From: Dokdonella koreensis DS-123
GTDB lineage: Bacteria > Pseudomonadota > Gammaproteobacteria > Xanthomonadales > Rhodanobacteraceae
Reading direction: 5' to 3'
Assembly (NCBI RefSeq): GCF_001632775.1
Contig: NZ_CP015249.1
Span: 414,686 to 478,685 of the forward strand
DNA: 64,000 nt
Shown: piece after piece, positions 1 through 64,000 of the stretch
Layout: every line of letters begins with the position of its first letter
How positions within the stretch are numbered: the stretch's first letter is position 1
Notes under the pieces: model-generated
The model's database searches: none
Told to the model about the DNA's origin: nothing
The model's input: the letters and a program-made list of their open reading frames with translations, nothing else
Position numbers and translations under genes: made by a program

Positions 1-1154
1 CGATCTACCCGCTGCAGACGCTCTCCAACCTGCTCGAAGCGCTGCGCGAGGGCGACTACAGCCTGCGCGGCGCGCGGGCGCGGCGCGGCGACGCGGTGGG
101 CGAGGTGGTCTGGGAGATCAATGCGCTGGCCGACACGCTGCGCAGCCAGCGGCTGGCCGTCGAGGAGAAGAGCGCGCTGCTCAGCAAGGTCATCGAGACG
201 CTGGACATCGCGGTGTTCGCGTTCGACGGCGACGGTTTCCTCAAGCTCGCCAATGCCGCCGGCGAGCGCCTGCTGGGTGCCGAGTTCAGCCGGCTCGACG
301 GGCGGCCGGCGAGGTCGCTCGGCCTGGCCGAGTACATCGACATGCCGGGCGTGGGCCTGGTCGAGCGCAGCTTCCCGGGGGCGAGCGGCCGCTGGGAGGT
401 GCGCCATGCGCGCTTCCGCGACGATGGCCGCCCGCACGACCTCATCGTCATCAGCGATCTCAGCCGCGCGCTGCGCGAGGAGGAGCGCCTGGCCTGGCAG
501 CGCCTGCTGCGCGTGCTCGGCCACGAACTCAACAACTCGCTGACACCGATCCGTTCGATGACCGCGACGCTGGCGAAGATCCTCGCCCACGATCCGCTGC
601 CGGAGGATTGGCGTGAGGACGCCGCCAGCGGCCTGGCGATCGTCAGCGACCGCGCCGAGTCGCTGTCGCGCTTCATCGGCCGCTACACCTCGCTGGCGCG
701 GCTGCCGCCGCCGAGCCCGCGGCCGGTCGCGTTCGACGAGCTGGTCCAGCGCGTGGCACGGCTGGAACAGCGCATCGCCGTCGACATCGCCCCGGGGCCT
801 GCGGTGCAGCTGACGATCGATCCGGACCAGATCGAGCAGGCGCTGATCAACCTGGTGCAGAACGCGGTCGACGCCACGCTCGGCATCGGTCGCGCGGTCG
901 CGTTGCGCTGGTACGTCGAGGGTGACCAGGTCCGGGTGGAGATCCTCGACGAAGGCCCCGGCCTGCCGCCGAGCCGCAACCTGTTCGTGCCGTTCTTCAC
1001 GACCAAGCCCGGCGGTTCCGGCATCGGCCTGGTGCTGGCCCGGCAGATCGTCGAGGCGCACGGCGGTACGTTGAGCCTGGAGAACCGCAGTGATGCGCGC
1101 GGCTGCGTCGCGCGGCTGCGCCTTCCGCTGGAGGGTGCGGCGCATGCGTCCTGA
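1..1154 (+). CDS. Sensor histidine kinase, NtrY-like (5' end outside window)
   Basis: This is the C-terminal part of a two-component sensor kinase, open from base 3 with no start in the window. A HAMP-like segment is followed by a PAS-like region, then an H-box (HELNNSLTPIR), an N-box (LINLVQNAVDAT) and ATP-lid motifs (DEGPGLP, GSGIGLVLAR). This order fits NtrY-type kinases, which autophosphorylate on the H-box histidine and signal to an NtrX-type response regulator. The partner is not visible and may lie upstream. The next gene overlaps it by 11 bases. The kinase assignment is firm; NtrY as the subgroup is inferred from the HELNNSLTPI signature. Confidence 0.88.
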   Translation, partial: IYPLQTLSNLLEALREGDYSLRGARARRGDAVGEVVWEINALADTLRSQRLAVEEKSALLSKVIETLDIAVFAFDGDGFLKLANAAGERLLGAEFSRLDGRPARSLGLAEYIDMPGVGLVERSFPGASGRWEVRHARFRDDGRPHDLIVISDLSRALREEERLAWQRLLRVLGHELNNSLTPIRSMTATLAKILAHDPLPEDWREDAASGLAIVSDRAESLSRFIGRYTSLARLPPPSPRPVAFDELVQRVARLEQRIAVDIAPGPAVQLTIDPDQIEQALINLVQNAVDATLGIGRAVALRWYVEGDQVRVEILDEGPGLPPSRNLFVPFFTTKPGGSGIGLVLARQIVEAHGGTLSLENRSDARGCVARLRLPLEGAAHAS

Positions 1155-2400
1155 GCGTCGCTGCCGAGGCGTCCGGATCGTGCTGGCGACGCTGCTGGTG
1201 CTGCTGCCGGTGCTGGCCTCCGCGGCGCCACGATCGGCGGCCCTGCTGGCCGGCGGCCGTGCCGCCTGCCGCGCGATCGCGGCACAGGTCGATGCGGTCC
1301 CCGGCGACGGGCCGCTGCTGTTGCGCAGCTACGACCCGGTCGCGCCCGGCGAGCCGTCCGCGGACGAGCCGGCGCTGGTCACCGTCGCCTTCGGCTACGA
1401 CAACGCCTTGTCCGTCCTCGCGCTGACCGCCTGTGAGCGTCCGCGGCAGGCACGGCGCATCGCGCTGGCGCTGCGCGCGGCAGCGATGGGCGAAGCGCGC
1501 CTGCGCAATGCCTACCGGGCCGGTCCGGTGGAAGGCGAGGGCGTACCGTTGCCGAACGGCTGGTGGGATGCCGCGCAGGGCCGCTGGGTGGAGGACGCAC
1601 ACCAGATGGGCACCGCCACCGGCAATGTCGCCTGGACCGCGCTGGCGATGCTGGCGATGGCTGCGCGCGACGACGACCCGTTGTGGCGGGCCGCCGCCGT
1701 GCGCCTGGCCGAGTGGGCGCTCGCCCATACCGGCGATGCGCGTGGGGACGGCGGCTTCACCGGCGGCGTGCACGGCTTCGACGCCGCCCCGCAGCGCCTC
1801 ACCTGGAAATCGACCGAGCACAACGTCGATCTGGCCGCGGTGTTCGGCCTGCTGGCGCGCGGTGCCGACGCCGAGCGCTGGCGCACGCATGCGGACCAGG
1901 CGCGGCGCTTCGTCGCCGCGCAATGGGATGCGGCGCAGGGCCGCTTCCGCGTCGGCACCCAGGCCGACGGCATCACGCCGAACGAGTCCACGTCCGGTCT
2001 CGACGCGCAGCTGTGGCCGCTGCTGCTGGCCGACGCGCCGGCCGAATGGTGGCGCGCACTGGCGTTCGCCGAGCGCATGCACGGCGTGCGCGGTGGCTTC
2101 GACTTCAACGCCGATCGCGACGGCATCTGGAGCGAGGGCACCGCGCAGGCGATCCTGGTCTACCGCCGCGCCGGCCGCAGTCGCGAGGCGCGCATCGCCT
2201 ATGCCGAGCTGCCGCCGGTGCGCAGCGCCTCGGGCTACCTCGACGCGACCGATCGTCCGTCGATCACGACGGGCCTGGCGATCGGCCCGGACAGCACGAC
2301 CGACGATTTCCGCTACTACCGCCGGCCGCACCTGGGTGCGACGGCGTGGCTGGTACTGGCCGCGCGCCGCTTCAATCCGTTCACGCTGCGCGAAGGCTGA
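1144..2400 (+). CDS. Secreted six-hairpin (alpha/alpha toroid)-like protein
   Basis: The product has 418 residues when started at the ATG that overlaps the kinase end. This start gives a short basic N-terminus followed by a hydrophobic stretch and an Ala-x-Ala site (VLASAAP), so export is likely. The body is Ala/Trp-rich helical sequence with repeated motifs such as GNVAWTALAMLAMA and WKSTEHNVDLAAVFGLLA, the style of six-hairpin glycosidases and related toroids. No catalytic residue can be assigned with confidence, so an enzyme activity on polysaccharide is only a guess. The overlap with the kinase suggests co-transcription. Confidence 0.7.
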   Translation: MRPERRCRGVRIVLATLLVLLPVLASAAPRSAALLAGGRAACRAIAAQVDAVPGDGPLLLRSYDPVAPGEPSADEPALVTVAFGYDNALSVLALTACERPRQARRIALALRAAAMGEARLRNAYRAGPVEGEGVPLPNGWWDAAQGRWVEDAHQMGTATGNVAWTALAMLAMAARDDDPLWRAAAVRLAEWALAHTGDARGDGGFTGGVHGFDAAPQRLTWKSTEHNVDLAAVFGLLARGADAERWRTHADQARRFVAAQWDAAQGRFRVGTQADGITPNESTSGLDAQLWPLLLADAPAEWWRALAFAERMHGVRGGFDFNADRDGIWSEGTAQAILVYRRAGRSREARIAYAELPPVRSASGYLDATDRPSITTGLAIGPDSTTDDFRYYRRPHLGATAWLVLAARRFNPFTLREG

Positions 2401-2596
2401 ATACCCGTGCTTCGGACGAGGCGGCCGGGCCGGGCCTCCGTCCCGGTCTGGTTTCGCGCGACGGCCCGGCGCGTCAGCGATGGCGGTGGGCCTGCCGAGG
2501 CGCGGCGAGAGGTCGGACTTGGCGTCCGCCGCGCGCGGTGCGCTTGAGGCATCATCGCGCCGCTGCGCGCGAGCGCGACGCTGAAGGGGAAGGGCG

Positions 2597-3271
2597 ATGG
2601 CGGAACGCGGTCCTGCGCACGCGCCGAGCGCGCACTATCGGCTGAGCCTGCTCGCGCTGTTCGCGGCGGTGTTCGTCGTGCTCGGCATCGCGCCGCTTTC
2701 GCGCGAGGACTGGCTGCTCGAGAACGCCCTGGTCGTCGTCGCGCTCGCCTGGCTGATCGCGGACGCACGGCGCGGGCGGCCGCTGTCGAACCTGGCCTAC
2801 ACGCTGTTGTTCGCGTTCGGCCTGTTCCACGAGATCGGCGCGCACTACACCTATTCGCAGGTGCCGTACGAGGCATGGTTCGGCGCGTTGAGCGGCGGGC
2901 GCTCGCTCGATGCGCTGTTCGGCTTCCAGCGCAACCCGTACGACCGGCTGGTGCATTTCCTCTATGGCCTGCTGGTCACGCCGGTCGCGGCCGAGGTCCT
3001 CGTCGGTCGCGTGCCGCTGCGCGGCGGCTGGCGCTTCGTGCTGCCGCTGACCTTCATGATGTCGCACGCGGTGGCCTACGAGCTGATCGAATGGGCTGCC
3101 GCGAGCGCGTTCGGCGGTGCGCTCGGCGAGGCCTACCTCGGCACCCAGGGCGACGTCTGGGATGCACAGAAGGACATGGCGCTGGCGACGCTCGGCTCGC
3201 TGCTGGCCTTGCCGGTATGGCTGTGGCGCCGTCGCGGCGGGGCGCAGGCGGCACCCGTGCCGGCGCGATAG
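2597..3271 (+). CDS. DUF2238 (YjdF-like) integral membrane protein
   Basis: The product has 224 residues and about six hydrophobic segments. Conserved-looking polar motifs lie between them: GLFHEIGAHYTYSQVPY, NPYDRLVHFLYGLL, ELIEWAAA and GTQGDVWDAQKDM. These match the DUF2238/YjdF family of inner-membrane proteins, whose function is not established. A GGGGAAGGGCG stretch before the ATG serves as ribosome binding site. It converges on the following permease gene with a palindrome between them. Confidence 0.85.
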   Translation: MAERGPAHAPSAHYRLSLLALFAAVFVVLGIAPLSREDWLLENALVVVALAWLIADARRGRPLSNLAYTLLFAFGLFHEIGAHYTYSQVPYEAWFGALSGGRSLDALFGFQRNPYDRLVHFLYGLLVTPVAAEVLVGRVPLRGGWRFVLPLTFMMSHAVAYELIEWAAASAFGGALGEAYLGTQGDVWDAQKDMALATLGSLLALPVWLWRRRGGAQAAPVPAR

Positions 3272-3296
3272 GCCGGCGCTGCCGGCGGGCCTATCG
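3266..3296. terminator. Palindrome between convergent genes
   Basis: A 9-bp perfect inverted repeat (CGATAGGCC / GGCCTATCG) with a 13-base GC-rich loop overlaps the stop codon of the DUF2238 gene and lies between convergent genes. There is no T-tract, so it may act as a transcript-end stabiliser rather than a classical terminator. Confidence 0.4.
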
Positions 3297-3321
3297 CTGG
3301 CGCGGGGCCGGCCGCCGCCCG

Positions 3322-5736
3322 CTACTCGCTGCGCAGGGCCTGCATCGGCGACTGCCGCGCGGCGCGCAGGGCCGGCAGCACCGTCGCCAGCAGCCCGGCG
3401 ACGAACAGCGCGGCCACCGTGGCACCCAAGGCCAGCGGGTCGGCCGGACCGGTGTCGAACAGGAAGCGCTCCAGCAGCCGGCTGGCGCCGACGGCCGCCG
3501 CCAGGCCGATCACCAGGCCCAGGCCGACGTCGCGCAGGCCGCCGTCGACCACGCCGCGCATCAGCCGCAGTGGCGCGGCGCCGAGCGCGGCGCGCACGCC
3601 GTATTCGCGCCGGCGCGTGGCGACCGCCACGGCGGTGACCGAGTACAGGCCGACGCCGGCCAGCAACAGGGCGACGCCGGCGAAGAGGCCGATCAGCACC
3701 GCGTTCATGCGCTGGCCCGCGGTGGCGTCGGCGACGTCGCGCTCGAGCAGCCGCAGCGCGGCCAGGCCCTGCTGGGGCGCCACCTCGCGCAGTGCCGCGC
3801 GGCTGCGCTCGGCGAACGCGGCCGGATCGCCGTCGACGCGGATCGCGGCATTGAGCGGGATGAACTGGCGCAGCATGCCCAGCACGTCGTCGGACAGCTG
3901 CGCCAGCGGCACGTGGACGATCGGCGGTACGTCCTCCTGCGGCCCGAACTGGCGCACGTCACCGGTCACGCCGACGATGCGCAGGCTCGGCATGTTCGGT
4001 CCCAGCTCCAGCCGCAGCGACTTGCCGAGCGCATCGCCACCGAAGTACTGCCGCGCGAAGGCGGCGCTGACGATCGCGACCGGCTCGCTGCCGGCGCGGT
4101 CGCCGTCATCGAAGTCGCGGCCCGCCAGCAGCGGGACGTCGAAGGTGGCGAACGCGGCCGGGCTGACGGCGCGGAACTGCATCGAGGAGACCTCGGTGTC
4201 CTCGCCGATGCGCACCGGCAGGTTGAGCTGCGAGGCGATCGGCAGGTTGGTGGTCAGCGCCGCCTGCCGCACGCCGGGCTCGGCGCGCAGGCGGTCGAGC
4301 AGGCGACGCGAGAAGTCCTCCACCGCCGCTGCGTCAGGGTACAGGCCCGGCGACGGGTTGAGGCGGAACACCAGCACGCCGGCCGCGTCGAAGCCCAGGT
4401 CCACGCGGTTGAGCTTGAGCAGCGAGTGACTGAGCAGGGCGGCCGAGGCCAGCAGCACGGTGGCGAGCGCCGCCTGTGCGACGACCAGCGAGCGGCCGAG
4501 GCGGTTCGATCCGCGGCTGGGGCCGGTGCGCGCGCCGGCGACCAGCTCGTGCACCGCGGCGGCGCCGCGCGCGCGCCACGCGCCGAACGCGGCCGACAGT
4601 GCGGCGACGCCCAGGCCCGCGGCGAACGCGAAGAGCCAGACGCTGGGTCCGAACAGCGCCGCATCCGTGGGCAGCCATTCCGGCGGCAGCCAGGCGCGGC
4701 CCAGCCGCAGCGCGCCGGCAGCCAGTGCCAGGCCCGCCGTCGCGCCGAGCGCGCCGACCAGCAGGCCCTCGGCCAGCGCCGGCAGGCCGATCTGGCGGCC
4801 GGACGCGCCGAGCGCGGCCCGCACCGCGCTGTCGTGGCTGCGGGCGACCGCGCGCATCAGCATCAGGTTGGACAGGTTGACCGTCACCAGCAGCAGCACG
4901 CACAGCGCGCAGGCGAAGAACAACGACAGGATCGGCCACGCCGCCGCACCCATGTTGGCGGCCAGCGCGGTCGCCGCGAAGTTGGGACGCTGGTTCTCGC
5001 CGAAGCCCAGTTCCTTGGCATGGGCTTGGAGGCGGACGTCGAGCGCGCCGTCGGCCGCGGCCACCGTATTGCCTTCGGCCAGGCGCGCGATGACGCTCAG
5101 GTTGGTGCCGTTGTCGCGCGTGGTCGCCGGCAGCGCCAGCGGCAGCAGCAGGTCGGGCGTGCCTTGCAGGCGGAACGCCGCCGGCAGCACGCCGACGATC
5201 GGCGTGGCGACGCCGTCGATCGTCAGCGTGCGCCCGACCACGGCCGGGTCGCCGTTGAACTGCCGCTGCCAGAACGCATGGCCCAGCACCACCGCCGCGG
5301 CACCGCCCGGGCGGTCTTCCTCGGCGGTGAAATTGCGGCCATGGACGAGGTTCACGCCCAGCGTCGGCAGCAGGCCGGCGTCGGCTGGCCAGGCGGTGAC
5401 CAGCTGCGGCTCGCCGCCGCCGGCCACGTTGACGTCCTTGGGAACGAAATGGCTGCCGACGCTGACGACGCCGGGCAGGTCGCCCAGCAGGCGGTACTGC
5501 TGTGGCGACAGCGCCGACCAGTTGCCGGCACCGTAGTTCTGGCTCAGCACGACGAGCCGGTCGGGCTGCGGATACGGCGGCGGCCTCAGCACGATCGCCT
5601 CGACCAATGCGAACACCGCCGCGCAGGCGCCGATGCCCAGCGCCAGCGTCAGTGTCGCCAGGCCGACGAAGCCCGGCCGGCGGGTGCTGGCGCGGACGCT
5701 GCGGCGCAGCTCGGTCAGGAGGATCGTCAGGTTCAT
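3322..5736 (-). CDS. ADOP-type ABC transporter permease (MacB/FtsX family)
   Basis: The product has 804 residues. The start is the ATG before MNLTILLTELRRSVR, preceded by a GGAG site; longer open sequence upstream has no family similarity. The layout is one N-terminal membrane helix, a MacB-type periplasmic domain, three helices with an FtsX domain, a second periplasmic domain and a final FtsX domain (RRREYGVRAALGAAPLRL near the end). That duplicated FtsX plan and about 800 residues are typical of the 'acidobacterial-type' (ADOP) permeases. No ATPase gene is adjacent, so its partner is elsewhere or unknown. Substrate cannot be inferred. Confidence 0.88.
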   Translation of the reverse strand: MNLTILLTELRRSVRASTRRPGFVGLATLTLALGIGACAAVFALVEAIVLRPPPYPQPDRLVVLSQNYGAGNWSALSPQQYRLLGDLPGVVSVGSHFVPKDVNVAGGGEPQLVTAWPADAGLLPTLGVNLVHGRNFTAEEDRPGGAAAVVLGHAFWQRQFNGDPAVVGRTLTIDGVATPIVGVLPAAFRLQGTPDLLLPLALPATTRDNGTNLSVIARLAEGNTVAAADGALDVRLQAHAKELGFGENQRPNFAATALAANMGAAAWPILSLFFACALCVLLLVTVNLSNLMLMRAVARSHDSAVRAALGASGRQIGLPALAEGLLVGALGATAGLALAAGALRLGRAWLPPEWLPTDAALFGPSVWLFAFAAGLGVAALSAAFGAWRARGAAAVHELVAGARTGPSRGSNRLGRSLVVAQAALATVLLASAALLSHSLLKLNRVDLGFDAAGVLVFRLNPSPGLYPDAAAVEDFSRRLLDRLRAEPGVRQAALTTNLPIASQLNLPVRIGEDTEVSSMQFRAVSPAAFATFDVPLLAGRDFDDGDRAGSEPVAIVSAAFARQYFGGDALGKSLRLELGPNMPSLRIVGVTGDVRQFGPQEDVPPIVHVPLAQLSDDVLGMLRQFIPLNAAIRVDGDPAAFAERSRAALREVAPQQGLAALRLLERDVADATAGQRMNAVLIGLFAGVALLLAGVGLYSVTAVAVATRRREYGVRAALGAAPLRLMRGVVDGGLRDVGLGLVIGLAAAVGASRLLERFLFDTGPADPLALGATVAALFVAGLLATVLPALRAARQSPMQALRSE

Positions 5737-6020
5737 GGCAGCTCCGGGAGGATACGGGCCGCAGCGTGCGGCGGGCACGGTGCGTCGCCGTAGGTCTTCC
5801 AAGGAGCATGCCAGGGCGGCGCGGTGCCGGCCGCCCGGCCGATCAACGCGTTGCAGGCGGATGCGGCGGCCCGCCGCGCGGCGGGCGTCCGTTGACGGAC
5901 AGCGCCGTCCGTCCGTGGACGCCGGGTGTTCGCGGGTCCGGATGCGGGCCGCGTTCGGCCCGGGACGAGGCAGGCGCCGCGCGCCGGCGTGCGGCGGCCC
6001 CGTTCGGCGACGCCACCCCC

Positions 6021-6032
6021 TACACTGCGCGC
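6021..6032 (+). promoter_or_regulatory. -10-like hexamer directly before MFS start
   Basis: TACACT (6021-6026) ends six bases before the ATG of the MFS gene. If it is a sigma-70 -10 box, transcription would begin at or next to the start codon, giving a leaderless mRNA. No good Shine-Dalgarno sequence is present. Confidence 0.4.
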
Positions 6033-7208
6033 ATGTCGTCCGTTCCCGCTGCGCCGGTTCCGGCGTTTCGCCTGTCCAGCTTCTATTTCGCCTACTACGC
6101 CGCACTCGGGGCGTTCAATCCGTACTGGGGCCTGTTCCTGAAGGCGCGCGGCATGGACGTGGCCACCATCAGCGTGCTGATGAGCCTGTGGTACGCCACG
6201 CGCACGGTCGCGCCGAGCGCCTGGGGCGTGCTGGCGGCGCGCGCGCAACGGCCGGTGCGCTGGTTGCGCATCGGCTGTGCGCTGACGCTGGCCAGCTTCG
6301 CGGTGTTCGTGGTGCGGCTGGACTTCGCGGCGCTGTTCGCGACGATGGTGGTGTTCTGCTTCGCCTACAACGCGGTGATGCCGCAGTTCGAGGCGTTGAC
6401 GCTCTCGCACCTGGCCGGCCGTCCCGAACGCTACGGCCGCATCCGCGTCTGGGGCTCGATCGGCTTCATCGCCGTGGTCGGCGCGCTCGGCCTGGTGTTC
6501 GACCATGTCGCGATCGACTGGCTGCCGTGGCTGATGCTGCCGCTGTTCGCCGGGCTGCTGGCGGCGGCGTTCGCCAACGACTACGGCCCGGCGCTGGTCG
6601 GGCGGCCGGCCGGCGACGGCGAGGACGGTTTCTGGGTGCGCCTGCGGCGGCCGCAGGTGGTGGCGTTCTTCGTGGTGGCGCTGCTGGTGCAGCTGTCGTT
6701 CGGGCCGTACAACACGTTCTATTCGATCTACCTGGACGCCCACGGCTACCGCGCGTCCTCGCTCGGCCTCTTCTGGATGATCGGCGTGCTGCTGGAGATC
6801 GCCGTGTTCTTCCTCTCGGCGCGGTTCTTCGCGCGCTGGTCGGCGGCGGCGATGCTGATGGCCGCCGTGCTCGCCTCCGGCGTGCGCTGGACGCTGACCG
6901 CGCTGTGGCCCGAGAGCATCGCCCTGATGGCGTTCGCGCAGGCGCTGCACGCGCTCAGCTTCGCCGGCTTCTTCGCCGCCAGCATGCAGTTCCTGGCGGT
7001 GTTCTTCCCCGGCGCCATGAACGGTCACGGGCAGGGCGTGTTCTACGGCTTTTCCTCCGGTGTCGGCGGCGTGCTCGGCGCGCTGCTGTCCGGCCAGGTC
7101 TGGCGCCTCGCCGGCGGCGAGACCGCCTTCCTGCTGGCCGGTGGCGTCGCCTTCGCGGCCGCGGCCATCGCCGCGGTCTGGTTGCGGCCGGGCCGGGCCG
7201 GCGCCTGA
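6033..7208 (+). CDS. MFS transporter (MFS_1-like, LacY/HcaT-type)
   Basis: The product has 391 residues and about twelve hydrophobic helices, with an N-terminal signature (FYFAYYAALGAFNPYWGLFL) like the MFS_1-like group that includes 3-phenylpropionate and sugar permeases. The family consists of inner-membrane secondary transporters. The RYGRIRVWGSIGF motif between helices 4 and 5 is characteristic. The substrate is unknown and the neighbours (ADOP permease, epmA) do not suggest one. The start was chosen where homology begins; see the adjacent -10-like box. Confidence 0.88.
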   Translation: MSSVPAAPVPAFRLSSFYFAYYAALGAFNPYWGLFLKARGMDVATISVLMSLWYATRTVAPSAWGVLAARAQRPVRWLRIGCALTLASFAVFVVRLDFAALFATMVVFCFAYNAVMPQFEALTLSHLAGRPERYGRIRVWGSIGFIAVVGALGLVFDHVAIDWLPWLMLPLFAGLLAAAFANDYGPALVGRPAGDGEDGFWVRLRRPQVVAFFVVALLVQLSFGPYNTFYSIYLDAHGYRASSLGLFWMIGVLLEIAVFFLSARFFARWSAAAMLMAAVLASGVRWTLTALWPESIALMAFAQALHALSFAGFFAASMQFLAVFFPGAMNGHGQGVFYGFSSGVGGVLGALLSGQVWRLAGGETAFLLAGGVAFAAAAIAAVWLRPGRAGA

Positions 7209-7221
7209 ACCGGCCCGGCGC

Positions 7222-8232
7222 TCAGGCGTCGGCGAACGCGAAGGCCAGCACGTCGCGGATGTCGTCGGTGCCGGCCAGGGCCATCAGCAGCCGCTCCACG
7301 CCGAGCGCGACGCCGGCGCACGGCGGCAGGTCGTCCAGCACCGCCAGCAGCCGCTCGTCGATCGGCGGCTCGAACTGGCCGCGGGCGCGCCGGCGCGCAT
7401 GGTCCTGCTCGAAACGCGCACGCTGCTCGGCCGGGTCGGTCAGCTCGTGGTAGCCGTTGGCCAGTTCCTGCTGCCCGAGGTACAGCTCGAAGCGCTCGGC
7501 CACCGGCGGCGCGCCCGGCCGGATGCGCGCCAGCGCGCACTGGCTGGCCGGCCAGTCGCGGACCACGGTGATCGCGTCCGGCGCGAACGCCGGCTGGATG
7601 CGGTGCGTGATCAGCAGGTCCAGCCAGTCGTCGCGCGTGAGGCCCTCGCCGCGGATGCCGAAGCCGGCCAGCGGCACGCCGAGGTCGTCGATCGACGCCG
7701 TGAACGGGTCCAGCGCCAGCGCATCGACGAAGAGCTGCCGGTAGGTGACCGAACGCACCGTCGCCGCGCGATCGACCAGGCCGAGCGCCGCCTGCACCAG
7801 GGCGACGGTCTCCTCGATCAGCGCCAGGTGGTCCCAGCCGACCCGGTACCACTCGAGCATCGTGAATTCCGGGTTGTGGCGGCGGCCGGCCTCGCCGTTG
7901 CGGAACACGCGGCCGAGCTCGTAGCAGTCGCCGACGCCGGCGGCCAGCAGGCGCTTGAGCGGGTACTCCGGCGAGGTGCGCAGCCAGCGTGGCCCCGGCC
8001 GCGCCTGCACCGGGCCATTGAAAGCGGCGGTGAAGCTCTCGATGTTGGGTTCGGTGTTGCCGGCCTCGGAGAGGATCGGCGTCTCGACCTCCAGCACGCC
8101 GCGCTCGGCGAAGAACGCCCGTACCCGGTGGTACAGCGCGGCCCGCAGCAGCAGGGCGGCACGGCGTCCGGCCTCAGCCACGCCGGCCGCTCCGCAGCGT
8201 CCCGGCTGGCCGGTCCATCCCATAGGCAGCAT
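7222..8232 (-). CDS. epmA: Elongation factor P--(R)-beta-lysine ligase (EpmA/PoxA/GenX)
   Basis: This is a class II lysyl-tRNA-synthetase-like protein without the anticodon-binding domain, about 336 residues. Motif 1 ([10 protein letters not shown]), motif 2 ([20 protein letters not shown]) and motif 3 ([13 protein letters not shown]) are all present. EpmA attaches (R)-beta-lysine to a conserved lysine of EF-P, helping ribosomes through polyproline stretches. The aminomutase gene epmB and efp are not in the window. TTG, ATG and ATG codons compete at 8235, 8232 and 8223; the first ATG is used here. It converges with the MFS gene, only 13 bases apart. Confidence 0.92.
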
Positions 8233-8259
8233 CAATCATCGCAATCCCATCAATCAATT

Positions 8260-8287
8260 TTGCTGTGCAACACCGCTGCACTACCAT
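8260..8287 (+). promoter_or_regulatory. Candidate ahpC promoter
   Basis: TTGCTG (8260-8265) and TACCAT (8282-8287) are separated by 16 bases within an unusually AT-rich patch (8230-8290). The transcript would have a short leader containing the AAGGAA ribosome site before ahpC. An OxyR box might be expected but I cannot identify one confidently. Confidence 0.4.
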
Positions 8288-8321
8288 GCAACGCGTTTTC
8301 ACCCAACCGAAGGAACCCACC

Positions 8322-8885
8322 ATGTCTTTGATCAACACCGTCATCAAGCCGTTCAAGGCGCAGGCTTACCACAACGGCAAGTTCGTGGAAGTCACCGACG
8401 CCACCCTGAAGGGCAAGTGGTCCGTCGTGGTGTTCTACCCGGCCGATTTCACGTTCGTCTGCCCGACGGAGCTGGAAGACCTGGCCGACAACTATGCCGA
8501 GTTCCAGAAGCTGGGCGTCGAGGTCTACGGCGTCTCGACCGACACGCATTTCGCGCACAAGGCCTGGCACGACACCTCCGAGGCGATCAAGAAGGTCCAG
8601 TATCCGCTGGTCGGCGACCCGACCGCCACGCTCGCCCGCAACTTCGAGGTGCTGATCGAAGAGGAAGGCCTGGCGCTGCGCGGCACCTTCGTCATCAACC
8701 CGGAAGGCGAGATCAAGGTGCTGGAGATCCACGACAACGGCATCGGCCGCGACGCGTCGGAGCTCCTGCGCAAGGTCAAGGCCGCCCAGTACGTCGCCTC
8801 CCACCCGGGTGAAGTGTGCCCGGCCAAGTGGCAGGAAGGCGCCCAGACGCTCAAGCCCTCGCTCGACCTCGTCGGCAAGATCTAA
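8322..8885 (+). CDS. ahpC: Alkyl hydroperoxide reductase subunit C (2-Cys peroxiredoxin)
   Basis: The product has 187 residues, the normal AhpC length. The peroxidatic cysteine is Cys47 in FTFVCPTE and the resolving cysteine is Cys166 in GEVCPAKW. The enzyme reduces hydrogen peroxide and organic hydroperoxides in the cytoplasm and is itself re-reduced by AhpF. The start [11 protein letters not shown] follows an AAGGAA ribosome site; longer reading upstream has no homology. ahpF lies 191 bases downstream behind a strong hairpin. Confidence 0.98.
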
Positions 8886-8947
8886 GCGGTTTTCCTCTCC
8901 CCCCGATAGCCAGCCATCGCCAGCCACGGGGTGTTTTTCGCGACACC

Positions 8948-8977
8948 GCCGCCGTCCCGCAACGCCGGGGCGGCGGC
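8948..8977 (+). terminator. Hairpin in ahpC-ahpF intergenic region
   Basis: A 12-bp stem (GCCGCCGTCCCG / CGGGGCGGCGGC, one U-G pair) closes a six-base loop between ahpC and ahpF. No T-run follows, so it could attenuate read-through or protect the ahpC end of a processed transcript. Either would give more AhpC than AhpF. Confidence 0.45.
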
Positions 8978-9076
8978 CCCGATTCCCGGACACCCGGCGG
9001 TCTCGCCCTGCGGCTTCGCGGCGGATACGCCTTCATCGATTGCGCGACATCAGCGCACGCAACCGGAGCACAGCCC

Positions 9077-10651
9077 ATGTTGGACGCCGATCTCAAAACC
9101 CAGTTGAAGGCCTACCTCGAGCGGGTCACGCAGCCGATCGAGATCGTGGCCGCCCTCGACGACAGCGAGAAGTCGCGCGAGATGCAGGGCCTGCTGCAGG
9201 ACATCGTCACGCTGTCGGACAAGATCACCCTGGTCGAGCACCGCGGCGGCGAACGCACGCCGTCCTTCGCGATCAACCGGCCCGGCGGCGACATCAGCCT
9301 GCGCTTCGCCGGCATCCCGATGGGCCATGAATTCACCTCGCTGGTGCTGGCCCTGCTGCAGGTGGGCGGCCATCCGTCCAAGTTGGCGCAGGACGTCATC
9401 GAGCAGGTCAGGAACCTCGACGGCGAGTACCGCTTCGAGACGTATTTTTCGCTCAGCTGCCAGAACTGCCCGGACGTGGTCCAGGCGCTCAACCTGATGG
9501 CCGTGCTGAACCCGAAGATCCAGCATGTGGCCATCGACGGCGCGCTGTTCCAGGACGAGGTCGACCGCCGCCAAGTGATGTCGGTACCGACCGTGTTCCT
9601 GAACGGCGAGACCTTCGCGCAAGGGCGCATGGGCGTCGAGGAGATCGTCGCGAAGCTCGACACCGGCGCGGTCGAGCGCGAGGCCCGGAAGATCGCCGCC
9701 AAGCCGGCCTTCGACGTGCTCGTCGTCGGTGGCGGCCCGGCCGGTGCCGCCGCGGCGATCTACGCCGCGCGCAAGGGCATCATCACCGGTGTCGCCGCCG
9801 AGCGCTTCGGCGGCCAGGTGCTCGACACCATGGGCATCGAGAACTTCATCTCCGTGCAGGAAACCGAAGGCCCCAAGCTCGCCGCCCAGCTGGAGCAGCA
9901 CGTGCGCCAGTACGAAGTGGACATCATGAACCTGCAGCGCGCCGAGCAGCTGGTGCCCGGCGAGCTGGTCGAGGTCAGGCTGGCCAGCGGTGCGTCGCTG
10001 AAGTCGCGCACGGTGATCCTTTCCACCGGTGCACGCTGGCGCCAGATGAACGTGCCCGGTGAGAACGAGTACCGCAACAAGGGTGTGGCCTACTGCCCGC
10101 ACTGCGACGGCCCGCTGTTCAAGGGCAAGCGCGTCGCGGTCATCGGTGGCGGCAATTCCGGCGTCGAGGCCGCGATCGATCTCGCCGGCATCGTCAGCCA
10201 CGTCACGCTGATCGAGTTCGACAGCCAGCTGCGCGCCGACGAGGTCCTGCAGCGCAAGCTGCGCAGCCTGCCCAACGTCACCGTGATCGTCTCCGCGCAG
10301 ACCACCGAAGTGCTCGGCGACGGCCAGAAGGTCACCGGCCTGGTCTACAAGGACCGCCCGAGCGGTGACGCGCACACGGTCTCGCTGGAAGGCATCTTCG
10401 TGCAGATCGGCCTGCTGCCGAACACCGAATGGCTCAAGGGCGTGGTGGACCTCTCCCCGCGCGGCGAGATCATCGTCGACGACCGCGGCCAGACCTCGGT
10501 TCCCGGCGTCTATGCCGCCGGCGACTGCACCACGGTGCCGTACAAGCAGATCGTCATCGCGATGGGCGAAGGATCCAAGGCGGCGCTGAGCGCGTTCGAC
10601 TACCTGATCCGCAGCAGCGCGCCGGTGACGGATCAGGCGAAGGCGGCGTGA
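9077..10651 (+). CDS. ahpF: Alkyl hydroperoxide reductase subunit F
   Basis: The product has 524 residues with the full AhpF architecture. An N-terminal double thioredoxin-fold domain has its redox pair at Cys128/Cys131 (SCQNCP). The FAD-binding motif [10 protein letters not shown] lies near residue 219, the NAD-binding GGGNSG further on, and the second CxxC is at Cys340/Cys343 (YCPHCDG). AhpF passes electrons from NADH through FAD and both disulphides to AhpC. The start [10 protein letters not shown] fits family N-termini and follows a CGGAG site. No oxyR gene follows, unlike the ahpC-ahpF-oxyR order known from Xanthomonas. Confidence 0.98.
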
Positions 10652-10659
10652 TACGAACG

Positions 10660-10677
10660 CGCCTGCGCACACAGGCG
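10660..10677 (+). terminator. Weak hairpin after ahpF
   Basis: A 6-bp stem (CGCCTG / CAGGCG) with a six-base loop is followed by GGCTCCTCTTT. It lies just upstream of a stronger terminator and shares the flanking word ACGAACG with it, so the two may be copies of one repeat. Confidence 0.4.
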
Positions 10678-10701
10678 GGCTCCTCTTTGAGTCACGCATA
10701 C

Positions 10702-10730
10702 GAACGTGCCCTTGTGGGCGCGTTCTCTTT
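10702..10730 (+). terminator. Rho-independent terminator after ahpF
   Basis: A 10-bp stem (GAACGTGCCC / GGGCGCGTTC, one U-G pair) with a TTGT loop is followed directly by TCTTT. This is a good intrinsic terminator and marks the end of the conserved block before the accessory region. Confidence 0.75.
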
Positions 10731-10824
10731 GCGGAACCGCGCCTGTCGATCCAGTGCCTGAACTGAGCGGAGGAACCCGAATGCCCTTGGGCGCCGTCGC
10801 TGCTTGGCAAGATGATGCTTTCCA

Positions 10825-11184
10825 GTGCTGACCGCTGAATCCGTGCGCAAGCTCCTGCTCGAAGAACTTATGTGCTTGGCGCGGCCAGCCTCCGAGATCG
10901 CCTTGGGCCTGGCAACCTATCCGTGGGATTGCGACCAAGCCTTGGTTTCGTTGAGGTCGTCTCACGTCATATCGATACTGGAGCGCTTTCTATGCGAAGA
11001 ACTAAGCGCAACGGACGTTGAGGGATGGGCGAACGCGATCGAATGTCGGGACGACATTGACTGGAATAATGGTTCCCTGAGCGGCGCTGCGATCAACGAG
11101 CTGGCCAACCCGGTGTCGACGCGGCCGCTTACAGTGCGGTCCGCGATGGAATGGCTGGCCATGCTTCGGGATGCTCCCTCCTAG
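10825..11184 (+). CDS. Hypothetical protein (119 aa)
   Basis: The product has 119 residues if read from a GTG and is soluble and mildly acidic, with no membrane segment. Its N-terminal half is leucine-rich and helical and its middle contains VEGWANAIECRDDIDW. I do not recognise the family. Codon use is less G/C-biased than in ahpF, which with the position just after a strong terminator suggests foreign origin. Spacing to the next gene is 237 bases. Confidence 0.55.
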   Translation: MLTAESVRKLLLEELMCLARPASEIALGLATYPWDCDQALVSLRSSHVISILERFLCEELSATDVEGWANAIECRDDIDWNNGSLSGAAINELANPVSTRPLTVRSAMEWLAMLRDAPS

Positions 11185-11421
11185 CGACCGCTTGAGCCGA
11201 ACCCGAAACCACCGCCCTCACGGGCTGAGGCAATCCGTCAGCTGCCGCGCCTTCTACAATGCCGCAGGCAATCAGGCAGGGTTTGCCATCGCGCTCGGCA
11301 AGCAGGTGCGCCCCGGTGTACTGCGCATTCTCATGTAGGACATCGACTTGACGCAGTACCACAGTAGGCTGAGCATCCGGTACTACCTCGGATTTGAGGT
11401 GATGCTTCTGGTGGGGCGGCA

Positions 11422-11712
11422 ATGGGTTTCTTTGACGACGGCCCAGCCGTTCCACTGGCAGTCGCGCTCCGGCGCTACTGGCTCCCTTTTGCCCTCATGG
11501 CTCTTGAGCCGTTCATTGCCGGCCTCGTTTCATGGATCGTGCCTGACATCCTATTGGTTCGAGCCATTACTGCCGTTCCTGCGTTCCTGGCGGCCCTTTA
11601 TCCCGCTGCACTTGGGGCTGCACCAGCAAGCTATTGGTTTTTGGCTTGTGGTGCATGGTTTGCTTGCCTGCTCGCCGTACTAGTGTTTACCCAAGGATGG
11701 GTCACCGTCTGA
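11422..11712 (+). CDS. Small hypothetical membrane protein (96 aa)
   Basis: The product has 96 residues and about three hydrophobic segments (residues roughly 20-40, 45-68 and 72-90). A GTGGGGCGGC stretch could act as ribosome site. No family is recognised. It has two unrecognised or DUF neighbours with similarly relaxed codon use. Confidence 0.5.
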   Translation: MGFFDDGPAVPLAVALRRYWLPFALMALEPFIAGLVSWIVPDILLVRAITAVPAFLAALYPAALGAAPASYWFLACGAWFACLLAVLVFTQGWVTV

Positions 11713-11806
11713 CCATTCATTCAGGATGGCGCTGTTTCGTGGCGTGGCGTGATCGGACATTGATACGCAAGAAGCAGCGCGCGTACTTCGACCTGACGGA
11801 GGGCCG

Positions 11807-12157
11807 ATGAAGAACGACTATCGTATTCCCACGATCAAATTCTCGAAGGTGTATCCGCTGTATGTCGAGAAAGCGGAACGCAAGAACCGCACCAGGGAAG
11901 AAGTTGATCAGGTCATCTGCTGGTTGACCGGCTATACCAAGGCGGGATTGCAGCGGCAGATAGAGAAGGAAAGCGACTTCCAGACCTTTTTCGCCGAGGC
12001 TCCGGCAATTCATCCGAACAGCTCGCTCATCAAGGGTGTGGTGTGCGGTGTACGTGTAGAAGAAATCGAAGATCCTCTGGTGCGGAACGCGCGGTATCTG
12101 GACAAGCTGATCGATGAGCTCGCAAAAGGGAAGGCGCTGGAGAAGATCATGCGATGA
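11807..12157 (+). CDS. DUF2200 family protein
   Basis: The product has 116 residues and matches the DUF2200 pattern throughout: [55 protein letters not shown] and [19 protein letters not shown]. The family is widespread in bacteria, small, soluble and of unknown function. A GGAGGG site precedes the ATG. The gene is visibly poorer in G+C than its surroundings, consistent with recent transfer. Confidence 0.9.
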
Positions 12158-12278
12158 CACGTTCGGCCTCGCCTGCGGGCGGCTCGTGCTTGCATGTAGG
12201 CGTGTGGACAATTCATCCAGGCCGCTGCCGCTTGGCGGCGTGACGTAGTTCGGGCGCCAGGCGCCAATGGAGGTTCCC

Positions 12279-12629
12279 TTGAGCATCCGTGACCTCAAGG
12301 CCTACGTGCCAGCCAAGGACTTCGAGGAGTCGAAGCGCTTCTATCAAGCGCTCGGTTTCAGCATGTCGGAGGGTTGGGGCGGCACCGCCGACTTCGAGCT
12401 CAATGGCCATCGCTTCCGCCTGCAGGACTACTACGTCAAGGAGTGGGCGGAGAACTTCATGTTCGTGCTGGATGTCGAGGACATCGAGGTCTGGCATCAG
12501 CGAGCGCGGGACGTTGTGAACAACGGCGGCTTCTCCACTGTCCGCTTCGAGCCCCCGGAGGCCGTCGATGGTTCATGGGTTCTCCACGTCTGGGATCCCT
12601 GCGGTGTTTTGCTCATCTTTGTGCAGTAA
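12279..12629 (+). CDS. VOC family protein (glyoxalase/bleomycin-resistance fold)
   Basis: The product has 116 residues and a single VOC domain made of two beta-alpha-beta-beta-beta units (LKAYVPAKDFEESKRFYQALGF and the later HVWDPCGVLLIFV). The start is taken as the TTG at 12279 because a perfect GGAGG lies five bases before it and overlaps the in-frame ATG at 12267, which itself has no ribosome site. Single-domain VOC proteins usually dimerise and either bind small toxins or catalyse metal-dependent chemistry. The ligand is unknown. Confidence 0.8.
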   Translation: MSIRDLKAYVPAKDFEESKRFYQALGFSMSEGWGGTADFELNGHRFRLQDYYVKEWAENFMFVLDVEDIEVWHQRARDVVNNGGFSTVRFEPPEAVDGSWVLHVWDPCGVLLIFVQ

Positions 12630-12727
12630 CGGGTGCAAGTCGGTGCTCGGAAGGGATGAGACGTGACGGGCATCCGAGGGCTTGGGATACTCCCTGCCGG
12701 GCTGGCGTACGCGCCGAAGGACACGCG

Positions 12728-13099
12728 ATGAACGTACTGTTGTGGGTTCTGCAGATCCTCGGCGCGCTCCTGTACGGATCGTCGGGCGTCATGAAGGTGT
12801 TCCTGTTCGAAACGATCAGTCAGGACGTCCCGTCCTTCGGCGCATTGCCGCTGGAAGCCTGGATGGCGCTGGGCGTCCTGGAGCTCGTGTGCACCATCGG
12901 GCTCATCGTTCCGGCCGCGCTCCCGTGGCGACCGAACCTGACCATCCTGGCCGCCGTCCTTCTGGCGCTCGAAAGCCTTGTCTTCGTCTGGGTACACGTC
13001 AAGTACCACGAGGTGACGCCGCTGATCCTGAGTGGCGTGCTGGGCCTCGTGATGGCCTTTGTCGCCTACGGTCGGTGGGTTCTCAGGCCGATCGTCTGA
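12728..13099 (+). CDS. DoxX-like membrane protein
   Basis: The product has 123 residues and four predicted transmembrane helices, with the DoxX-like pattern (LQILGALLYGSSGVMKVF at the start, LGVLELVCTIGLIVP in the middle). DoxX-family proteins are inner-membrane proteins linked to quinone or thiol redox stress, but this subgroup has no established function. The gap to the preceding VOC gene is 98 bases and co-transcription is possible. Confidence 0.78.
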   Translation: MNVLLWVLQILGALLYGSSGVMKVFLFETISQDVPSFGALPLEAWMALGVLELVCTIGLIVPAALPWRPNLTILAAVLLALESLVFVWVHVKYHEVTPLILSGVLGLVMAFVAYGRWVLRPIV

Positions 13100-13383
13100 C
13101 CGGCGGGCCCCCGGGTCCGCTTGGGGGGCGCCTGGCCTTGGCGAGGGCCTTCTGGCTGTTCGCGCGGGGTCGCCGTTGCGGCGCAGCGTTGCCGGCATGG
13201 ACGTCGGTGGACGATCAACCGGGGCGCGACGGGCTTTGACGTAGCCGAGCGCGCTCGGGGCAGGTCGCGGCGGGGCTTGCGCCGTGACGCGGTGCGGGCG
13301 GACGCTGGGCAGCGGCAATCAGGTCACCGCGGCCAGCCAGCCCGGTGATTCTCGTGAGCGTGGCGGTTGGCGCGACCGGCAAC
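13100..13383. other. Gene-free stretch before arr
   Basis: About 280 bases between the DoxX-like gene and a promoter-terminator unit. Short open frames exist on both strands but none shows a ribosome site with recognisable protein sequence. I see no gene here. Confidence 0.5.
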
Positions 13384-13410
13384 AAAAAAGGGAGGCGCCG
13401 TGCGCCTCCC
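13384..13410 (-). terminator. Intrinsic terminator, minus strand
   Basis: Read on the minus strand, a perfect 9-bp stem (GGGAGGCGC / GCGCCTCCC) with a three-base loop is followed by six T residues. No minus-strand gene lies upstream of it, only the promoter at 13420-13448. Confidence 0.75.
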
Positions 13411-13419
13411 CACGACGAA

Positions 13420-13448
13420 TTTATACGCCCGCAGGGGGCTTGCGGCAA
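13420..13448 (-). promoter_or_regulatory. Sigma-70-like promoter facing the terminator
   Basis: On the minus strand TTGCCG (13448-13443) and TATAAA (13425-13420) are separated by exactly 17 bases, a near-consensus promoter. A start about seven bases downstream would give an RNA of roughly 30 bases before the terminator at 13384-13410 ends it. Confidence 0.6.
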
Positions 13449-13509
13449 GGTCCCGCGCGTGATGCAGCATCGCCGGCTTGTCGAAAAGGCAGGAAATCGG
13501 AGCGATGCG

Positions 13510-13911
13510 ATGACCGATGCGCAGACCTACTACCACGGCACCAAGGCCGAGCTGAAGATCGGTGACCTGATCCAGCCGGGCTATGCCTCCAACTATGGCC
13601 GGAGGAAGCAGGCGGCGTTCGTCTACCTGACCGCCACATTGGATGCCGCCACCTGGGGTGCCGAGCTGGCCGTTGGCACGGGGCGCGGCAGGATCTACAT
13701 CGTCGAACCCACCGGAGCGATCGAAGATGATCCGAACCTGACGAACCGGCGATTTCCCGGGAATCCTACGAAGTCCTACCGTTCCCGCGACCCCTTCCGC
13801 GTCATCGGCGAGGTGGCGGAGTGGAAGGGACATTCGCCGGACCGGATCGAGGAAATGCACGCTCACCTCGAAAGCCTCGGGCAGCGTGGGATCGAGGCCA
13901 CCGAGGAATGA
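13510..13911 (+). CDS. arr: NAD(+)--rifampin ADP-ribosyltransferase
   Basis: The product has 133 residues, close to the size of Arr enzymes. It has the N-terminal YYHGTKAELKIGDLI with the NAD-binding His9, then AFVYLTATLDAATWGAELA, IYIVEPTGAIEDDPNLT and the FPGNPTKSYRS signature. Arr transfers ADP-ribose from NAD+ to a hydroxyl of rifamycins and so inactivates them in the cytoplasm. The gene stands alone, without integrase or attC-like sequence. An earlier out-of-frame ATG at 13505 is not used. The family call is strong; the actual resistance level is unknown. Confidence 0.93.
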   Translation: MTDAQTYYHGTKAELKIGDLIQPGYASNYGRRKQAAFVYLTATLDAATWGAELAVGTGRGRIYIVEPTGAIEDDPNLTNRRFPGNPTKSYRSRDPFRVIGEVAEWKGHSPDRIEEMHAHLESLGQRGIEATEE

Positions 13912-14076
13912 GCAGGATCCGGCCCCCGGCACGGGGCGATACCGTGTGGCGGGTCCGCCCGGCAGCGCATGCCGCGCTGCGGCCGGACGATCACGGTCGA
14001 TGGTCTTGTGACCGGTCCAGGCTGGGGACAGCCCGTGTCACGCCCGCCCAAGCGCAACCCCAGTAAGGAGCCACGC

Positions 14077-14577
14077 ATGCGGTTTCTCTTGTTTCTGCTA
14101 CTTGTGCTGCCCCTCCATGCACGCGCTGTCGAGAAGACGCCGGAGGCGGCCGTGTCCGCGCTATGGCGCGCGTTGTCCAACGATCCGGGGGCCAGTGCGG
14201 ATGCCGCAGCGCTTCGGCAGCTCTTTCACGAGGATGCCGTGATCTTTGGCGGCCGATACAAGGACGGCCAACCCGCGGTACGGCGTTCGGCCGTTGCCGA
14301 TTTCCTCGAGGCCAACCAGCGCGTCAACGAGAAGGGCTTCTACGAGTGCGAGGTGCATCGCGTGGTCCAGGCCTACGACCGCTTTGCGGTGGCCTACAGC
14401 GTCGTCGAATCGAGGACGGACAAGGCTGCGAAGGCCGCGGACTTCGTCGGCGTCAACAGCATCCAGCTGTACAAGGACGGCGCGCGGTGGAAGATCCTGT
14501 CGCTGTACTACCACGTGGAGAAGCACGGGCTGCCCATTCCCCTCGGAAGCGGGAGGTCCGGCCAATGCATTGCCTGA
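14077..14577 (+). CDS. Secreted SnoaL/NTF2-like protein
   Basis: The product has 166 residues and starts with a clear signal peptide (FLLFLLLVLPLHARA). The mature part has the cone-shaped NTF2-like layout: an N-terminal helix (AAVSALWRALSND), FHEDAVIFGG, and closing strands FAVAYSVVESR and WKILSLYYHVE. An AAGGAG site precedes the ATG. Such periplasmic proteins may bind a small ligand or act as enzymes, but no catalytic residues can be assigned. Confidence 0.7.
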   Translation: MRFLLFLLLVLPLHARAVEKTPEAAVSALWRALSNDPGASADAAALRQLFHEDAVIFGGRYKDGQPAVRRSAVADFLEANQRVNEKGFYECEVHRVVQAYDRFAVAYSVVESRTDKAAKAADFVGVNSIQLYKDGARWKILSLYYHVEKHGLPIPLGSGRSGQCIA

Positions 14578-14662
14578 CGGTTCGCCCAGGCGATTGCCGC
14601 CTTCCGGGGCGGTCCGGGTCGCGGGCAGGTGGTTCCCACATAACGGACGAGGGTGTCGAGAA

Positions 14663-15070
14663 ATGAGTACTACCCATACCGGATCGTGCCTGTGCGGCGC
14701 AGTGCGCTACGCGGTGGATGGCGAGTTCGAGCGCTTCTATCTGTGCCACTGCCAGCACTGCCGCAAGGACACCGGATCGGCTCACGCCGCCAACCTGTTT
14801 TCTTCGCAGGCGGCGCTCAGATGGATCGCGGGCGAGGACAAGGTGACCTTCTTCAACCTGCCCGGCACCCGGCACAGCCGGAACTTCTGCTCGACCTGCG
14901 GTTCGGCGCTTCCCAGCCTGCAGGCGGAGGGCACGCTTCTGGTCGTTCCGGCCGGAAGCCTGGATACCGCGGTCTCCAGCCGCCCGGATGCCCATCTGTT
15001 CGTGGCGAGCCGGGCGGGCTGGGACGCGGGCCTGGAAGCAATTCCAGGAGTGGAAAGGTATCCTTCCTGA
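14663..15070 (+). CDS. GFA family zinc protein (CENP-V/GFA-like)
   Basis: The product has 135 residues and the cysteine pattern of the GFA (glutathione-dependent formaldehyde-activating enzyme-like) fold: Cys9 and Cys11 in SCLCG, Cys28, Cys30 and Cys33 in LCHCQHCRKDTG, and Cys76 and Cys79 in NFCSTCGS. These bind zinc. Most family members have no proven formaldehyde activity, so only the fold is claimed. Confidence 0.9.
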   Translation: MSTTHTGSCLCGAVRYAVDGEFERFYLCHCQHCRKDTGSAHAANLFSSQAALRWIAGEDKVTFFNLPGTRHSRNFCSTCGSALPSLQAEGTLLVVPAGSLDTAVSSRPDAHLFVASRAGWDAGLEAIPGVERYPS

Positions 15071-15162
15071 GCGCCGGCTGCGGTCAAGGGTGATTCCCGC
15101 GCGGCGGCGCTGCGTTGCGGTCCAGCTTGGTTCACGCGTCAATCCCGCGTCGGAGTGAAGCC

Positions 15163-15891
15163 ATGGAACGAGACGGTCGTCACCGGTCGCTGCTGGTCGA
15201 TTCTGCGCTGGCCCACCTGCTGAGGTTCGAGGCTCCCCTGGCGCCGGCGTACGGGGATGCGGTGGGCCGGCGCATGGTGGTGGCGTTCCTTGCCGTGGGC
15301 ATCGGGCTGTTCTTCGCACTTCGCTTCGGGCTGGGCGCGCTGAGCGTGCGCGGACTGCCGGCGGCTAACCTGTGTTTCGTCGTTGCGCTGCTCGGGGCAT
15401 TCCTCTTGGCGCAAACGGCGTTCGTGAGAGCGCCGATGGCCACCGCCGGATTGCGGCGCTTCGCGGACTGGACCCGCCGTGAGCGCCTGTATGTCTTCCA
15501 GGTGATCCCCTTGGCTGCGGTGGTCTTCGCGATCGTGTTCCGCGGCCACCTGACGGCCTTGCTGGAGCAGCGCGGGCCGGTCGGGTTCGTGCTGTTCTCC
15601 GTACTCACGGGGCTGGTCTGGGGCTTCGTGCAGGAGCTGCTCTACCGCGGCTGGCTGCAGACCGAGCTGACGCGCCGCTTCGGCGCGGTGGCCGGCCTGC
15701 TCGCCGCAAACGTGGTGTTTACGCTGGGGCCGCTGCATCTGGACTATCTGGCTGGGCCCGGCGGCGTGCGCTGGGCGGGCCTTCTCGCCGTATTCGGCAT
15801 CGGGCTGTTCTTCGGATTCCTCTACCGCCGCTCCGGAAACGTATGGATTCCGGCGGTGCTGCACGGGCTCTGGCCGCTCAACATGAGCTGA
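15163..15891 (+). CDS. CPBP family intramembrane protease-like protein (altered active site)
   Basis: The product has 242 residues and about six membrane helices. The C-terminal half has the CPBP/Abi layout, but motif 1, normally EExxxR, reads Gln157-Glu158-Leu-Leu-Tyr-Arg162, so the first glutamate is replaced. His192 (GPLHLD) and His234 (HGLWPLN) fit motifs 2 and 3, although the usual FxxxH spacing is not exact. With a changed catalytic glutamate the protein could be inactive as a protease or act in another way. A CGGAG site precedes the ATG. Confidence 0.82.
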   Translation: MERDGRHRSLLVDSALAHLLRFEAPLAPAYGDAVGRRMVVAFLAVGIGLFFALRFGLGALSVRGLPAANLCFVVALLGAFLLAQTAFVRAPMATAGLRRFADWTRRERLYVFQVIPLAAVVFAIVFRGHLTALLEQRGPVGFVLFSVLTGLVWGFVQELLYRGWLQTELTRRFGAVAGLLAANVVFTLGPLHLDYLAGPGGVRWAGLLAVFGIGLFFGFLYRRSGNVWIPAVLHGLWPLNMS

Positions 15892-15993
15892 CGGTGGCGG
15901 GTGCGTCATTCGAGCGCCGGGCCATCTGCCGGCGGAGGTGTTCGGGCTAGACTCACGCCCGCCGATCGACCCGGTTCGAGCGCCAGGTGCTCC

Positions 15994-16464
15994 ATGACGA
16001 TGACCGACGAGGAACTGGAAGCGCACATCAAGGCCTGCCGGAAGCGGCTTGGCGCCAAGAACGGCGCGCTCACCCGCAAGTACGGCATCGGGACGCACCA
16101 GCGGTGGGACTTCGACTACACCACCGGAATCCTGGCGTTCGGGTCGGCCAAGGGGGCGCCGCTTCATCGCTTCCGGGCTTTTGCCCTGGGTACCTATTCG
16201 GAGCAAGGCTTCAAGTGGACCTGGGCAAGCCGGGAGGTTCCGGCCAAGGCGAAGAAGCCAAGTGCGCTGCTCAAGGCACTCGACCGGAGGTTCGGCTTTC
16301 CTCCGTTCAGCACGCCGGCGCTGCCGCCGGACCAGTGGCTGATCGATTCGCTGATCGCCATGTCCGTCGAGGAGCTTGGGGCGCTCGGTTGCTACCTGGG
16401 GGATGGTCCCGCGTTCGGAACCGCCATCGCCATCGAGTCGGTGCTGCCGGCAGAATGCGCCTAG
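15994..16464 (+). CDS. DUF6882-like protein
   Basis: The product has 156 residues and is soluble. The core QRWDFDYTTGILAFGSAKG, ALGTYSEQGFKWTWA and the later GCYLGDGPAFGTAIAI resemble the DUF6882 group of uncharacterised proteins, which are often annotated near toxins or as immunity-like proteins. TAGACT upstream at about 15948 could be a -10 box. No function is claimed. Confidence 0.65.
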   Translation: MTMTDEELEAHIKACRKRLGAKNGALTRKYGIGTHQRWDFDYTTGILAFGSAKGAPLHRFRAFALGTYSEQGFKWTWASREVPAKAKKPSALLKALDRRFGFPPFSTPALPPDQWLIDSLIAMSVEELGALGCYLGDGPAFGTAIAIESVLPAECA

Positions 16465-16501
16465 TCGTTTCCGGCATTGGTCTCCTCATTACTCCTTCAT
16501 C

Positions 16502-17323
16502 ATGATTCGATACCTGCTGTTGGTGATGTTCGCCGCTCCGCTCACGGCGAGTGCCGTCGTGATTCGCCATGACGTGGAAGACGCGAAGTACCGGATTCCG
16601 GCCTCGGTGTTCCCGGCGCTCGCGGACCTGCCCGGCGAGGGCCAGGGCGTCCTGATCGCGCCGCACTGGGTCGTGACCGCGGCACACGCGGTGCCGTCGC
16701 AGGGCCTGGATGACGTCACCATCGGCGGCGTGGCGCGCAAGGTCGAACGCGTCGTCGCGCATCCCGGCTACAAGCGCTTGCCCGAGGCGCTCGGGAAGCA
16801 GGCCGTGGCCTCGGGTGATGCGTCCGAGGTCATGGCCTTCCTTGCGAACGTCGACGACATTGCGCTGGTCAGGCTTGCCGCGCCGGTTGCCGATGTCGCG
16901 CCGGTGGTGCTCTACCGCCAGAGCGACGAGATCGGGAGAACGGTCACGCTCATCGGCAAGGGTGCTACCGGTACCGGCATCGAGGGCCAGGGCCTCCACG
17001 CGTACCACCGCACCGAGCTGCGGCGCGCCTTCAATGTCGTGACCGGCGCGGATGTGCGCTGGCTCTCGTATACGTTCGACGCGCCTCCGGCCGGCCTGCC
17101 GCTGGAGGGCATCACCGGCAGCGGCGACAGCGGCGGGCCCGTCCTCGTCGATGCCGATGGCGGACAGCAGCTCGCCGGCCTGGCGTCGTGGAACAAGTAC
17201 GCACAGAGCAGCGTCCGTCCGTTCCACGCCGGGCTCTATGGCCAGGTCGTCTACAGCGTTCGAATCTCGCGCTATGCGGGCTGGATCGATGGCGTCATGT
17301 CCGCCGGCAGTGCAGGAGACTAG
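16502..17323 (+). CDS. Secreted trypsin-like serine protease (S1)
   Basis: The product has 273 residues with a signal peptide (YLLLVMFAAPLTASA). The catalytic triad is visible: His62 in TAAH, Asp119 in VDDIALVRL and Ser210 in GDSGGP. The chain is compact, without an extra C-terminal domain. A ligand-pocket specificity cannot be read reliably. It would act in the periplasm or outside the cell, probably as a digestive or quality-control protease. Confidence 0.9.
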   Translation: MIRYLLLVMFAAPLTASAVVIRHDVEDAKYRIPASVFPALADLPGEGQGVLIAPHWVVTAAHAVPSQGLDDVTIGGVARKVERVVAHPGYKRLPEALGKQAVASGDASEVMAFLANVDDIALVRLAAPVADVAPVVLYRQSDEIGRTVTLIGKGATGTGIEGQGLHAYHRTELRRAFNVVTGADVRWLSYTFDAPPAGLPLEGITGSGDSGGPVLVDADGGQQLAGLASWNKYAQSSVRPFHAGLYGQVVYSVRISRYAGWIDGVMSAGSAGD

Positions 17324-17416
17324 CGGGCAGGCGGTGCTGCATTGCTGGCCGCGATGTGCGCTTACTCGGTTCAAGCACGCTCATCGCCCGCTGCCTTGTT
17401 CAAGCGTGTGACATTC

Positions 17417-17755
17417 ATGGTGACGTCGATGACTCACAAGTATCAGCAGTCGGAGTTTCCTCTCAAGCCTGTTGACCGCGGTGGACGCACACTTCATGTT
17501 GGGTGTGAAGCCAGGATCATTGCCATTCCAGATGTCGATTTCGATGGTTTTGATGCTGTAGGTCGCACCCGATATGTTGCGCTGGAAGGTCGAATTCTGC
17601 CTGTCGTCGATCTGGACGAGAACGGTTACGCAATCTTCCATCTTTTCTACAGCGAGCCTGCGGACATGATGGGCAGTATCCGGGCGCCACGAGATGCGAG
17701 TGAATTTTACATTCAAGAGTTCTGTTTCGATCCGAGAGATGTAGAGCGCGTATAG
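17417..17755 (+). CDS. Hypothetical protein (about 112 aa), AT-richer
   Basis: The product has 112 residues from the ATG at 17417; 17429 is an equally possible start, and neither has a clear ribosome site. The sequence is beta-rich (TLHVGCEARIIAIPDVDFDGF, YVALEGRILPVVDLDENGYAIFHLF) with no membrane segment. I do not recognise it. G+C is clearly lower than in the neighbours, suggesting transfer. Confidence 0.5.
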   Translation: MVTSMTHKYQQSEFPLKPVDRGGRTLHVGCEARIIAIPDVDFDGFDAVGRTRYVALEGRILPVVDLDENGYAIFHLFYSEPADMMGSIRAPRDASEFYIQEFCFDPRDVERV

Positions 17756-17815
17756 CGCCAGCAAATACGTTCTGTGCTACCCCATCTTGAAATGGTGGAA
17801 GAGGGCGGTGATCAG

Positions 17816-17840
17816 ACGCGGCTGCTGATGGCAGCCGCGT
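17816..17840 (+). terminator. Perfect 10-bp hairpin
   Basis: ACGCGGCTGC and GCAGCCGCGT form a perfect stem with a five-base loop, 61 bases after the AT-richer gene and about 100 bases before the next start. No T-run follows, so termination is uncertain. Confidence 0.4.
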
Positions 17841-17938
17841 TGGGGGTGCGATAGCCCTAGGGCATTCCAGCGCGGACAAGGGCTGCAACCGGGCCGTTCC
17901 TGCCCGTATCTCGTGGGAATCCCGAGCAAGGCATTCCC

Positions 17939-19435
17939 ATGAACGTCCTCACGGCCACGGCGCTCGTTGTGCTGGCGGCGCTATCGTCTCCTGCCCTGGG
18001 CGCAGCCGCCCCGGATTTCAGCCCGCTGGCCGGCCTCGTCCGGCAGACCCAGGAAGCGACCGGCTACCCGTTCGGCACGGCCGTGGCGGTCGTGAAGGAC
18101 GGCGCGATCGTCTATGAAGGCTACTTCGGCTACGCGGACATCGCTGCGCGGACGCCGGTCACGCGGGACACGGTGTTCTATATCGCATCGGCGACCAAGC
18201 CGTTCTTCGCGTTGAATGCGCTGCTGAAGGAGGAGGCCGGACAGCTCGATATGCGGAGGTCGCTGCAGCAGTTGTTTCCGGACATCCGCTTCGCGGGCAT
18301 CGATGCGCAGGCGGTGACAGTCAGGGATCTCCTGATCCATGCCTCCGGCGTGGACAACCCGTCCCTGGTCTGGGCGACGGCGTTCAGTGGCGTGCACGAT
18401 GCGGGCTCGCGGCGGGCGCTGGTCGCGGCGTCCGAGCTGGATGCGGAGGCCGCGCACGGTACCTTCAAGTACACCAACGTGGGCTACAACATCCTGAGCG
18501 TCTGGATGGACCAGCGCCTGGCGATGCGGTGGCAGGACCAGTTGGACCGCGCCGTCTTCCGGCCGCTGGCCATGGAACACACGACGGCCTCCATCAGCAA
18601 GGCGCAGGCGGCCGGCTGGCCGATGGCAAGACCCTATTCGTTCGCGAGCGTGCAGCCGCGCGAGCCGCTGTACCTCACCAAGTCGGACGACACGATGCAT
18701 GCGGCCGGTGGCCTGGTCTCGACGGCGCCGGACCTCGCCCGCTTCCTGATGGCCCAGCTTGGGCCGGCTGAGGGCGGAGCGCTCGCCAAGACGGCGGTCG
18801 AGCGATCCCACGTACCGCAGATCGCGCTGGCATCGAAGTACCTGGACTTCCCGCGATCCGGCTACGCGTGGGGGTGGTACACGGGCACGTACAAGGGCAA
18901 GACGATGCTGCACCACTTCGGCGGCTTCGCCGGCTTTCATGCACACCTGTCCTTCATGCCGGAGCAGGATGTCGCACTGGTGGTGCTCAACAACGACGAT
19001 GTCCTGGGTGCGCAGCTGACCAACCTGATCGCCGACTACGTCTACGGCGTGCTGCTGCGAGAGCCCGGTATCGAGGCGACGGCAACGCGCCGGTTCGGCG
19101 AACTCCCGGCCAAGGCCGCCGAGGCACGCACCGCGGCGACCCGGCAGCGGGGCGTCATCCAGGCGCGGGCGTGGAACCTGTCCCAGCCACGCGCGCGCTA
19201 TGCCGGCACCTACAGGCACGATCGGCTGGGCGACATGACGGTGCAGGTGGATGCGGACCAGCACATGGTCGTTCGCTGGGGGCGGCTGGTGGCCGCGGCC
19301 ACCGGGGCCGAGCAGCCCGAGCACGTCCGCGTCGAGCTCGTGCCCAACGCGGGTGAATTCCTGGTCTTCGCCGTGGCGAACGGCGAGGTCCAGGCCGTCG
19401 CCTTGGAGAACATCGTGTTCAAGAAGGTTCACTAG
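17939..19435 (+). CDS. Serine hydrolase, beta-lactamase class C fold, with C-terminal extension
   Basis: The product has 498 residues with a signal peptide (LVVLAALSSPALGAAA). Active-site motifs of the penicillin-binding/class C superfamily are present: Ser84-Ala-Thr-Lys87, Tyr178-Thr-Asn180 and His326-Phe-Gly-Gly329 (in place of KTG). Residues after about 400 form a beta-rich extension like DUF3471. Such proteins are usually esterases or D-amino peptidases rather than true beta-lactamases. It is periplasmic or secreted; the substrate is unknown. Confidence 0.87.
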   Translation: MNVLTATALVVLAALSSPALGAAAPDFSPLAGLVRQTQEATGYPFGTAVAVVKDGAIVYEGYFGYADIAARTPVTRDTVFYIASATKPFFALNALLKEEAGQLDMRRSLQQLFPDIRFAGIDAQAVTVRDLLIHASGVDNPSLVWATAFSGVHDAGSRRALVAASELDAEAAHGTFKYTNVGYNILSVWMDQRLAMRWQDQLDRAVFRPLAMEHTTASISKAQAAGWPMARPYSFASVQPREPLYLTKSDDTMHAAGGLVSTAPDLARFLMAQLGPAEGGALAKTAVERSHVPQIALASKYLDFPRSGYAWGWYTGTYKGKTMLHHFGGFAGFHAHLSFMPEQDVALVVLNNDDVLGAQLTNLIADYVYGVLLREPGIEATATRRFGELPAKAAEARTAATRQRGVIQARAWNLSQPRARYAGTYRHDRLGDMTVQVDADQHMVVRWGRLVAAATGAEQPEHVRVELVPNAGEFLVFAVANGEVQAVALENIVFKKVH

Positions 19436-19595
19436 GCAAGCGCGGTCGCCGGGCCCAATCCCGTCTGCACGGCTCGGCCCGGTCCAGGGCGAGCGTCTGG
19501 CCGGCTCCTGGGACACGTGCGGCACTTCTCGCTATCCTCGGGAGGTGCGTCGCAGCCCAGGCTGCGCGTGGCTGCCTGGTGCTTCGGGGGCTTCG

Positions 19596-19982
19596 ATGGC
19601 GGGTCCGGAAAAAGACGGCGTGTTCCTCTACGCCAAGGATCTGGCGGGCCTGGCCAGGTTCTACGAAGCGCTGCTCGGCTTGACGCGCGCCCATGCGTCG
19701 CCGGAGCTGGTGGTGCTCAACGGCGCGTCGATGCAGATGATCGTCCATGCGATCCCGCCGGCGATCGCGGCATCGATCGAGATCACCCGTCCGCCGCTGC
19801 GGCGGGAAGACACGGCGCTGAAGTTCTTCTTCACGGTTCCGAGCCTTGCCGAGGCGCGGATGCGCGCGCCGGCGCTCGGCGGCGAGGTGCTGGCGCAGGT
19901 GTGGGAGGGACCGGGATTCCGGGTGTGCAATGCGGTGGACCCGGAAGGCAATGTCTTTCAGGTGCGCGAGCGCACGGACTAG
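19596..19982 (+). CDS. VOC family protein
   Basis: The product has 128 residues and a single VOC domain with the usual pattern (LYAKDLAGLARFYEALLGL at the start, CNAVDPEGNVFQVRER at the end). A GGGGG stretch lies before the ATG. It sits between the two serine hydrolase genes. The ligand is unknown. Confidence 0.82.
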   Translation: MAGPEKDGVFLYAKDLAGLARFYEALLGLTRAHASPELVVLNGASMQMIVHAIPPAIAASIEITRPPLRREDTALKFFFTVPSLAEARMRAPALGGEVLAQVWEGPGFRVCNAVDPEGNVFQVRERTD

Positions 19983-20039
19983 CGGTACACGCCCGACGTT
20001 GCGCTTCGCGTGGATCCAGGCGATCACTGGGAGCAACCG

Positions 20040-21161
20040 ATGAACCGGCGAAGCTTTGGCCTTGTCCTCGGCGCTTGCGCCGGCTTTCTGGCGCTCCCTC
20101 GGGCCTTCGCCGAGGGCGCCGCCCTGTCGGATGCGGCGATACGCGACATCCTGCGCCGCCGTGTCGACGTCGACCGGCGCGCGACCGGCATGGTCGTCGG
20201 CATCGTCGCTGACGGGCGCCGGCGCGTGGTCGCCTACGGTACGCAGGCTGCGGGCGACAGCCGGCCGGTGGCGGCGGACACGCTGTTCGAGATCGGTTCG
20301 CTGACCAAGGTGTTCACCGCGCTGCTGCTGGCCGATGCGGTGCAGCGCAAACAACTGCGGTTCGACGATCCGGTCGATCGCTACCTGCCCGCGGGCTTCC
20401 AGACACCGCAGTACAACGGGCGGGCGATCACGCTGGCGGACCTGGCGACGCATACATCCGGATTGCCCTTGTTCCCGCCGCTCACGGGCCATCCGCTGGA
20501 GGCGCTGGCACGCTACACCGCCGCGGACCTGCGCGCATGGCTGGCGGGCCTGGCCCTGTCGCGGGACCCGGGCTCCCGCTGGGAGTACTCCAACGTCGGC
20601 TACGGCCTGCTCGGCCTCGCCCTGGCCAACCAGGCCGGGGCGAGCTACGAGGGGCTGCTGGACCGGCGCATCCTGGACCCGCTGGGGTTGCGGGACACGA
20701 CGCTGCATCCGGCCGGCACGGCGCGCGATCGGCTGGCGGTGGGGCACAGCCCGACGCTGGCACCGGTGCCGCCGGTCGACCTCGGCCTGTTCGCGCCGGC
20801 CGGGGCGCTGCGCTCGACGGCGCAGGACCTGCTGCGCTTCGCGGAGGCGGTACTGCCCGGCTCGGGTTCGCCGCTGGAGGTACCCGCACAGCAGCTGCTG
20901 GGCATCCGCCGGCCGGCGCCGCCGATCGGCGGCGACCAGGCGCTGGGCTGGGAGATGGCGGGCGGGACGGACCCCTACGTCGTCAAGGACGGCGTGACGG
21001 CCGGGCAGGCGGCCTCGATCGTGCTGGACCTGCCGCGGCGGATCGGCGTGGTCGTGCTTTCCAATGCGCTGCCGGTGAAGATGAAGGCACCGCCGGATGG
21101 CGGTGTCGGCGCGGCGGACCTGGCGCGGCACCTGGTACGGCCGGCACTGCCGCTCGGTTAG
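20040..21161 (+). CDS. Serine hydrolase, beta-lactamase class C fold
   Basis: The product has 373 residues. The N-terminus (MNRRSFGLVLGACAGFLALPRAFA) has paired arginines followed by a hydrophobic stretch, compatible with Tat export. Catalytic motifs are Ser87-Leu-Thr-Lys90 and Tyr183-Ser-Asn185, with KDGVTAGQAASIV as the likely third motif. AmpC-type beta-lactamases have the same motif order, but many relatives are esterases, so activity on beta-lactams is possible and not shown. Confidence 0.87.
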   Translation: MNRRSFGLVLGACAGFLALPRAFAEGAALSDAAIRDILRRRVDVDRRATGMVVGIVADGRRRVVAYGTQAAGDSRPVAADTLFEIGSLTKVFTALLLADAVQRKQLRFDDPVDRYLPAGFQTPQYNGRAITLADLATHTSGLPLFPPLTGHPLEALARYTAADLRAWLAGLALSRDPGSRWEYSNVGYGLLGLALANQAGASYEGLLDRRILDPLGLRDTTLHPAGTARDRLAVGHSPTLAPVPPVDLGLFAPAGALRSTAQDLLRFAEAVLPGSGSPLEVPAQQLLGIRRPAPPIGGDQALGWEMAGGTDPYVVKDGVTAGQAASIVLDLPRRIGVVVLSNALPVKMKAPPDGGVGAADLARHLVRPALPLG

Positions 21162-21248
21162 CGGGTACTGCCGGCTGCAGCAATGCGGATGCGTCACCGG
21201 CAGTTGGTCGATCGCGTGGCAGGGTGTTCATTCCAACGGAGAGTCGCA

Positions 21249-21650
21249 ATGAAACCGACGTTCCCGGCAGCCGTTCCCGAGATTCCGGTGAGGGACATCC
21301 AGGCGGCTGCGGCCTACTACCAGAACCACTTCGGGTTCACGCTGGACTGGCTGGCCACGGACCTCGGCCTTGCGGGCATCTCGAAAGGACAGTGCCGGTT
21401 GTTCCTGGCGGATGCGGATTTTCGGCAGCACTACGGCACTGCCGGGCCGGTGCTGACCTGGCTCAACCTCGACAGCAACGACGAGGTGGATGCGCTCTAC
21501 CGGTCGTGGCGCGCGAGCGAGGCGCGACTGCTTTGCGCGCCGGAGTCGAAGCCGTGGGGCCTGCACGAGTTCACCGCGGCCGATCCGGATGGCAACCTGT
21601 TCCGGGTCTTTCATGATTTCGGCACGGCCGGGCGGGCGGAAGCAGGCTGA
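21249..21650 (+). CDS. VOC family protein (bleomycin-resistance-like)
   Basis: The product has 133 residues with a VOC fold: PEIPVRDIQAAAAYYQNHFGF at the start, a central LTWLNLDSNDEVDALYRSWR, and HEFTAADPDGNLFRVFHDF at the end. This pattern is common in proteins annotated as bleomycin-resistance-like. A GGAGAG site precedes the ATG. Confidence 0.85.
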   Translation: MKPTFPAAVPEIPVRDIQAAAAYYQNHFGFTLDWLATDLGLAGISKGQCRLFLADADFRQHYGTAGPVLTWLNLDSNDEVDALYRSWRASEARLLCAPESKPWGLHEFTAADPDGNLFRVFHDFGTAGRAEAG

Positions 21651-21742
21651 GGCAGGCTTGCGCGGCGTCGCGCCTGCGGTGGTGAATCGGAGTGCCGGCG
21701 GCGTGGCATGATTCGGGGGTCTGCATACGTCCAGGGGTGGCT

Positions 21743-22276
21743 ATGAGTCGTGAAGACGTGGTCGCGATAGCGTCCCGGTTGTTCTCGGTATTCCTGCTCG
21801 TTACGACGATCCGGGCGGTGTCCAATGCGCTCTTCGCGGCGGAGGCGCTCTCGTCCACGGCCGGCTTCGTCGCGCTGATGACGGTGGGAAGCCTGGCGTC
21901 GCTGGCCGTCGCGGCGCTGCTCTGGTACTTCCCGTTGACGATTGCCAGGAAGCTCCTGCCGGTCATGAAGGAGCCCAAGCCCCTGGTCGATCCGGTATCG
22001 CGGACGGCCCTGGAGCTGGCCCTCACGGTGATCGGCATCTGGGTGCTGGCGACGTCGCTCATGGACCTGACCTACTGGATCGCGCTGCTGGCGCAGGCCT
22101 TCGGTGCGGAGGATGGCGTCGGCTTCGGCCCTCATCAGAGGGCCAGCCTCGTCGCATTGGCGGTCGAGTTTGCGCTGGGCTTGTGGCTGGTTCTGGGCAG
22201 CCGCGGCGTGGTCGACCTGGTCCAGCGCTTGCGGTATGCCGGCAGGCCGATGAATGATGACGATCTGCGTCCCTGA
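21743..22276 (+). CDS. Hypothetical membrane protein (177 aa)
   Basis: The product has 177 residues with about four hydrophobic segments, at roughly residues 10-32, 40-65, 88-118 and 135-155. No family motif is recognised. The C-terminus is charged. It is flanked by VOC genes on both sides. Confidence 0.6.
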   Translation: MSREDVVAIASRLFSVFLLVTTIRAVSNALFAAEALSSTAGFVALMTVGSLASLAVAALLWYFPLTIARKLLPVMKEPKPLVDPVSRTALELALTVIGIWVLATSLMDLTYWIALLAQAFGAEDGVGFGPHQRASLVALAVEFALGLWLVLGSRGVVDLVQRLRYAGRPMNDDDLRP

Positions 22277-22450
22277 CGTACGGCGTGCGGGTATTCGGCA
22301 CGTGCGACGCGCCGACGGCGCGCACGTGCGCATCCACGGCATCGCCGTGTTCCGCGGGCGCGGGACCGCCGGGGCACGAGGACGGCGCCTGATCGGGCGA
22401 CAGGCCCTGCACGGTGTCCGGTCCGCCGGCACCGGACTTCGGAGCGCGAC

Positions 22451-22825
22451 ATGAAAGCGATCCACCAGATCACACCGTTCCTGCACGTTCCCGATCTGCC
22501 GCAGGCGCTGGCGTTCTTCTGCGGCGTGCTCGGGTTCGAGGCCACCTATCACCGGCCGGGATACGCCTATGTCACGCTGGAAGGATGCGGCCTGCGCTTG
22601 CTGGAGGAGCCGACGCGCAGGCTGACGCCCGACGGCAAGGCGCGGGTGGCGGTCTACGTGGACGTGGCCGACATCGATGCATTGCACGCGCACCTGGCGC
22701 CGGCCCTGGCCGCGCTGCCGGCGGACCGCGTGGAGCCGCTGATGGACAAGCCCTACCGTCAGCGCGAGTTCCAGGTGCGCATGCCCGATGGCGATTGGCT
22801 CACGTTCGGGGCGGCCATCATCTAG
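22451..22825 (+). CDS. VOC family protein
   Basis: The product has 124 residues and a single VOC domain (ITPFLHVPDLPQALAFFCGVLGF, YAYVTLEGCGLRLLEE, FQVRMPDGDWLTFG). It ends 51 bases before another VOC gene of a different subgroup. The substrate is unknown; antibiotic-binding or glyoxalase-like roles are both possible. Confidence 0.83.
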   Translation: MKAIHQITPFLHVPDLPQALAFFCGVLGFEATYHRPGYAYVTLEGCGLRLLEEPTRRLTPDGKARVAVYVDVADIDALHAHLAPALAALPADRVEPLMDKPYRQREFQVRMPDGDWLTFGAAII

Positions 22826-22876
22826 CTTTCAGCGCCGAGCCCTCGCGGTGTGGCGCGTCCTGCAGGAGGCGCAACG

Positions 22877-23254
22877 ATGCACAAGAGCCGGCTCGGAAAC
22901 ATCGTCATCGACTGCCCGGGCGGCGACCTGTGGTCGGCCGCCCGCTTCTGGAGTTCCGCGCTCGGCTATCCGCTGCCGGCAGCCACCGATGCGACCGGCC
23001 GCTTCATCCAGCTCGTGACCCCACCGGGCGACGTGCAGGTCATCATCCAGCAGGTCGACCACGCGGCGCGCGCGCACCTGGACATCGAGACCGACGCGAT
23101 CGCGCCGGAAGTCGAGCGCCTGGAGGCACTGGGAGCGACCATCGTGTCGAGGCAGGCGACCTGGGTGGTGATGCAGGCACCGAGCGGACAGCGGTTCTGC
23201 GTCGGCAGCCCGTATCGTGACGGATTCGACCGGCACGCCAACGTGTGGACGTAG
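22877..23254 (+). CDS. VOC family protein (Glyoxalase_6-like)
   Basis: The product has 125 residues with the pattern of the Glyoxalase_6 subgroup: IVIDCPGGDLWSAARFWSSALGY, HLDIETDAIAPEVERLEALGA and a closing QRFCVGSP. An AGGAGG ribosome site precedes the ATG at a suitable distance. It is the second of two adjacent VOC genes. Confidence 0.85.
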   Translation: MHKSRLGNIVIDCPGGDLWSAARFWSSALGYPLPAATDATGRFIQLVTPPGDVQVIIQQVDHAARAHLDIETDAIAPEVERLEALGATIVSRQATWVVMQAPSGQRFCVGSPYRDGFDRHANVWT

Positions 23255-23424
23255 CCCGGCGGCTGTTTCTTTGTCGACGGCGTTACGCGAAAAGGCCGCG
23301 CGGATGAGGGCGCAGGCGCGCGCCGGCAAGGCGCGAACCCCGGCGCCGCGTCGCGCTTGACGCGCCCGCACGACAGGCCGACCATCGTTTGCCCCGCCCA
23401 TGGGGCGCACAGGGACGACCGGCC

Positions 23425-23814
23425 ATGCTCGACAGGCTCATCGGATTCTTGTTCGGAACGGCATCGGCGGCATCGCCTGCCGCCACGCAATGGATGGAAG
23501 GCGGCCTCTACGTCGCCCCGCGCGAAAACGGCGCGTACGTACCGCTGAAGGTCCTCAAGGTGGATGACGACGGCGTGCACGTGCGCATCTACAGCAATGT
23601 CTATCCGGAGGTGCCGGCCCGCATCGACGAGTCCACGCTGTACATGGCCGGCATCGACCAGCGCGAGGACGAGCCGATGGGCATGGGCCACCTGCCGATT
23701 TCCCTGTCGTCGTTCTCGACCTGGGGCGCGGTGCTCGTGCAGCCGTCCTCGGTGTCCGACGAGGAACTGGAAGGCCATGCCCTGTGGCTGGAGGCGAACG
23801 GGGGGTACTTCTAG
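23425..23814 (+). CDS. Hypothetical protein (129 aa)
   Basis: The product has 129 residues and is acidic, with a short hydrophobic N-terminus (LIGFLFGTASAAS) that is not a convincing signal peptide. The core is beta-rich (GGLYVAPRENGAYVPLKVLKVDDDGVHVRI) and the end reads LEGHALWLEANGGYF. I cannot name the family. It converges on the LysR gene. Confidence 0.6.
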   Translation: MLDRLIGFLFGTASAASPAATQWMEGGLYVAPRENGAYVPLKVLKVDDDGVHVRIYSNVYPEVPARIDESTLYMAGIDQREDEPMGMGHLPISLSSFSTWGAVLVQPSSVSDEELEGHALWLEANGGYF

Positions 23815-23895
23815 AAGCTTCGGACGGCCGGCGCTGTGAATGCGCTCGGCGCAGCTATCGGGACGCGGTTTTCGACCCAGGGTGGAAATCGGCGT

Positions 23896-24786
23896 TCAAA
23901 GGTGCAATGAGGCTGCTGCTGCCTTCCGTACGATGTCGCTTACGTGCTTCAGGGTATCGGAGCGCACCGCCACGTACTGCCAATACAGCGGTACATCCAG
24001 CCTGCGCGCCGGCTCCAGCATGACGACACGTCCTGCTTTGACCGCGGGTCCGATCAGCGAGTCGGGTGCCATGCACCATCCCAATCCCAGCGCGGCAGCT
24101 TCGACGAAGCCCGTGGACGTCGGCAGGTAATGCACCGGAGGTGACAAGCGGGCCCGGGTTATCCGCCGTATGAACTGCCACTGCAGGTCGTCCTTGCGGT
24201 TGAACACGACAAGTGGAGCCGCCGCCAACGTCTCCGCGTCCAGCTTGCCGGAGAAATGCCGGTTCACGAACTCGGGCGATGCGATCGCGTGGTAACGCAT
24301 GGCGCCGAGTGACTGCACGTTGCAGCCCTGAATGGCGCGGGCTTGGCTGGTGACGGCTCCCAGCACTGTTCCATTGCGGAGCAATTCAAGCGTGTGGTCC
24401 TGATCGTCCACCCGGACGTCGAACACGTAGCCGTGGCGCCGGTGAAGCTCCGCCAGCCCGCCAAGGAACCAAGTCTGCAGCGAGTCGTCGTTCACGGCAA
24501 TTGCAATCGAACGCAGAGCCATGTCTTCAGCCGGCACGAATTCGGCCAGTGCCTCCGCCTCCAATATCTTCATGGGCCTGACCCGCAGCAGTAGCCGTTC
24601 CCCGGCCGCCGTCGGTCGGCACGGGGTCTGCCGCACGACCAGCACTTGGCCGAGGCGGTCTTCAAGGGACTTGATCCGCTGGGAGATGGCGGATGCCGTT
24701 ACCGACAAGCGCTGGGCTGCGGCCTCGAAGCTGCCTTCCTCAAGTACCGCCGCGAATGCGGCCAACTGTGGGTGGAGGAGGTTCAC
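23896..24786 (-). CDS. LysR family regulator, ArgP/LysG-type
   Basis: The product has 296 residues, the same size as ArgP. An N-terminal winged helix-turn-helix (SFEAAAQRLSVTASAISQRIKSLEDRLGQVLVVR) is followed by a LysR effector domain with ArgP-like blocks (AVNDDSLQTWFLGGLAEL, LGLGWCMAPD). The start is the GTG at 24786 that aligns with ArgP N-termini. It is divergent from a LysE-type exporter, the classical arrangement in which the regulator senses lysine or arginine and switches on the exporter. Confidence 0.9.
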   Translation of the reverse strand: MNLLHPQLAAFAAVLEEGSFEAAAQRLSVTASAISQRIKSLEDRLGQVLVVRQTPCRPTAAGERLLLRVRPMKILEAEALAEFVPAEDMALRSIAIAVNDDSLQTWFLGGLAELHRRHGYVFDVRVDDQDHTLELLRNGTVLGAVTSQARAIQGCNVQSLGAMRYHAIASPEFVNRHFSGKLDAETLAAAPLVVFNRKDDLQWQFIRRITRARLSPPVHYLPTSTGFVEAAALGLGWCMAPDSLIGPAVKAGRVVMLEPARRLDVPLYWQYVAVRSDTLKHVSDIVRKAAAASLHL

Positions 24787-24880
24787 GAGAGTACAGGTGT
24801 TGATTAGAAATACTAAGGATAGTGCAGATTTATAAGCTTTACTAATGACGTGGCCGTCGTCAGCATGCTCGGGCCCTTCC
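24787..24880. promoter_or_regulatory. AT-rich divergent control region of argP-like and lysE-like genes
   Basis: Ninety-four bases separate the divergent regulator and exporter, with a marked AT-rich core around 24798-24845 (containing TTGATTAGAAATACTAAGG and TATAAG). Overlapping promoters and a LysR T-N11-A type site would be expected here, but I cannot assign individual boxes confidently. Confidence 0.5.
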
Positions 24881-25513
24881 ATGAGTGTTTCGTCCATGCA
24901 TTTCGCCGCCGCTCTCGCCGGCTTCCTTGCCAGTGCCGGCCTGATCATCGCCATCGGCTCCCAGAACGCCTTCGTTCTAAGGCAAGGCTTGCTGCAACGG
25001 CACGTCGGGCTCGTAGTCGCTGTCTGCGCGCTTGGTGATATCGCGCTGATTGTCTGCGGCGTGGCCGGGGTCGGAGCGCTGGCGCGTGAGTGGCCCACGC
25101 TGCTTCAGGCGCTGCGCTTTGGTGGCGCGGCGTTCCTGGCAATGTATGGATTAATGGCTGCTCGCCGTGCCTGGCGGGGCTGTGAGAGCCTGGCGCCGGG
25201 AGCGGAGACCGAGAAGAGCGGGCACCGGGTGTTGCTGGCTTGCCTGGCCTTCACCTTCCTCAATCCGCACGTGTACCTGGACACCATGATCCTGCTGGGA
25301 AGCGTGTCGGTCCGGTATCCAGGCTCGACTCGATGGGCGTTTGCGACCGGCGCCTGTCTTGCCAGCGTGGCCTGGTTCATGACCCTTGGCTACGGTTCTC
25401 GTTTTCTATTGCCGGTCTTTCGCAGCATTCGGGCATGGCGCGTGCTGGATGGCTTCGTGGCAATCTTCATGCTCTCCTTGTCCCTGCTGCTTTTGCTGCG
25501 TCCGTTGCAATAG
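24881..25513 (+). CDS. LysE/ArgO family amino acid exporter
   Basis: The product has 210 residues from the ATG at 24881; a later ATG at 24896 gives 205. It has about six hydrophobic helices with the LysE motifs GLIIAIGSQNAFVLRQGL near the N-terminus and FTFLNPHVYLDTMILLGSVS in the middle. LysE proteins export lysine or arginine across the inner membrane in exchange for protons. The divergent ArgP-type regulator supports a basic amino acid substrate. Confidence 0.92.
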   Translation: MSVSSMHFAAALAGFLASAGLIIAIGSQNAFVLRQGLLQRHVGLVVAVCALGDIALIVCGVAGVGALAREWPTLLQALRFGGAAFLAMYGLMAARRAWRGCESLAPGAETEKSGHRVLLACLAFTFLNPHVYLDTMILLGSVSVRYPGSTRWAFATGACLASVAWFMTLGYGSRFLLPVFRSIRAWRVLDGFVAIFMLSLSLLLLLRPLQ

Positions 25514-25606
25514 GTGTCAACCCGGATCGCATCCCAGGGGTTTCCGTGTATATGCCGCTCTTGTCGCAGAACCGGGGCCGGATGCCGAACGAAGCGCCGC
25601 TGCCAG

Positions 25607-26626
25607 TCAGCGCAGCTCCGCCACCGCACGCCGCGCGCCCTGGAACCGCCGCCGGTACTCGGCCGGTGACAGTCCCACCAGGCGCTTGAAGCTGCGGCGG
25701 AAGCCGCCGCTGTCCTCGTAGCCGGTGGCGGCCGCGACCTGCTCGATCGAGTCGCGCGTGAGTTCCAGCAGCTCGCGGCCGCGGGCGATGCGCAGCTGCT
25801 GGTGGTACTCGCTCGGCGTCATGCCGGTGGCCTTGATGAAGCGGCGCAGGAACGTGCGCGTGCCGAGTCCGGCGCGACCGGCCAGCGCGGCGATGGAGAA
25901 TGCGGCGGGGGCATGCGCCTGCAGCCAGTGCTGGGCGGCGAGGATGGCCTTGTCGCCGTGCTGCAGGCGTGGCGTGAAGTCGCTGTAGAAGCGCTGCTCG
26001 CGACCGGGCGGGTCCATCAGCATGAAGCGCGCGGTCGCCAGCATCACCGCGGGTCCCAGCAGCCGCTCGACCAGGCTGAGCCCCATGTCGGCCCAGGCCA
26101 GCACGCCGCCGGCGGTGACGATGTCGCCATCGTCGATGACGAGGCGGTCGGCGTCGATCGCGAGGTCCGGAAAGCGCCGGCGCAGTTCCTCGGCGAACAT
26201 CCAGTGGGTGGTGGCGCGGCGGCCGGTGAGCAGGCCGGAATCGGCCAGCAGGAACACGCCGCCACAGACGGCGGCGACGACGGCGCCTTCGGCATGCCGG
26301 CGCGCGATCCAGGCGCTGCAGTCCGGCGCGTGGCCGCGCGCCATCGGCGCGAGCTGGCTGGCGGGCACGACCACCAGCGTCGGCGCGCCGGCCGGCCCGG
26401 GCTGGCTGTCGTAGGCGCAGTGGAGGTCACCGCCGTCCGGTGGCGGGCGCCAGTGCGTGACGCGGACCTGGGCGGGCGCGGCGGGCCGGTGCAGGCGCGC
26501 GAAGTAGTCGGCATAGCCGAACAGGTCGGTGACACCGTGGATGCAGGTGGCCTGCGATCCGGGATAGCAGACGATCGCGATCTCGATCGGCGCGTGGTCT
26601 GTCACTTGCGGCCCGGTCTTTGTCAT
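25607..26626 (-). CDS. GlxA family transcriptional regulator (DJ-1/PfpI + AraC)
   Basis: The product has 339 residues from the ATG that follows a GGGAGGG site. Residues about 15-185 form a DJ-1/PfpI-like domain with VAAVCGGVFLLADSGLL as the nucleophile-elbow region. Residues about 235-335 hold two AraC helix-turn-helix motifs (IAALAGRAGLGTRTFLRRF; IEQVAAATGYEDSGGFRRSFKRLVGLSPAEYR). It is divergent from a dienelactone hydrolase gene with 71 bases between, so control of that gene is likely but inferred. Confidence 0.92.
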   Translation of the reverse strand: MTKTGPQVTDHAPIEIAIVCYPGSQATCIHGVTDLFGYADYFARLHRPAAPAQVRVTHWRPPPDGGDLHCAYDSQPGPAGAPTLVVVPASQLAPMARGHAPDCSAWIARRHAEGAVVAAVCGGVFLLADSGLLTGRRATTHWMFAEELRRRFPDLAIDADRLVIDDGDIVTAGGVLAWADMGLSLVERLLGPAVMLATARFMLMDPPGREQRFYSDFTPRLQHGDKAILAAQHWLQAHAPAAFSIAALAGRAGLGTRTFLRRFIKATGMTPSEYHQQLRIARGRELLELTRDSIEQVAAATGYEDSGGFRRSFKRLVGLSPAEYRRRFQGARRAVAELR

Positions 26627-26697
26627 TTGCGTCCCTCCCCGGCGGAACGGTCGGCCGCTATCTTGAGCCGCAGACATTCGGAGGGGAAGCGGACGCG

Positions 26698-27420
26698 ATG
26701 ACCACACCGACCTGGCAGAACGATCCGGCCCATGCGCTGCGCATCGCGTCGGCGGAAGGAACCTTCGACGCCTACTTGGCGCGGCCGGACGCGGCACCCC
26801 GGCCCGCCGTGGTGGTCCTGCACGAGGTGTTCGGCGTCAATGCGGACCTGCGTGCGACCTGCGACGAGCTGGCGGCGGAAGGTTTCATCGCCCTGTGCCC
26901 GGAGCTGTTCTGGCGGCAGGCGCGCGGGGTGGACCTGTCGGTGCGGTCGAAGGAGGACTGGCTCAAGGGCATCGCCTATTACCAGGCGTTCGACCTCGAT
27001 GCCGGCGTCCGCGACGTCGAGGCGACGGTGGCGGCTGCGCGGGCGCTGCCTGGGGCCACCGGCAAGGTGGCCGTCATGGGCTTCTGCCTGGGCGGGCTGC
27101 TCACCTTCCTGGCGGCGGCGCGCACGCGGGTGGATGCGGCCGTGGCGTTCCACGGCGCCCGGACGGAAGAGTTCCTCGGCGAGGCGACGGACCTCGACGC
27201 GCCGCTGCAGATGCACCTGGCCGAAGCGGACGAGTTCATCCCGATGGATGCGCAGCGCGCGATCACGGCGGCGCTGGCGGGAAACCCGCGCGTCGAGATC
27301 CACAGCTATCCGGGTTGCCGGCATGCGTTCTCGCGGCACGGCGGCCTGCATTTCGACGCGGACGCGGCGCAGCTGTCGCGGGCGCGGACGCTCGCCTTCC
27401 TGCGTCGCCACCTGGCCTGA
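26698..27420 (+). CDS. Dienelactone hydrolase family protein
   Basis: The product has 240 residues. The alpha/beta-hydrolase core carries the Cys130 nucleophile in GFCLGG, a likely Asp in EADEFIP and His in PGCRHAF, the cysteine triad of dienelactone hydrolases. These enzymes open lactone rings such as dienelactone in catechol catabolism, but many family members act on other esters. A GGAGGGG site precedes the ATG. It is divergent from the GlxA-type regulator. Confidence 0.92.
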   Translation: MTTPTWQNDPAHALRIASAEGTFDAYLARPDAAPRPAVVVLHEVFGVNADLRATCDELAAEGFIALCPELFWRQARGVDLSVRSKEDWLKGIAYYQAFDLDAGVRDVEATVAAARALPGATGKVAVMGFCLGGLLTFLAAARTRVDAAVAFHGARTEEFLGEATDLDAPLQMHLAEADEFIPMDAQRAITAALAGNPRVEIHSYPGCRHAFSRHGGLHFDADAAQLSRARTLAFLRRHLA

Positions 27421-27636
27421 GCGGCGGCCATGTCCCGGGGGGCCGACGGTGCGGCATGCGACCTCCGGCCGGGCCGGCCAGCCGTCGGGGCGGAGCGATC
27501 GGCGAGGCGATGGCCGATGTAGTCTTGAGCGCCGTCCTGGCCCGGGCGCTCGATGTCGCGAGCGCGGTGCCGGCCGGTTGTCCGCTCGATCGACCCGACG
27601 TCCCGATGATCCCCGTCCGCTGAAAGGAACGCGCCC

Positions 27637-28458
27637 ATGAAAGAAGACAGCTTTGCAGGTCGTGGTGGCACCCGGATCTTTTTTCGCTCCTGGCATCCGC
27701 CGGCACCGCGGGCGGTGGTCGTGATCTGCCACGGCGTGAACGCCCACGGCGGGCAGTACGTCTGGGCGGCCGAGCAGCTGCAGGCGGCCGGCTTCGCGGT
27801 CTACGCGATCGACCTGCGCGGCCGCGGCCGCTCGGAAGGCGAGCGCTTCTACGTCGACGACATCGCCGACTACGTGGACGACCTCGGCACGCTGATCGAT
27901 CTCGCCAAGTCGCGCGAACCGGGCCTGCCGGTGTACCTGCTCGGTCACAGCGCCGGTGGCGTCGTCTCCTGCACCTACGCGCTCGATCGGCAGGCGGAAC
28001 TGGAGGGCCTGATCTGCGAGAGCTTCGCGTTCCAGGTGCCGGCGCCGGCGGTGGTGCTCGCCCTCATCAAGGGCCTTGCGCGCATCGCGCCGCGGCTGCC
28101 GGTGCTCAAGCTCAAGAACGCCGATTTCTCGCGCGATCCGGCTGCGGTGGCGGCGCTGGATGCCGATCCGCTGACGCAGGGCGAAGCGCAGCCGGCGAAG
28201 ACCGTGGCGGCGCTGGTGCGGGCCACCGAACGCATGCGCCGCGAGTTCCCGCGGATCACGCTGCCGGTCTTCATCCTGCACGGCACGGCGGACAAGGCGA
28301 CGGTACCGGCCGGCAGCCAGTTCTTCCACGCCACGGCCGGTTCGCGCGACAAGACGCTGCGGCTCTACGAAGGACACGCCCACGATCTGCTCAACGATCT
28401 CGGCAAGGAGGCCGTGATGGCCGACATCGTCGCCTGGATCGACGCGCGACTGCGCTGA
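27637..28458 (+). CDS. Alpha/beta hydrolase, monoacylglycerol lipase-like
   Basis: The product has 273 residues of the Hydrolase_4 / monoglyceride lipase type. The nucleophile is Ser105 in LGHSAGG, the acid lies in ILHGTADKATVP and the histidine in YEGHAHDLLND. An early HGVNAHGG motif would form the oxyanion hole. It probably cleaves monoacylglycerols or lysophospholipids in the cytoplasm. AAAGGAACG precedes the ATG. Confidence 0.9.
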   Translation: MKEDSFAGRGGTRIFFRSWHPPAPRAVVVICHGVNAHGGQYVWAAEQLQAAGFAVYAIDLRGRGRSEGERFYVDDIADYVDDLGTLIDLAKSREPGLPVYLLGHSAGGVVSCTYALDRQAELEGLICESFAFQVPAPAVVLALIKGLARIAPRLPVLKLKNADFSRDPAAVAALDADPLTQGEAQPAKTVAALVRATERMRREFPRITLPVFILHGTADKATVPAGSQFFHATAGSRDKTLRLYEGHAHDLLNDLGKEAVMADIVAWIDARLR

Positions 28459-28584
28459 CCGGGCCGGCGGGCCGGATACACCGGCCCCGTCGTCCGGTCG
28501 GGCGCCGGTCGCGAACCGGTGTCGCCGGACTGCGCTAGGCTCGGGACCCGACTGCATCGTTCTTCACCCACCCAGGAGTACGCC

Positions 28585-29412
28585 ATGCCTTTCGTCAAGA
28601 CCCAAGACGGTACCGAGATCTTCTACAAGGACTGGGGCACCGGACAGCCGCTGGTGTTCCACCACGGCTGGCCGCTGAGCGGGGATGACTGGGACGCCCA
28701 GATGATGTTCTTCCTGTCGAAGGGCTATCGGGTCATCGCCCATGATCGCCGCGGCCACGGACGCTCGTCGCAGACCGACAGCGGCAACGAGATGGACACC
28801 TACGCGGCGGACGTCGCCGCGCTGGCCGCGCACCTGGATCTCAAGGATGCGGTCCACATCGGCCACTCGACCGGCGGCGGCGAGGTGACGCGCTACGTGG
28901 CGCGTCACGGTGGCAACGGCCGGGTCGCCAAGGCGGTGCTGATCGGGGCGGTGCCGCCGGTCATGGTCAAGTCCGACGCCAATCCGGGCGGCCTGCCGCT
29001 GGAGGTGTTCGACGGCTTCCGCGCCGCGCTGGTCGCCAACCGCGCGCAGTTCTACGTCGACGTGCCGGCCGGGCCGTTCTACGGCTTCAACCGTCCGGGC
29101 GCGAAGGTGTCGCAGGGCGTCATCGACAATTGGTGGCGGCAGGGCATGGCGGGCGGCATCAAGGCGCACTACGACTGCATCAAGGCCTTCTCCGAAACCG
29201 ATTTCACCGAAGACCTCAAGGCGATCGAGGTGCCCACGCTGGTGATGCACGGCGACGACGACCAGATCGTGCCGATCGCCGATTCGGCGCTGCTGTCGGT
29301 CAAGCTGCTGAAGAAGGGAACGCTGAAGGTCTATCCGGGCCTGCCGCACGGCATGTGCACCACCCATCCGGACACGATCAACGCGGACTTGCTGGCCTTC
29401 ATCCAGTCCTGA
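28585..29412 (+). CDS. Alpha/beta hydrolase, arylesterase / non-haem chloroperoxidase type
   Basis: The product has 275 residues, close to Pseudomonas arylesterase, with [14 protein letters not shown] near residue 24, the nucleophile Ser95 in GHSTGGGE, Asp in HGDDDQIVP and His in GLPHGMC. The family hydrolyses aryl esters and can show perhydrolase or 'chloroperoxidase' side activity without a cofactor. A CAGGAG site precedes the ATG. Confidence 0.93.
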
Positions 29413-29544
29413 CGGGAACGCAAGACGCGTGCCGCGCCCGGGGCAGCCCGGGCAGCCTGTACCGGAACCCCCGCCGCACGGCGTGCGGTGGGGTGAAACG
29501 GGATGCCGGTGCGCCGGCGCGCATCGGAGCGGAGGCCGGATCGC

Positions 29545-30000
29545 ATGCACTTGGTTTTCACCAAAGGCGCGGGCAAGCACGACCGCATGGCCGTGGTCCG
29601 CGCCGGCGTGCCGCAGGCGGCGATCGGCTGCCCCAAGCAAGGGATCATTCCGCACGACATGGTGCATTACGCGGTCGAGGTGACGCTGCACGCGCGCGGC
29701 TTCATCGCCCGTGTGGCTGCCGGCGAAGAGGCCGTGTTCCAGATGGTGCCGGAGGCGCAGAGCGACGGCGTCGAGCGGCTGGTGGAAGTGCTCCAGGCGG
29801 ATGGCTGGTCGGGTTGGACCGGTGCGCCGCAGGATCTGTTGGATCTCTATCACGTCACCTGCGAGGCACGCGGCTGTCCGCCGCTGGCCATCGGCATCGG
29901 TGATGTCGAAGCGGTCCGCGGGCGAGTGCTGGAACTGACCGCCCGATGGGCGTCGACGCCGGTCGGCGCGTCGCTGGCGCTGCCGTTTCCCGACGCCTAG
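29545..30000 (+). CDS. Hypothetical protein (151 aa)
   Basis: The product has 151 residues and is soluble, beginning MHLVFTKGAGKHDRMAVVRAG, then CPKQGIIPHDMVHYAVE and later LLDLYHVTCEARGCPPLAIG. These blocks look like a conserved uncharacterised family, but I cannot give it a name. The start follows a GGAG-containing stretch. No membrane segment is seen. Confidence 0.7.
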   Translation: MHLVFTKGAGKHDRMAVVRAGVPQAAIGCPKQGIIPHDMVHYAVEVTLHARGFIARVAAGEEAVFQMVPEAQSDGVERLVEVLQADGWSGWTGAPQDLLDLYHVTCEARGCPPLAIGIGDVEAVRGRVLELTARWASTPVGASLALPFPDA

Positions 30001-30014
30001 CCGGGCCTGCGAAG

Positions 30015-30045
30015 CCGCCTCGTCCGCCGTCGACGGAAGAGGCGG
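30015..30045. terminator. Hairpin between convergent genes
   Basis: CCGCCTC (30015-30021) and GAGGCGG (30039-30045) form a 7-bp stem with further pairing inside. It separates the plus-strand hypothetical gene from the minus-strand secreted protein and may serve both. There is no long T-run. Confidence 0.45.
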
Positions 30046-30061
30046 TTCGTCGGGGTGGGTC

Positions 30062-30799
30062 TCAGTCCACCGTGTACTGCTGCAGCGACACCGGCAGTCC
30101 GCTGCCCTCCACGACCATGATCAGCGACGAGAGGAAGTCGATGCTTGCGAACGTGACCGGTGCGGTCGCGCCGCAACCCGGCGCACGAATGAACGAGGGG
30201 TGCGTCTCGGCAGCGAGATTGTTGGCAGGATAGAACGACGGAACCGTATCGGCGCCGGCACCATTGGTCCATTCGACGACCAGGTTGCTGGCGGTGGTGT
30301 CGGCGATGGTGCCGGTGACCGGAATCGTGAAGCTGGTCGGCGCATTGCCGGCTGGTACCGAGAGCGGCATCGTCGCCGTGCCGATCGGTGTCAACGCGGC
30401 GAGCGGGATCGTGTCTTCCGGTGTCGATGCGGGAATCGTGTAGAGGTTGACCGTGATCGGCAACGCATCGCTGCCACCGGAGCCGCCGTCCCGGACGGCG
30501 ATCGTGACCGCGCTGACCGATGCGCTCGGCGCCGCACCGTGTTCGGCCAGGTAGAAGCGCCGGTAGAACGCGCTCTCGCTGGTTCCGGTTTCGTCGTCAT
30601 TGGGGCAGGAAACGCCCTCGGTGCCGGGCGTGTTGTCGGTCTGTTGCGAGATCGATGCCGCTCCCAGGGCAATCGGCGCGCCGCTCACGTCGGAAGGGGT
30701 GGTGCCCGCGGCGCCGCGGGTCCAGGTGGCGGCCGCTGCCGGGCCTGCCAATGCCGCCGCCACAGCCGTCGCGATGATCGAGAACGCCGTACTACGCAT
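30062..30799 (-). CDS. Secreted hypothetical protein (245 aa)
   Basis: The product has 245 residues with a signal peptide (FSIIATAVAAALAGPAAAA). The mature part is Thr/Ser/Pro-rich beta-type sequence with few charges and no recognised catalytic motif. It resembles extracellular proteins that describe an appendage or surface domain, but no family can be named. Confidence 0.65.
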   Translation of the reverse strand: MRSTAFSIIATAVAAALAGPAAAATWTRGAAGTTPSDVSGAPIALGAASISQQTDNTPGTEGVSCPNDDETGTSESAFYRRFYLAEHGAAPSASVSAVTIAVRDGGSGGSDALPITVNLYTIPASTPEDTIPLAALTPIGTATMPLSVPAGNAPTSFTIPVTGTIADTTASNLVVEWTNGAGADTVPSFYPANNLAAETHPSFIRAPGCGATAPVTFASIDFLSSLIMVVEGSGLPVSLQQYTVD

Positions 30800-31153
30800 G
30801 CTGATGCACTCCGAATGATGGGATAGGAAGCCCCATGGTCGAGGGCTGCACGGCGCCGGACAATGCGCAATCGAACACGCGCGCTACAGCGACCGGTACA
30901 TGCGACCGGGCCGGTACAGCGCACTGGACGGCGGTTCGGTCGGCCGAGGCATCGATCGGCCGGACAGGCAGGCGTTCCGTGTCGCAGGTCGACGCCGGGT
31001 GCGGGCGTCCGCGCACCGGCGCCATCGGCATCGTGCGCCCGGCGTGTGTGCCGGCGAAGGCGTACCATCCATCGGCCCGTCCCGCGGACGGACGGCCAGG
31101 CGGTCCCTGTCGGTCTTTCGGTCGTCCGCCCATGATCCCAAGGAGAACGCGTC
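30800..31153. other. Gene-free divergent region
   Basis: About 350 bases separate the secreted protein gene (minus) from the YCII-domain gene (plus). TACCAT around 31059 and an AAGGAG ribosome site just before 31154 belong to the plus-strand gene. No coding sequence or RNA gene is recognised. Confidence 0.5.
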
Positions 31154-31633
31154 ATGTCGTTGCGCAGCGGTGGAATCGTCCTGGCCCTCGCGTTCTTCGC
31201 CGCCGCCGCCGTTACCCCGGCCGGGGCCGATCCGGTCGCCGTGCCGGCCCATGACGCCGCGCTGGCCAAGGCGCTCGGTGCCGATGAGCTGGGCATGCGC
31301 AAGTACGTGCTCGTCGTGCTCAAGGCCGGCCCCAAGAAGATGCCGCCCGGCCCTGCGCGCGATGCGATGTTCAAGGGGCACTTCGCGAACATCCAGCGCC
31401 TGGCGGACCAGGGAAAGCTCGCCCTGGCCGGTCCGCTGGACGGCGTGGACGGCTGGCGTGGTCTCTTCGTCCTCGCCACCGACGATCCCGCAGAGGCCAA
31501 GCGCCACGTCGAGCAGGACCCGGTCGTCGCCAACGGCGAGATGGTGGCCGAGTACCACGTGTTCTACGGCTCGGCCGGATTGATGCTGGTCAACGAGACG
31601 CACAAGAAGATCGCGTCGAAGCAGGGGCCGTGA
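31154..31633 (+). CDS. Exported YCII (YciI-like) domain protein
   Basis: The product has 159 residues with a signal peptide (GIVLALAFFAAAAVTPAGA), unusual for the YCII fold, which is mostly cytoplasmic. The domain is seen in KYVLVVLKAGPKK, GHFANIQRLADQGKLALAGPLDG, GLFVLATDDPAEAKRHVEQDPVV and AEYHVFYG. The role is unknown. The next gene begins one base after its stop, so the two are translationally coupled. Confidence 0.82.
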   Translation: MSLRSGGIVLALAFFAAAAVTPAGADPVAVPAHDAALAKALGADELGMRKYVLVVLKAGPKKMPPGPARDAMFKGHFANIQRLADQGKLALAGPLDGVDGWRGLFVLATDDPAEAKRHVEQDPVVANGEMVAEYHVFYGSAGLMLVNETHKKIASKQGP

Positions 31634-31634
31634 T

Positions 31635-32057
31635 GTGAGTGTGCCGGGCACCACCCGAGGACGACCGGTAGCAGCGCTGCGACAAGTCGTCTCGGCGATG
31701 CTGCTCGTGGTCGGTCTCATCCACCTTCTGCCGTTGCCCGGCGTCCTCGGCGGTGAGCGGCTGGCCGCGCTCTACGGCCTGACCCTGGCCGATCCGAACC
31801 TCGAAATCCTGCTGCGGCATCGCGCGGTGCTGTTCGGCCTGCTCGGCGTGTTCCTGGTCGTCGCCGCGTTCCGGCGCGCGTACCAGTGGAGCGCCTTGGT
31901 GGCGGGCGTCGTCAGCGTCGTCTCGTTCCTCGGCCTGGCGTGGTCCGTCGCTGGCTACAATGCGCAGGTCGGGCGCGTCGTCACCGCGGATGTCGTCGCG
32001 CTGGCCTGTCTCGTCGTGGGCCTGGCGGCGCATGCGTACGCGAGCCGGGTGCGCTGA
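31635..32057 (+). CDS. Four-helix membrane protein (140 aa)
   Basis: The product has 140 residues from a GTG and about four membrane helices. Relatives are small integral membrane proteins of unknown function. It starts one base after the YCII-domain gene and 44 bases before the GNAT gene, suggesting one operon. Confidence 0.65.
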   Translation: MSVPGTTRGRPVAALRQVVSAMLLVVGLIHLLPLPGVLGGERLAALYGLTLADPNLEILLRHRAVLFGLLGVFLVVAAFRRAYQWSALVAGVVSVVSFLGLAWSVAGYNAQVGRVVTADVVALACLVVGLAAHAYASRVR

Positions 32058-32101
32058 CGACGCGTGTCATGGGTTCCGCAATGCGCGGCTCGGGGGCTGC
32101 A

Positions 32102-32551
32102 ATGAAGGTCATCTATCGGAAGGCGGTGCCGGACGACGCACCGGCCTGCATCGTCCTGCGCGGCAGGACGCGCGAGAACGCGTTCTCGGCCGAGCAGCTG
32201 CGCGCCGTGGGCGTCACGCTCGAAAGCTGGCGGTCGGGCATCGCCGACGATACCTTGCCGGGCTACGTGGCGCTGGCCGACGGCGTGCTGGCGGGCTACT
32301 GCTTCGGCGCGCGGGACACCGGGGAGATCGTCGTCCTCGCGCTGCTGCCGGACTACGAAGGCCGGGGCATCGGCAAGACGCTGCTGGGTCTCATGGTCGC
32401 GCAGTTCAAGGCGATGGGTCTGGAGCGGCTCTTTCTCGGCTGCTCGTCCAACCCGGCGGTCCGGTCCTATGGCTTCTACCGGCACCTGGGCTGGAGGCCC
32501 ACGGGAGCGGTCGACGGCCTGGGCGACGAGGTGCTGGAGTACGTTCCCTGA
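32102..32551 (+). CDS. GNAT family N-acetyltransferase
   Basis: The product has 149 residues with the GNAT fold. The acetyl-CoA binding motif A is VVLALLPDYEGRGIGKTLLGLMV and the C-terminal part has AVRSYGFYRHLGWRPTG. The substrate amine is unknown. The start used is the ATG before KVIYRKAVPDD; an in-frame extension upstream has no homology. Confidence 0.9.
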   Translation: MKVIYRKAVPDDAPACIVLRGRTRENAFSAEQLRAVGVTLESWRSGIADDTLPGYVALADGVLAGYCFGARDTGEIVVLALLPDYEGRGIGKTLLGLMVAQFKAMGLERLFLGCSSNPAVRSYGFYRHLGWRPTGAVDGLGDEVLEYVP

Positions 32552-32719
32552 CGGTACGACCCGGCTGGGGCTTGCCCGTGCAGGCAGGCGAGGCGCCGTG
32601 GCATGATCCGCTCGTCCGGCATCCGGGGGGCTCCCATGCGGCGGCTGGCCGCGCATGACGGACCTGCCGAATCCCGCTGACCGCACGACGACCGCCACCC
32701 ACGGCGGATAGAGGGCTCC

Positions 32720-33379
32720 ATGGCCATGCAGCGAGAGCGTTTGCGTCGTCCGGCGCTGGCGGTCCTGGCGATCCTCGCGGGATTCGGCGTATGCCTGCAG
32801 CTGTGGCTGTCGGTTCGCCTCGCCGCCAGCAACGGGCAATCCCTGGGCCAGGGCCTGGTGGCCTATTTCGGCTATTTCACCGTGCTCACCAACATCCTCG
32901 TGGCCTTGACCGCCGCGGCGAGCCTGGTCGCTTCGCCCGCGCGTCTCGTCCGCGGGCCCGGCAGCGGCAGCGTGCGCGGCTGCGCCACCACCGCGATCGT
33001 CCTGGTCGGGATCGCCTACCACCTGTTGCTGCGTCATATCTGGAGCCCGCAGGGCTGGCAATGGATCGCCGATATCACCCTGCACTACGCGGTGCCGCTG
33101 GCGGCGCTGGCGTGCTGGGTCGCGTTCCCGCCGCGCGAGCGATTGCCGGCCTGGGCGCCGCTGGCGTGGTGCGCGTATCCGGTGGCCTATTTCGTCTATG
33201 CGCTGGTGCGTGGCGCGCTGATCGGCAGCTACCCGTACCCGTTCATCGACGTGGACCAGCTCGGCTATGCTCGGGCGCTGGCGAACGCGGTCGGGCTCCT
33301 GGCCGGTTTCATCGTGCTGGGCTTCGCCGTCCGGGCGGTCGCCGCGGTACGCTCGCGGGCGGTGGCCACAGGTGCTTGA
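32720..33379 (+). CDS. Pr6Pr family membrane protein
   Basis: The product has 219 residues and six hydrophobic helices. The motifs YFGYFTVLTNILVALTA, VGIAYHLLLRHIWSPQGW, HYAVPLAALACWVAF and YPYPFIDVDQLGY match the Pr6Pr group of uncharacterised inner-membrane proteins. Confidence 0.85.
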   Translation: MAMQRERLRRPALAVLAILAGFGVCLQLWLSVRLAASNGQSLGQGLVAYFGYFTVLTNILVALTAAASLVASPARLVRGPGSGSVRGCATTAIVLVGIAYHLLLRHIWSPQGWQWIADITLHYAVPLAALACWVAFPPRERLPAWAPLAWCAYPVAYFVYALVRGALIGSYPYPFIDVDQLGYARALANAVGLLAGFIVLGFAVRAVAAVRSRAVATGA

Positions 33380-33470
33380 GGCGCCCCGATAGCCGGGGCG
33401 CGGATGCGGCGTTGGTCGTGCCGGCCGCCACTCGTCTTCCAAGGAGGCAGCCACGGGCTGCGATCGAACG

Positions 33471-33905
33471 ATGTCCTCATCCATCGGCAGGCAATCCCTC
33501 GCGCTGGTCGCGCTCGTCGTGCGGGACTACGACGAGGCGATCGATTTCTACGTCCGCGTCCTCGGCTTCACCCTGGTGGAGGACACCTACCTGCCGGACC
33601 AGGACAAGCGCTGGGTCGTGGTCGCGCCACCGGGCGCATCGGAGTCGCGCCTGCTTCTGGCCCGCGCGGTCGGTGACGAACAGGCTTCGCGCGTCGGCAA
33701 CCAGACCGGCGGCCGCGTGTTCCTTTTCCTCTACACCGACGATTTCTGGCGGGACTACCGGGCCTACAAGGCCCGCGGCGTGGTGTTCGTCCGCGAGCCG
33801 AACGAGCAGCGCTACGGGACCGTCGCGGTGTTCGCCGACCTCTACGGCACGCTCTGGGACCTGGTCCAGCCGCGGCAGTCGCAGGACGCCGCCGAAGAGG
33901 GGTGA
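33471..33905 (+). CDS. VOC family protein
   Basis: The product has 144 residues and a single VOC domain: LVALVVRDYDEAIDFYVRVLGFTLVEDT at the start, VFLFLYTDDFWRDYRAYKARGVVF in the middle and GTVAVFADLYGTLWDLVQP at the end. This variant is often annotated simply as glyoxalase. The ligand is unknown. Confidence 0.85.
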   Translation: MSSSIGRQSLALVALVVRDYDEAIDFYVRVLGFTLVEDTYLPDQDKRWVVVAPPGASESRLLLARAVGDEQASRVGNQTGGRVFLFLYTDDFWRDYRAYKARGVVFVREPNEQRYGTVAVFADLYGTLWDLVQPRQSQDAAEEG

Positions 33906-34126
33906 TCGCGCCGTGATCCGTCGCGCGCGCCGCGCGGGACCCCAGCGGCCGCTTGCCGCCGGCCGGCACCGTTCGCTACGCTAGCGCCCGCGCGCCCCGT
34001 CCGCGGCGCCGCCGTAAGCGTTCACGTCAACCAACGCGCCCACTGCCGCCGGCTGTCGCCGGGGCGGTACTCCTGGTCGATGCCGACGGGGAGGGCGCCT
34101 TGCTGGGTCGGCTTACGGAGCTTTTC

Positions 34127-34387
34127 ATGACTTCTTCTTCGCGTTTTCCCTTCGGCCTGCGCAAGCTGCCGGCACGCTATGCCGGTATCGTCATGCCGTT
34201 CTTCCTGTCGGTCCTGATGACCGCGATGGTCTCGCTGATCAGCACGCTGCGAAGCGTGGGCTGGAGCGAGGACGTGCTGCGGATGTGGCCCGGTGCCTGG
34301 GGCCTGTCGTGGCTGGTCGCGTTCCCGGTACTGCTGCTGGTCCTGCCGCTCGTGCGCAAGTTGACCGCACGGGTGGTGCAATCCTGA
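34127..34387 (+). CDS. DUF2798 family membrane protein
   Basis: The product has 86 residues and two membrane helices (YAGIVMPFFLSVLMTAMVSLIST and WLVAFPVLLLVLPLV). The pattern is that of DUF2798, small inner-membrane proteins of unknown function. A CGGAG site precedes the ATG. Confidence 0.82.
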   Translation: MTSSSRFPFGLRKLPARYAGIVMPFFLSVLMTAMVSLISTLRSVGWSEDVLRMWPGAWGLSWLVAFPVLLLVLPLVRKLTARVVQS

Positions 34388-34393
34388 GGGGTT

Positions 34394-34417
34394 CCCGGCG
34401 CCCGCGCGGGCGCCGGG
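34394..34417. terminator. Bidirectional GC-rich hairpin
   Basis: CCCGGCGCCC and GGGCGCCGGG form a perfect 10-bp stem with a GCGC loop, seven bases after the DUF2798 stop and between convergent genes. No T-run follows. Confidence 0.5.
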
Positions 34418-34572
34418 GATCGGTACCGAGTGCGGCTGCAGTCGTGGCCGCCGCCGACGATGGGCGAGCGTGTCCTTGCCGGTTTCCGGTGCGGTACTTT
34501 CGCGTTCCCGGACATGTTCTCGCGGTTGCCGATCCCGGACCCGGGCAGCAGGATGCGGCCGTCGCGGAATCG

Positions 34573-35478
34573 CTAACCGGCGGCCGATTCCAGCACCGGT
34601 GTGCCGGTTTCCAGCGCCGGTGCCGGTCCCGGCCGCAGGCCGGAGGCGGCCCAGGTCGATCGCGACCGCCGCGTCTCGGCGCGGATCGCACGATTGTGCG
34701 CAATCGATTCGGCCGTGGCGTAGCCGCGCGGATGGTCCAGGTGCACGACGATCGCGCGGTGGCGGATGCGGATGCCGCGAATGCCGCGATTGACCAGGCG
34801 CTCGCCGAACTCGCGGTCCTGGCCGCCGTAGCCCATGCGCTCGTCGAAACCGTTGACGGCGAGGATGTCGCTGCGCCAGCCCGAGGCGTTGTGGCCGTTC
34901 CAGCTGGCGCGGGCGGTGCTGAGCTGGTCCCAGACGCGGGCGCGCAGGCCGTGCACGCGGAGCTTGCGCGAGATGGCCGCATCGGTGCAGCCGTGGTGCC
35001 GCAGCCAGGTCGGATCGGCGAAGCGCCCCTGCACGATGTCCTCGGCATCGACCTGCTGCGAGGTCGTCATCGGCAGCTTGCAGTAGCCGCCGGAGAGGAA
35101 ACGCCCGGGGCGGCGCAGGGCTGCATGGGTGGCGACGAAGTCGGCGCGCGGGATGCAGTCGCCGTCGGAGAACACCAGGTAGTCGGTGCGGGCGGCCTCG
35201 ATCGCGCGATTGAGGATGACGCTCTTGCGGAACCCCTGGTCCGGGTGCCAGACGTGGACGACCGGGACCGGGAACGCGCTGGCCATGCGCTCGATCGCCT
35301 CGCTCGTGCGCGCGTCGCTGCCGTCGTCGGCGATCACCACCTCGAAGCTGCCGGCCGTCTGCGCGGCGTAGCCGAGCAGCGTCTTCTGGAGCCACGCGGG
35401 CTGGTTGTAGGTGGACAGGACGACACTGAGTTCGGTCCGGGGAGCGAGCGTTCCCCAGCGGCGGATCGTCGTGGACAT
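34573..35478 (-). CDS. Family 2 glycosyltransferase
   Basis: The product has 301 residues of GT-A fold. The N-terminus has LSVVLSTYNQPAWLQKTLLGY and VVIADDGSD, the metal-binding acidic motif is FSDGDCIPR, and the C-terminal half has MGYGGQDREFGERLVNRGIR, the galactosyltransferase-C type acceptor motif. It would transfer a sugar from a nucleotide donor at the cytoplasmic membrane, possibly in surface polysaccharide assembly. No other glycan genes are adjacent. Confidence 0.9.
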   Translation of the reverse strand: MSTTIRRWGTLAPRTELSVVLSTYNQPAWLQKTLLGYAAQTAGSFEVVIADDGSDARTSEAIERMASAFPVPVVHVWHPDQGFRKSVILNRAIEAARTDYLVFSDGDCIPRADFVATHAALRRPGRFLSGGYCKLPMTTSQQVDAEDIVQGRFADPTWLRHHGCTDAAISRKLRVHGLRARVWDQLSTARASWNGHNASGWRSDILAVNGFDERMGYGGQDREFGERLVNRGIRGIRIRHRAIVVHLDHPRGYATAESIAHNRAIRAETRRSRSTWAASGLRPGPAPALETGTPVLESAAG

Positions 35479-35586
35479 GCGGTCGTTTCGATCGATGAGC
35501 AGGACGGCAGGCTAGGCAGCGCCTGCGTCAGACCGATGACGCCGGGACGGCAGCGCGATGACCGGCCGCACCGGCGGATGCGTGCG

Positions 35587-35857
35587 CTAGGGCGTGTCAT
35601 CAATCCCCCGGTAGGCCGCGCCGTTCTTGCGTGCGTCCGTGACAAGGAAGAGGGAGGCAGTGGACGTCGGTCCACGCCCGAGCGATGACGCAGTCCCGGG
35701 CGCACGCAAGAGCGGCCCTACGGGTTGGCCCTGGAAAGCCGCCAGCGTGCGTTGCGCGGCTTGACCTGACGGCCAGTCAGGCGCGGCGCCACACACCACC
35801 CCCTGACGACTTTCCAGGGCCAACGCGACCTGCCGGGGGATTGATGACATGCCCTAG
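35587..35857. repeat. 271-bp MITE-like element, copy 1
   Basis: The element is bounded by 25-bp inverted termini (35587-35611 and 35833-35857, one mismatch), each ending in CTAG. Inside are two palindromic arms. Arm 1 pairs 35625-35635 with 35701-35711 and encloses a GTGGAC/GTCCAC hairpin. Arm 2 pairs 35724-35738 with 35810-35824 perfectly over 15 bp and encloses AAGCCGC/GCGGCTT and CTGAC/GTCAG hairpins. A second copy of the same length lies at 57402-57672. It encodes no transposase and lies between the GT2 gene and the HExxH gene. Confidence 0.9.
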
Positions 35858-36036
35858 AGTACGGCGATGGCGACAGACACGAACCGGGCGGATGGCGATC
35901 GACGGCAGGCGGCATCGACCGGCTGCCGTGGCACGGTGCCGACCGGTGCCGGCCCGGCCGAGCACCGGGCCGTCCCGGTGGGACATTCCGCGCATGGATC
36001 GGCCGCGCGCGGCCCGGCCCGGCCGTCGGGCAGCGG

Positions 36037-36618
36037 ATGTGTGGGGTGAAGAAGCCGCGTGCCTTGACGGTCTGGGTGATCCTGGCCGCATTGTCGGCAC
36101 CGCCGGCGGCCTGGGCCTTGGCCAAGCCGGTGCGGCTGCTGGCGCCGGTGCTCAACGGCATGACCTGCGACGGTGCGGTCTGCGTCGAAGAGCCGGCGCG
36201 CCTGGCCGAGGCAGCGGCGCTCTACGAGGATGCGCTGCTGAAGATCGCCGCGCGCGGCACGCCGCTGCAGCAGCGGCCGCGCATGGCGTTCTGCTCGACC
36301 GACGCCTGCTATCGCGCGTTTGGCGGCGGCGCCGAGCGTGCGATCACCTACCCGTGGCTGGGCTCGCTGATCGCGTCGACGTCGTGGGCGCCGCATTTCG
36401 CACGCCACGAACTGATCCACGCCCTGCAAGCGCAGGAACTCGGGGCGATCGGCATGCTGCGCAAGCCGGCCTGGTTCCGCGAAGGCATGGCCTACGCCTG
36501 GAGCGAGCCGCCGCCCGAGGACATGCCCGTGCAGTTCGCGCCGTTGCGTGCGCAGTTCGAGGCCTGGCTCGACGGGACGGGTCAACGCAGGCTCTGGCAC
36601 GAGGCCCGCAGGCTGTAG
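36037..36618 (+). CDS. Putative exported HExxH zinc metallopeptidase-like protein
   Basis: The product has 193 residues with a hydrophobic leader (ALTVWVILAALSAPPAAWALA). The HExxH motif is in FARHELIHALQAQEL and a possible third ligand is the Glu of FREGMAYAWSE, the gluzincin arrangement. An AFCSTDACY segment may hold a disulphide. The family is not recognised. The stop TAG is part of a sequence resembling a terminus of the 271-bp element, so the original C-terminus may have been altered by insertion. Confidence 0.68.
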   Translation: MCGVKKPRALTVWVILAALSAPPAAWALAKPVRLLAPVLNGMTCDGAVCVEEPARLAEAAALYEDALLKIAARGTPLQQRPRMAFCSTDACYRAFGGGAERAITYPWLGSLIASTSWAPHFARHELIHALQAQELGAIGMLRKPAWFREGMAYAWSEPPPEDMPVQFAPLRAQFEAWLDGTGQRRLWHEARRL

Positions 36619-36677
36619 GGCCTGTCGTCAATCCCCCGGGTCGGCCGTCTCCCCGTCATCGCGGCGACAGGCGCTAG
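36615..36677. repeat. Short diverged relative of the 271-bp element
   Basis: The left end matches the left terminus of the 271-bp element over about 26 bases with three differences. Sixty bases on lies an approximate inverted end (GGCGACAGGCGCTAG) that matches in 12 of 15 positions. This looks like an internally deleted, decayed copy. It supplies the stop codon of the HExxH gene and its right CTAG merges into TAGAAT, a good -10 hexamer. Confidence 0.5.
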
Positions 36678-36862
36678 AATCAACGATCGCCGCCGATGCA
36701 GCGCGCATCGGCGCGGACACCGTGGCCGCTCCGGCTGCCGATGCGGAACGAGACGGTCGCCGGACGCCGAGGATGCCGGATGCGCGTGCGGGTGCTGCGG
36801 GGCCGGGAGCGGTCGCCGTGCCGAGTAGCCGATGAGGGTGTTGCCGTTGACCGGGTCCCGCG

Positions 36863-39259
36863 ATGCATAGGCTGATCTACCGGTTCGAGCGGTTCGAGCT
36901 GGATGCGAAATTCCGCGAACTGCGCAGCGACGGCGGCCGGGTCGCGATTCCGCCCAAGTCGTTCGACTGCCTGCTCTACCTGATCGAGCACCGCGACCGT
37001 GCGGTCGGGCGCGACGAGCTGATTTCCGCGGTCTGGGGCCGGCTGGACGTCAGTGACCACCTGCTCGGGCAGACCTTGCGCGGCGCGCGCCTGGCGCTCG
37101 GCGACACCGGTGCCGAGCGGACCACGATCGCGACCGTGCCGCGCTTCGGCTATCGCTGGCTGGCCGCGGTGGAACAGGCGACGCTGGATTTGCCGGTGCC
37201 GGCACGCGGTGCGACCGACGCTGCCGAGGCGGATGACGCTCCCGACGCACCGGTGGCGCCGGCCGCGAGCGAACCGGTACCGGCCACCGCCGAAGCGCGC
37301 ATGCCGCGCCGGCGCCTGTGGCTGGGCCTTGCGGCGCTGGTGGTGTTGTCGCTGCTCGTCGCCGTGCCGTACGCCTTGCGCCAGGCTGCGCCGCCACGGC
37401 CAGCCGCCGAGCCGGTGGCGGCCGTGAACGACGGAGACGATACCTATCTGGTGCTGCCGGTCGCGATCGCCGGTGCCGACGTCGAGAACGCCTGGTTGCG
37501 GCTGGGCGGCATGGAATACGTCGCCGCGCGCCTGCGCGAGGAAGCCAGGCTGCGCGTGCTGTCCAGCAACCAGGCGATGGCGGTCGCCGGCGAGGATCGC
37601 TTGAGCGCGCTGCGCAATGCCAGCGACGTACACCGCATCCGCGCGATCACCGGGGCCTCCTATCTGCTGATGCCGCGCGCAGCGCGTTCCGCCAGTGCCT
37701 GGACCTTCGAGCTGGACGTCTACCACGAGGACGACCTGCGCACCTACAGCGGCACCGGCGCGCGTGCGCTCGATGCCGCCGCCGAGGCGAGCCGCAGCTT
37801 CCTGGCCGCGCAGGGCATCGCCGTGCCGGCGAAGGCGGACGCGCAGCCGGGATTCACCGAACTGCTGCAGCGCGTCGATGCCGCCTTCCTGAAGGGCGAG
37901 CTCGCGCAGGCGCGCGAACTGATCGACACCGCGCCGGCCGCGTACCGCGAGCGCCCGGAGCTGCGCATCCGCGAGGCGCGCATCGCCTTCCGTACCGGCC
38001 GGCTCGACCAGGCCGAACGCCTGTTCAAGGCATTGGCCGCCGACACGCCGCAGATCGCCAGCGAGATCCGTGCCCGCGCCCACATCGGGCTCGGCAATGT
38101 CGCCTTGCGCCGCGGCGACTATGCCGAGGGCGCGCGCGCGCAGTCCCATGCGATCGAGCTACTGGAGGATCACGGGCTGCGCGACCTGCTCGGCACTGCC
38201 TACATGGAGCGCGGCATGCTCACCGGCAGCCTCGGGACGTACGAGGCGGCGATGAGCGACTTCGGCCGGGCACGCATCGAGATGGAGCGCAACGGCGACA
38301 CCCTCGCCCTCGGCGCGCTCGACTTCAACGTCGGCCTGGTCGAGGCCTACCGCGGCCGCCACGCCGCCGCGCTGGCGGCGATGGATCGCGCGATCGCGGT
38401 CAGCCAGCGCTACGGCGTCGCCGACATGCTGGCGACCGGCCTGCACGGCAAGACCATCGTGCAACTGGACCTGGTCGACAACGCCGCCGCACTGGCGACC
38501 ACGCAGCGCTACCTGGACCTGCAGGCCCAGCTCGAGAATCCGATCCTCAAGCGCCGGCTCGCCTCGGCGCGCGTGCGTGCGCTGGCCGCCAACGCCCGGC
38601 TGGCCGAGGCGACCGCCGAACTCGACGCCTACCTCGACGCACTGCCGTCGGCACGCGACGACCCGCAGTTCGACCTGCTGCGCGCCCAGATCCGCTATCG
38701 TCGCGGCGACTTCGCCGCCATCGTGAGGGACGGCGACAGCCTGCTGGAGCGCATCCGCCGGCGTGCAGACCCGACCAGCGAGGCGAGTCTTCGCGACGCG
38801 GTGCGCCTGTGCGTCTCGGCCGCCGCGCGCGGCGGCGACACGGCGGCCGGCCGGCGCTGGCTCGACGCCCAGAGCGGCAACCGGGATGCCGGTGAAATGG
38901 ACTGGCAGGACGAGTACGCCCTCGCTCTGGCCCACGCCGAGCTGGCGGCACCGGCCGCGGCGGCGGACGCCGACCGCGATTTCGCGCGCGCGCTGGCCCT
39001 GGCCGACCAGCACGGGAACAGCGACCTGATCGTGGAATCGGGACTGGCGCAGATCCGCCACCTGCTGGCCGACGGCGGCGCACCCGAGCGCGCAGTCACC
39101 GTCGCCGGCCGCCTGGCCGGGTTCGTCGACCGCGACTACCGCGTCGCGCTGGCGACCGCGGCGGTGTACCGCGCCAACGGCGATCGCGCGCTTGCCGACG
39201 CCGCCGTCGCCAAGGCGGTCGCATTGGGCGGCGAGCAGGCCGCCGCGCTGCCGTACTGA
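36863..39259 (+). CDS. CadC-like membrane transcriptional regulator with TPR domain
   Basis: The product has 798 residues. Residues about 5-100 form an OmpR/PhoB-type winged helix (PPKSFDCLLYLIEHRD, GRDELISAVWG, TIATVPRFGYRWLA). One membrane helix lies near residues 150-172 (WLGLAALVVLSLLVAVPYAL). The rest, which would face the periplasm, is an enolase/adenylate-cyclase-associated-like region followed by TPR-type helices. Such proteins bind DNA while anchored in the membrane and sense an external signal directly. It precedes three secreted-protein genes that it might control, which is inference. Confidence 0.88.
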   Translation: MHRLIYRFERFELDAKFRELRSDGGRVAIPPKSFDCLLYLIEHRDRAVGRDELISAVWGRLDVSDHLLGQTLRGARLALGDTGAERTTIATVPRFGYRWLAAVEQATLDLPVPARGATDAAEADDAPDAPVAPAASEPVPATAEARMPRRRLWLGLAALVVLSLLVAVPYALRQAAPPRPAAEPVAAVNDGDDTYLVLPVAIAGADVENAWLRLGGMEYVAARLREEARLRVLSSNQAMAVAGEDRLSALRNASDVHRIRAITGASYLLMPRAARSASAWTFELDVYHEDDLRTYSGTGARALDAAAEASRSFLAAQGIAVPAKADAQPGFTELLQRVDAAFLKGELAQARELIDTAPAAYRERPELRIREARIAFRTGRLDQAERLFKALAADTPQIASEIRARAHIGLGNVALRRGDYAEGARAQSHAIELLEDHGLRDLLGTAYMERGMLTGSLGTYEAAMSDFGRARIEMERNGDTLALGALDFNVGLVEAYRGRHAAALAAMDRAIAVSQRYGVADMLATGLHGKTIVQLDLVDNAAALATTQRYLDLQAQLENPILKRRLASARVRALAANARLAEATAELDAYLDALPSARDDPQFDLLRAQIRYRRGDFAAIVRDGDSLLERIRRRADPTSEASLRDAVRLCVSAAARGGDTAAGRRWLDAQSGNRDAGEMDWQDEYALALAHAELAAPAAAADADRDFARALALADQHGNSDLIVESGLAQIRHLLADGGAPERAVTVAGRLAGFVDRDYRVALATAAVYRANGDRALADAAVAKAVALGGEQAAALPY

Positions 39260-39472
39260 GCGCGGCCGGCAGCCGCCCCGGCGTCCGGTCCGAGGCGCGT
39301 TTTCCTTGCAGGGCAAGGGTTTGCCGGGTGCCTTGCGGGCGCTTTGCGGGTGCGTTGCGCCGCCGTTGCGGTCCTCGCCGCACGCCCGACGCAGGCTGCT
39401 GATAGGCAGGACGGCGGATGCCGAGCGCATCGGCCGGTCTTCTGGCGTGTTCACCGTGCGGGAGGGAGCAGC

Positions 39473-42400
39473 GTGAAATCCGTTTTGAGAATCCTCGTGC
39501 TGGCGCTGCTGTGTGCAGGCGCAGCCGGCGCGCAGGCGCAACGCATCGACTCCGGCTCGACGCCGCCGGACGCCGCCTTGATCCAGGGCCCGTTGCCGGG
39601 CAGCCCGGCGGACGCGCGACCGCCGCAACCGAATCCGCCTGCGGCGCGCGGCACCGGTGCGCTGGCACGCCCGCTGAACGAAGGCTTCGAGCAGGTCGCC
39701 GTTCTCGGTGGCGGCCTCTATGCCAGCGGCTGGATCCGCCAGAACAACAGCGATGCGCCGTGGAGCATCTGGTTCCGCGGCCGCGCCGACGTGTTCAACG
39801 CCCTCGACGGGCCGGCCAGTTCCTTCGTCGTGCAGAACTGGTACGCGACGAACCTCGACCACGGCCGCATGAGCTCGTGGTTGCTGACGCCGCCGGTCAA
39901 TTTCACCGCCGACAGCGTGTTCTCGTTCTATACACGCACCTCGGAAGGCGCCCTGCAGGCCGATCGCGTGCAGGTGCGCGTCTGCAACAGCGGCGACTGC
40001 AGCGACGTCGGCACTCAGCCGGACGACGTCGGCGCATTCGGCCAGCTCGTGCTCGACATCAACCCGGGCGAGCAGGTCGGCGGCTATCCGGAGAGCTGGA
40101 CGCGCTACACCGTGACGGCCGCCGAGGGCCTGCCGACCTCCGGCAGCGGCCGCATCGCGTTCCGCTACTTCCTCAGCCAGGACGATGGCGTGCTGCGCGG
40201 CAACTACATCGGCATCGACCGCGTCGTGCTGGAGCAGAGCGAGAACGCGCCGAGCCCGATCGACCTGGACGTGACCGTCACGCGCGCGAATCCGGCCGAC
40301 CCGGATGCCTGCGACGGCGCGGCCGAGATCGACGTCGCCGTCGGCGACCAGGTCAACCTGTGCTATCGCGTGACCAACCGCACGAATGCCCCGCTGCGCT
40401 ACCACTGGCTGCGTGACGACCAGGCCGGCGTGATCTTCAACCTGCGCGAGCAGCCGCTCGCACCGGGCGCCAGCTACCAGGTCAACCGCACCGTCACCGT
40501 GAGCCAGCCGCAGACACTGTCGGCGACCTGGACTGCCCGCACCGATCCGCCCGGCTATCGCTACGATGACAGCCAGCCGGCGGCCTTCATCGACATCACC
40601 GACGGCGACGTGGTGCCGGTGGATGCGTTCGCGGCGTTCCCGGCCGACTTCGATTTCCAGCTGTACGGCGAGCGCGTCGACCGCGTCTGCGTCGCGCACT
40701 ACGGCCTGATCTCCTCGGCCAAGGGGCCGTGGTGCCCCGGCTATGCCACGCACATCGTCGCTCCCGGCGCCTATCCGCAGCGCCTGCCGGAGAACGAACT
40801 GACGATCATGGGCACCTCGCTGGCGCTGTACTGGACCACGTTCGCGGCGGACGGCTACGAGATCCCGCCCGGCACGGTGTTCCAGAAGACGATCGGCGAG
40901 GCGCCGAAACGCAAGTACATCGTCGAGTACCACCAGCAGCAGGTGATGTCCGGCTCGCCGGCGCCGGAGCGTGGCCTGACCGCGCAGGTGATCCTGCACG
41001 AGACCAGCAACCGGGTCGAGTTCCAGTACGACAACGTCGTCTTCGGCGGCGTGCCGACGCTGGCCTACGGCGGCAACGCCTCGATCGGCCTGCAGCGCTA
41101 CGACCAGGCGCAGCAGTACTCGTTCCGCACGCCGAGCCTGCAGCATGTCAACCGCATCCTGTGGACGCCGTCCGACCCGGCCATCCATACGCGTACGCGC
41201 ACCGTGCGCATCGACGCCCGGACGCCGGTGCTGAACCTGGATGCGACGACGGTCGCAGCGGCGGCGCCGGCCGGCGGGCAGGCCACGACGGTCCTGGGCA
41301 TCGCCAATACCGGCGACGGCCGGCTCGATTGGCGCGCAGGCCTGTCGGCGGCGAACCGGCACATGCCGGCGACGCCGCGCCCGCTCGCCGCGCCCGCCGC
41401 GGATGCGCCGTTCGGCGTGCGCGTGGAGCGCGACGCGTTGCCGCCGCTCGCCGTTCCGGGCGCCGGCGTGCCGCACGGCGGCGATGCGGCGCTGGCCTTG
41501 TGGGGCTTCGACATCGGCAGCGGCTACCTGGTCGTGTCCGATCCGGCGGCGCCGGGCTATGTCGGCAACGCCGCGATCAAGGCCTCCTTCGACACGCGCC
41601 TGATCACCGGCGCCGACTTCCTCGACGACGACTTCGGCACCTTGTACGCGTTCGACACCGAGCGCCAGGAGCTGCTGCGCTACGCGCCGATCGACGCCGC
41701 CAGCGGTGTCACGGCCGGCGAGCACCTGGTCGGCCGCGTCGCCGGCCTGCCGGTCGGCAGCCTCGCCAGCGGACTGAAGCAGGATCCGACCAGCGGCGCG
41801 GTGTACCTGGCCACCGCCAACGGCCAGGCCAGCCAGCTGTGGCGGATCGACCCGGTGACCGCGACGGCCTGGCCGGTCGGCGACATCAACGACGCCCCCG
41901 GCCTGATCAGCCTGGAGTTCGACAACGACGGCAACCTCTATGGCCTCGACGTCATCCTCAATGCACTGATCGCGATCGACAAGCGCAGCGGCCAGGCGCA
42001 GGCGATCGGCGCGATCGGCCTGGATACCGGTGGCCTGTTCTCGGCGCTGGCCTTCGACCCGGCCGCCGATACCCTGTACCTGGCGGCGATCGTGCAGGCC
42101 GGCGGCGCGTTTCCGGTCGGCTCGGCGCTGTTCGCGCTCGACCGGCAGACCGGTGCCGCCCGCTGGGTGGCGCCGATCGCCGGCCTGTCCAGCAACGCCC
42201 AGTTCGGTGCGCTGGCGTTCGCGCGGCGCGGCGTGGTGTGCACGCAGGCGGCCGACATCCCGTGGCTGGCACTGGGCGCGAGCAGCGGCACGATCGCCGC
42301 CGGCGCACCGGCGACGCCGCTGACGCTGACGTTCGACGCGAGCGGCCTGGTCGATGGCGTCCATCGCGCGAACCTGTGCATCCACAGCAACGATCCGCTG

Positions 42401-42487
42401 CATCTGCGCACGGCGCTGCCGCTGTCGTTCACCGTCGGCAGTGCCGATCGCCTCTTCGCCGACGGCTTCGACGGAGCACGGCCATGA
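39473..42487 (+). CDS. Large secreted protein with choice-of-anchor J-like domain and DGFD tail
   Basis: The product has 1004 residues from a GTG behind a GGGAGGGAG site, with a signal peptide (LRILVLALLCAGAAGAQAQ). Residues about 65-260 form a jelly-roll domain of choice-of-anchor J type (NWYATNLDHGRMSSWLLTPPVNF). A central region has Ig-like sequence, and residues about 660-920 have a PQQ/beta-propeller-like part (SLEFDNDGNLYGLD). The C-terminus ends ADRLFADGFDGARP, a motif shared with the next protein. It is probably cell-surface or extracellular. Confidence 0.82.
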   Translation: MKSVLRILVLALLCAGAAGAQAQRIDSGSTPPDAALIQGPLPGSPADARPPQPNPPAARGTGALARPLNEGFEQVAVLGGGLYASGWIRQNNSDAPWSIWFRGRADVFNALDGPASSFVVQNWYATNLDHGRMSSWLLTPPVNFTADSVFSFYTRTSEGALQADRVQVRVCNSGDCSDVGTQPDDVGAFGQLVLDINPGEQVGGYPESWTRYTVTAAEGLPTSGSGRIAFRYFLSQDDGVLRGNYIGIDRVVLEQSENAPSPIDLDVTVTRANPADPDACDGAAEIDVAVGDQVNLCYRVTNRTNAPLRYHWLRDDQAGVIFNLREQPLAPGASYQVNRTVTVSQPQTLSATWTARTDPPGYRYDDSQPAAFIDITDGDVVPVDAFAAFPADFDFQLYGERVDRVCVAHYGLISSAKGPWCPGYATHIVAPGAYPQRLPENELTIMGTSLALYWTTFAADGYEIPPGTVFQKTIGEAPKRKYIVEYHQQQVMSGSPAPERGLTAQVILHETSNRVEFQYDNVVFGGVPTLAYGGNASIGLQRYDQAQQYSFRTPSLQHVNRILWTPSDPAIHTRTRTVRIDARTPVLNLDATTVAAAAPAGGQATTVLGIANTGDGRLDWRAGLSAANRHMPATPRPLAAPAADAPFGVRVERDALPPLAVPGAGVPHGGDAALALWGFDIGSGYLVVSDPAAPGYVGNAAIKASFDTRLITGADFLDDDFGTLYAFDTERQELLRYAPIDAASGVTAGEHLVGRVAGLPVGSLASGLKQDPTSGAVYLATANGQASQLWRIDPVTATAWPVGDINDAPGLISLEFDNDGNLYGLDVILNALIAIDKRSGQAQAIGAIGLDTGGLFSALAFDPAADTLYLAAIVQAGGAFPVGSALFALDRQTGAARWVAPIAGLSSNAQFGALAFARRGVVCTQAADIPWLALGASSGTIAAGAPATPLTLTFDASGLVDGVHRANLCIHSNDPLHLRTALPLSFTVGSADRLFADGFDGARP

Positions 42488-42567
42488 GCCTGCGCGCATC
42501 CCGCAGGTGTCCGGCGCGGCCGGCAAGACCATCGAACCTATCGAACGCAACCCCGGGGAATCCGTCC

Positions 42568-45372
42568 ATGAATCACGCCGCCGTGAAGGCCCTGCCGCGC
42601 CTCGCGCTGTCGCTCCTGCTGTTCGTGCTCGCTGCACCGCTGTGGGCGCAGAACGTGCGCGATGGTTTCGCGCCGAATCTCGATCTGCCGGCGCGCATCG
42701 TGTTGCAGCAGGCCGATGGCCAGCTGCTGATCGCCGGTGACTTCACCCAGATCGGCGGTGTCGCGCGCAGTTCCGTCGCGCGCCTGCGCATCGACGGCTC
42801 GCTCGATGCGAGCTTTAATCCCGTGTTCGACGGCGGCATCGAAAGCCTCGTCCTTCAGCCCGATGGCCGCCTGCTGGTCGGTGGCGGCTTCACCCAGGTC
42901 GGCGGCACCGGGCAGCCGGGGCTGGTACGGCTGGACGCCTCCGGCGCGAACGATACCTCGTTCGGCCCGATGCTCGACGCGCCCGCATCGACGCTCGCGC
43001 TGCAGCCCGACGGCAAGGTCCTGATCGGCGGCTGGTTCACCGCGGTCGGCGGCCAGCCGCGGGAGTTCTTCGCGCGCCTGAATGCCGACGGCACCTTGGA
43101 CACGAGCTTCGTATCGCTGTCGTTCGACGCGCCGGTCGAGCGCATCGGGGTACAGGCGGACGGCAGGATCCTCGTCGGCGGCAATTTCTCGATGGTCGGC
43201 GGCGCCCAGCGCCTCGGCCTCGTGCGCCTCGAGGCCGACGGCACGCTCGATACCACGTTCAATCCCCCGGCGACCGGCCCTGTCGGCGGGATCATCCCGC
43301 AGGCGGACGGCACGGTCGTCGTCGCCGGCGTGTTCTTCACGCCGGCCGCCGGTCTCCTGCGCCTGAACGCGGACGGTTCGCACGACGCCAGCTTCACGGC
43401 CGGGGTCACCGGCATCGTCTCCACGGTGAGCATGCAGGCCGATGGCCGGCTGTTGATCGGCGGTGTGTTCACGGCGCCCGGTAGCACGCAGTTCAACTAC
43501 GCGGCGCGCCTGAACGTCGACGGCAGCATCGACCCGACTTTCGAGCCGCGCACGAACAACGAGGTCCAGGCCCTGCTGCAACAGTACGACGGCAGGGTCG
43601 TGCTCGGCGGCGGCTTCACCACGATCCAGGGCAAGGCGCAGAAGTACCTGGCGCGCCTCAACGCCGATGGCAGCGCCGACGTCGATTTCTTCGCCGGCGG
43701 CGATCCGGTCTTTCCGGGCGTGCTCGGCGACATCCACACCGTGGCGACGCAGCCGGACGGCAAGATCCTGATCGGCGGCAACCTGGATTTCATCGGCAGC
43801 ACGCCGGGCGGCCGCCATACCGCCCTGGTACGCCTCAATGCGGACGGCTCGGTCGATGCGTCCTTCCACGTCGCGGACTTCAGCGTCGCCGGCAATCCGG
43901 CCGCCGGAACCTGGGTCAAGAGCCTCGTGATCCGGCCCGACGGCAAGATCCTCGCCGGTGGCGCGTTCGAGGTCATCGACGGCCAGGTCAGGACCGGCCT
44001 GGCCCTGTTCGCGGCCGACGGCACGCTCGATCCGGACTTCTCGTTCGAGATCCTCGACAACTTCTCCACGCCCGGCATGATCTACGGCATTCGCCAGGAA
44101 GCGGCCGGCGCGCTGTTGATCGCCGGCCGCTTCTGGCAGATCGATGGCGTGCCGCGCACCGGTATCGCACGCCTGCGCGCCGACGGCAGCGTCGATCCGT
44201 CGTTCGACACCGGCGCGCTCGACAACGGCGGCCTGTACGGTGTCGCGGTGCTGCCCGACGGCCGCGTGCTCGCCAACGGCTGGCAAGGGGTCGACTACCG
44301 CAACGAGCTGCGCCTGCTCGGCACCGACGGTTCGATGGACACGACGTTCTGGCCGCTGATGAACGCGCGCATCGCCTCGTTTTCGCGACAGGACGACGGC
44401 CGCATCCTGGTCAGCGGCGAGTTCGACCAGATCAACGGAGCGCCGGCACCGTACTTCGCGCGGCTGCTGCCGGACGGTACGCGCGACACCGGTTTCGCGG
44501 CGGCGGCCGTCAACGGTGTCATGGACACCTTCGCCGAGCAGATCGACGGCTCGCTGCTGGTCGCCGGCCGCTTCAACAGCGTCAACGGCCTGCCGCGGGC
44601 CGGCATCGCGCGGCTCGACCGCGACGGCGTGCTCGATGCCGGCTACGACCCGAACATCGGCACGTTCGGCTCGCCGACGGGCGGCCGGCGCGTCGGCGGC
44701 ATCGTGCAGCAGGCCGACGGCAAGGCCATCGTCTACGGCGAGTTCACCGGCGCCGGCGGCCTCGAACGCACCAATGTCGCGCGGCTGTCGAGCGCGCAGG
44801 CGGTGGTGCAGCGGCTGGACCTGGTCGACGACGGTCGCGGCATCCGCTGGTGGCGCAGTGGCGCCGGCGCGGTGCTGGCGCGGGTCGAGTTCGACTGGTC
44901 ACAGGACCAGCAAGCGTGGCACCGGCTCGGCAGCGGTCAGGCCGTCGAAGGCGGCTGGGGCATCGACGGCATCGCACTGCCGCGCAATCGCAACGTGTGG
45001 GTCCGCGCGCGCGGCATCCCGAAGCACACACCGGCGTACTGGATGTCGATGGCGTCCGAATCGCTGCACGCGTCGGTGCGCCTGGCCTACCTGTCCGGCG
45101 CGGCGACGGTCCTGGTGACGCCGAGCGTCGGACCCGGCGGGCGGTTGGACCCGGATACCGTGCGAGTCGTGGAGCACGGCGCCACCCTCACGTTCACCGT
45201 GGCGCCCGACGCCGGTCACCGGCTCGACACGATCACCGGCTGCGGCGGGCAGCTCAGCGGCAGCCAGTACACCACGGCGCCGGCCAGCGCCGATTGCACG
45301 GTCGTGGCCACCTTCGTCGAGGACACGCAGGAGCACATCTTCCGCGACGGCTTCGACGGCACCGCGCCCTGA
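42568..45372 (+). CDS. Secreted delta-60 repeat protein with InlB-B-like domain and DGFD tail
   Basis: The product has 934 residues. A signal peptide (ALSLLLFVLAAPLWAQ) follows the chosen ATG; an in-frame ATG at 42484 overlaps the preceding stop but gives a poor leader. More than a dozen delta-60 repeats of about 50-60 residues follow, each with the pattern QPDGKVLIGG.F..VGG....ARLNADGTLDTSF, likely forming a beta-propeller. The end holds a divergent InlB B-repeat-like domain (VLVTPSVGPGGRLDPDTVRV) and the tail HIFRDGFDGTAP. Eighty bases separate it from the preceding secreted protein, so co-expression is likely. Confidence 0.9.
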   Translation: MNHAAVKALPRLALSLLLFVLAAPLWAQNVRDGFAPNLDLPARIVLQQADGQLLIAGDFTQIGGVARSSVARLRIDGSLDASFNPVFDGGIESLVLQPDGRLLVGGGFTQVGGTGQPGLVRLDASGANDTSFGPMLDAPASTLALQPDGKVLIGGWFTAVGGQPREFFARLNADGTLDTSFVSLSFDAPVERIGVQADGRILVGGNFSMVGGAQRLGLVRLEADGTLDTTFNPPATGPVGGIIPQADGTVVVAGVFFTPAAGLLRLNADGSHDASFTAGVTGIVSTVSMQADGRLLIGGVFTAPGSTQFNYAARLNVDGSIDPTFEPRTNNEVQALLQQYDGRVVLGGGFTTIQGKAQKYLARLNADGSADVDFFAGGDPVFPGVLGDIHTVATQPDGKILIGGNLDFIGSTPGGRHTALVRLNADGSVDASFHVADFSVAGNPAAGTWVKSLVIRPDGKILAGGAFEVIDGQVRTGLALFAADGTLDPDFSFEILDNFSTPGMIYGIRQEAAGALLIAGRFWQIDGVPRTGIARLRADGSVDPSFDTGALDNGGLYGVAVLPDGRVLANGWQGVDYRNELRLLGTDGSMDTTFWPLMNARIASFSRQDDGRILVSGEFDQINGAPAPYFARLLPDGTRDTGFAAAAVNGVMDTFAEQIDGSLLVAGRFNSVNGLPRAGIARLDRDGVLDAGYDPNIGTFGSPTGGRRVGGIVQQADGKAIVYGEFTGAGGLERTNVARLSSAQAVVQRLDLVDDGRGIRWWRSGAGAVLARVEFDWSQDQQAWHRLGSGQAVEGGWGIDGIALPRNRNVWVRARGIPKHTPAYWMSMASESLHASVRLAYLSGAATVLVTPSVGPGGRLDPDTVRVVEHGATLTFTVAPDAGHRLDTITGCGGQLSGSQYTTAPASADCTVVATFVEDTQEHIFRDGFDGTAP

Positions 45373-45410
45373 CGCCCGTGCCGGACCGGTTCCGAAGAGA
45401 GATCCCCTCG

Positions 45411-46448
45411 ATGCGCAAGGGACTTGCCGGCCTGCTGGGCGCGCTGCTGCCGATGGCGGCAGCGCACGCGGGATTCACGCCCCTCGGCCTGCCGGGCAGC
45501 CAGGTGGTCGCGCTGTCCCGCGATGGCTGCTTCGCTGCCGGCAGCCTGGTCAGCGGCCCGGCCGGCGGCTTCCGCTGGTCGGCGGCGGGCGGCGTCGAGC
45601 TGCTGCGTGAGGCCGTGACGGTGCGTGGCCTGTCGGCCAGCGGCCGCTACGTCTCCGGATCGGTGTTCGACGAGCAGGCGCGGCAGGTGGCCGGCTACTG
45701 GGATGCCGACGGCCGGTTGCACCGCCTCGGCGGCCTGGCCGACTGGGCAGCGATCGGCCAGGTCAGCGAGGCGTTCGGCATTTCCGACGAGCCGCGCGTG
45801 GTGGGCAACGCCCGCCGCCGCGCGGAAGGGCCGGCGGCCTTCGTCTGGTCACCGGCCGAAGGCCTGCGCGAGCTGCCCGTTCCGGCGCGCGGGGCGGCGA
45901 CGCATGCCGTAGGGCTCGGCGACGGTGGGCGCGTCTACGGCTGGATGCAGACACCGCAGGGCGCCAGCGGTGTCCTTTGGCAGGACGGCCGCACGCAGAT
46001 CCTGGCCGGCGCGGCGGGCGAGGTGCTGGGGGCCGATCATCGCGGCCAGATCCTGCTGGGACTCGCCACGCGGGGCGGCAGCGCGCATTCGGTCTACCGC
46101 TGGCGCGCGGCTGACGGCGCGCGCGTACTGGTGGAGGACGGCCTGCAGGCGCAGCCGATGCTGTTCGCCGCCAGCGACGATGGCCGCATCGCCGTGGGCG
46201 GCACCGGCACCGGCGAGCGGCGCGAGGCGGTCGTCTGGATCGAGGGGCGCTCGCTGCTGACCCTGGCGCAGGTGCTGGCCGAGCACGCGATCCCGCTGCC
46301 GGCGAACTGGAAGCCGTCGGTACTGACCGCGGTCAGCGGCGACGGCCGGCGCCTGGCCGGCTGGGGCAGCTTCGACGGCCGGCTCGACTCGTTCGTCGTG
46401 GACCTGGATGCCGGCGCGGCCCTGCAGGACTGCGCCTCGCGCCCGTAG
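45411..46448 (+). CDS. Secreted HAF-repeat-like protein
   Basis: The product has 345 residues with a signal peptide (GLAGLLGALLPMAAAHA). The body repeats a short unit in which a VaGsA/GWdS-type strand is followed by a tryptophan (AAFVWSPAEGLRELPV, GVLWQDGRTQIL, AVVWIEGRSLLTL), as in HAF and related beta-propeller proteins. It ends ALQDCASRP without the DGFD motif of its two neighbours. It is the third of three tandem secreted-protein genes. Confidence 0.7.
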   Translation: MRKGLAGLLGALLPMAAAHAGFTPLGLPGSQVVALSRDGCFAAGSLVSGPAGGFRWSAAGGVELLREAVTVRGLSASGRYVSGSVFDEQARQVAGYWDADGRLHRLGGLADWAAIGQVSEAFGISDEPRVVGNARRRAEGPAAFVWSPAEGLRELPVPARGAATHAVGLGDGGRVYGWMQTPQGASGVLWQDGRTQILAGAAGEVLGADHRGQILLGLATRGGSAHSVYRWRAADGARVLVEDGLQAQPMLFAASDDGRIAVGGTGTGERREAVVWIEGRSLLTLAQVLAEHAIPLPANWKPSVLTAVSGDGRRLAGWGSFDGRLDSFVVDLDAGAALQDCASRP

Positions 46449-46464
46449 CCGGCCGGGCGGCCGG
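46449..46464. terminator. Hairpin between convergent genes
   Basis: CCGGCC and GGCCGG form a 6-bp stem with a GGGC loop, filling the 18-base gap between the HAF-like gene and ligA. It may end both transcripts. Confidence 0.4.
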
Positions 46465-46466
46465 TG

Positions 46467-49076
<2,610 letters not shown>

Positions 49077-49082
49077 TCACCA

Positions 49083-49553
49083 ATGAAGCGTCATGTTGTC
49101 TTCTTCATGGGCTTGATCGGCAGCACCGTCGTGGCTGCCGCGACGCTGGATTCGAGCAAGCCGGGGTCGCGGCCGTTCGACGACGGCGATACCTTGTTGT
49201 GGGGCCTGCACGATGGCGCGCGCTGCACCGGTCTGTGCATTCGCACCGAGCGCCAGGGCAATGTGATCGTGACCCATGTCCACGGGGCCGACGGTGAGTT
49301 GGTCAAGACCGATACCCATGCCCTGATCAAAGGCAGGGGACAGCCGATCCCGCTGTCCACCTTCGTGTCAGCGACCGGGACGCCGGGAGATGGTTCGGCG
49401 TCGCCGCCCTCGGCCGGAGCGTCGGGTAGCGTGTCGCAGTCGCAGCCGTACACGAGCGGTAAGACGCACTGGATGCAGACGACGACGTTCCACTACGTCA
49501 AAGGCGCGTTGCGAGACGTCAAGGTCGAGTACGTCCAATACACCGTGCCGTGA
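49083..49553 (+). CDS. Hypothetical exported protein (156 aa)
   Basis: The product has 156 residues with a signal peptide (VVFFMGLIGSTVVAAATLD). The mature part has HDGARCTGLCIRTERQGNVIVTHVHG, with a possible disulphide, then a Ser/Gly-rich linker and a C-terminal beta segment. No family is recognised. Codon use is more relaxed than in ligA. Confidence 0.6.
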   Translation: MKRHVVFFMGLIGSTVVAAATLDSSKPGSRPFDDGDTLLWGLHDGARCTGLCIRTERQGNVIVTHVHGADGELVKTDTHALIKGRGQPIPLSTFVSATGTPGDGSASPPSAGASGSVSQSQPYTSGKTHWMQTTTFHYVKGALRDVKVEYVQYTVP

Positions 49554-49673
49554 TGCGGCGGGCCAATTGCAGGGCGTCGCGAGCCCCGGGGCCGATCGAT
49601 CCCGCCCTTTGCGCGTACGGCTGGGGCACCGCCACGCGGCCGCGACCGCCGGTGTCCACGGGTGCCGGGGCGC

Positions 49674-50657
49674 TCAGCGGCGCCATGCCTCGAACAGTGC
49701 CTGGCCGTGCAGCGGCTGGTACAACGGGTCGTCCAGCTCCTGCCGCGCCCAGACCGGGTTGACCGACAGGAAGACACCGAGGTAGTCGAGCGTACGCTCG
49801 CGGTCGCCCATCGTCATCGCCAGCCTGCCCGCGCGGCGCCAGATGCGGTCCCAGCCGTAGCTGCGGCGCAAGGCCTCGGCGATCGCGGTGCGGGCTTCGG
49901 CGGGCTTGTCCTGCCGCGCCAGCCGCTCGGCACGGATGATCGCCTGCAGCGCATAGTGCTGCTCCAGCAGGCGGCGCAGGTCCACGATCGGCTCGGCCGC
50001 GCCATCCACGCACAGGTCGATGTCCTGCCAGGCGCCGTCGGGCGTGCGCACGAGCAGGGCGGCGGAGCGCTTGCCGATGGTCTGGCCGCCGGCGGCCTGG
50101 CCGGCTTCGAGGCTGGCCATCAGGCGCTCGGCCAGGGTGCCGCGGCCGGCGAGGAAGGCCTGCTTCATCGCGATCGCCACCGCCTCGCCGGCCAGGCCGT
50201 TGCCCTGGACCGCATAGCCGTCGCCGTGCAGGGCGCCGGCCCAGGCCGATGTGCGCGCCTGAGCACCGGTATAGGTCGCCGAGCGGCCCTGGGCGTCGAC
50301 GATGCCGACCTGGCGCTCGGCGATCGTGGTGCCGTCGAAACCACCGTCGCCGTCGAGCAGGGCCTGCAGCGTCGCCTCGGGCGAGCGGCCGGCCGCCAGC
50401 AGCGCCAGGCCCTTGGGCCCGTAGCCGGGGTTGGTCTCGAACTGCGAAACGAGGGCGCCGACGCCGGCCTGGGCATACGGCACGCTGGCGCCGACGGCCC
50501 GGTTGTTGGTGGCGACGGCGACACCGCAGCGGCCGTCGCGGTCGCAGGCGACGATCGAGAACGTGGCCTGCGCCGACGACGCGAGGGCGAGCAGGGCCAG
50601 GCCGGCCAGTCGCAGGGTGCGGGCGCGCGGCAGGCGGGGCGGGTGGTGCGGGCTCAT
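49674..50657 (-). CDS. DUF1028 family exported protein
   Basis: The product has 327 residues with a signal peptide (LRLAGLALLALASSAQA). DUF1028 motifs follow directly: ATFSIVACD, RCGVAVATNNRAVGASVPYAQAGVGALVSQ, FDGTTIAERQVGIVDAQGRSATYTG and GNGLAGEAV. The fold is Ntn-hydrolase-like and the new N-terminal Thr/Ser after processing may be catalytic. Its substrate is unknown. The C-terminus has a putative peptidoglycan-binding-like tail. Confidence 0.9.
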   Translation of the reverse strand: MSPHHPPRLPRARTLRLAGLALLALASSAQATFSIVACDRDGRCGVAVATNNRAVGASVPYAQAGVGALVSQFETNPGYGPKGLALLAAGRSPEATLQALLDGDGGFDGTTIAERQVGIVDAQGRSATYTGAQARTSAWAGALHGDGYAVQGNGLAGEAVAIAMKQAFLAGRGTLAERLMASLEAGQAAGGQTIGKRSAALLVRTPDGAWQDIDLCVDGAAEPIVDLRRLLEQHYALQAIIRAERLARQDKPAEARTAIAEALRRSYGWDRIWRRAGRLAMTMGDRERTLDYLGVFLSVNPVWARQELDDPLYQPLHGQALFEAWRR

Positions 50658-50799
50658 CGGTGTCCGGGGGCGGTCGAGGGAGCGGCTTGGATGCGTGTCG
50701 CGGCCGCGGGGTTGCGTCGCGGCGGCCGCGTGGCGGCGGATCGTAGCCTGGCGGGCCGCAGGTGGTCGGCAACGGCGGATGAACCAGTGGATATCTGAT

Positions 50800-50829
50800 G
50801 TTTGAAATACAAACCAGTTTATGTATGCT
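50800..50829 (+). promoter_or_regulatory. Promoter with palindromic operator before acyltransferase operon
   Basis: TTGAAA (50802-50807) and TATGCT (50824-50829) are 16 bases apart. The -35 box sits inside a perfect palindrome GTTTG-AAATA-CAAAC (50800-50814). A dimeric repressor bound there would block RNA polymerase; the winged-helix protein encoded at 52986-53288 is the obvious candidate. Confidence 0.6.
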
Positions 50830-50854
50830 TCGCTCCCGATCCCGGAGCGCTGCG

Positions 50855-52087
50855 ATGTCGACCCTCGAAACCGATCGATCCGAACGCCTGCACGGCCTCG
50901 ACGCGCTGCGCGGCGGCGCGCTGCTGCTCGGCGTGGTGCTGCACGCCGCGCTGGCGTTCTTCCCGACGCCGGTCTGGCTGGTCACCGATCCGGCCACCTC
51001 GCCGGTGGCCGGTGTCCTGTTCTTCGCGATCCACGTGTTCCGGATGGCGACCTTCTTCGTGATCGCCGGCCTGTTCGCCCACCTGCTGCTGCAGCGGCGC
51101 GGCGTGGCCGGCTTCGTGAAGGACCGGCTGCTCCGGATCGCCGGTCCGCTGCTCGCGTTCTGGTGGCTGGTCCTGGGGTGCATCGTGGCGGTCATCGTCT
51201 GGAATGCCTGGATCCAGACTGGCGGCAACCTGCCGTCGGAAGCGCCGCCGGGGCCGAAATTCACGCCGGACGACTTCCCGCTGACCCACCTGTGGTTCCT
51301 CTGGGTGCTGCTGTTGTTCTATGTCGCGTTTCTGGCGCTGCGCCTGCCGCTGGTCCGCTATGACCACACCGGCACCTGGGCGCGTGCCGGCGACCGCCTG
51401 GCCGGCGCCCTGGCCGGGCCGCTGGGGCCGTTCGTGCTGGCCGTGCCGCTGGCACTGGCGCTCTACCGCACGCCGAAATGGATCGCGTTCTTCGGCGTGC
51501 CGACGCCGGACCAGGCACTGATCCCGAACCCGGCAGCCCTCACCGCGTTCGGTGTCGCGTTCGGGTTTGGCATCCTGCTGGCACGGCGTCGCGACCTGCT
51601 GGTCCGTATTGCGGCGGGGTGGCCGCTGTACCTGGGTCTGGCGCTGGCGGTGACCGCCGGCGCCCTGGTGCTGGCAGGCGGGCCCGGGCCGCGCCTGGTG
51701 CCGCTGACCGCACCCGGGCCGAAGGCGGCCGCGGCGGCCGTCTACGCGCTGGCGGTCTATGCGTCGAGCTTCGCCGCCCTCGCGCTGGCGCTGCGGTTCG
51801 CCGCCGGTTACAGCGCGCTGCGGCGCTACCTGGCCGATGCCTCGTACTGGGTCTACATCGTCCACCTGCCGCTGGTGATGGCGGGCCAGGTGCTGGTGCA
51901 GGGCCTGGCATGGCCGTGGTGGCTCAAGCTGGCGGCGGTGGTCGTGGGGACGATGGCGATCGCCCTGGCGAGCTACGAGGGACTGATCCGCCACAGCTTC
52001 ATGGGCCTGTGGCTCAACGGCCGCCGGGTCGCGCGCCGCGGCCCGGCGCCGGCGCCGGTGCCGCCGCCCTTGGTCACCGGCCAATGA
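50855..52087 (+). CDS. Acyltransferase family membrane protein (acyltransferase 3 / OpgC-like)
   Basis: The product has 410 residues and about ten hydrophobic helices. The N-terminus has the acyltransferase-3 signature (RLHGLDALRGGALLLGVVLHAALAF) with the conserved Arg and His, then FRMATFFVIAGLFAHLLLQRRG and, near the end, YLADASYWVYIVHLPLVM. The family transfers acyl groups to membrane glycans. The start at 50855 follows a CGGAGCG site. The gene begins a group with a membrane protein and a winged-helix regulator. Confidence 0.9.
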   Translation: MSTLETDRSERLHGLDALRGGALLLGVVLHAALAFFPTPVWLVTDPATSPVAGVLFFAIHVFRMATFFVIAGLFAHLLLQRRGVAGFVKDRLLRIAGPLLAFWWLVLGCIVAVIVWNAWIQTGGNLPSEAPPGPKFTPDDFPLTHLWFLWVLLLFYVAFLALRLPLVRYDHTGTWARAGDRLAGALAGPLGPFVLAVPLALALYRTPKWIAFFGVPTPDQALIPNPAALTAFGVAFGFGILLARRRDLLVRIAAGWPLYLGLALAVTAGALVLAGGPGPRLVPLTAPGPKAAAAAVYALAVYASSFAALALALRFAAGYSALRRYLADASYWVYIVHLPLVMAGQVLVQGLAWPWWLKLAAVVVGTMAIALASYEGLIRHSFMGLWLNGRRVARRGPAPAPVPPPLVTGQ

Positions 52088-52345
52088 AGCCGGCTACCAT
52101 CGCCTGCCACGCGATGACCGGCGGATCGGCCGGTCGTCGCGGCTGCCGGCGGGCCGCGGGTGACAATCGGCCGGCCGGCTGTCGGGAAGCGGCCGGCCGG
52201 CGCGATCGCGAGGACGGATCGCTCGCGCATCGACGGCCGGTGCCGTCGATGCGCGGAACAGGTGGCGCGGCGCTGCCGCGACCGTGTGAGTCGGCCAAGG
52301 GCGGGAACGCCCTTTCCCGACGATGCCATAGGAACAGGAACTGCC

Positions 52346-52978
52346 ATGTCCGCCGAACCGCCCTCGCACTCGCCCGAAGAGAACCTGGCCTTCCTGCGCT
52401 CGATCGTGGACGGTGCCGGCCGGACGCGGATGGCCGGTGGTGTCGCCTACATGGCCGGCGGCCTGCTCTACGGCCTGCAGTGCCTGTTCCACTGGGGCCA
52501 GGCCGAAGGACTGATCCGCTGGCCCGGCTGGGCCAGCCTGGCCTTCGTCGTCGGCATCACGACGACATTCCTGATCGTGCTGGTCGCCGCGATCCGGCAC
52601 GATCGCGACGCCGGCTTCCGCGGCTCGACCGCCAATCGCGCGCTGAACGCGACCTTCGGCGGCGCCGGCCTGGCCAACCTGGCGATGGTCGTGGTCTTCG
52701 GCGTCAATGCCGCGCGGCTGCAGAGCTTCCAGGTCTGGCTGCTGTACCCGGCCGTGGTGTTCGCGCTGCAGGGGGCGGTCTGGTACGTCATGCACATGCT
52801 GCAGCGGCGTGCCTGGATGCTGGCCACGGCGATCGGCTGGCTGCTCGCGGCGGTCGCGCTGGGCCTGTTGAACGGCACCCCGTACTACCTGATGGTCTGT
52901 ACGGCGGCGCTGTTCGGGCTGATGGCGCTGCCGGGCTGGATCATGCTCCGCGAGGCGCGCACACAGGCGGGAGCCTGA
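52346..52978 (+). CDS. Hypothetical membrane protein (210 aa)
   Basis: The product has 210 residues and about six hydrophobic segments after a short soluble N-terminus (PPSHSPEENLAFLRSIVDGA). No named family is recognised. The seven-base spacing to the winged-helix regulator gene indicates one operon, and a membrane protein next to this type of regulator is a recurring arrangement. Confidence 0.72.
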   Translation: MSAEPPSHSPEENLAFLRSIVDGAGRTRMAGGVAYMAGGLLYGLQCLFHWGQAEGLIRWPGWASLAFVVGITTTFLIVLVAAIRHDRDAGFRGSTANRALNATFGGAGLANLAMVVVFGVNAARLQSFQVWLLYPAVVFALQGAVWYVMHMLQRRAWMLATAIGWLLAAVALGLLNGTPYYLMVCTAALFGLMALPGWIMLREARTQAGA

Positions 52979-52985
52979 CGCACCG

Positions 52986-53288
52986 ATGGGCCTGGCAGAC
53001 CTCGGCGGCATCGACGAGATCATCCACGGCCGCCTGCGGCTGGGCGTGATGGTCTACCTCGCCGATGCCGAGGTGGCCGATTTCACCGAGTTGAAGAACG
53101 CGCTGAACGCCACCCAGGGCAATCTGTCGGTCCACCTGAAGAAACTGGAGGAGGCCGGCTACGTCGCGATCGACAAACGCTTCGTCGAGCGCAAGCCGCT
53201 GACGCGCATCCGCATCACGTCCGAGGGGCGGCGCGCATTCGCCGCCTACCTGGAGGCGATGAGCAAGCTGATCGGCACGCGCGGCTAG
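52986..53288 (+). CDS. Winged-helix transcriptional regulator
   Basis: The product has 100 residues, all of it one winged helix: RLRLGVMVYLADAEVADFTELKNALNATQGNLSVHLKKLEEAGYVAIDKRF, then [21 protein letters not shown]. This matches the small MarR/PadR-like HTH_34 group. It probably binds DNA as a dimer and represses its own operon; see the palindrome at 50800-50814. Confidence 0.88.
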   Translation: MGLADLGGIDEIIHGRLRLGVMVYLADAEVADFTELKNALNATQGNLSVHLKKLEEAGYVAIDKRFVERKPLTRIRITSEGRRAFAAYLEAMSKLIGTRG

Positions 53289-53431
53289 CGGCGTAGCGGG
53301 AAACAGTGCGCGCGGGTGACCACGGCTCGTGGCGCAGGCATCGAGCGTGCGCTCGATGCCTGGCCGGCGGTCGTGCACAGCGCGGGGCCCTGCGATCGAG
53401 GGCGTGGCAGCCCCCAGGCTCCCGCCATCGG

Positions 53432-53785
53432 CTAGTCCACCGACCACACCGCCAGTTCGTAGCCGTCGGGATCGACGAAATGGAAGCGCCGCCCGCCCGG
53501 GAACGCGAAGATCGGCCGGCTGATGCCTGCGCCGGCCTGTTCCAGGCGCTGCTGGGTGGCGGCCAGGTCGTCGGCGTAGAGGATGACCAGCGGCCCGCCG
53601 GGCCGCGCCGGCTCGGCGGTCGTGAAGCCGCCGGCCAGCCGCCCGTCGCGGAACTCGCAGTAGGCCGGACCGTAGTCGGTGAAGGTCCAGCCGAACGCCG
53701 CGCCGTAGAACGCCTTGCTGCGCGCGATGTCGGCGACGTTGAACTCGATGTAGTCGATCTGCCGGTCGTTGCCGTGCGTGCCCAT
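53432..53785 (-). CDS. VOC family protein
   Basis: The product has 117 residues with a single VOC domain of the CFP32-like kind: QIDYIEFNVADIARSKAFYGAAFGWTFTDYG, then PLVILYADDLAATQQRLEQAGA and FHFVDPDGYELAVWSVD. Its function is unknown. It is the only one of seven VOC genes in the window on the minus strand. Confidence 0.88.
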   Translation of the reverse strand: MGTHGNDRQIDYIEFNVADIARSKAFYGAAFGWTFTDYGPAYCEFRDGRLAGGFTTAEPARPGGPLVILYADDLAATQQRLEQAGAGISRPIFAFPGGRRFHFVDPDGYELAVWSVD

Positions 53786-53925
53786 GTCCGCTGTCCTGTC
53801 CGCTGATCGGCCCTCATGATCGCCCGGCGGCGGGTTCGCTGTCTGCCCGCAGCGCGGGTCCTTGCGTGCCGCGCGGCGCCGCTCCTAACCCTGGTGCGCC
53901 GGTTCGCGCGTTCCAGCAAGGCGCC

Positions 53926-54519
53926 ATGTCGATGACGACTCCCGCCGATTGCCTTACCCTCACCGGCATGGGGGTCGAACGAACGGACGAAGAACTGATG
54001 TCGGCTTATGCCGAGGGCGATACCGTCGCCTTCGAGATGCTCTATCGACGCCACCGCGGCACGGTCTACCGGTTCGCGATGCGCGCGCTGCACAACCGCG
54101 CCGATGCGGACGAGGTGTTCCAGGAGACCTGGAGCCGCCTGATCGCCGCGCGGGCGCGCTACCGGCCCGATGCCAAGTTCACGACCTGGCTGTTGCAGAT
54201 CGCCCACAACCTGATCGTCGATCGCTTCCGGCGCCAGCGGCCCGCGGCGTCGGACGAGGAGGCCGAGGCGGTGTTCCGCCAGCTCGACGCCCCCGAGACC
54301 GAGCAGCCCGACCGCGTCCTCAGCGAGTTCGAGCAGCGCCGCAAGCTGCAACTGGCGCTGGAGGACCTGCCCGAGGAACAACGCCTGGCGTTCCTGCTGC
54401 GCATCGAAGGAGGCCTGGGGCTGGAGGAGATCGGCGAGCTGACCGGCGCCGGCCGCGAGACCGTCAAGTCGCGCCTGCGCTATGCGCTGGCGCGGATCCG
54501 CGCGAGGTTCCAGTCATGA
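53926..54519 (+). CDS. RNA polymerase ECF sigma factor
   Basis: The product has 197 residues from the ATG at 53926. Region 2 reads AFEMLYRRHRGTVYRFAMRAL and DADEVFQETWSRLIAA, and region 4 reads DLPEEQRLAFLLRIEGGLGLEEIGELTGAGRETVKSRLRYALARIR. A second start at 53968 (MGVERTDEELM) is possible, with TACCCT eight bases before it. The four-base ATGA overlap with the next gene indicates translational coupling. Confidence 0.92.
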   Translation: MSMTTPADCLTLTGMGVERTDEELMSAYAEGDTVAFEMLYRRHRGTVYRFAMRALHNRADADEVFQETWSRLIAARARYRPDAKFTTWLLQIAHNLIVDRFRRQRPAASDEEAEAVFRQLDAPETEQPDRVLSEFEQRRKLQLALEDLPEEQRLAFLLRIEGGLGLEEIGELTGAGRETVKSRLRYALARIRARFQS

Positions 54520-55331
54520 GCGGCGATCGCCTCGACCGCGATCTCGACGCGCTGCTGGGACCGGGCGGCGGCGAACTCGGCACGCTCTACCGCCGGCTGC
54601 CGCAGGCCGAGCCGCCGCGCCGGCTCGACCGCGCGGTCCTGGCCGAGGCAGCGCGGGCTGTCCGCGGCGCGGGCGACCGCCCGCCCCGGCGCCAGCGCTG
54701 GCTGCTGGGTCTCGGATCGGTCGCGGGCATGGTCCTGGCGGCCGGCATCGCCTGGCAGGCGATGCCCGAGCGTGGTGTGCCGGCGGCCGGTTCCGCACCG
54801 GCTCCGCAGCAGACCACGCCGGCCGGCGTGATCCCGGTCGAGCCGATCCTGGCGCCACCGCCGGCCCCTTCGCCGCCGCCGCCGGCCCCGCCAGCGGTCG
54901 AGGCAGCGCCGGCCCCGTCCGCATCGCCCCCGCGCGCGCGCACGGCTTCGCCACCGGCGATCGAACAGAAGGCCCAGGCCCGGCCGGCGCCGCCGGCCGC
55001 CGCGCCCGCGGCCGATGCGCGCGAGGCGCCGGTGGCGGAGTCGGCGGCGGCAGCGCAGCGCCAGGAAGCGGAGAAGGCCGCCGCGCCGGCCGTGCCGGCC
55101 CCGGCCGAAGCCACGCCCCCGCGTGCCGCTCCGGGTCTCAGCCCGGCACCGATCACCTCGACGGAACTGCGCCGCAACATGCGGCTGCCACCGGCCCGCT
55201 GGCTCGACGAGATCCGCCGGCTCGACCGCGAAGGCCAGCGCCATTGGGCCGGCGAGAACCTGCGCCTGTTCCGGCGCGTCCATCCGCGCCAGGCGATTCC
55301 CGCCGACCTGCAGCCGCTGTTGGACGACTGA
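54516..55331 (+). CDS. Proline/alanine-rich single-pass membrane protein, probable anti-sigma factor
   Basis: The product has 271 residues. Residues 1-55 are a charged cytoplasmic segment, residues about 60-82 one membrane helix (WLLGLGSVAGMVLAAGIAWQAM), then a long Pro/Ala-rich linker of about 130 residues, and a compact C-terminal domain (LRRNMRLPPARWLDEIRRLDREGQRHWAGENL). Its overlap with an ECF sigma factor suggests an anti-sigma role, but no zinc-binding ASD motif is seen, so this is inference. Confidence 0.75.
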   Translation: MSGDRLDRDLDALLGPGGGELGTLYRRLPQAEPPRRLDRAVLAEAARAVRGAGDRPPRRQRWLLGLGSVAGMVLAAGIAWQAMPERGVPAAGSAPAPQQTTPAGVIPVEPILAPPPAPSPPPPAPPAVEAAPAPSASPPRARTASPPAIEQKAQARPAPPAAAPAADAREAPVAESAAAAQRQEAEKAAAPAVPAPAEATPPRAAPGLSPAPITSTELRRNMRLPPARWLDEIRRLDREGQRHWAGENLRLFRRVHPRQAIPADLQPLLDD

Positions 55332-55379
55332 GGTCGCGCTGCGGCGCGGCCGTGCGAGCGGCCGGAGCGGCCCGCGGCC

Positions 55380-55391
55380 TACAATGCGGCG
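55380..55391 (+). promoter_or_regulatory. -10-like hexamer directly before yigZ-type gene
   Basis: TACAAT (55380-55385) ends six bases before the ATG, the same geometry as at 6021. No Shine-Dalgarno sequence is visible, which fits a leaderless mRNA. A -35 box is not obvious. Confidence 0.45.
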
Positions 55392-56003
55392 ATGGCGAGC
55401 ATGGAGACCCTGGCCGGCGCAGCCCGCCTGCAGCAGGAGATCAAGAAGAGCCGGTTCCTGGCCCAGGCGGCGCCGCTGGACGCGGTCGACGCGGCATTGG
55501 CGTTCGTCGCGCAGGTCGCCGATCCGGCCGCGACGCACAACTGCTGGGCCTACCGCTTCGGCCAGCACTATCGCTTCTCCGACGACGGCGAGCCCGGCGG
55601 TACCGCCGGCCGGCCGATCCTGCAGGCGATCGACGGCCAGGGGCTGGACCGGGTCATCGTCGTCGTCACGCGCTGGTTCGGCGGCACCAAGCTCGGCGCC
55701 GGCGGGCTGGTCCGCGCCTATGGCGGCTGCGCTGCGGAATGCCTGCGCCTGGCGGCGCGCCTGCCGATCGTGGATCGGGCGACGATCGAGGTGAGCTGCG
55801 ATTTCCCGAACCTGCCGACGCTGCATGCGCGCCTGCCCGAGTTCTCGGCCGAGAAGCTCGACGAAGGCTTCGACGCGGACGGTGCGCGGCTGCGCCTGGC
55901 GCTGCCGCGCGATCGCGTGGTGGCGTTCACCGGCTGGCTGCGCGACCTGACGCGCGGCCGCGCGGTGGTCGACGTGCAGGACGACGCTACGACCCCGTCG
56001 TAG
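55392..56003 (+). CDS. YigZ/IMPACT family protein
   Basis: The product has 203 residues. The N-terminal UPF0029/IMPACT domain shows KKSRFLAQAAPLD, THNCWAYRFG, RFSDDGEPGGTAGRPIL and VVVTRWFGGTKLGAGGLVRAYG. A C-terminal ferredoxin-like domain follows. The eukaryotic relative regulates translation by GCN2; the bacterial role is unclear. It is a stable conserved gene across bacteria. Confidence 0.93.
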   Translation: MASMETLAGAARLQQEIKKSRFLAQAAPLDAVDAALAFVAQVADPAATHNCWAYRFGQHYRFSDDGEPGGTAGRPILQAIDGQGLDRVIVVVTRWFGGTKLGAGGLVRAYGGCAAECLRLAARLPIVDRATIEVSCDFPNLPTLHARLPEFSAEKLDEGFDADGARLRLALPRDRVVAFTGWLRDLTRGRAVVDVQDDATTPS

Positions 56004-56298
56004 CCGGCCGCGCCACGTCCGGACCGACGCCGCCCGGTTGCGGCCGGCGTGCCTCCCGTGGCCATCGCCCCGGGATCTCGCTTGGACTGCGGGAACGCGA
56101 TGCCGGCGTTCGGGATACTGGACGCGCGATCGAATCGCCGGGTAGGGGCGGCCGCGGAACCGACGTTTCCAAGGAGCGAAGGCGCACGTTGCCTGGCGTC
56201 GCGGCGCACCCGTCAGCGTCCCGCGCCGGGAGCGAGGTGACCGTCTTCATGAACCATGCGTCCCCTCGGCCTTCCCGCGTCGCTTCCAGGGAGCACCC

Positions 56299-57201
56299 AT
56301 GAACGTCCGATCCTTGCTGTACGGCCTGCTTCTCACCGCCGCGACCTCGGTGTCGGCGGCGCCGTTCACCACCTTCTATGTCGTCGCGCATCCGGACGAC
56401 TGGCAGCTGTTCATGAATCCGAATGCGTACAAGGACGTCCGCAACACCAGCAACAAGACCGTCATCGTCCACACGACCGCGGGCGATGCCGGTGCGGGCA
56501 TCGGCTCCAACGGCCGGCAGCACCCGTACTACCTGGCGCGCGAAGAAGGCGCATTGCGCGCGCTGCGCTTCAGCAAGTCGGCCAACGGCGCCATCGGGCA
56601 ACAGGTGCTCAACCAGGGAGCGCGCACGATAAACGGCCGCTCCATCACACGGTTCGCGTCCGGCGACGGCCGGGCGGTGATGTATTTCCTGCGGCTGCCG
56701 GACGGCAATCCCAACGGCACCGGCTACCCGACGACCGGTTCGCAGAGCCTTCAGAAGCTCAAGACCGGCAACACGCCGATCAACGCGGTGGACGGCTCGG
56801 CGACGTATGGCAGCTGGAGCGATCTCACCGCGACGCTGGCGGGCCTGATACGCGCCGAGGCCGGCGGATCGGCCGGGGTCTGGCTCAACATCGCCGAGAC
56901 GGACGCCGGCAAGAATCCGGGCGACCATTCCGATCATCGCTACACCTCGCTGGCCGTGCAGGAGGCGCGCGGCCTGGTCTCCACGTGCATCGACCAGGCG
57001 CTCTACGTCGAATACCACACCAACAACCGGCCTGCGAACATCAGTGGCGACAACCTGGTCAACAACGCGGCGGTCTGGGGCGCCACGACCTCCGGCATCG
57101 CCGACTTCGATCACCCCAGCACGTTCGACGGGTCGCACAACGCCTGGCTGTCGCGCAACTACTTTCGCGTGATCGACGGCATCGGCACCTGCGCGTTCTG
57201 A
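56299..57201 (+). CDS. Secreted PIG-L family deacetylase-like protein
   Basis: The product has 300 residues with a signal peptide (LLYGLLLTAATSVSAA). The PIG-L zinc motif VVAHPDDWQLF comes right after the leader, and HSDHRYTSLAVQEA later would supply the third ligand. The family removes N-acetyl groups from GlcNAc-type substrates. Two features are unusual: it is exported, and the sequence between the motifs is long. An AGGGAG site precedes the ATG, and a 17-codon open frame ends by ATGA overlap on this start. Confidence 0.8.
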   Translation: MNVRSLLYGLLLTAATSVSAAPFTTFYVVAHPDDWQLFMNPNAYKDVRNTSNKTVIVHTTAGDAGAGIGSNGRQHPYYLAREEGALRALRFSKSANGAIGQQVLNQGARTINGRSITRFASGDGRAVMYFLRLPDGNPNGTGYPTTGSQSLQKLKTGNTPINAVDGSATYGSWSDLTATLAGLIRAEAGGSAGVWLNIAETDAGKNPGDHSDHRYTSLAVQEARGLVSTCIDQALYVEYHTNNRPANISGDNLVNNAAVWGATTSGIADFDHPSTFDGSHNAWLSRNYFRVIDGIGTCAF

Positions 57202-57372
57202 ACCGGCCGGGCCGGTTCGCCGTGTGGGGCGAGCGGAGCACGGCGGGATGCCCTTGGCCGTTGCGGTCCGCACCGGTCTTGGAGGCCGCACCTGCGGGCC
57301 CCTCGTGAGAGGGGCCGCGCGCGCTGACCCCCGACGGCCCGCGCCCCCGGCCACGTGTGACGGCGGGCCGGC

Positions 57373-57405
57373 GCGACCCGCCCGGGGACGGATGACGTGC
57401 CCTAG
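57373..57405. repeat. Diverged terminus of the 271-bp element family
   Basis: Thirty-three bases align with the right end of the 271-bp element (GCGACC, a G-rich run, GATGAC, GCCCTAG) with several differences. They share the CTAG at 57402-57405 with the left end of full copy 2. No matching left end is visible upstream, so an older copy has probably decayed. Confidence 0.5.
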
Positions 57406-57672
57406 GGCGTGTCATCAATCCCTCGGTAGGCCGCGCCGTTCTTGCGTGCGTCCGGGCCAAGGAAGAGGGAGGAAGTGGACGTGGGTCCACGCCCGAGCGA
57501 TGACGCAGTCCCGGGCGCACGCAAGAACGGCCCTACGGGTTGGCCCTGGAAAGCCGCCAGCGTGCGTTGCGCGGCTTGACCTGACGGCCAGTCAGGCGCG
57601 GCGCCACACAACACCCCCTGACGACTTTCCAGGGCCAACGCGACCTGCCGGGGGATTGATGACACGCCCTAG
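57402..57672. repeat. 271-bp MITE-like element, copy 2
   Basis: This copy has exactly the same length as 35587-35857 and about eight base differences by eye. Its inverted termini begin and end with CTAG and differ from each other at one position. Both palindromic arms and the inner hairpins are conserved. The right-hand CTAG contains the TAG stop of the minus-strand DUF486 gene. No transposase is encoded. Confidence 0.9.
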
Positions 57673-58007
57673 TCCAGGAAGATGAAGAACGCCGCCAGCG
57701 CGATCAGCGCGAAGCCGACCAGGTGGTTCCACTTGATCGCCGCGCCGAGATAGGTGACCGAGAACACCACGAAGACCACCAGGGTGATGATCTCCTGGAT
57801 CGTCTTGAGCTGGGCCGCGTTGTAGACCGTGTAGCCCATCCGGTTGGCCGGCACCTGCAGGCAGTACTCGAAGAACGCGATGCCCCAGGCGACCAGGATC
57901 ACCGCGAACAGCGGCCGGTCGGTGAACTTCAGGTGCCCGTACCAGGCGAACGTCATGAACACGTTCGAGGCGATCAGCAGCAGGATCGGGGCGGTATGGG
58001 TCCACAT
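57669..58007 (-). CDS. DMT family protein (DUF486)
   Basis: The product has 112 residues and four membrane helices (TAPILLLIASNVFMTFAWYGHLKF at the start, IQEIITLVVFVVFSVTYLG in the third). This is the DUF486 group of small drug/metabolite-transporter-like proteins. Length is normal for the family. Its stop codon (57671-57669) lies in the CTAG at the end of the 271-bp element, so insertion happened at the stop without shortening the protein. Confidence 0.9.
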   Translation of the reverse strand: MWTHTAPILLLIASNVFMTFAWYGHLKFTDRPLFAVILVAWGIAFFEYCLQVPANRMGYTVYNAAQLKTIQEIITLVVFVVFSVTYLGAAIKWNHLVGFALIALAAFFIFLD

Positions 58008-58175
58008 GGGACGGCACTCCGGCGCGAAGGATGGCGGGGGCCGCGAGCCTAGCCCAATTGCCGTGCCCGAGGGTGTGCCCGCGCCGCGCTTGGGCGAGAA
58101 TGGGCGCCGGCGCCGCCGGGCGCCGCCGCTTCCCCGCCGTGCCGGCGCGGACCGTCCTCCGACCCGATCCCCGAC

Positions 58176-58787
58176 ATGGCCAAGAATCCGTTCCGCAACG
58201 CCCAGTACCTGATCAGTGCGCACCACCTGCGCGACCTGCCGCCCGACGGCGGCGCCGAGGCCGCGTTCGCCGGGCGCTCCAACGCCGGAAAGTCCAGCGC
58301 GCTCAACACGATCTGCGACCAGCAGGGCCTGGCGCGCACCAGCAAGACGCCGGGCCGCACGCAGCAGCTGGTGGTGTTCCCGCTCGACGACGCCCACCGC
58401 CTGATCGACCTGCCCGGTTACGGCTACGCCAAGGTGCCCGAGAACCTGCGCCTGCACTGGCGCGGGCTGATCGACACCTACCTGCGCACGCGCGAGGCGC
58501 TCAAGGGGTTGGTGCTGATCATGGACGTGCGCCACCCGCTGCGCGAGTTCGACCAGCAGATGCTGGAGTATGCGGTGGCGACCGGCCGCGAAGTCCATTG
58601 CCTGCTGACCAAGGCCGACAAGCTCTCGCGCAGCGAAGGCATGCGCACGCTGCTGGCGGTGCGCAAGGAGCTCCAGGCGCGGGCGCCGCAGGCCAGCGCG
58701 CAGCTGTTCTCGTCGCTGGCCAAGACCGGCGTCGACGAGGCGCGCGCGGTGCTGGCAGGCTGGCTCGGGCTCGCCGGCGGTGACTGA
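58176..58787 (+). CDS. engB: Ribosome biogenesis GTPase YihA/YsxC (EngB)
   Basis: The product has 203 residues with all G motifs: G1 GRSNAGKSS, G2 around TSKTPGRTQ, G3 DLPGYGYAK, G4 TKADKLS and G5 SSLAK. EngB assists assembly of the 50S subunit and is usually essential. It carries the TPGRTQ signature of the TrmE-Era-EngA-EngB group. No strong ribosome site is visible before the ATG. Confidence 0.97.
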   Translation: MAKNPFRNAQYLISAHHLRDLPPDGGAEAAFAGRSNAGKSSALNTICDQQGLARTSKTPGRTQQLVVFPLDDAHRLIDLPGYGYAKVPENLRLHWRGLIDTYLRTREALKGLVLIMDVRHPLREFDQQMLEYAVATGREVHCLLTKADKLSRSEGMRTLLAVRKELQARAPQASAQLFSSLAKTGVDEARAVLAGWLGLAGGD

Positions 58788-58893
58788 GGCGTAAATCCGC
58801 CCCCGGACCGTTCAGGTCCCGGCGCGCGAGGCTCTGGCAGGCTGCGCCGTGGTCGCCGATCGCGCGATCGCCCCCTACGGACCGGAGGACGCC

Positions 58894-59067
58894 ATGCTCA
58901 AGTTGGCCCTTTTCTTTGCGGTGGTCGCGCTGATCGCCGGTGCGCTCGGCTTCACCGGCATCGCCGGTGCCTCGGCCGGCATCGCCAAGATCATCTTCTT
59001 CATCTTCCTGGTGCTGGTCGCGCTGGCGATCCTCGGCATCGTGCTCGGCATCAACCTGTTCACGTAG
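58894..59067 (+). CDS. DUF1328 small membrane protein
   Basis: The product has 57 residues and two hydrophobic helices ([22 protein letters not shown] and [20 protein letters not shown]), the usual DUF1328/YtjA form. A GGAGG site precedes the ATG. Members are often stress-induced but have no established role. Confidence 0.93.
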
Positions 59068-59142
59068 CCGCGATTTCCCGGCGCGCCGCGGCATCGGCGC
59101 CGCGGCGCGTCGTCGCCGGTCCGGCGGCCGGGCCGCGTGGCA

Positions 59143-59155
59143 TATCCTATGCGCC
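59143..59155 (+). promoter_or_regulatory. -10-like hexamer directly before dnaG
   Basis: TATCCT (59143-59148) or the overlapping TCCTAT (59145-59150) ends five to seven bases before the dnaG ATG. No Shine-Dalgarno is seen. It fits the leaderless pattern found before the MFS and yigZ-type genes. Confidence 0.4.
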
Positions 59156-60889
59156 ATGCGCGGCCGCATCCCCGACAGCTTCATCGACGACCTCCTCGCC
59201 CGTGTCGACATCGTCGACGTGATCGAGCAGCGCGTGCCGTTGAAGAAGGCCGGCCGCGACTGGAGCGCGCGTTGCCCGTTCCACGACGAGCGCTCGCCCT
59301 CGTTCACGGTGTCGCCGGTCAAGCAGTTCTACCACTGCTTCGGCTGCGGCGCGCACGGCAGCGCGATCAAGTTCCTGATGGACTACGACCGGCTCGAGTT
59401 CGTCGACGCGGTGGAGGAACTGGCGGCCCGGGTCGGCCTGAAGGTGCCGTACGAGGGCGGGCGCCGCGAGGTCCGCGAGGACAGCAGCGAGCTGTTCGAG
59501 CTGCTCGACGGGGCGGCCGGGTTCTACCGGCGCGCGCTGGCGCAGAGCGAGAAGGCGCGCGCGTACTTCGAGCGGCGCGGGGTCGACGAAGCCACGCGTA
59601 CGCGCTTCGGCCTCGGCTACGCGCCGGACGCCTGGGACGGGATACTGCAGGCGCTCGGCCGCACGCCGCAGCGCATCGCGCTGCTGGACAAGGCCGGCAT
59701 GCTGGCCGGCGAGGGCGGCAAGCGCTACGACCGCTTCCGCGACCGCGTGATGTTCCCGATCCTCGACCGGCGCGGGCGCACGATCGCGTTCGGCGGCCGC
59801 GTGATGGGCAAGGACGACGGTCCCAAGTACCTCAATTCGCCCGAGACGCCGCTGTTCCACAAGGGCCAGGAGCTGTTCGGCCTGTGGCAGGTGCGCGAGG
59901 CGCACCAGAAGATCACCCGGCTGCTGGTGGTCGAGGGCTACATGGACGTCATCGCGCTGCACCAGGCCGGTATCACTCAGGCCGTGGCGACGCTCGGCAC
60001 GGCGACCACGCGCGAGCACGCCGAGATCCTGTTCCGCAACGCGGCGGACGTGTTCTTCTGCTTCGACGGCGACCGCGCCGGCCGCCAGGCGGCCTGGCGC
60101 GCGGTGGAATCGGTGCTGCCGCGCATGCGCGACGGGCGCCAGGCCTGGTTCCTGTTCCTGCCCGACGGCGAGGACCCCGATTCGCTGGTCCGCCAGGAAG
60201 GCGCGGCGGGCTTCGAGCAGCGCCTGAAGGCCGCCACGCCGCTCAGCACGTTCTTCTTCGCCGAGGTCGGCAAGGAATCGGACCTGGCCAGCCTGGAGGG
60301 CAAGGCGCGTCTGGCCGCGCGTGCGCGGCCGCTGATCGCGCAGATTCCCGAAGGCGCGTTCCGCGACCTGATGGAGGGGGAGCTGGAGCGGCTGTCCGGG
60401 ACGCGCATGCCCGGCGGCACCCCGGCCGCCGTCGCGCCGCTGATCGCGCGCGCCTCGGCCGAAGCGCGTGCCTCGCGGCCGCCGCAGCGCTCGCTGGTGC
60501 GCACGGCGGTGGCCCTGCTGGTGCAGAACCCGGCGCTCGGCGCGGCGATCGAGCCGCCGTGGACCTTCGCGGAGCTGCGCCAGCCGGGCGTGCCGCTGCT
60601 GATCGAGCTGATCGGGCTGGCGCGCAGCCGGCCCGGCGTCACCACCGGTGCGCTGATCGAGCATTTCGGCGAACGCGAAGAGCGCGCCGCGCTGCAGAAG
60701 CTGGCGGTGATGCCGTTCCCGGGCGACACGCAGGCCTGGCAGGCCGAATTCGCCGGCGCCCTGGCCCAGTTGGATCGCCAGGCGCGCCTGCAGCGCCGTG
60801 ACGACCTGCAGCGCAAGCTGGCCGAATCGAGCCTGAGCCCCGCGGAAAACGACGAGTTGCGCAGCCTGCTGGCGGTCGGCGGCCGCTGA
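59156..60889 (+). CDS. dnaG: DNA primase
   Basis: The product has 577 residues. The N-terminal CHC2 zinc finger uses Cys40, His43, Cys61 and Cys64 ([11 protein letters not shown] and HCFGCGAHG). The catalytic core has GFGYAPDAW-type sequence and the TOPRIM motif [15 protein letters not shown], with [13 protein letters not shown] as the second acidic motif. The C-terminal DnaB-binding helical region is present but divergent. It makes RNA primers for replication. Neither rpsU nor rpoD is adjacent; the neighbours are a DUF1328 gene and aroQ. Confidence 0.98.
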
Positions 60890-61001
60890 TCGGCGTGCCG
60901 CTGCGCGCGCCGCAGCAAAAAGTTCGTCAAACGTCGCCGAACTGGACAGGATTGCCGACTTCGAGGACACTTGCGCGCTTGTTCGATCCGCGAAAAGCCC
61001 C

Positions 61002-61451
61002 GTGGCGAAGATCCTGGTCCTGCATGGCCCCAACCTCAACCTGCTCGGCACGCGCGAGCCCGAGGTCTACGGCCGCACGACGCTGGCCGAGATCGACGCC
61101 GGGCTGGCCGCCGCCGCCGGGGCCGCCGGCCACGCGCTGGCGTGCTTCCAGTCCAATGCCGAGCATGCGCTGATCGACCGGGTGCAGGCGGCACGCGAGG
61201 AAGGCGTGGCCTGGATCCTGATCAATCCGGCCGCCTTCACGCACACCAGCATCGCGCTGCGCGACGCGCTGGCCGGCGTGGCGATCCCGTTCATCGAGGT
61301 GCACCTGTCCAACGTCCACGCGCGCGAGGCGTTCCGCCATCGCTCGGTCCTGTCGGACATCGCCGCCGGCGTCATCGTCGGGCTCGGCGTGGACAGCTAC
61401 CGGCTCGGGCTGCAGGCGATCCTCGCCCGGCTCGCATCCGACCCATCCTGA
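61002..61451 (+). CDS. aroQ: Type II 3-dehydroquinate dehydratase
   Basis: The product has 149 residues from a GTG. The active site shows [18 protein letters not shown] with the catalytic Tyr, [28 protein letters not shown] and [19 protein letters not shown]. The enzyme converts 3-dehydroquinate to 3-dehydroshikimate in aromatic amino acid synthesis. It lies 45 bases before accB, an order (aroQ-accB-accC) common in gammaproteobacteria. Confidence 0.98.
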
Positions 61452-61496
61452 CCGGCCGCGGCGTCGTCGCGGCCCCAACCGACACGAGTCCAATCC

Positions 61497-61952
61497 ATGG
61501 ATCTGCGCAAGATCAAGAAGCTGATCGACCTGCTCGAAGAGTCGAACCTGGCCGAACTGGAGATCAAGGAGGGCGAGGAGATCGTCCGCCTGTCGCGGTT
61601 CCCCAAGGGTATCCAGGCGGTGTCGGCCTCGCTGCCGATGGCTCCGGCGCTGCCGGTCGAGGCGCCGGCCGCACCGGCCGCCGCGCCCGCTGCCCCGGCC
61701 AAGCCCGGCCTGCCCGAAGGGCACGTCGTGCGCTCGCCGATGGTCGGCACCTACTACGCCTCGGCCAGCCCCGGCGCGCCGCCGTTCATCGCGGTCGGCC
61801 AGAAGGTCAAGGCCGGCGACACGCTCGGCATCATCGAGGCGATGAAGATGTTCAACCAGATCGAGGCCGACGTGGCCGGCACCGTCACGGCGATCCTGGT
61901 CGAGAACGGCAAGCCGGTCGAGTTCGACGAACCGCTGTTCGTGATCGGCTGA
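61497..61952 (+). CDS. accB: Biotin carboxyl carrier protein of acetyl-CoA carboxylase
   Basis: The product has 151 residues. An N-terminal helical segment ([22 protein letters not shown]) and an Ala/Pro-rich linker lead to the biotinyl domain, with the biotinylated Lys117 in EAMKM. It carries carboxybiotin between AccC and the carboxyltransferase in fatty acid synthesis. It is 13 bases from accC and co-transcribed with it. Confidence 0.98.
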
Positions 61953-61965
61953 GACGGAGCCCACG

Positions 61966-63333
<1,368 letters not shown>

Positions 63334-63352
63334 TCACGCACAGGCCCATCGC

Positions 63353-64000
63353 ATGTCCTGGCTCGAACTCATCCTGACGGTGCACCTGGCCGACCAGCCC
63401 GCCGTCGAGGCGGCACTGGAGGACGTCGGCGCGCTGGCGATCACGCTGCGCGACGCCGACGCCGAGACGCCGGACGAGCAGGCGATCTTCGAGCCCGGCG
63501 TCGGCGAGACGCCGCTGTGGACGACGATCGAGCTGTCGGCGCTGTTCGACGCGGCGGCCGACCGCAGCGGCCTGCTGCACGTGCTGGGCGAGCTGCTGCC
63601 GCAACTGGCGCCGGACCAGGTTGCGTTCCGCGAGGTGGCCGACCAGGACTGGACGCGCGTGTGGATGGACCAGTTCAAGCCGATGCCGTTCGGTCGCCGG
63701 CTGTGGATCTATCCGTGGAACATCGAACCGCCGGCCGACCCGGCGCTGGCGATCGTGCGGCTTGATCCGGGCCTGGCCTTCGGCACCGGCACGCACCCGA
63801 CCACGGCGCTGTGCCTGGAATGGCTCGACGCGCAGGACCTCGCCGGCCGCCGCGTGATCGACTTCGGCTGCGGCTCGGGCGTGCTGGCGATCGCCGCGCT
63901 CAAGCTCGGCGCGGCGCACGTGGCCGGCATCGACAACGACCCGCAGGCGATCACCGCCAGCCGCGACAACGCCGAGCGCAACGGCGTCGCCGCGGACCTG
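63353..64000 (+). CDS. prmA: Ribosomal protein L11 methyltransferase (3' end outside window)
   Basis: The first 216 codons are present. The N-terminal domain begins SWLELILTVHLADQPAVEAAL, the linker has DWTRVWMDQFKPMPFGRRLWIYP, and the SAM-binding core has LDPGLAFGTGTHPTTALCLEWL, VIDFGCGSGVLAIAALKLGA and GIDNDPQAITASRDNAERN. PrmA trimethylates L11. The start is 19 bases after accC, so the gene is likely part of that operon. Confidence 0.97.
   Translation, partial: MSWLELILTVHLADQPAVEAALEDVGALAITLRDADAETPDEQAIFEPGVGETPLWTTIELSALFDAAADRSGLLHVLGELLPQLAPDQVAFREVADQDWTRVWMDQFKPMPFGRRLWIYPWNIEPPADPALAIVRLDPGLAFGTGTHPTTALCLEWLDAQDLAGRRVIDFGCGSGVLAIAALKLGAAHVAGIDNDPQAITASRDNAERNGVAADL

Follow-up and report, generated by a model that had tools for sequence, protein, structure and literature searches.

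A probable IS5-type MITE of Dokdonella koreensis, sited mostly on stop codons, with a two-armed core widespread in related genomes

MITEs are usually viewed as remnants of insertion sequences (ISs): the ends matter and the middle drifts. NEMIS, ERIC, and YPAL are MITEs that are transcribed with neighboring genes, fold, and affect mRNA stability; the element described here is likened to them by description only, and their hosts are different. MITEPsy1 of Pseudomonas syringae is a precedent for our element, being a probable IS5-type MITE, noncoding, with 18-nt inverted repeats and a 4-nt duplication at CTAG or YTAA (PMC3189936). Unlike our element, it is 100 nt long, has well conserved copies reported only in P. 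syringae (similar sequences occur more widely), and is described in that text with no mention of a two-arm core (PMC3189936). MITEAba12 of Acinetobacter is likewise non-autonomous, shares its ends with an IS, and is spread over the Moraxellaceae, but it measures 111–114 bp, makes 9-bp duplications, and takes its ends from ISAba12; its inverted repeats are most conserved and its center variable, whereas in our element the core junctions are most conserved (PMC6382973). The GTAG/CGTC REPs, alongside which the NEMIS, ERIC, and YPAL repeats are named, are palindromic and extragenic, and neighboring ORFs often take their TAG stop from the end of a GTAG REP (PMC3733652). Those repeats are RAYT-linked, whereas our element has IS5-type ends, and where a REP or BIME is a 20–40-bp palindrome tagged GTAG or CGTC, our element has 271 bp and CTAG at both ends (PMC3733652). 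Similar in its ends is ISPssp5 of the Psychrobacter plasmid pP32BP2, a member of the IS5/IS427 group with inverted repeats GGGTGTGTCATCAATTA and GGGCGTGTCATCAATTA; the first 15 nt of the latter equal those of our element behind CTA (PMC6514802). It differs in being an autonomous IS of 837 bp, with direct repeat TA and no arms mentioned there (PMC6514802).

The window, the whole stretch of 64,000 nucleotides of Dokdonella koreensis DS-123 that was analyzed (contig positions 414686–478685), contains two copies of the element on the + strand, at 35587–35857 and 57402–57672. An earlier note on this DNA had put both at 271 bp with about eight differences; each is exactly 271 bp, and they differ at eight element positions (22, 54, 56, 72, 82, 126, 210, and 264). 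The terminal 34 bases form inverted repeats that include CTAG (copy 1, 35587–35620, the 5′ side of the terminal stem, and 35824–35857; copy 2, 57402–57435 and 57639–57672), with 31 of 34 positions matching in either copy (mismatches at 8, 26, and 30 in copy 1 and at 22, 26, and 30 in copy 2); the 25-bp inverted ends closing in CTAG that had been described are correct, with one mismatch each. Between the ends of copy 1 lie arm 1 (35621–35715), which has the apical hairpin GTGGAC-GTCG-GTCCAC and the conserved segments AAGGAAG and GATGACGC, a junction mini-hairpin CCC-TAC-GGG (35716–35724), and arm 2 (35725–35823), which has the apical hairpin CCTGAC-GGCCA-GTCAGG and a conserved CGGCTTG. Equal length and alignment with copy 1 place the corresponding parts of copy 2 at 57436–57530 (arm 1), 57531–57539 (mini-hairpin), and 57540–57638 (arm 2). 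The perfect 15-bp outer stem reported for one arm is present (GTTGGCCCTGGAAAG/CTTTCCAGGGCCAAC), both copies are predicted to fold as a four-way cloverleaf, in keeping with the cloverleaf-like folding proposed before, and no transposase is encoded, as none fits within 271 bp. The surroundings of the two copies differ. Copy 1 does not stand at a stop; the genes called on its two sides are divergent and lie at distances of 108 and 188 bp. The right-hand CTAG of copy 2 contains the TAG stop of a − strand ORF (57669–58598), whose 3′ end specifies a 112-aa hydrophobic protein with matches in nine of ten genomes of the genus, D. koreensis counted; at its left, copy 2 has its CTAG in common with a decayed end of an older element (CTAGGGCACGTCATCCGTCCCCGGGCGGGTCGCG, 57372–57405, − strand), a homology judged by eye.

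The genome-wide count extends well beyond this pair. The 4.45-Mb single-contig genome holds 21 full-length copies (E ≤ 5.2e-128, the best 40 of 72 first-look candidates having been scored), comprising 19 distinct sequences that lie 1–5 substitutions from the consensus (mean 2.7 of 271). CTAG stands on both sides of 20 of the 21, the remaining copy having CTAA on one side, and the printed flanks are unlike between copies. The end pattern CTAGGGCRTGTCATCAA, with up to two mismatches allowed, occurs 25 times forward and 23 times reverse, while a reversed-pattern control gave 0 and 0. Decayed or partial copies occupy at least eight places: of the nine weaker matches at loci L022–L030, two (L023 and L027) represent a single 148-bp copy that has arm 1 but not arm 2 (G000:C1:1001234-1001381, with CTAG at either side). 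At G000:C1:1497260-1497652 (L015/L028), a decayed inverted copy directly adjoins a full one.

An IS with matching termini occurs in another genus. The IS5-family IS of genome G014 (L220, ~830 bp) reads CTAG-GGGCTGTCATCAATTG ... CAATTGATGACACGCC-CTAG, its opposite end read from the outside in being CTAG-GGCGTGTCATCAATTG; like the element it has CTAG at both ends, one of its termini matches that of the element at 18 of 18 nt and the other at 88.9% of 18, and unlike the element it carries transposase ORFs. The ends alone are common to both, as no longer match between the window element and this IS was found. Its two ORFs score 128.5 and 95 bits against the IS5 family model NF033580 (cut-off 110, the second alone falling below), and they match Pfam transposase models, as does a transposase relic in D. 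koreensis itself. This relic scores 114 bits to NF033580 and lies beside a CTAGGAGGTGTCATC end, with TTGATGACACACCCTGG ~1.8 kb away; of 80 genomes searched with its protein, 8 gave matches, among them D. koreensis, where the protein matches itself only. A PF01609 search of the D. koreensis genome gave two loci, the relic and a 348-aa open DDE frame (G000:C1:810947). The latter we set aside as a helper: matching ends were not found at its locus, where a fuzzy scan gave scattered weak matches to the element end. Neither this search nor that with the relic protein found an intact helper transposase in the genome.

Elsewhere, IS and element do and do not coincide. The arm-2 core finds no match in G014, the genome whose IS matches best; G028, whose IS resembles that of G014, and G025 have both IS and element. 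The G025 IS is bounded by CTAGAGCCTGTCGTCAT and, at its opposite end, ATAGAGCATGTCGTCAT, as in A-type ends, and G025 contains 24 matches to the relic protein. A pair of A-type ends 918 bp apart in G011 was rejected as a full IS, the enclosed gene being not transposase-like by eye; this locus (L209, G011:C5:372400-373800) could represent a captured gene. Armless hairpins of inverted repeats were also seen (L211, L212, L213, L215, L216, and L217), with TAA on both sides in L213 and L215. Short and noncoding, with terminal inverted repeats and with ends shared with IS5-family ISs of other genomes, the element has the features of an IS5-type MITE. We infer with considerable force that it is moved in trans by an IS5-type transposase, because an IS5-family IS has matching ends and CTAG and the D. 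koreensis genome keeps a transposase relic. The earlier proposal of recent mobility driven in trans is thus well supported by the 21 dispersed copies, the CTAG ends, an empty site, and the end-matched IS; the search it called for, an IS with the same termini, leads to the G014 IS and to the published ISPssp5.

A transposase of this type would bind the ends and use CTAG as its target for insertion. Whether all of CTAG or just its TA is duplicated makes no difference to the product, which has CTAG on each side in either case, so these alternatives are indistinguishable here. Judged by a home-made codon-usage gene caller, 17 of the 21 copies overlap the TAG stop of a called gene by the 4 bases CTAG. 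In a 464-kb sample of the genome (L249–L268), CTAG occurs at 99 sites where base composition predicts 1265, making it ~13-fold rarer than expected, and 31 of these 99 sites are TAG stops of called genes. Insertions would fall mostly on stop codons because CTAG is rare in this GC-rich genome and about a third of its sites are TAG stops, and the duplication would restore the stop. Relative to other CTAG sites, of which 29 of 94 are such stops (five element ends left out), the 17 of 21 is an excess (Fisher p 3.7e-5). A passive reading, in which the target lies at many gene ends and harmful insertions are lost, would be enough to explain it. The genes entering the element in D. koreensis number 10 from the arm-2 side and 7 from the arm-1 side.

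Copies in other genera show a related pattern. Both ends were recognized in 84 of 88 distinct copies. An exact 3-nt repeat is present in 16 of the 84 and absent in 68; all 16 are TNA (TTA 5, TCA 5, TGA 4, TAA 2), and shuffling gave a mean of 5.3, with 0 of 2000 shuffles reaching 16. These repeats and the CTAG on both sides of 20 of the 21 D. koreensis copies agree with the target duplications of IS5-type elements (CTAG/YTAR, TA, or TNA). Of the 84, 17 have a called stop right at the inverted repeat and another 8 have it one base further in (25 in total), while every other offset within 40 bp holds at most 4 stops. The duplication would rebuild the stop in these cases as well, because TNA equals TAA or TGA or a complement of these, just as CTAG contains TAG on both strands. 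Genes enter from the arm-2 side more often than from the arm-1 side (30 versus 14; exact cases, 11 versus 6).

The sister species G001 has an orthologous site without the element and, for a second copy, the orthologous gene end without it. At L014, D. koreensis has GGCTCTAG-[element]-CTAGCGCGCAGCG and G001 has GGACTGTAGCGGCATCCACTCTGCGCAGCG, with a single TAG stop in common and the element absent; the G001 site is not a perfect pre-insertion sequence, since it has 13 extra bases and GTAG instead of CTAG. For the copy at 57402, the same gene in G001 ends in GGACTAG and no element follows; homology does not extend to the far flank, which in D. koreensis resembles an old element end. The check for CTAG at empty sites that the earlier note had proposed therefore returns GTAG with a shared TAG stop at one site and GGACTAG at the other. 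A second empty site was sought at L013, where only short weak matches and no ortholog were found. That the two window copies stem from segmental duplication of a fixed noncoding locus, with homologous flanks, would agree with their equal lengths, but the unlike flanks of the 21 copies and the G001 site without the element rule this out for practical purposes and leave it the least probable reading by far.

The element's inner part extends much further than its ends. BLAST of 60 genomes gave matches in 15, D. koreensis included, and none in nine congeners (best 12 candidates per genome); relatives keep the length of the element, and similarity is concentrated in the inner part while the ends change. 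Among the matches listed in a contig pattern scan, most belong to Dyella, Rhodanobacter, Fulvimonas, Luteimonas, Xanthomonas, and Pseudoxanthomonas, and a small number are MAG records from other groups. An arm-2 model of 104 positions, built from 44 of the 68 sequences of the alignment described below, matched 61 of 299 genomes of the order at E ≤ 1e-5, D. koreensis included, in 23 of 85 genera (best 13 candidates per genome), and 15 of the 299, again including D. koreensis, have at least 13 scored candidates. In a class-wide sample of 274 genomes, matches came from D. koreensis and G480 only; G480 lies outside the order, and five loci there have CTAGGGAAGCTCTGC-like ends or decayed forms of them, with the core motifs in the same order. 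A deeper arm-2 search of six genomes gave 32 matches in G002, 23 in G009, and 4 in G007, all congeners, and eight in G028, where some places are counted once per strand; G001 and G014 gave none. At the congener loci examined, the ends of the element are CTAGGGAGGTTCTGAAC- or CTAGGGATGTTCTGATC-like, and twelve elements with ends of this kind fold with a terminal stem and two arms that flank a small hairpin.

The core occurs on at least four end types. Pairwise identities of ends and bodies correlate (0.62), yet they can part company: L065 and L070 have ends at 0.94 and bodies at 0.68, and L066 and L079 have ends at 0.38 and bodies at 0.82. This discordance would fit end switching or fast co-evolution of the ends with transposases. 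A 44-bp REP-like palindrome (ACGCGGGGA...GAGGAGCGAGG) occurs inside arm 1 of elements of different end types (L080:1465, L086:1468, L121 on the − strand at 5944, and L143:3344), at the junction in L178 (− strand, 4961), and outside elements in L184:164 and L198:4851. A phage or plasmid origin was discounted, as the search gave no phage match and a single partial plasmid match, in Xanthomonas sacchari. A literature search limited to papers outside subscription found no published description of the element.

Copy 1 is predicted to fold as RNA with −188.5 kcal/mol on the + strand, against −117.2 ± 5.2 for 200 dinucleotide shuffles (z −13.6), and with −192.3 on the − strand (z −13.4). To follow the structure through relatives, 119 near-full copies from their loci, D. 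koreensis copies included, were filtered for redundancy to 74, with D. koreensis limited to two, and removal of six that carry inner insertions gave a set of 68 (alignment A1). RNAalifold on A1 gives 92 pairs that make up the terminal stem, arm 1, the 3-bp mini-hairpin, and arm 2, and 76 of the 92 have double-sided changes, so that the compensatory changes whose absence would have spoken against the structure are abundant. Paired cells amount to 95.6% (77.6 ± 0.3 in shuffles), double-change cells to 1026 (252 ± 14), and the covariation score to 0.484 (0.147); these comparisons are not probabilities, because the sequences are related by descent. Shifting the pair partners by 1–3 columns lowers pairing to 33–41%. 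The loop triplet of the mini-hairpin (A1 columns 135–144) is often found in both reverse-complement forms (GAA/TTC, GGA/TCC, TGC/GCA), as if inverted.

Conservation along the 68 sequences peaks inside the element. Mean column identity is 0.96–0.97 at the junctions, 0.91 in the arm 2 apex (a figure inflated by the use of a pattern in that apex to select most of the loci), 0.85 in the arm 1 apical region, 0.88–0.89 in the ten outermost bases, and 0.65 in the remaining terminal stem; the arm 2 outer stem, at 0.55–0.57, nonetheless keeps its pairing. We repeated the measurement on the 16 A1 relatives that BLAST had retrieved with the window element as query, a set that is itself selected for similarity, and obtained 0.98–0.99 for the junctions, 0.90 for the arm 2 apex, 0.87 for the arm 1 apical region, 0.87 for the ten outermost bases, 0.64–0.65 for the remaining terminal stem, and 0.59–0.62 for the arm 2 outer stem. 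The best-conserved part is therefore the core junctions and not the ends, with the apices about level with the outermost ten bases.

Stem mismatches bear on which strand is read. Counted on the + strand, G.T and A.C mismatches number 70 and 70 in the terminal stem, 65 and 18 in arm 1, 26 and 72 in arm 2, and 162 and 161 overall. After thinning at 80% identity to 23 sequences, the ratio of pairs leaning toward G.T to pairs leaning toward A.C is 11:3 for arm 1 and 4:14 for arm 2 (Fisher p for the difference 0.0036). Tests of the single arms are borderline, with p of 0.049 and 0.21 on 68 sequences, 0.118 and 0.041 on 42, 0.057 and 0.031 on 23, and 0.18 and 0.55, not significant, on 11; few columns carry much of the signal, and outside the top three the counts are 27 versus 15 in arm 1 and 23 versus 43 in arm 2. 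Arm mirroring was assessed in nine of the twelve folded elements with CTAGGGAGGTTCTGAAC- or CTAGGGATGTTCTGATC-like ends: arm 1 and arm 2, each read from its own side, are more alike than in any of 200 shuffles in five of the nine (L120, L146, L164, L165, and L367). Seven A/B/C elements gave no such signal; in one of them, L089, it was the direct comparison that stood out, with a score of 28 where shuffles reached at most 24. We take the opposite mismatch leanings of the arms as a hint that each may be under selection in whichever strand is read from that arm's side.

What the arms do can be read in several ways. Tentatively, we consider it most likely that the inner core acts in cis as a structured 3′ end for transcripts entering from either side: transcripts of the gene on the left would meet arm 1 on the + strand and those from the right arm 2 on the − strand, and the arms would end, protect, or mark the 3′ end. 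The stop codons that abut 17 of the 21 copies, the opposite mismatch leanings of the arms, and the mirroring in five of nine elements argue for this; against it, the leaning comes from few columns with borderline single-arm tests, the mirror signal is absent in the seven A/B/C elements, and copy 1 stands away from any stop and shows no T run or terminator-like pattern. The last result also disfavors a simple intrinsic terminator. The earlier idea that the inner structure has a function of its own accordingly survives in part: spread and conservation favor it indirectly, while its termination variant, in simple intrinsic form, does not gain. Alternatively, the arms might be passive parts of an ordinary MITE, their palindromes kept by template switching. 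Quasipalindrome correction of this kind yields double-sided changes without selection, which counts for such a reading, and the mini-hairpin triplet in reverse-complement forms is what inversion would produce; nonpalindromic inner segments persist across genera and end types, however, and in the 16 BLAST relatives junctions and apices are better conserved than most of the terminal stem, although its ten outermost bases also reach 0.87. We regard passive arms as a real possibility but a doubtful one.

Rather unlikely, in our estimate, is a role at the level of DNA, with the arms forming cruciforms or binding a protein (transposase, nucleoid protein, or replication factor) and so aiding movement or persistence. 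The overall balance of G.T and A.C is what would be expected without selection on one RNA strand, and the junction sequences are 96–97% conserved, but the arms lean to opposite strands, and one-armed or armless repeats with the same kind of ends exist (L023/L027 in D. koreensis; L090, L115, L142; L212, L213, L215, L216), perhaps through later deletions. The same balance disfavors an RNA gene on one strand, and a small RNA produced from a single strand and acting in trans is very improbable: its fold would be very stable and its copies many, but there is no overall one-strand wobble bias, no promoter-like site was found at copy 1, and the covariance models of Rfam 15 gave no match in the 64-kb window at the gathering threshold. 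A looser Rfam search of four loci returned three sub-threshold matches, all in L140 and one overlapping its element. A resemblance to attC was also considered.

Taken together, the element is very probably a non-autonomous IS5-type mobile element with stop-codon siting and an inner core widespread in relatives. Its middle is probably doing something, since its junctions are best conserved and its architecture spans genera with different ends. The cloverleaf core could be an old module, with a function independent of the transposon ends, as a two-sided 3′-end device, a view to which we give limited credence. Stop-codon siting and a widespread conserved core set the element apart from known IS5-type MITEs, and it is abundant in the order. 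Once inserted, the hairpin element would be the first thing downstream of a gene, which suggests that target specificity can render insertion nearly harmless and yet put strong hairpins at gene 3′ ends. If the core does act as a two-sided 3′ end, a selfish element would give genes a ready-made structured 3′ end without harm, with arm 1 serving the gene on the left and arm 2 that on the right.
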